Positions 1 to 20,037 of a stretch of 20,037 nucleotides of DNA are shown one piece after another. Numbering within the stretch: the first letter of the stretch is position 1; each line of letters begins with the position of its first letter. The translations under genes were made by a program, and so were the position numbers. Source of the stretch: a virus. The stretch covers positions 1 through 20,037 of the IMG/VR virus record IMGVR_UViG_3300003690_000129. The stretch is one strand, 5' to 3'. Below the pieces are notes generated by a model that was not told the DNA's origin, searched no databases, and saw only the letters and a list, made by a program, of their open reading frames with translations.

Positions 1-2
1 AT

Positions 3-425
3 GACATTTCCGCACAGATTCACCGCAAGACTCTGCGGGGTGGTGCTAACTTTGTTGTCTGCGGACCCGAAGTTGCCAACCTCCTTGAGTTCACGGCTGG
101 ATTCCGTGCTTCTGTCACTAATGATGATGAGAAGGGTTCCATTGGCGCTGTCAAGGTGGGATCACTTTCCAAGAAGTTTGACGTTATTGTTGACCCATAC
201 TTCCTGCGGAACGTGGTTCTCGTCGGACGTCGCGGATCCTCTTTCCTTGAAAGCGGATATGTGTACGCACCGTATGTGCCACTGCAGACCACACCCACCA
301 TCTTTGGCCCCGAAGACTTCGTGCCCCGCAAGGGCGTGATGACTCGTTACGCCAAGAAGATGGTCCGGCCCGATATGTACGGCATCGTCATCGTGCGCGG
401 ACTCTTGGGTGAGTCAGGTGAATAA
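3..425 (+). CDS. 23: Major capsid protein, C-terminal part (T4 gp23-like), 5' truncated
   Basis: The frame is open from the window edge and ends at TAA 423-425, giving the last 140 residues of a longer protein. Near the start is IHRKTLRGGANFVV followed by a GPEVANLLE segment, the pattern of the gp23 core just before its last beta strands. Further on, SGYVYAPYVPLQTTPTIFGP and then a TRYAKKM segment match the gp23 C-terminal motif 'YAPYV.L....P..F.P..G..TRY', ending in a short VIVRGLLG-type strand. T4 gp23 is about 520 residues, so roughly three quarters lies upstream of the window. The protein forms the hexamers of the capsid shell. A strong hairpin terminator 31 nt after the stop suits a very highly expressed gene. 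Family assignment rests on motif recognition and on the neck and tail genes that follow; I am fairly sure of it. Confidence 0.85.
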   Translation, partial: DISAQIHRKTLRGGANFVVCGPEVANLLEFTAGFRASVTNDDEKGSIGAVKVGSLSKKFDVIVDPYFLRNVVLVGRRGSSFLESGYVYAPYVPLQTTPTIFGPEDFVPRKGVMTRYAKKMVRPDMYGIVIVRGLLGESGE

Positions 426-455
426 TCAGTAGATTAATCATCCCCCACAACAGAG

Positions 456-491
456 CCCCTGTCGCAGTTTCGTGGCAGGGGTTTTGTTTTT
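456..491 (+). terminator. Rho-independent terminator after the major capsid gene
   Basis: CCCCTGTC (456-463) pairs with GGCAGGGG (474-481) as an 8-bp stem with one G-U pair and a 10-nt loop. It is followed immediately by TTTTGTTTTT. It lies 31 nt beyond the capsid stop codon and before a 128-nt gene-free leader, so it probably separates capsid transcription from the neck genes. Confidence 0.8.
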
Positions 492-556
492 GGAGATCAA
501 ACCAAAAAGTCGATTTGCCAATTTTTTTCACCAGGAAATTTTTGAGATTTTCGTTT

Positions 557-564
557 TATGAATA
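557..564 (+). promoter_or_regulatory. Possible T4-type late promoter box
   Basis: TATGAATA differs at one position from the T4 late -10 box TATAAATA and lies 55 nt upstream of the neck gene start, after the capsid terminator. An 8-nt AT-rich match is weak evidence. The rest of 492-619 is AT-rich, with no gene, hairpin or second promoter that I can support. Confidence 0.25.
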
Positions 565-619
565 GTTGCAGGCGCCTTTGCTTATGAACAACTAATTAAT
601 GTAGCAGAGGAATCCTTTT

Positions 620-1912
620 ATGCCCACAGCCCTTGATCCTATTTCAACAACCAGCGCAATTGTGCTTACTTCAACGGGAAGTGCTACCAAAGTAACCGGC
701 TCGCTGCCCTTTGGGGCCTACACCTCGTCAGCCGAATTTATTACCGGGGCTGTGGCTCAAGTGGCTTTTGTATATAAGAAACTAGGAGGAGATGTAGTTG
801 ACATCGAGTTGACGCCTTCTAACGTTTATGCGGCTTATGAAGAAGCAGTATTAGAATACTCTTATATCCTTAATCTCCATCAAGGTAAGAATACTTTAGG
901 CAGCATGCTGGGAAGTACGACGGGCACTTTCAACCATTTAGGGGATCTTACCGCAAGTCCTTTATCATCGAGCTTGAGCGGCACCCACGTAGCCCTCAAA
1001 TATCCAAAATTCAAATTTCAAAGCGCTCGTACTGTAGGAGATGGCGTTGCCGCCTATGGGGGCGTAGGAGGGGATGTTCGACATTATTCGGCCTCCTTTA
1101 AACCTACGCAGGACGTACAAGATTATGATATTCGCCAAATTATTGTGGATGCTTCAGATAGCGGCACCGACGAGGCAGGCAATGCTGTCGATTACGGCGG
1201 CAAAGTTAATAATAAGCGGATTAATGTCACTAAAGTTTTTTTCCGCTCTCCTAGGGCAATGTGGCGCTTCTATGGGTACTATGGCGGTGTAGGTGTCGTT
1301 GGTAATTACTCGACTTACGGTCAATTTGCTGATGACTCCACATTTGAGATTATTCCTACATGGCAGAACAAATTACAGGCTATCATGTACGAGGATTCCA
1401 TTCGGACTCGAACCTCCAATTATTCTTATGAATTGATTGACGGCAGATTACGATTATTCCCCACACCCAGCTATTGGGGCCTGAGCGAAATGGATCGCAT
1501 TTGGGTGCAGTTTTATGTAGAAGATAGTCCATGGGAAGGTCGCAGTGGCGCCTCTGGAAGTGCAGACGGGATTAATAATGTCAATACCCTTCCATTTGGG
1601 AATATTCCTTATGAAAACATTAATGCTATTGGAAAGCAGTGGATTCGCAAGTATGCGTTAGCTCTGTGCAAGGAGATGTTGGGTCAAATCCGGGGCAAAT
1701 TCACCACGATACCGATTCCCGGCGAAACGGTAACACTTAATTTCAGCGACTTGCTTTCACAAGCTAAAGAAGAACAAACAGCCCTCAAAGATAAGCTCAG
1801 AGAGCTTCTTAAAGAAATGGAGTATGTGCAACTCACGAAAGATGATTCGGAACGCGCCACCGCCGCGGCCGAGACGATGAAATTCTCCCCGTTGCCCATA
1901 TTTGTGGGATAA
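620..1912 (+). CDS. Neck / head-tail adaptor protein (T4 gp13-like position)
   Basis: The 430-aa product starts at ATG 620 with a good ribosome site (AGAGGAA, 606-612). Around residues 68-90 it has a helical AYEEAVLEYSYILNLHQGK segment followed by a small GTTG-type turn, resembling the helical core of head-tail adaptor proteins. Residues about 335-370 hold a conserved-looking stretch with IGKQWIRKYALALCKEMLG and a PIPGETVTLN motif, and residues about 377-395 form an acidic/basic coiled coil (LLSQAKEEQTALKDKLRELL). There is no signal peptide or membrane segment. Its place between the capsid gene and gp14-like and gp15-like genes matches T4 gp13, which joins the filled head to the neck. T4 gp13 is shorter (about 309 aa), so the extra glycine-rich central region (residues about 100-250) may be an added surface domain. 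Function is inferred mostly from synteny. Confidence 0.55.
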   Translation: MPTALDPISTTSAIVLTSTGSATKVTGSLPFGAYTSSAEFITGAVAQVAFVYKKLGGDVVDIELTPSNVYAAYEEAVLEYSYILNLHQGKNTLGSMLGSTTGTFNHLGDLTASPLSSSLSGTHVALKYPKFKFQSARTVGDGVAAYGGVGGDVRHYSASFKPTQDVQDYDIRQIIVDASDSGTDEAGNAVDYGGKVNNKRINVTKVFFRSPRAMWRFYGYYGGVGVVGNYSTYGQFADDSTFEIIPTWQNKLQAIMYEDSIRTRTSNYSYELIDGRLRLFPTPSYWGLSEMDRIWVQFYVEDSPWEGRSGASGSADGINNVNTLPFGNIPYENINAIGKQWIRKYALALCKEMLGQIRGKFTTIPIPGETVTLNFSDLLSQAKEEQTALKDKLRELLKEMEYVQLTKDDSERATAAAETMKFSPLPIFVG

Positions 1913-1915
1913 ACC

Positions 1916-2407
1916 ATGTCTGACAATGAATGGAAACGACCACCCGCACCGCCCCCGCCTCTTTTCTTAGGGAAAAAAGAGCGAGATCTAGTAAAACAGG
2001 TTAATGATGAGTTAATTGAAAAAGTCATCGGCCAACAAATTTTGTATTATCCCATTGATTTAGAAACTACCAATTTTCATGAATTATATGGCGAAGCCCC
2101 TGACAAAACCTATTTGCCTCCTGTTCGCGTATACGCACTAGTAGAATTTACGGACTATGTTACTGAATATATGGAAAACATGGGAATTGATAAGTCCTGG
2201 GAAATTGTGGTTCACTTCCAGCGTAGAAGGTTGACTGAAGATCAGGATTTGTATGTCCGTGAAGGGGATTTTGTATTATATGGCGATTTTTTCTATGAAA
2301 TCGTAAAGCTGTCGGAGCCCAAGAAGCTTTTTGGTCAAGTAGAACACAGCTTTGAAATTACGGCTACTTGCAAGAGAGCTAGAAAGGGACTATTCGATGC
2401 TACCTGA
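1916..2407 (+). CDS. 14: Neck / head closure protein (T4 gp14-like)
   Basis: The 163-aa product starts at ATG 1916, 3 nt after the previous stop, with only a weak ribosome site (GGGA), so it is probably translationally coupled. Residues about 43-70 read IGQQILYYPIDLETTNFHEL and then YGEAPDKTY, the 'Y.....D..YGE' signature of gp14-like neck proteins. Residues about 115-150 hold a RREGD/YGDFFYEI-type segment, the strand pair used by head-closure (stopper) proteins to enclose the DNA exit channel. The N-terminus is proline-rich (RPPAPPPPLF), which looks disordered. At 163 aa it is shorter than T4 gp14 (about 256 aa), so it probably keeps the core domain only. The gene runs into the next one: its stop overlaps the start of the tail terminator gene by 11 nt. 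Family identification is moderately sure. Confidence 0.65.
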   Translation: MSDNEWKRPPAPPPPLFLGKKERDLVKQVNDELIEKVIGQQILYYPIDLETTNFHELYGEAPDKTYLPPVRVYALVEFTDYVTEYMENMGIDKSWEIVVHFQRRRLTEDQDLYVREGDFVLYGDFFYEIVKLSEPKKLFGQVEHSFEITATCKRARKGLFDAT

Positions 2408-3296
2408 TAATTTTGATTTTGCGATGTTGCCCGTAGGCACTGAACGCACCGTAGGCCTTAAAGAAATCGGAATGCTGGCCTCTACTCTAGAGAATATTGA
2501 TTATTCCCTGGTGTCGTGGGTAAAAGAAGATTTGAAATTGGGAACCCGTACTAATGAAGGCTTTGTAACTACTCCTGTGCTGTGGCAGACGCCCGAACGA
2601 GCGTATCAGATTAAGCACAAAAAAGATTTAAGAGATCATGCCGGGGCTTTAAAGCTCCCGCTCATTAGTGTGGAACGCACAGCAGTTGTGAAAGATCCCC
2701 AGAAAAAAGGCTCCTTTCAGGCGCATTATTATTCTAAAAACAAAAACGGGAGATCAGGAAGGTTTATTATTGCCAAGCGCATTGTTCCCGATAAAACTCG
2801 GAATTTTGCTATTGCTAGCGGGGTTCGTGAACGGGCCCGCTCTAATCCTCCTGAATCCAAAAGACAGCTTTTTTATCCGAGAAAAAACCACAAAATCGTT
2901 ATCCAAACCTTATCGGTGCCTATCCCAGTATACGTTAATATTGATTACAAGATTGTACTTAAAACCGAATACCAACAACAGATGAATGATTTAGTAGCTC
3001 CCTTTATCGCACGAACAGGGCAAATTAATTCGTTTGTAATGCGCCGCAACGGTCATTTATATGAGGCATTCATCGATCAAAGCTTTACTCAGAGCAACAA
3101 CATTAGCAATCTCGGCGAAGATATGCGCATGTTTACGACGGAAATTACTATTAAAGTTTTAGGGTATTTGATGGGTGAAGGAGAAAACGAAGATCGCCCC
3201 ATTGTGAGAATAGACGAAAACACCGTCGAATTTCAATTTCCATCCGAAAGAGTGGTCCCAGGAGGCAACATTCCGTTCTTCGGAGAGAGTTCCTGA
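2397..3296 (+). CDS. 15: Tail terminator / proximal sheath stabiliser (T4 gp15-like)
   Basis: ATG 2397 is preferred because it follows AAAGGGA (2384-2390) at good spacing and begins a 299-aa product; an upstream TTG at 2352 lies deep inside the neighbouring gene. Residues about 180-265 are diagnostic: VPIPVYVNIDYKIVLKTEY, then QQQMNDLVAPF, a GHLYEAFIDQS segment and finally TTEITIKVLGYLMGEG. This is the 'P.pv...Y.I......QqN...' pattern followed by a closing 'v.GYl' strand seen in gp15-type proteins. In T4, gp15 caps the tube and last sheath ring and is the docking face for the neck. T4 gp15 is about 272 aa, so the length fits. The basic stretch at residues about 100-140 is lysine/arginine-rich. 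The position directly before the sheath gene supports the call. Confidence 0.72.
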   Translation: MLPDNFDFAMLPVGTERTVGLKEIGMLASTLENIDYSLVSWVKEDLKLGTRTNEGFVTTPVLWQTPERAYQIKHKKDLRDHAGALKLPLISVERTAVVKDPQKKGSFQAHYYSKNKNGRSGRFIIAKRIVPDKTRNFAIASGVRERARSNPPESKRQLFYPRKNHKIVIQTLSVPIPVYVNIDYKIVLKTEYQQQMNDLVAPFIARTGQINSFVMRRNGHLYEAFIDQSFTQSNNISNLGEDMRMFTTEITIKVLGYLMGEGENEDRPIVRIDENTVEFQFPSERVVPGGNIPFFGESS

Positions 3297-3335
3297 AGTG
3301 AACCGGCTTTTTTCTGTTTAGTTCAGGACCTTTTT
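3291..3335 (+). terminator. Weak candidate terminator overlapping the end of the gp15-like gene
   Basis: TCCTGAA (3291-3297) can pair with TTCAGGA (3322-3328) as a 7-bp stem, followed by CC and TTTTT (3331-3335). The loop of 24 nt is long for an intrinsic terminator and the stem overlaps the stop codon. I list it because a promoter follows directly, but confidence is low. Confidence 0.3.
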
Positions 3336-3360
3336 CCGCTTTTTGAAAATAGAAATACTA

Positions 3361-3389
3361 TTTAGTTTATGATTGCAATATGATATAAT
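3361..3389 (+). promoter_or_regulatory. Extended -10 promoter for the tail sheath gene
   Basis: TATAAT (3384-3389) is a perfect -10 box preceded by TGA, making an extended -10 (TGNTATAAT). The best -35 at 17-nt spacing is TTTAGT (3361-3366), only 3 of 6 matching, as is common for extended -10 promoters. It lies 30 nt upstream of the sheath start and downstream of a possible terminator, so the sheath, which is needed in many copies, probably has its own transcript. Confidence 0.55.
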
Positions 3390-3419
3390 GTCATACTCAT
3401 AGAAGAGGAACCAAGCAAC

Positions 3420-6400
3420 ATGTCAGTGAAAAACTTTAAATTTGTCTCCCCCGGTGTTTTTATTAATGAAATTGATAACTCTTTCATTCCTAAGAACCCC
3501 CAAGCGATTGGCCCCGTAGTAATCGGCCGAGCGTCTCGTGGTCTTGCCATGCAGCCTGTTCAGGTTTCATCCTACGCAGACTTCGTTGAAATGTTTGGAG
3601 ACACTGTACCCGGTCGAGCGGGCGGCGATATCTATCGTAATGGCAACCTTCAGTCCCCGATGTACGGAACCTACGCAGCCAAAGCATTCTTAAATGCAGA
3701 CGTGGCTCCTCTTACTTATATTCGTCTTTTAGGACAGCAGACAAGTGTCGGCAGCAGCGCTGGCAATGCAGCAGCAGCAGGCTGGAAGACCACTAACAAC
3801 ATGGCAAACCTAGGTAAAACTAGCGGCCAATTTGGCGGCGGATCCGCAGTCTCTGCCGGCGGCGCTTTTGGTCTTTGGGTATTCCCCTCTGGGAGCGGCG
3901 CACATCTTGTGGATCCACCGGCTCAGATCGCCAATCCTGGTCAATGTGGTGGCATCTCTGCCCGCCAACCCGGCGCCGGAGTTTTGGCCGCTATTTTCTA
4001 TATGAACAGTGGCTCTCTAGTCCTTTCCGGAGCAGTACGAGGCGATGAAGGACTCGTATCTTCTGGAAGCACCATGTGTGTGGGAACGGACAGCAACAAG
4101 CTTTTTACGATTGTCTATACAGATTCAAGTGATGTAGATCACAAAGTAAAATTTGGATTTGACGACGATTCCGAAACATTTATCCGCAAGCGGTTTAATA
4201 CCAATCCCCAATTGTTAAACACTTCTGGAACCTTTTATCCTCTTCAGGATCACGTATTTCTCGGTGGAAGCTTTGAAAATACCCTCCGAAACTATCACGT
4301 TTCTGGATCTTCTCTGATCGGACAAGCAATGCAGGGTGCGATTTATGGAATCGCTCTGAGTGGCACGGTGTCAACTGGCCCTCACAATATGAAATCGCAA
4401 GCTTCCCGCGAAGCGGTGGCCGGTTGGTTTATCGGACAAGATCTCGGTGGCAATCCTGGTACATATAAGCCAGCCCAAATGACCAAGCTTTTCCGCCTTA
4501 AGGGGCGCGGCCATGGCGAATGGCTCAATAAGCACGCCAAAGTGTCTATTGAAAAGGTACGTCAGTCTAACAGTACGACAACTCAATATGGTACATTTTC
4601 GGTTGTAATTAGATCTCTGTTGGATACAGACAACAATGTTGTTGTTTTAGAGCGATTTGATAATTGTAGCCTCGATCCCACTTCCCCCAATTATGTAGCA
4701 CGCATTATTGGCGATAAGTATTTGTCCTGGGATCAGAATGAAAGACGCCTTAAGCAATATGGCGAGTATCCCAATGAGTCAAAGTTTGTATATGTGGAGA
4801 TGAACGAAGACGTCGACGCCGGCGCCTCTGATCCTCTCCTTTTGCCCTTTGGCTATTTTGGCCCCCCCAACTTCCAGCCTATTCTATCGGGTTCAGGCAA
4901 CGGGGCGAGCGCGCCAACTGGCAAGTTCGTAATTATGTCAGGCGGCATTAGTAATGCCCCCAGTATTGCATGGCAGACGCCTGGAGCAGGTTTCTCTTCG
5001 GCCAAAAACGTTGGAGCTTTCTTAACTGGTGCCAACATCCCGCGGGCCAGCGACTATTCTGGTTTGACCGCATCGCTGTACTTCCCAGTCGACCGACTGC
5101 GCCTATCAGCATCAGATGGTGGTCTTTCTAATCCAACAAATGCATATTTCGGATTCTCCGTAACACGCACTTCTGGAAGCACGCGTCCAGATCCGAGTGT
5201 TGCTGATTGGCACAGACTACTTTATTCTGGTTTTCCTGGCGACCCAGTTTCGGGCCAAACCCCCACCAAGCAAGCTGCAACCGGTGTTGACGCATGGTCT
5301 TATGTGTTCTCACTGGATGACGTGCGCATAGACGGCAATGGTCGCTATTATTATGAATCAGGATCCCGCGCAGCATCCTTATCTGCAACAACGTCATCGT
5401 ATGAGAATCTGCTAAACCAAGAGTATAACCGCTTTACTGCGCCATTCTGGGGTGGTTTTGATGGATTTGATATCCAAAAGCCCGATCCCCTCTATAATAA
5501 AGGTATGGGTACAAATGTAACCGAGGATACTAGCTATGTGTATCATACTTATGCCCAGGCTATTGACACAGTGTCGGACCCCGAGTTTATTGATATGAAC
5601 TTGCTGTCTACACCGGGACTCACTCACACTTCCTTAACAGGGCGTATGATTGATGTCTGTGAAGACCGTGCAGATGCATTGGCAGTCATTGATTTGCCAG
5701 ACGTATATATCCCCTCAGCAGAGGCGTATTATAATAGCAAGAATCAGCGAATTGGAACGACACCCGTACAATCTGCAACTAATTTGCGCAATAGAAGGAT
5801 TGACTCCAGTTATGGTTGTACTTTCTATCCTTGGGTGCAAACCCGCGATGCTGCAAGTGGACGACTCCTCTGGATTCCGCCCTCTGTAGCAATGCTGGGT
5901 GTTCTCGCTAGCTCGCAAAAGGCTTCCGAACTTTGGTTCGCGCCCGCGGGCTTTAATAGAGGTGGTCTGAGTGATGGTGCTGCTGGCATCCCCATTACCG
6001 CTGTCACAGAAAGATTAACCTCTAAGAATCGCGACACTCTGTATGAGTCTCGCATCAACCCAATTGCCTCCTTCCCCTCTAGTGGAATTGTGGTCTTTGG
6101 GCAGAAAACTCTGCAAGAACGCCAATCGGCTCTTGATAGAATCAACGTGCGAAGGCTCGTTATCTACTTGAAGAAGCAGATCTCTATCCTTGCCACACAA
6201 ATTCTTTTCGAACAAAATGTGCAAGCTACTTGGAATCGTTTCAAGTCTCTGATTGAGCCTTTGTTGGCCAACACTAAGGTTAACTTCGGAATTACTGATT
6301 ATAGGCTAATCTTGGATGAGACTACAACGACCCCCGATTTGATTGACCAAAACATTTTGTATGCTAAGATTATGGTGAAGCCCGCAAGAGCTATCGAATA

Positions 6401-6452
6401 TATCGCAATTGACTTCGTGATTGCTTCGACCGGCGCTTCATTCGACGACTAA
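3420..6452 (+). CDS. 18: Contractile tail sheath protein (T4 gp18-like), enlarged
   Basis: The 1010-aa product starts at ATG 3420 behind AAGAGGAA (3403-3410). The N-terminus shows SPGVFINEIDNSF, then PVVIGRASRG and a SYADFVEMFG segment, the standard sheath opening. The conserved C-terminal half begins near residue 725 with TPGLTHTSLTGRMIDVCEDR and an ALAVIDLPD strand. It continues with SSYGCTFYPWV, a WIPPSVAMLG segment and WFAPAGFNRGG near residues 795-850, and ends in FEQNVQATWNRFKSLIEP plus a TDYRLILDE-type strand, the sheath handshake region. T4 gp18 is about 659 aa; the extra 350 residues lie mainly between residues about 110 and 690 and are rich in Gly, Ser, Thr and Asn, so they are probably surface domains on the outside of the tail. 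Sheath contraction drives the tube through the cell envelope. The identity is secure. Confidence 0.95.
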   Translation: MSVKNFKFVSPGVFINEIDNSFIPKNPQAIGPVVIGRASRGLAMQPVQVSSYADFVEMFGDTVPGRAGGDIYRNGNLQSPMYGTYAAKAFLNADVAPLTYIRLLGQQTSVGSSAGNAAAAGWKTTNNMANLGKTSGQFGGGSAVSAGGAFGLWVFPSGSGAHLVDPPAQIANPGQCGGISARQPGAGVLAAIFYMNSGSLVLSGAVRGDEGLVSSGSTMCVGTDSNKLFTIVYTDSSDVDHKVKFGFDDDSETFIRKRFNTNPQLLNTSGTFYPLQDHVFLGGSFENTLRNYHVSGSSLIGQAMQGAIYGIALSGTVSTGPHNMKSQASREAVAGWFIGQDLGGNPGTYKPAQMTKLFRLKGRGHGEWLNKHAKVSIEKVRQSNSTTTQYGTFSVVIRSLLDTDNNVVVLERFDNCSLDPTSPNYVARIIGDKYLSWDQNERRLKQYGEYPNESKFVYVEMNEDVDAGASDPLLLPFGYFGPPNFQPILSGSGNGASAPTGKFVIMSGGISNAPSIAWQTPGAGFSSAKNVGAFLTGANIPRASDYSGLTASLYFPVDRLRLSASDGGLSNPTNAYFGFSVTRTSGSTRPDPSVADWHRLLYSGFPGDPVSGQTPTKQAATGVDAWSYVFSLDDVRIDGNGRYYYESGSRAASLSATTSSYENLLNQEYNRFTAPFWGGFDGFDIQKPDPLYNKGMGTNVTEDTSYVYHTYAQAIDTVSDPEFIDMNLLSTPGLTHTSLTGRMIDVCEDRADALAVIDLPDVYIPSAEAYYNSKNQRIGTTPVQSATNLRNRRIDSSYGCTFYPWVQTRDAASGRLLWIPPSVAMLGVLASSQKASELWFAPAGFNRGGLSDGAAGIPITAVTERLTSKNRDTLYESRINPIASFPSSGIVVFGQKTLQERQSALDRINVRRLVIYLKKQISILATQILFEQNVQATWNRFKSLIEPLLANTKVNFGITDYRLILDETTTTPDLIDQNILYAKIMVKPARAIEYIAIDFVIASTGASFDD

Positions 6453-6484
6453 AAGATATGAAAGAAATTTTACACCACATACTA

Positions 6485-6492
6485 TATAAAAA
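6485..6492 (+). promoter_or_regulatory. Possible late promoter box before the tail tube gene
   Basis: TATAAAAA matches the T4 late box TATAAATA at 7 of 8 positions and lies about 22 nt upstream of the tube start, inside an AT-rich 61-nt gap. It would allow extra tube transcription, but such AT-rich matches occur by chance. Confidence 0.25.
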
Positions 6493-6513
6493 TAGAAACA
6501 GGAGTTCCAACTA

Positions 6514-7113
6514 ATGCCATTCTGGTCAACCGATTTCGGTGCTGATACCGAATTAAAAGATCCCAAAAGAAAATTTAGATTTAAAGTCGAATTTCATGGG
6601 ATTCAATCCTCACAAGGTGCTGGAGGTGCTCTCTTGTGGTATGCTAAATCCGTAGCAAAACCTTCTTTTCAAATTGCAGCCGCCGAACACAAATATCTTA
6701 ATCATACTTTTTATTATCCCGGCTCTGTTACATGGCAGGATGTTTCCCTAACCCTGGTAGATCCGGTTAACCCAGACATGACAGCAACGCTGGCAGATAT
6801 CATTGAGTTATCGGGATATTCCATTCCTACGACAGCCAACTCGCTCAATACAATGTCAAAGGCTTCAGCAGCCGGCGCACTTGGAAGTGTGATGATTACT
6901 CAAATTGATTCTAAGGGAGAGCCGTTGGAAACCTGGACGTTGTGGAACGCTTTTATCATTAACTTGAAGTTTGGAGATCTTGCATATGGCGAAGACGATT
7001 TAACTGAACTTACCGTAGATTTGAAATATGATTGGGCAAGCGTTGTGACGAGCAATGGCGGTGGATCTGCAGCAGTTAAAGGCGGCGGTGATGGACCCTT
7101 CTTTAACGTCTAA
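6514..7113 (+). CDS. 19: Tail tube protein (T4 gp19-like)
   Basis: The 199-aa product starts at ATG 6514 with AGGAG (6500-6504). Residues about 18-70 carry RKFRFKVEFHGI, WYAKSVAKPSFQIAA and FYYPGSVTWQDVSLTLVDP, the 'F.V...g......SV..P.......e......F.YPG...W..v.lt..D' pattern of gp19 tube subunits. Later MITQIDSKGEPLETWTLWNA and then LTELTVDLKYDW correspond to the second beta-sandwich half. T4 gp19 is 163 aa; the surplus is a helical alanine/serine insert near residues 100-125 and a glycine-rich tail (residues about 178-199). The protein stacks as hexameric rings inside the sheath and conducts DNA. It follows the sheath gene as in T4. The identity is secure. Confidence 0.92.
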   Translation: MPFWSTDFGADTELKDPKRKFRFKVEFHGIQSSQGAGGALLWYAKSVAKPSFQIAAAEHKYLNHTFYYPGSVTWQDVSLTLVDPVNPDMTATLADIIELSGYSIPTTANSLNTMSKASAAGALGSVMITQIDSKGEPLETWTLWNAFIINLKFGDLAYGEDDLTELTVDLKYDWASVVTSNGGGSAAVKGGGDGPFFNV

Positions 7114-7154
7114 CCTACGAACTATAGCGACAAATAAATTACGAGAGGTGTATA

Positions 7155-8015
7155 TTGTCACGAAATAAAAACCGCGTTGGGGGCGCCGCAACACAAGCAG
7201 CGAGCCCCCCACCCACAGTACTTCAAGAAGAGGCCCCAAATAGCGGGTTTTCTTTCGTTGTACCTACTGAATTTGTAGAACTCCCATCTAAAGGGCGCTT
7301 CTACGCCGAAGATCATCCTTTACATGGAGAAGAAAGCATAGAGATTAAGCAAATGACCGCTAAAGAAGAGGACATGCTTACATCTGCTACGTTGCTCCGC
7401 AAAGGGGTGGCTTTAGATCGAGTAATCCGCAGTTTGATTGTGGATAAACGAATCAACCCCGATAATCTATTGGTGGGAGATCGCAATGCTATTATTCTGT
7501 GCGCTAGAGTATCAGGATATGGGAACGAATACGATACAAAAGTAAGTTGTCCTGCCTGCGGCACCACTACAGAATATAGTTTTGATTTAAATGAGGTGTC
7601 CCTTTATACTGGCGCCGACTTGGCAGAGCGAGATATCATAGACAATCAAAACGGAACCTTTGATGTTGTGCTGCCACGAACTAATGTGACGGCTACTTTT
7701 CGGCTCTTAACCGGAGCAGATGAAAAGAGCTTCACTAATGCTGTACAGGCAGATCGCAAGAAAAAGAGCTACGAAAAAAATGTTACTCGACAATTGAGCA
7801 ACATGGTCGTAGCAGTGAATAATGATGATTCTGCTGAAGCAATTCAATATCTTGTTGACAACATTCCTTCAATAGATTCGCGCCGCTTGCGCTTGGCTTA
7901 TCGTACCGCATCCCCGAATGTCGATCTCACCCAATATTATGTCTGTGACGAGTGTAATTATGAAGCGGACATGGAGGTTCCGCTGTCTGCGGACTTTTTT
8001 TGGCCTGACCGATAA
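7155..8015 (+). CDS. gp26-like baseplate/tail assembly protein with two CxxC motifs (chaperone first frame)
   Basis: The start is most likely TTG 7155, placed 6 nt after AGAGG (7144-7148); no ATG lies nearby, and the product is 286 aa. After a disordered Pro/Ala-rich N-terminus comes FVVPTEFVELPSKGRFY and IEIKQMTAKEEDMLTS, the opening typical of the T4 gp26-like baseplate hub family. Two cysteine pairs, CPAC (C132, C135) and CDEC (C264, C267), could bind one zinc ion as a split zinc ribbon. The protein ends ADFFWPDR. The stop is reached only if ribosomes stay in frame across a run of seven T (7995-8001); a +1 slip there joins it to the 83-aa frame that follows. Lying between the tube and the tape-measure gene, it is in the classic place of tail assembly chaperones. 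Family call is fairly good; the chaperone role is inferred. Confidence 0.7.
   Translation: MSRNKNRVGGAATQAASPPPTVLQEEAPNSGFSFVVPTEFVELPSKGRFYAEDHPLHGEESIEIKQMTAKEEDMLTSATLLRKGVALDRVIRSLIVDKRINPDNLLVGDRNAIILCARVSGYGNEYDTKVSCPACGTTTEYSFDLNEVSLYTGADLAERDIIDNQNGTFDVVLPRTNVTATFRLLTGADEKSFTNAVQADRKKKSYEKNVTRQLSNMVVAVNNDDSAEAIQYLVDNIPSIDSRRLRLAYRTASPNVDLTQYYVCDECNYEADMEVPLSADFFWPDR
7995..8001 (+). promoter_or_regulatory. Candidate +1 ribosomal frameshift site (T7 run)
   Basis: Read in the gp26-like frame the run is TTT TTT TGG, followed by CCT GAC CGA and stop TAA at 8013-8015. If the Phe tRNA on TTT 7998-8000 slips one base forward it still pairs fully with TTT 7999-8001. The next codon is then GGC, which opens the frame of the 83-aa downstream product without a stop, giving a fusion of 371 aa. 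A pairwise -1 slip would not reach that frame. This is inference from sequence only. Confidence 0.5.
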
Positions 8016-8019
8016 TTAC

Positions 8020-8271
8020 ATGGAGCATATCTATGAGCAGTTCTTCTTTCTCAAATATTGGGGAGGATGGGCTTTCTCAGAAGCTTATAATTTGCCCGTA
8101 GGTTTGCGAGAATGGTTTGTAAAGCGTCTTATTAAGCAGATCGAGGACGAGAACGAAGCGCAAGAACGCGCCTCCAAGGGACAGGGAGGGGGTGTTCAAA
8201 CACTCGGATCTCATAATCAACCCTCTATGCCCTCACACATGATGAACATGAATAGCTCCGACAAATCATAA
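8020..8271 (+). CDS. Small tail assembly protein / chaperone second frame
   Basis: Counted from ATG 8020 the product is 83 aa, beginning MEHIYEQFFFLKYWGGWAFS and continuing EAYNLPVGLREWF and KRLIKQIEDENEAQERASKG; the tail is Gly-, Asn- and Met-rich. The first 55 residues look like a compact helical domain, in keeping with small proteins found after gp26-like genes and with the T part of chaperone pairs. ATG 8020 has no Shine-Dalgarno sequence (the upstream bases are a T run and GGCCTGACCGATAATTAC). Independent initiation is therefore unlikely; translation would come from +1 frameshifting at 7995-8001 or from reinitiation, since the upstream stop is 4 nt before the ATG. In the fused form the product would read FF-GLTDNYMEHIYEQ. 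I do not know a precise T4 homologue. Confidence 0.6.
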   Translation: MEHIYEQFFFLKYWGGWAFSEAYNLPVGLREWFVKRLIKQIEDENEAQERASKGQGGGVQTLGSHNQPSMPSHMMNMNSSDKS

Positions 8272-8304
8272 TTTAGCCTTTTTCGTTAGGAAACTATTTA
8301 TTGT

Positions 8305-8323
8305 GGGCACTTTATATTTGCCC
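8305..8323 (+). other. Small intercistronic hairpin before the tape-measure gene
   Basis: GGGCA (8305-8309) and TGCCC (8319-8323) form a 5-bp stem with a 9-nt AT-rich loop in the 72-nt gap. It is followed by CCCTTT, not a U tract, so it is not a convincing terminator. It could end or protect an mRNA, or be chance. Confidence 0.2.
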
Positions 8324-8343
8324 CCCTTTAAGAGAGCATTATA

Positions 8344-10968
8344 GTGGCTATTACCCCAGAAGAACTCGCCCTACTAGAAGAGCAAATTCGTCTTCTCGGA
8401 GAGAAGAAATCTTTGGATGACGAATTCACCGCCTCGGACGAGGTGACTCTCCAAAGCCTCCAACAGCGCCTCGCCACCGAGCGCGCCTCCGTTGCGTCTT
8501 TACAGACGCGCGTGGCCACGTTGAAGGAGGAGCGCGCTGAACTAGAACGCGCTATGGGAATCGAAGAGAACAGATATGTCCAGCAGCAACAAAGAAAGAT
8601 GCTGCAGGAAAATCTCTTAGAGCTAAGTAGAGCCGAAGTCCGGGAGATAGAAGCAAAAATAAAAGCGGGAGAGGAACTGGCCCCCCAGGATATTGCGCGC
8701 CTAAAGGCGGCAAAGGCCAACCTTAAAGTTGACGAAGAGCGCAATAAAGCTTTAGAAGACGCCGTAGCCCTAGGAACACAGATGGGATCCGCCATGGCGC
8801 TGTATGGGCAGCACACAGTTGTCAATGTAGGCAATCTTAAAAAGCTTGCCAGTGGCCTAAGAGCGCCGGTACAATTTCTAGATAGTTTAAGTACCGGACT
8901 ATTTGTAGGGATTATTGATACCATTATTAACCTTGGGTTTGCGGTGGATGAGATGGAATCTTCCTTCCGACAGGCAACAGGAGCCTCCGAAAAATTCACA
9001 CGCAACTTAACTAAGACTTGGGATATGACGCGTCAATATGGCGTAACGGCAGAAGAAGCCGGCGCCGCCAACGCAGCCCTTTTCAACACTTTCACTGATT
9101 TTACCCTGCAGACCCCAGCGGTCCAACGAGAAGTCGCCCGCACCACCCAGATTCTTGGTGAGTTCGGAGTATCAGTAAGTGATGTAGCGAAAGGGATTCA
9201 GATTTCTACCAAGGCTTTTGGCCAAACAGCCGAGGGCGCAGCCAAAACTGCCTTAGAAATCAACGCTTTAGCACAAGATCTCGGCGTTGCCCCACAGAAA
9301 CTAGCTGCAGATTTTGCTAGCGTCGGTGGCCAACTCGCTAAAATGGGAGACAATGGTACCCGAGCCTTTAAAGACTTGGCGATGAGAGCAAAGGCTACTG
9401 GTCTTGAAATTGGTAAACTCCTTCAGATGACTGAAAAGTTTGATACGTTTGAAGGCGCAGCTACTCAAGCTGGAAAGCTTAATGCTGCATTGGGTGGCAA
9501 TTTTGTGAATGCTATGGATCTTCTGACAGAAACAGATCCAGCCGCTAGATTTGATATGATTCGAGACGCCATTACAAACGCTGGCTTGTCTTTTGATGAT
9601 ATGTCATATTACCAACGCAAATACTATGCAGAAGCTGCCGGATTAGACAACGTTAATGATTTGGCGATGATGCTCTCTGGAAATTATGATAATTTAACGG
9701 GGGCTGTCGGGCAAACAAGTGCCCAGATTGCAGATCAGCAAAAAAAAGCGGCTGATATGAAAACCGCGCTCGAAGAGCTTAAAAACGCCCTTCTTCCCTT
9801 AATCCCCATTTTTACAGGCCTTGTAGACTGGATTTCCAAGATGGCCAAGGCGATCCAGAATAATATGACGTGGATTAAGCCTCTAATTACGACTCTGGGG
9901 AAACTGTGGGCTGCTATTAAAATAGGCAAGTTTCTCCTGGGATCCTACGGGGTTGTCGTGGGTCTATTTGGGAAATCAGCCGCTGGGGCTGCAGCCTCCT
10001 CCACCACAGCAGGCCACGCTATCACACGGCTGGGAGTAGGCATTGGCCGCGGGGGCGTTGCCGCCGCTAAGGGGGCGGTTGGGTGGTTGGCTTTTGGTGT
10101 CGCAATCGTTTTGATCGGCACTGGTATCGCCATCGCAGCCGTAGGACTAGCCAATCTAGTTCTATCGTTTGCAGGCCTTGGAGCCGCTGCAAAGCCGGCT
10201 GCAGTCGCAGTTGCTGCCTTTACAATCGCATTTGCGATCATGATAGCAGCGATGGTATTTGGCGCACCCGGTATTGCAACTGCAGGCGCCAACATTTTAT
10301 GGCTCGCTGCAGCAGTGGGCGCCCTAGGGTTAGCGTTGGTCGTGGTGGGGGGCGCCTGGAAGCTCATGTCCGGATTGTTTGGAAAGGGAAAGGACGACAC
10401 CGCCAAATATGGCGCCATGAGCGAGGCGACTGATAAGATGGCGCAAAAGAAAGATGCAATGAACAGCATTGCTACGTCGTTCGAGAAAATTGCCGCGGCA
10501 TTGGTGCTTGGTGCTTCGCAGACAGGCGCATGGCGCAAGCTGTTTAAATCTATGGGAGATGTATCTCTCAATTTGGGAAGTACTAGTGTCACCACAGGCG
10601 CAGTGAACACCGCAAATGCCTCGATGCCCGGATCTATCGCTATGATCAATATGGGCGGCGCCATGCCTGCGCCTGAAGAGCCCGTAGCCCCCGGCACCCC
10701 CAGAGGCGCCATACCTCCGCCTGAAGAGCCCGTAACCCCCGGCACCCCCACGACTACGGCGCCGACGCCTCCCCCACGGCCCGGGCCAGGAGCAGCAACC
10801 ACGGCCACCACCACTCCTGGCGGAACCACTACTGTAGTTCCCCAACAGACTGAGATTGTTCAGCCTCGATATACTGTGCCATTAACTTTGATGATTGATG
10901 GAGATAAATTTAAAGAGAAAGTACTTACTATTGTAAACGGCAGATTGAGCGAAATGGCGCTTGAATAA
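8344..10968 (+). CDS. Tail length tape-measure protein
   Basis: The 874-aa product begins at GTG 8344 with a weak purine-rich site (AAGAGAG) upstream. Residues 1-150 are a long charged coiled coil. Residues about 200-480 form an alpha-helical region with FRQATGASEKFTRNLTKTWD and TTQILGEFGVSVSDVAK, typical of tape-measure proteins. Residues about 579-677 are strongly hydrophobic, made of several Ala/Gly/Val/Ile membrane-like helices, the part thought to enter the host membrane after ejection. The C-terminal 100 residues are Pro/Thr-rich with a duplicated 16-residue unit, then close with a folded segment, VPLTLMIDGDKFKEKVLTIV. It is longer than T4 gp29 (590 aa), predicting a longer tail. It acts as the ruler inside the tail tube and sits between the chaperone pair and the tube cap, as expected. 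No lytic domain is visible. Confidence 0.88.
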   Translation: MAITPEELALLEEQIRLLGEKKSLDDEFTASDEVTLQSLQQRLATERASVASLQTRVATLKEERAELERAMGIEENRYVQQQQRKMLQENLLELSRAEVREIEAKIKAGEELAPQDIARLKAAKANLKVDEERNKALEDAVALGTQMGSAMALYGQHTVVNVGNLKKLASGLRAPVQFLDSLSTGLFVGIIDTIINLGFAVDEMESSFRQATGASEKFTRNLTKTWDMTRQYGVTAEEAGAANAALFNTFTDFTLQTPAVQREVARTTQILGEFGVSVSDVAKGIQISTKAFGQTAEGAAKTALEINALAQDLGVAPQKLAADFASVGGQLAKMGDNGTRAFKDLAMRAKATGLEIGKLLQMTEKFDTFEGAATQAGKLNAALGGNFVNAMDLLTETDPAARFDMIRDAITNAGLSFDDMSYYQRKYYAEAAGLDNVNDLAMMLSGNYDNLTGAVGQTSAQIADQQKKAADMKTALEELKNALLPLIPIFTGLVDWISKMAKAIQNNMTWIKPLITTLGKLWAAIKIGKFLLGSYGVVVGLFGKSAAGAAASSTTAGHAITRLGVGIGRGGVAAAKGAVGWLAFGVAIVLIGTGIAIAAVGLANLVLSFAGLGAAAKPAAVAVAAFTIAFAIMIAAMVFGAPGIATAGANILWLAAAVGALGLALVVVGGAWKLMSGLFGKGKDDTAKYGAMSEATDKMAQKKDAMNSIATSFEKIAAALVLGASQTGAWRKLFKSMGDVSLNLGSTSVTTGAVNTANASMPGSIAMINMGGAMPAPEEPVAPGTPRGAIPPPEEPVTPGTPTTTAPTPPPRPGPGAATTATTTPGGTTTVVPQQTEIVQPRYTVPLTLMIDGDKFKEKVLTIVNGRLSEMALE
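10657..10752 (+). repeat. Tandem 48-bp repeat, two copies, in the tape-measure gene
   Basis: Two adjacent 48-nt units (10657-10704 and 10705-10752), each starting GGCGCCAT, encode GAMPAPEEPVAPGTPR and GAIPPPEEPVTPGTPT. They differ at only a handful of positions, which suggests a recent in-frame duplication. They lie in the flexible proline-rich linker before the last folded segment. Confidence 0.85.
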
Positions 10969-10985
10969 TATAGCGGGAGAATATT

Positions 10986-12248
10986 ATGGCGAAGGGAAAT
11001 GAGAAGTTTAATGTAAATAAGATGAATGGAGGAGGCCCTCTTCCTTCCTTTGTCGACGCTTCCGATGCTTTAGCCAACCAGAAACGTATTATTACGTTTT
11101 ATCACATTAATTCAGATCATTATGTAGCCTTCAAAGCTTTTATAATAGCGTTTACCGACACATATAGCAGCGATTGGGCATCGGAGCAAGTGTATGGTCG
11201 CAATGATCCTATTTACATGTTTAAGAATACCACACGCAAAATATCATTAACATTTAAAGTCCCCGCAGCCACAATAGGCGAGAGCTATGAGAACTTGGGA
11301 AGGGTTCAAAAATTATTGCAATTCTTATATCCTAACTATAGTGGGCTTAGACCCCGAGACTATAGCCCGAGCACCGAATCGTGGAATGATGTTCCAGGAA
11401 TGGCACATGCCAACACAATTTCAGGGGCCCCCCTTGTGCGCCTTCAAGTCATGAACTTGGCACGCAGGAGAGAAAATGGACAAGAGGATAGGTTTGCGCG
11501 CGCAGGCACCGGGCTTCCCAGCGCTGCCGAAACCGAGGCCTGGGGCGAAAGCTTCGGCCAACCCGGCTTGGGGGCCTTGCGCACGGGCATAGAGAAAACA
11601 CGACGCGACCAACTCGATGCGATGCCTTCTCTTCCCGAAGATGGACTTTTGGGAGCCATTGGAAACGTTAATGTTAATCACAATTTAGAAGGAGAGGACG
11701 GGGTATTTGAACAAAAGGGCGGAGCTATCTTACCCAAGATGATTGAAGTCACAATCGACTTTAGCCCCATCCACGAATCTCATCTCGGCTGGTTCGAAGA
11801 CGGCACTTTCGGCAGCGATGCCTTCCCTTACGGCGCAATCCCTGATCCAGACTATTATCAAGCTCACGGCTATTCCGCCGCCGAAGCCGACGCAGGAGGA
11901 ACCGCTATTATGGACGACGAAGAACTCCCAGTGGACGCCACGGATGCGGCGGCAGAAGCGCCAGATCCACCCCCCCCAAATGAAACGACGCCATCCGATG
12001 CTAGTACGGCGTTGGCTGCAGCCGCCGAAATTGGTTATAACGCAGAAATGGACTTTACGGACACAGAGAGTTGGCAGGACCGGAGACGAGAAATGATGCT
12101 CTACTATAAGGCCCAGGTAGAAGCAGCCACTGGAATTTCCCCTGTTGGCGAAGCATACGAGCAAATCCAGGATGTCGTTGCCGCTGAAATAGAACGCGAA
12201 AAAGCCGCTTTTCATGCGAACCCTGAGTCGAGCTTCTGGGAGGTCTAA
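10986..12248 (+). CDS. Baseplate tail-tube cap/initiator-like protein (gp48/gp54-type)
   Basis: The 420-aa product starts at ATG 10986 behind GGGAGA (10975-10980). Residues about 33-115 contain KRIITFYHINSDHYVAFKAF, then DWASEQVYGRNDPIYMFKNT and TTRKISLTFKVPA. This is the 'yGR.dpi..y.nT.R.i.l.f.v.A' motif of tube-like baseplate initiator proteins such as those that start tail tube growth. A second strand set, LPKMIEVTIDFSPIHESHLG, comes near residues 247-265. The C-terminal third (residues about 280-420) is acidic and Pro/Ala-rich (AAEAPDPPPPNETTP), probably disordered, and ends in a short helix. The gene follows the tape measure and overlaps the next start by one nucleotide. The exact T4 equivalent (gp48 or gp54) cannot be decided by eye; the tube-initiator role is inferred from motif and order. 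Confidence 0.6.
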   Translation: MAKGNEKFNVNKMNGGGPLPSFVDASDALANQKRIITFYHINSDHYVAFKAFIIAFTDTYSSDWASEQVYGRNDPIYMFKNTTRKISLTFKVPAATIGESYENLGRVQKLLQFLYPNYSGLRPRDYSPSTESWNDVPGMAHANTISGAPLVRLQVMNLARRRENGQEDRFARAGTGLPSAAETEAWGESFGQPGLGALRTGIEKTRRDQLDAMPSLPEDGLLGAIGNVNVNHNLEGEDGVFEQKGGAILPKMIEVTIDFSPIHESHLGWFEDGTFGSDAFPYGAIPDPDYYQAHGYSAAEADAGGTAIMDDEELPVDATDAAAEAPDPPPPNETTPSDASTALAAAAEIGYNAEMDFTDTESWQDRRREMMLYYKAQVEAATGISPVGEAYEQIQDVVAAEIEREKAAFHANPESSFWEV

Positions 12249-12586
12249 TGCCAACACGATATTCAACAACCACAATTCTAACAAATGCGAGCGATTATTA
12301 TTCTCCTCTGAGAAAAGAGCGCGGAGTAAAACGGATTCGCCAATATGCCACCCCCAAGATCTACCATCCCAGCGTTGGTGAAAGAAGCCGCATTGCCTCC
12401 AACAAGCACATTTGGAAAAACACAGATCGCCTTTCCAACTTGGCATATGACCAATATGGAGACGTAAGATATTGGTGGGTAATCGCATGGTACAATGGGT
12501 ACCCCACTGAAGCTCACCTGTTTCCTGGTGCAATCATTTATATTCCGTTGACGCTCGCAGATGCGCTCAACGTATTGAAGGTCTAA
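12248..12586 (+). CDS. 53: Baseplate wedge gp53-like / LysM-like tail protein
   Basis: The 112-aa product starts at ATG 12248, which shares its A with the preceding TAA stop (TAATG), so it is translationally coupled. Residues about 54-100 read IWKNTDRLSNLAYDQYGDVR, then YWWVIAWYNG and LFPGAIIYIPL. This is the LysM-like 'GDrl..iA...YGd..yWW.I...N......pG..i.iP' pattern shared by T4 gp53 and by small LysM tail proteins. In T4, gp53 is a wedge protein that locks neighbouring wedges to the hub; in other myoviruses LysM proteins sit near the hub and tube initiator. The N-terminal 50 residues are basic. T4 gp53 is about 196 aa, so this is a short form. The fold is fairly sure, the exact role less so. 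Confidence 0.7.
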   Translation: MPTRYSTTTILTNASDYYSPLRKERGVKRIRQYATPKIYHPSVGERSRIASNKHIWKNTDRLSNLAYDQYGDVRYWWVIAWYNGYPTEAHLFPGAIIYIPLTLADALNVLKV

Positions 12587-12590
12587 ATTT

Positions 12591-15500
12591 ATGGCGAAAA
12601 TTGGCTCACGCAACACTTATATTACTGATGCTGCATCCAACCTAGGTTATGAGTTCGGCGCCGCCGGCAGAGGCAGCCAGAACATCTACCTAGCTGGCGA
12701 TGCTACTTTTGCCGTCCCGGAATTTGATAGAGATTTTTGTTTTGATTTTATAGATCCTGAGACAGGAAACTTTTATCCTGGAATGAGCGACGGCAGTTCT
12801 CTGGAGCCCGACGCCGAAGACAGCGTGGCCCGCGCGATGCGCGCCACTAAAGTTCGAGACGCTTATGCCAAATTCTATGTAGAATTTCCGAAAGCTATGC
12901 AGGCTGTCCATAACGGCATTCTGATGAATGAAGAGCGATGGAATCAAGCTTTTGCCAATTTAACTATCACCAACACTCCCGCGCGCCCTCATCACGGCAC
13001 AAGCTTCCTCGAATATCATCCCGACTTTCTAGTACAGTTTAATGCCACCGAAGCAGATTCTGCGGCAACCCTGCGCGCACGATTATGGAGAGATCCAAAA
13101 GCTACGCAGCATTATGCCGATGAAAAATCTTATGGAGAAGGCCGCAGTAATCTTCCAATTTTAACAGGAGTGGGTTCGGCGCTTGAAAATGAATTTGCGG
13201 CCGGCGAGGTATATCACCCTCGCATGGTAGGGGGAGTCGACCCGGCCGGATATAGAGCTAATATACTCGCCCACCAGCAGCAAGTCCAAGAGTCTGGCGG
13301 CGAGGGCGCCCTCGCGGGCATGGGACACGATGTGTTCGGAGGCTATAGAAGAGGAGGGTCATACATATATAAACTCATCTCGTGCAACGATGGAGAAACC
13401 CTGTTAGATTATGCAATGAAAGTCTATCAGGAGTGGATTTATTGGCGCGCCTTATACCTAGAGCAAGAAGAAAACCAACACGATCAAATCGATTGGAACA
13501 CCGTGCGCAAATGTATGGAAGACCCCGAATCCATGCACCGAGCTTTTACTTCGGACTGCTTGAGCGATCTGACGGCAGAAGTGGAGAGAGAACGCCAGTC
13601 GAATTTTGACGACGCAGCAGTGCGCCGAGATATTGCTTTGGGTATTGTTCAGAAAGCTGCCTTTCAAGAACAATGTTTTCTTTTATCCAAAATCTTTCCT
13701 CTCGTAGCTTATAAAAAAGATTCTTTGGATGCTTCCGAAGGAAAACGGTTACCTTATGTTCATGGGAATGAATTTTATAAAGTGCCCGATGGCCCCGGTG
13801 TTGGGTGCTTGACGTTTCAAACTCCATATCCTGGCAATGCGTCATTGCAAATAGATGGGTCAAGTTTTGGATTTATGAATCTCATGACTACTGATCCCGC
13901 TATATTTCCTTTCTTTCAAGCGCACCACTCTCAACTTTCCATGCTGCAACCCATGATGAGATTTTTTAAAGTAACCGAGAAAATAGTAGATGGAGAAGAA
14001 AAACTATCCGAAAAAGAAATTAACTTTGATGCCTTCGAACGCAATTTCCCTCTGCCTTTTTCTCCACAACAAATGCTCATGTCATCTACGCAACGCGGAG
14101 TGGGAGCAGGCGTTAAAAGCTTTAATTTTACATATGATGGAAGCAATCCTTTCGCAGCCAAGAAAAGCATTAAAGCAAAATTGGTAATTTTTGCTAATAG
14201 TTTTGATGAACTTATGAAATGCCGTGGCAATTGTGACAGCGATGATCCTTCCGAAGGTTATAGATATATTGACCTAGCCTTAAAGACAGGAGGTCCACGT
14301 ATCGGTCAAACCGAAGGAAGCACCTCCGGCCGCGCCAGTGGACAAACTGGGGAGGATCCCCTCGCCTGTATTCCCACTAACAGTGGTTTATCAGATGATC
14401 ATCAGCAACAGAACACGACTACCAATGAAGATGCCCTAGATAAATTAAACTTTCGACTGAAAGCTGTAGTAGGCTATGCTCCACCCCCCAATTTATCTAC
14501 AGACTATGGAAGTGGCAAGACAAGTCTCAGCCGTCTTACTGCCGATTTCGACTTTTATGGAATTGAAAACCGCGGTAATCGCATAGGCAATTTGGCCGCA
14601 GACTTTCAAGGCACCACAGCGACACAACGATATAATAGTATCCGCGCGGCAGTCGATAGTAGTTTTGTAACGTTGAACTTAACCCCTACTACTCATGATT
14701 TTAAATTTGATGATATGGGGAGAGTGACTTTTACTATTAATTATTTAGCATATGTAGAAGATTTCTTTGATCAACGACATTTTAATATCTTCAGCAATCT
14801 TGAAATTGCTAAGTTCATGTTAATAAGACGCATGAGATTTGACAAGTTAAAGAAAATATGCAATAATGAAGAAATCAACGATCTTAAAGAAAAAGAAAAA
14901 GGCGAAGTTGGTCAAAATAAACTTTCTAATTTGAAATCTTTAACTCAAAATTTGTTTGAGGCTGGAAAGGTACAGTTTTATAATATTAGCTATAATCAAT
15001 TGAGGGACTGGACAAGTGAGGGCCCTTATGCTAATTTAGGATCGAGTATTAATATCAGTTCTGGCAGCCCAAAAGCCATCCGCGATGTAGCCACTAGAAT
15101 TGAACAAGATGTTAATGCTCAATTGGCAAGCGGGGGGGACGGAGCAGGGCGAGAGGCTGAATTATCCAAGAGGCTTTTTAGTAAATATGTAAATGACATC
15201 AATGAGCAAGCGGTACCGTTTTTTTATGTATGTGATTTGTTAGACACTATTCTAGCAGGAATTGATGCATATTTAAGTGAAAATGGGATGCAAAATATGA
15301 TTGATGAGATAAATGCCCCCAACGCACCGGTAGCCGACCGTATAGCTGAAATAACCGAATGCGATAAAGAGTATGAAAAGTATAAACTGAGAAAATTTGC
15401 TGATGAATATAAAAGATTTAGGGCGGTGCTGGGTCCTGTAGAAATTGTGAATCCTATTAACATCAGTCAATCACAGTTTGTTAATTTGGGTGATTTGCCA

Positions 15501-16676
15501 ATCTCTATTAAATATTTTAATGAATGGCTTACATCTAAGCTGTTGAAGAAGGACCGAGCCGTGTACACCCTTCCTCGATTCTTAAATGATTTTTTTAATC
15601 ACCTCATAAGAAATTTTCTCAACAATGATACCTGCTTTAATTATAACATTAAGCAAAAAATTAAACTTAATCAGGCTGCCGTAACCGACTATACCTCACC
15701 CGATGCCGCAGAATTTAAAACAGCAGGAGGATTTAACGGGATGGATACTCTGACATATCACACTTTCCTGGCCAACTGGAGGCGCCGACAAGGAGGTGAT
15801 ACCGCATTGTATAAACCTATTAAATTAGTACCCCTTGCTACGGAAAATATTCCTACGCAAGACGGTGGCTATGGGAGCCAAGGAGAACTAATGGCCCCCC
15901 TCTTAAATATTTCCGGCCCGTCACCGCAGAATCCACGCAATGTCGCGGCATCGATGGAAGATGCCGGCGGTATTGACCGCGAAACCAACTATATGATCTA
16001 TTATGCGGGACGCACCCGTCCTACCGAACTCATGACAGGCAATATAATAAAAGATGCGCGAAATGGAATCATGCACTTTAATCATGGCCAAGACGTAGGG
16101 ATTGTGAAAAAGGTCGAACTCAACAAGACTACTTCCCCGGGCCTTGCAGAAGTGCGCTTTGAGCAAGATGGGTGGGATGGGCAAGATGGCCTAGAACAGT
16201 TAAGAGTGATGTATGATGCTACAATTTCTACATTTTGCTTGCCGAATGTTTTTCCCGGGCAATATTTATATGTGGATCCCCGTAGCTTTTCTCCCAGCGA
16301 AGGCTCGAATTATGGAAAAAAATATGATTTGACAAGGTTGGGTATTGGGGGATATTTTATGGCTTATAAAATTGAGCACCGCCTAGGCGTAGGAGAAGCG
16401 GAGACTACCATTCATGCTAAGTGGGTAGCTGAGGTTACAAAAGACGATGGGAAGAGCGGCACTGAATTTGGAGAAGGAAGCGACGATTCAGTACCAGGAT
16501 CGGATGACATAGATTCTCGCGATCCAGCCACCATTGGAAAATGTCAGGAAGCCCGCTTGGAGCGCCATGGCCGAGCGCTCCAGGGGGTACAAGAGATTAA
16601 TGCCGCCGCCCAACGTGATAATGTAGGGGAAGGCGGCATGTGGGAGACCTGGAGTTCGTGGGTAACTTTTGTATAG
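12591..16676 (+). CDS. Very large baseplate hub-like structural protein
   Basis: The 1361-aa product starts at ATG 12591, 4 nt after the previous stop, with GAAGG (12577-12581) as a modest ribosome site. The N-terminal 450 residues are not recognised. Residues about 500-545 contain RGVGAGVKSFNFTYDGSNPF followed by KKSIKAKLVIFANSFDELM, a beta-strand pair that looks like a hub domain opening. The last 200 residues hold DVGIVKKVELNKTTSPGLAE, a CLPNVFPGQYLYVDP segment and RLGIGGYFMAYKIEHRLGVG before TTIHAKWVAEV (residues about 1164-1283). This 'G.vPs..PG..vyvdp...LGIGGYy...kv.H.i..g...T...a' layout resembles gp27/late-control-D hub proteins. I see no lysozyme, peptidase or transglycosylase motif. 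T4 gp27 is 391 aa, so this protein is more than three times larger. It is next to the gp53-like gene. Hub assignment is inference. Confidence 0.5.
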   Translation: MAKIGSRNTYITDAASNLGYEFGAAGRGSQNIYLAGDATFAVPEFDRDFCFDFIDPETGNFYPGMSDGSSLEPDAEDSVARAMRATKVRDAYAKFYVEFPKAMQAVHNGILMNEERWNQAFANLTITNTPARPHHGTSFLEYHPDFLVQFNATEADSAATLRARLWRDPKATQHYADEKSYGEGRSNLPILTGVGSALENEFAAGEVYHPRMVGGVDPAGYRANILAHQQQVQESGGEGALAGMGHDVFGGYRRGGSYIYKLISCNDGETLLDYAMKVYQEWIYWRALYLEQEENQHDQIDWNTVRKCMEDPESMHRAFTSDCLSDLTAEVERERQSNFDDAAVRRDIALGIVQKAAFQEQCFLLSKIFPLVAYKKDSLDASEGKRLPYVHGNEFYKVPDGPGVGCLTFQTPYPGNASLQIDGSSFGFMNLMTTDPAIFPFFQAHHSQLSMLQPMMRFFKVTEKIVDGEEKLSEKEINFDAFERNFPLPFSPQQMLMSSTQRGVGAGVKSFNFTYDGSNPFAAKKSIKAKLVIFANSFDELMKCRGNCDSDDPSEGYRYIDLALKTGGPRIGQTEGSTSGRASGQTGEDPLACIPTNSGLSDDHQQQNTTTNEDALDKLNFRLKAVVGYAPPPNLSTDYGSGKTSLSRLTADFDFYGIENRGNRIGNLAADFQGTTATQRYNSIRAAVDSSFVTLNLTPTTHDFKFDDMGRVTFTINYLAYVEDFFDQRHFNIFSNLEIAKFMLIRRMRFDKLKKICNNEEINDLKEKEKGEVGQNKLSNLKSLTQNLFEAGKVQFYNISYNQLRDWTSEGPYANLGSSINISSGSPKAIRDVATRIEQDVNAQLASGGDGAGREAELSKRLFSKYVNDINEQAVPFFYVCDLLDTILAGIDAYLSENGMQNMIDEINAPNAPVADRIAEITECDKEYEKYKLRKFADEYKRFRAVLGPVEIVNPINISQSQFVNLGDLPISIKYFNEWLTSKLLKKDRAVYTLPRFLNDFFNHLIRNFLNNDTCFNYNIKQKIKLNQAAVTDYTSPDAAEFKTAGGFNGMDTLTYHTFLANWRRRQGGDTALYKPIKLVPLATENIPTQDGGYGSQGELMAPLLNISGPSPQNPRNVAASMEDAGGIDRETNYMIYYAGRTRPTELMTGNIIKDARNGIMHFNHGQDVGIVKKVELNKTTSPGLAEVRFEQDGWDGQDGLEQLRVMYDATISTFCLPNVFPGQYLYVDPRSFSPSEGSNYGKKYDLTRLGIGGYFMAYKIEHRLGVGEAETTIHAKWVAEVTKDDGKSGTEFGEGSDDSVPGSDDIDSRDPATIGKCQEARLERHGRALQGVQEINAAAQRDNVGEGGMWETWSSWVTFV

Positions 16677-16687
16677 GAAATTAAATA

Positions 16688-17962
16688 ATGTCACTTTATT
16701 TTGCTGAAACCAATGATGAATCTACGATAGACCTTTTTCGAAAAAGGCTTATCTATCTGGGCTTTGTAAGGCGCGATAATCCCAAACATGTGGTAAATTT
16801 TCACATAGGTGAAAAGTTTATGTATGGACGCGTAAATGAGCTAAACATGCCTATGATAATTATTACGCCCTCGACATTTGGAGGCCTCAAATCATTTAAT
16901 GCTGATCTTTGTCAGCAAAAGAATTTCTATGCCACCGCTTTTGTTGTCGACGCCTTTCACGATCTGATAAAACAATATCGCTATAGTGCTTATAACGGCA
17001 AAATTGCGCCCGGAGATGAATTTTTAAGCGAACTCCAAATTTATAAAGCTTTTGAAAACCCCAATGCGCTGTACAACCAACAAATCATAGGATACGGCAA
17101 AGCGCTTAAAAAATTATTTCAACAATCTCGGACGAATGTGGCCAATTTTCAAGAGTTTGTTGATCACTTGATCCTCACTCTAGAGCGCAGCGCTTATCGT
17201 ACTCCCTTTACTCAAGCAGCATTTATTAAAAGTCGATATTGTCCTATGACGTGTTCAGGCTTTGCCATAGAGATTGCCGACTTGGATCCTGTAAACGATG
17301 CTGAAAAAATGCAAAAGTTTATTGAAAGTCCCAATTGGGAATATTTTGTAAACATTTGTAATCAATTCGGCTTTATGATTGATCAGTTTGTTCCATGGAG
17401 AATAGTAGCCGACATTGATTCAGAAGGAATGAACAAATATGCTTCAGCCTATGGTGCCACCAGTACCGGCAAAATTCTTAATATGATGTATGCCCCGGCT
17501 TATAAACAAAATTATCAAAATTTTAAACAAATTCTCCTTAACCTTTATAACGAAGTTAAAAGAGAGTTTGTACAGAGCGAAACTTGTACACGCTGGCAAG
17601 CGCGCGGAGAGACCACGCAGACCGGCGCTATCGTTACCCCTGTGTCTTATACCTTAGAGGAGCTTGCGGCTGCTTACTCCGATCAATATTTCCTTAAGCT
17701 CTATTGTAAAATTAGATTTTTAGAAGAAGAGAGTCAATTTAAAGATTTCGAAAAAAGCATTCTTATTGATGAGTGTCAAGATATCGCACGCTCTCAAGGA
17801 ACAATGGCGGCTGCGGATTATTTTGAAAGAATTATCAATAAACCATTTGACTATATCGGTTCTATGAGTTATATTAAGAAACAGGTACTTGCGCAAATGG
17901 CGGAAGAACAAGAAGAACAAGGAATCCCGGTCAGCAGTACAAATGATTTTTCAGGCTATTGA
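16688..17962 (+). CDS. Conserved-looking protein of unknown function
   Basis: The 424-aa product starts at ATG 16688; its ribosome site AGGAAA (16675-16680) overlaps the TAG stop of the hub-like gene, so it belongs to the same transcript. I do not recognise a family. It is a soluble-looking mixed alpha/beta protein rich in aromatic residues, with no signal peptide or membrane segment. A cysteine-containing stretch SRYCPMTCSGFAIEIADLDP lies near residues 179-198, followed by a WEYFVNICNQFGFMIDQFVPW segment. The last 30 residues are Gln/Glu-rich. Its 3' end overlaps the next frame by 20 nt, the boundary between virion and replication genes. By position it may be a baseplate or hub accessory protein, but nothing in the sequence shows this. 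Confidence 0.7.
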   Translation: MSLYFAETNDESTIDLFRKRLIYLGFVRRDNPKHVVNFHIGEKFMYGRVNELNMPMIIITPSTFGGLKSFNADLCQQKNFYATAFVVDAFHDLIKQYRYSAYNGKIAPGDEFLSELQIYKAFENPNALYNQQIIGYGKALKKLFQQSRTNVANFQEFVDHLILTLERSAYRTPFTQAAFIKSRYCPMTCSGFAIEIADLDPVNDAEKMQKFIESPNWEYFVNICNQFGFMIDQFVPWRIVADIDSEGMNKYASAYGATSTGKILNMMYAPAYKQNYQNFKQILLNLYNEVKREFVQSETCTRWQARGETTQTGAIVTPVSYTLEELAAAYSDQYFLKLYCKIRFLEEESQFKDFEKSILIDECQDIARSQGTMAAADYFERIINKPFDYIGSMSYIKKQVLAQMAEEQEEQGIPVSSTNDFSGY

Positions 17963-18224
17963 CGATAAATCAGAATGCATTGGAGTCTATTGCGACGGTA
18001 AGTTGTATTATGATGACTTTCCAGCGCTGTTGTCTCAAACGTGGAAATATACAGGATCATTAAAAGATTCTGAATGTGAATATGCATGGCTGTTGTGTGA
18101 AGGGTTATCTCTTGCCGACGCATGCCCGCCAGATTTGACAGAACCATTACGTAAAGCGCAAAGGCGCTTGAAAGCGTACTTAAAATCCTTTCAATTAGCG
18201 AAAATTAACATGCGTGAGCATTGA
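17943..18224 (+). CDS. 93-aa protein, probable upstream part of the DNA polymerase gene
   Basis: The frame starts at ATG 17943 inside the end of the preceding gene (20-nt overlap) and stops at TGA 18222-18224. It encodes MIFQAIDDKSECIGVYCDGK, then LYYDDFPALLSQTWKYTGSL, an acidic/aromatic region with the small cysteine-bearing motif YAWLLCEG, and a basic helix KAQRRLKAYLKSF at the end. No good Shine-Dalgarno is present, so it is probably coupled. The protein is too short for a 3'-5' exonuclease and has no DEDD-type motif. It ends 11 nt inside the polymerase-domain frame that follows, in a different phase. I read it as either the N-terminal piece of a polymerase broken by a frameshift, or a separate small polymerase partner. 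There is no independent family match that I recognise. Confidence 0.55.
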   Translation: MIFQAIDDKSECIGVYCDGKLYYDDFPALLSQTWKYTGSLKDSECEYAWLLCEGLSLADACPPDLTEPLRKAQRRLKAYLKSFQLAKINMREH

Positions 18225-19059
18225 TGTTTTTGAAACGCGTTCGAGGCCCGAGAGTTATGAACATCTAGAGGATATCCATAAGCTGCTATATAAAATTCAG
18301 TATCAGAACCTTAATCTCAATAATGAAGATTGCAAAGAACTCCACTACCTCTCCAGCAACCGCCGGCGCGCCACTGCGATTCTGCAAGGGCCACAACATA
18401 TTGATTATAACCTTTTTGGAACGGTCACAGGACGCCTCACAACCCATTCAAAATCGTTTCCCGTACTGACACTCCAAAAGGCTTTTCGAAAGCTTCTGAA
18501 GCCCCGTAACGAGTGGCTATTGTCATTAGATTATAACGGTGCGGAAGTACGAACCTTCATTGCGCTAGCTGGAGAGGAACAACCCCAAGAAGATGTACAC
18601 GAATGGCACATCAAGAATCTGATTGCAGGGGAAATCAATCGTGAAGATGCTAAAATTAAATTCTTTGCATGGCTCTATAATCCAGATGCTAACGATAATG
18701 AATTTAGTATTTATCATCGGGAAAAAGTACTTGACAAATGGTATGATGAGGGTTATATTAATACTATGTTTAAGCGCCGGATTCAAGTGCATGACAGAAA
18801 GGCACTGAACTATCTAATTCAAAGTACGACCGCCGATTTAGTAATGGAAAGAGCAGTTGCATTGGATAGGTTTTTAGAAGACAAAAAATCTTTTATTTCT
18901 CATATCGTGCATGACGAAGTGGTTATTGATCTCGCCGACGAGGAACGTGATTTGGTGCCGGAGATAAAAGAGATTTTCGCACACAATAAATTAGATACCT
19001 TCTTGGTGAATCTCTCATGCGGTAAAAATTATGGCGACCTTAAGGAACTACAGTTATGA
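18214..19059 (+). CDS. Compact family A DNA polymerase, polymerase domain
   Basis: From GTG 18214 the product is 281 aa. All three family A motifs are visible. A TGRL segment (R74, the E. coli R668 equivalent) is followed by motif A LDYNGAEVR with catalytic D106 and steric-gate E111. Motif B reads REDAKIKFFAWLYN, with R143, K147, F151 and Y155 aligning to R754, K758, F762 and Y766, but Asn156 replaces the usual glycine. Motif C is HDEV with D234 and E235. The spacing from motif A to motif C is 128 residues against 177 in E. coli Pol I, so the fingers and palm are shortened. No exonuclease or 5' nuclease domain is present. The start is uncertain: GTG has no clear ribosome site, and the coding signal probably continues from the upstream frame (ends 18224). 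T4 itself uses a family B enzyme (gp43). The next gene starts at ATGA overlapping this stop. Confidence 0.85.
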   Translation: MSIDVFETRSRPESYEHLEDIHKLLYKIQYQNLNLNNEDCKELHYLSSNRRRATAILQGPQHIDYNLFGTVTGRLTTHSKSFPVLTLQKAFRKLLKPRNEWLLSLDYNGAEVRTFIALAGEEQPQEDVHEWHIKNLIAGEINREDAKIKFFAWLYNPDANDNEFSIYHREKVLDKWYDEGYINTMFKRRIQVHDRKALNYLIQSTTADLVMERAVALDRFLEDKKSFISHIVHDEVVIDLADEERDLVPEIKEIFAHNKLDTFLVNLSCGKNYGDLKELQL

Positions 19060-19913
19060 TTTCAGTTATTGGCATCGGCAATGCAGCTTCCGCCATCGCA
19101 GCAAAATTTAGCGAGATAAAAAATTATGAAGTATACCAACTTAATGATAAGATAGAGGAAAACACCACGCATCAGTTTAAGCTGACGACCTTTTCCCGAC
19201 CAGAAGAATATGAAGTGAACGTCCCTGACGTAAGTAAATTTTTTGGGGATGTGCACGGCCGCGCGCAAGTCTTTGTAATGGGCTCATCAATGAGTTCTAA
19301 CTACACATTAGGTCTCTTAGGCCAGATTAAAGCAGGAGAAATAGATCTCGTCTATATTAAACCTGATATAGAATTGTTAACAGGGACGCCCCAACTTGTA
19401 GAAAATATAACATTTGGAGTGCTGCAGGAATATGCGCGCTCGGGTCTCTTTCGAAGTATTACTCTTATTTCTAATTTGAGTCTCGAAAAAGTATTGGGTG
19501 AAGTGCCGATTAAGACTCACTATGAAGTCTTGAACGAATTTATCTTTTCGACTTTCCACTATCTGAATTATTTTGAATTTACCGATCCAGAGATCGGGAC
19601 TGTCTCCAAAGCTTCCGAGGTTAATCGCATTCGTACCATTGGAATGCTCGACGTAAAAAATCTTGAAGAAAAATGGCTTTTTGACCTTGACAACGCCCGC
19701 GAAATCGGTTATTATATATGTATAAACGAAGAGAAATTAGCGACCGAAGGAGGGTTGCACAAAAAGTTGGTCGATATGCTCAAAAAGAAGCCGAAAAATG
19801 CTTACAAGAAAATCTCATATGCAATTTATGAGACTGAACATGATGACTTTGGGTTCTGCGTTGCCCACACAAACGTAGTACAAACACAAAAAACACTTGA
19901 CTCTTCAAGTTGA
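19056..19913 (+). CDS. Possible divergent tubulin/FtsZ-superfamily protein
   Basis: The 285-aa product starts at ATG 19056, overlapping the polymerase stop (ATGA) with AAGGAA (19042-19047) at good spacing. It opens with MISVIGIGNAASAIAAKF, a Rossmann-like nucleotide-loop start resembling FtsZ 'IkviGvGg.g.NAv'. Residues 74-82 read VMGSSMSSN, where FtsZ/tubulin have the GGGTGTG loop. Then come IDLVYIKPD and, near 138-162, ISNLSLEKVLGEVPIKTHYE followed by VLNEFI. That matches the FtsZ order 'V..KPF', 'viPNd.L......' and an '..AF...devl' helix. The glycine-rich signature and the T7-loop NxDxxD are not intact, so GTP hydrolysis is doubtful. It is shorter than FtsZ (about 380 aa). The superfamily call is inference; a different Rossmann-type protein is the alternative. 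A promoter for the next gene overlaps its 3' end. Confidence 0.45.
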   Translation: MISVIGIGNAASAIAAKFSEIKNYEVYQLNDKIEENTTHQFKLTTFSRPEEYEVNVPDVSKFFGDVHGRAQVFVMGSSMSSNYTLGLLGQIKAGEIDLVYIKPDIELLTGTPQLVENITFGVLQEYARSGLFRSITLISNLSLEKVLGEVPIKTHYEVLNEFIFSTFHYLNYFEFTDPEIGTVSKASEVNRIRTIGMLDVKNLEEKWLFDLDNAREIGYYICINEEKLATEGGLHKKLVDMLKKKPKNAYKKISYAIYETEHDDFGFCVAHTNVVQTQKTLDSSS

Positions 19914-19917
19914 GTGT
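19893..19917 (+). other. Hairpin/operator overlapping the gp32-like promoter
   Basis: A 10-bp stem with two G-U pairs and a 5-nt loop (CTTCA) spans the end of the preceding gene and the -35 box. Its core is the perfect inverted repeat ACTTGA-CTCT-TCAAGT (19895-19910). It could bind a repressor or be a 3' end hairpin. On the minus strand it is followed by a T6 run, so a minus-strand terminator is also possible. Confidence 0.5.
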
Positions 19918-19925
19918 GGTATACT
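19897..19925 (+). promoter_or_regulatory. Near-consensus sigma70 promoter for the gp32-like gene
   Basis: TTGACT (19897-19902, 5 of 6) and TATACT (19920-19925, 5 of 6) are separated by exactly 17 nt. The promoter begins inside the last codons of the preceding gene and lies 26 nt upstream of the next start. It is the best promoter in the window and implies early transcription by host RNA polymerase. Confidence 0.75.
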
Positions 19926-19951
19926 TTATTCACAAAAGGAGAAATTGAATA

Positions 19952-20037
19952 ATGTCAATTGATATGGAGCTTATGCGCCGCAAGCTCGCAACTTTGCGCG
20001 GTGACAACAAGGGTGATTCTAACTCTGTTTGGTTCAA
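19952..20037 (+). CDS. 32: Probable single-stranded DNA-binding protein (T4 gp32-like), 3' truncated
   Basis: Only the first 28 codons are in the window. ATG 19952 follows AAAGGAGA (19935-19942), a strong ribosome site. The start, MSIDMELMRRKLATLRGDNK followed by GDSNSVWF, resembles the opening of gp32-like proteins: a short helix with paired basic residues, then a Gly/Asn/Ser stretch and the aromatic residue that begins the OB-fold core. gp32 coats single-stranded DNA and partners the polymerase, which fits the gene two places upstream. With so few residues the identification is tentative and rests partly on context and on the strong dedicated promoter. Confidence 0.55.
   Translation, partial: MSIDMELMRRKLATLRGDNKGDSNSVWF

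What the first reader, a model, noticed from the sequence alone, without database searches (positions are those of the whole stretch)
7995..8271. Likely +1 programmed frameshift making a two-part tail assembly chaperone
Seen: a T7 run near the end of the gp26-like frame allows the Phe tRNA to move forward one base with full pairing, entering an open frame that encodes an 83-aa product whose ATG (8020) has no ribosome site. Known: many tailed phages (lambda G/GT is the model) make chaperones by frameshifting just before the tape-measure gene, usually by a -1 slip. Inferred: here the shift would be +1, with no rare codon or stop at the slip site, and it would link a gp26-like protein to the second part. 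I know of no description of this for T4-type baseplate proteins.
Basis: partly seen in the sequence, partly recalled or inferred. Interest (0 to 1): 0.72.

Follow-up and report, generated by a model that had tools for sequence, protein, structure and literature searches.

The report
+1 frameshift makes phage tail chaperone
In this phage, and in hundreds of its relatives, a ribosome reading the end of one tail-assembly gene appears to slip forward by one base and so makes a second, longer form of the same helper protein; this is a known kind of trick, but most described cases slip backwards and this one carries unusually well conserved RNA signals.

Summary
T7 lies at 7995-8001, the gp26-like frame stops at 8013-8015, and the +1 frame stays open to 8271. 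Its ATG (8020) has no ribosome site.

The arrangement is conserved: 261 of 266 loci, and 89 of 89 more, keep the +1 frame and an in-frame UUU followed by U or C (5% elsewhere in the gene), where Phe-tRNA can re-pair one base on. The ATG is ATA/ATT in 6 of 57 close relatives; 112 of 258 loci have no start codon in the first 25 codons. The +1 frame is under purifying selection (pN/pS 0.145). Interrupted runs (TTCTTTTGG, TTTCTATGG) argue against a -2 shift and against transcriptional slippage.

The product is a two-part tail assembly chaperone (T4 gp26/gp51 type). Such chaperones in T4-like phages, some made by frameshifting, are already published; the sites I read in seven classical T4-like phages are -1 (U_UUU_UUC). 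Here it is +1 at the same Phe-Phe site. In the window's clade and some others, codons just upstream are synonymously frozen and form a hairpin ending 2-4 nt before the slip. Expression is untested.

The parts
7155..8015 (+). gp26-like gene, zero-frame product TAC-N, 286 aa, TTG start with GAGGTG upstream
   Evidence: PF12322 T4_baseplate 5e-17 over cut-off, phrog_150 baseplate hub 1.8e-20; AlphaFold model pLDDT 84, best solved matches HK97 tail assembly chaperone 2ob9 and YqbN 3klu, both weak; TTG conserved 47/47
7973..7977 (+). GGAGG, Shine-Dalgarno-like, 17 nt 5' of the first slip codon; possible stimulator
   Evidence: GAG codon invariant in 47 of 47 although GAG is 39% of Glu codons in the gene; GGAGG in 94 of 113 unique upstream sequences; strong SD-like 6-mer in 100% vs 45% of synonymous permutations
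7980..7992 (+). 5' hairpin CCGC-TGTCT-GCGG ending 2 nt before the slip codons
   Evidence: CCG and GCG codons 46/47 each, 20% and 19% elsewhere in the gene; stem in 98% vs 10% of synonymous permutations; other sequences at the same place in other clades
7995..8001 (+). slip site TTTTTTT: Phe-tRNA on UUU moves +1 to UUU (codon 7995-7997 or 7998-8000)
8002..8271 (+). +1-frame extension, TAC-C domain, 89 aa, stop 8269-8271; with residues 1-282 of the first frame gives a 371-aa TAC-NC
   Evidence: pN/pS 0.145 in the window clade; profile matches -1 TAC-C of cyanophage and Vibrio phages, whose profile matches T4 gp51 C-terminus; weak DUF6760
8013..8015 (+). zero-frame stop TAA, 6 codons after the start of the first slip codon
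   Evidence: distance 5-8 codons in the first locus set
8344..10968 (+). tape measure protein gene, directly downstream
   Evidence: phrog_167 3.4e-14
6514..7113 (+). tail tube gene, directly upstream
   Evidence: phrog_4542 9e-23

Best explanation
The gp26-like gene is TAC-N. Most ribosomes stop at 8015 and make the 286-aa TAC-N. A minority slip +1 when tRNA-Phe (anticodon GAA) sits on UUU in the T7 run: it re-pairs with the overlapping UUU (UUC in some relatives), and reading continues GGC CUG ACC in the +1 frame to 8271, giving a 371-aa TAC-NC whose C-terminal domain is the gp51-type TAC-C. By analogy with lambda G/GT, TAC-N would coat the tape measure protein and TAC-C would recruit tail tube subunits. 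In the window clade a hairpin and a GGAGG just 5' of the site probably raise the frequency of the forward step by re-forming behind the ribosome. Shown here: frames, conservation, selection, homology. Inferred: that the slip occurs, its frequency, the role of the hairpin, the chaperone activity.
For: All 261 first-set +1 loci and 89 of 89 later loci have UUU-Y in frame at the end of gp26; 28 loci have a +1-frame stop one codon before the slip, which pins the shift to the site. [quoted passage not shown] The proposed ATG is ATA/ATT in 6/57; 112/258 have no ATG/GTG/TTG in the first 25 codons and 4/259 have one with an SD-like 4-mer. Only the start codon and GAG, CCG, GCG, TTT near the slip are synonymously (near-)invariant among 98 amino-acid-conserved codons of gp26. 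pN/pS 0.145. Two loci that lost UUU-Y, L184 and L189, have the second ORF as a separate gene with its own ATG and are nested inside the +1 clade. TAC-C is homologous to the -1 TAC-C of T4-like phages.
Against: No expression data. No obvious cause of a ribosome pause: UGG is not a stop, codon rarity was not tested, and the host is unknown. The hairpin is not universal: near null in subclades B2 and D, absent in 21 of 113 window-like sequences by the two-register test. Within the closest clade it shows no compensatory changes and is broken singly in two loci. The exact slip codon must differ between lineages (TTC TTT T versus TTT CTA T).
Confidence: 0.8

Rival explanations
1. Transcriptional slippage: RNA polymerase, helped by the nascent hairpin, drops one U from the T7 run, and ordinary translation of the shortened mRNA gives the fusion. 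This is the Roseiflexus IS630 mechanism.
For: A hairpin 2-4 nt before a run, and a transcript lacking one base gives exactly the +1 frame; described with a 5'-adjacent stem loop at T5C5 (PMC5009743); E. coli RNA polymerase slips on T runs from length seven (PMC6260861).
Against: 52 of 184 nonredundant sites have the run broken to 6, 4 or 3 T, among them TTTCTATTC in L001 and TTCTTTTGG in clade C, which both keep strong hairpins, whereas all keep UUU-Y. Insertions outnumber deletions threefold for the E. coli polymerase in PMC6260861.
Confidence: 0.12
2. Independent initiation: the second ORF is its own gene, translated from ATG 8020 or by re-initiation after the stop at 8015.
For: ATG 8020 lies 4 nt after the stop, close enough for coupled re-initiation; L184 and L189 do have such a separate ORF; public annotations of related phages list short separate ORFs.
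Against: ATG replaced by ATA/ATT in 6/57; 112/258 loci without any start codon in the first 25 codons; conserved residues GLT-EY lie upstream of the ATG; does not explain the frozen codons upstream.
Confidence: 0.06
3. -2 ribosomal frameshift, as in phage Mu, entering the same frame with one extra residue.
For: T7 would allow a -2 re-pairing of Phe-tRNA; -2 is used by Mu (PMC5009743).
Against: In TTC TTT TGG a -2 step puts tRNA-Phe on UCU and in TTT CTA TGG tRNA-Leu on UUC; both mismatch, yet the arrangement is kept.
Confidence: 0.02

Closest known systems
T4-like tail assembly chaperones gp26 (TAC-N) / gp51 (TAC-NC), Vladimirov et al. 2022
   Same: Same TAC-N family (PF12322), same place before the tape measure gene, homologous TAC-C, shift at the same Phe-Phe at the end of TAC-N
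   Different: T4 has two separate genes; S-PM2, P-SSM2, LG08, AS-yj, CZ01, Mendera and X1 use -1 at U_UUU_UUC; here +1 at UUU_Y
lambda gpG/gpGT
   Same: Short and frameshifted long chaperone made just before the tape measure gene
   Different: -1 shift; no sequence relationship tested
Bacterial release factor 2 gene prfB +1 site (CUU_U with SD 3 nt upstream)
   Same: +1 P-site slip with U as the fourth base; SD-like sequence upstream
   Different: No stop codon at the A site; GGAGG is 17 nt away with a hairpin between
UUU_Ynn +1 sites, e.g. Yersinia YopN-TyeA (PMC5009743)
   Same: Same tetranucleotide rule, no stop needed
   Different: Unrelated genes; no conserved 5' hairpin is mentioned in the passage read
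Listeria phage PSA cps/tsh and SPP1 17.1 +1 frameshifts
   Same: +1 frameshift in phage structural genes
   Different: Proline CCC sites, mostly beside a stop; capsid and tail tube genes, not chaperones (the SPP1 17.5 chaperone is -1)

Membership tests
T4-like gp26/gp51 tail assembly chaperone | TAC-N belongs to PF12322 | tested here: met
   62.8 bits against cut-off 24.5
T4-like gp26/gp51 tail assembly chaperone | C-terminal part homologous to gp51 C-terminus | tested here: met
   Through intermediates: +1 TAC-C profile matches -1 TAC-C (9.5e-7; hhalign probability 95.9), and that profile matches T4 gp51 (6.9e-9); the direct comparison with T4 gp51 was not significant (0.045). E-values are for tiny databases of 1-9 sequences
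Tail assembly chaperone in general | Gene lies immediately before the tape measure gene | tested here: met
   phrog_167 at 8344-10968
Tail assembly chaperone in general | TAC-N fold | tested here: inconclusive
   HK97 TAC 2ob9 and YqbN 3klu are the two best by Z (5.2, 5.0), Foldseek E 0.2 for 2ob9
Tail assembly chaperone in general | Two products sharing an N-terminus, short form in excess, both absent from the virion | not testable with these tools
   needs protein data
+1 ribosomal frameshift of the UUU_Y kind | P-site tRNA re-pairs in the +1 frame | tested here: met
   261/261 and 89/89
prfB-type +1 frameshift | Stop codon at the A site and SD 3 nt before the slip codon | tested here: not met
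   A site is UGG; GGAGG ends 17 nt before the first slip codon
Stem-loop-dependent transcriptional slippage | Slippage run kept in all members | tested here: not met
   run broken in 52 of 184 sites

The most novel reading that the evidence does not exclude
A natural, widely conserved +1 programmed frameshift in the T4-type tail chaperone in which a hairpin (and an SD-like GGAGG) immediately 5' of UUU_Y pulls the ribosome forward, with evolution having switched direction between -1 and +1 at the same codon position in related phages.
Probability: 0.45. Interest if true: 0.7.

Novelty: new variant of a known kind. Interest (0 to 1): 0.55.

Why it matters
It shows that the short/long chaperone pair is kept across deeply diverged T4-type tails although the recoding step is solved in at least three ways (-1, +1, separate genes). 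It gives a large natural collection of +1 sites without a stop codon, with a candidate 5' stimulator. It also means that the second chaperone part is missing or wrongly called in public annotations of these phages.

Tried and rejected
Independent start at ATG 8020 (not conserved). SD at 8022-8025 serving ATG 8033: wrong frame, 22 codons only. -2 shift: excluded by interrupted runs. Sequencing error: excluded by many contigs. Downstream stimulatory structure: only about 1.2-1.4 kcal/mol below dinucleotide shuffles, not convincing. A folded fusion protein was not made because the four-letter word TTTT also occurs in frame at residue 32. DUF6760 match of the second part stays below its cut-off. 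No solved structure matches either part by sequence. Search for DUF6760 papers: none. Vladimirov 2022 is not held, so whether it mentions +1 sites is unknown. A first scan of bacterial genomes with the window protein found nothing.

Full report
Observation. The gp26-like gene (7155-8015, TTG start) ends GAC TTT TTT TGG CCT GAC CGA TAA. A T7 run lies at 7995-8001. The +1 frame stays open to 8271 and contains an ATG at 8020 with no ribosome site. Upstream is a tail tube gene, downstream a tape measure gene. The gp26-like protein matches PF12322 and phrog_150.

Relatives. A scan of viral contigs gave 80 loci at 99-61% identity; further scans with Microcystis phage Mel-JY01, an uncultured jumbo phage and Flavobacterium phage immuto queries gave three more groups at roughly 30-38% identity to the window. 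Of 266 loci with a complete gp26 end, 261 have the same arrangement. The slip codons are mostly TTT TTT TGG CCT, with TTT CTT TGG, TTC TTT TGG, TTT CTA TGG and rarer variants; three loci have CTT TTT TGG. Every one has in-frame UUU followed by U or C. The five exceptions are three jumbo-phage loci and two loci (L184, L189) that lost UUU-Y. In those two the second ORF follows the stop with its own ATG, and the tree nests them inside the +1 clade. Two of the jumbo-phage loci (L009, L010) carry a -1 site, T_TTT_TTC; the third (L005) has an overlapping separate ORF.

Second set. An alignment query brought 91 more loci at 65-34% identity. Leaving out one truncated locus and one duplicate, 89 of 89 have the +1 ORF and UUU-Y. 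At least three contigs (L300, L301, L302) are the same as earlier ones, so it is not wholly independent.

Why recoding and not a second gene. The ATG is not conserved, 112 of 258 loci have no start codon in the first 25 codons, conserved residues lie before it, and the frame evolves as protein (pN/pS 0.145, 0.42 and 0.32 in three groups). In 28 loci a +1-frame stop stands one codon before the slip, so the shift can only be there.

Why +1 on the ribosome. The one re-pairing rule that holds at every site is UUU-Y, which PMC5009743 names as a particularly shift-prone +1 tetranucleotide in bacteria. Neither -2 re-pairing nor polymerase slippage fits the broken runs TTCTTTTGG, TTTCTATGG and TTTCTATTC. 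Transcriptional slippage remains the strongest rival because a hairpin before a run is exactly its signature.

Upstream signals. In 47 nonredundant window-clade genes, 98 codons are conserved as amino acids and free to vary synonymously. Besides the start codon, only GAG, CCG, GCG and TTT, all within ten codons of the slip, are (near-)invariant. CCG and GCG form a CCGC/GCGG stem in 98% of sequences against 10% of synonymous permutations. Other lineages have unrelated stems in the same place, such as GACATCC/GGATGTC, TACCG/CGGTA and CGCATCC/GGATGCG. In the second set 72% score above a threshold reached by 13% of permutations. Among 48 diverged window-like sequences 27 keep a stem, against 16.6 when the 3' arms are shuffled, 0 of 2000; this test ignores relatedness. 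Two subclades (B2, D) show little or no such signal. In the closest clade the stem has no compensatory changes.

Homology. The +1 TAC-C profile matches the -1 TAC-C of cyanophages S-PM2 and P-SSM2 and Vibrio phage CZ01, and the profile of those matches the C-terminus of T4 gp51. The TAC-N model's two best solved matches are both tail chaperones or chaperone-like, weakly (that YqbN is such a protein is from my own knowledge). TAC-C models as three helices and resembles a cyanophage gp51 model.

What is known. Tail chaperones of T4-like phages, some by frameshift and some as separate genes, are published (Vladimirov et al. 2022, known here from its title, from citing papers PMC10274946 and PMC12846349, and from memory of its abstract). 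The -1 sites I read in seven T4-like phages agree with that. I found no description of +1 in this family, but the key paper could not be read. Verdict: a new variant of a known kind.

Noticed in passing
window 7155: The gp26-like gene starts with TTG, invariant in 47 of 47 nonredundant relatives, behind a strong GAGGTG ribosome site.
   Followed up: partly
L184 and L189 (end of gp26): UUU-Y lost (TTC TTG TAT and TTC CTT TGG); the second chaperone part is a separate ORF starting just after the stop, a natural experiment in losing the frameshift.
   Followed up: partly
L009 (Pseudomonas phage Paride) and L010 (Agrobacterium phage Atu_ph07): Jumbo phages whose gp26-like gene carries a -1 site T_TTT_TTC; they fall on the +1 side of the tree, so direction has probably switched.
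   Followed up: partly
L002 3734-3970, L003 3833-3943, L004 3809-3928, L008: Public annotations call the TAC-C part as a separate short hypothetical ORF or leave it out.
   Followed up: yes
L005 (LR756511.1): gp26-like protein has a longer C-terminal tail and the second part starts at an ATG overlapping its stop.
   Followed up: no
window 8002-8271: Weak match to DUF6760 (PF20546), below its cut-off; that family may also be chaperone C-terminal parts.
   Followed up: no
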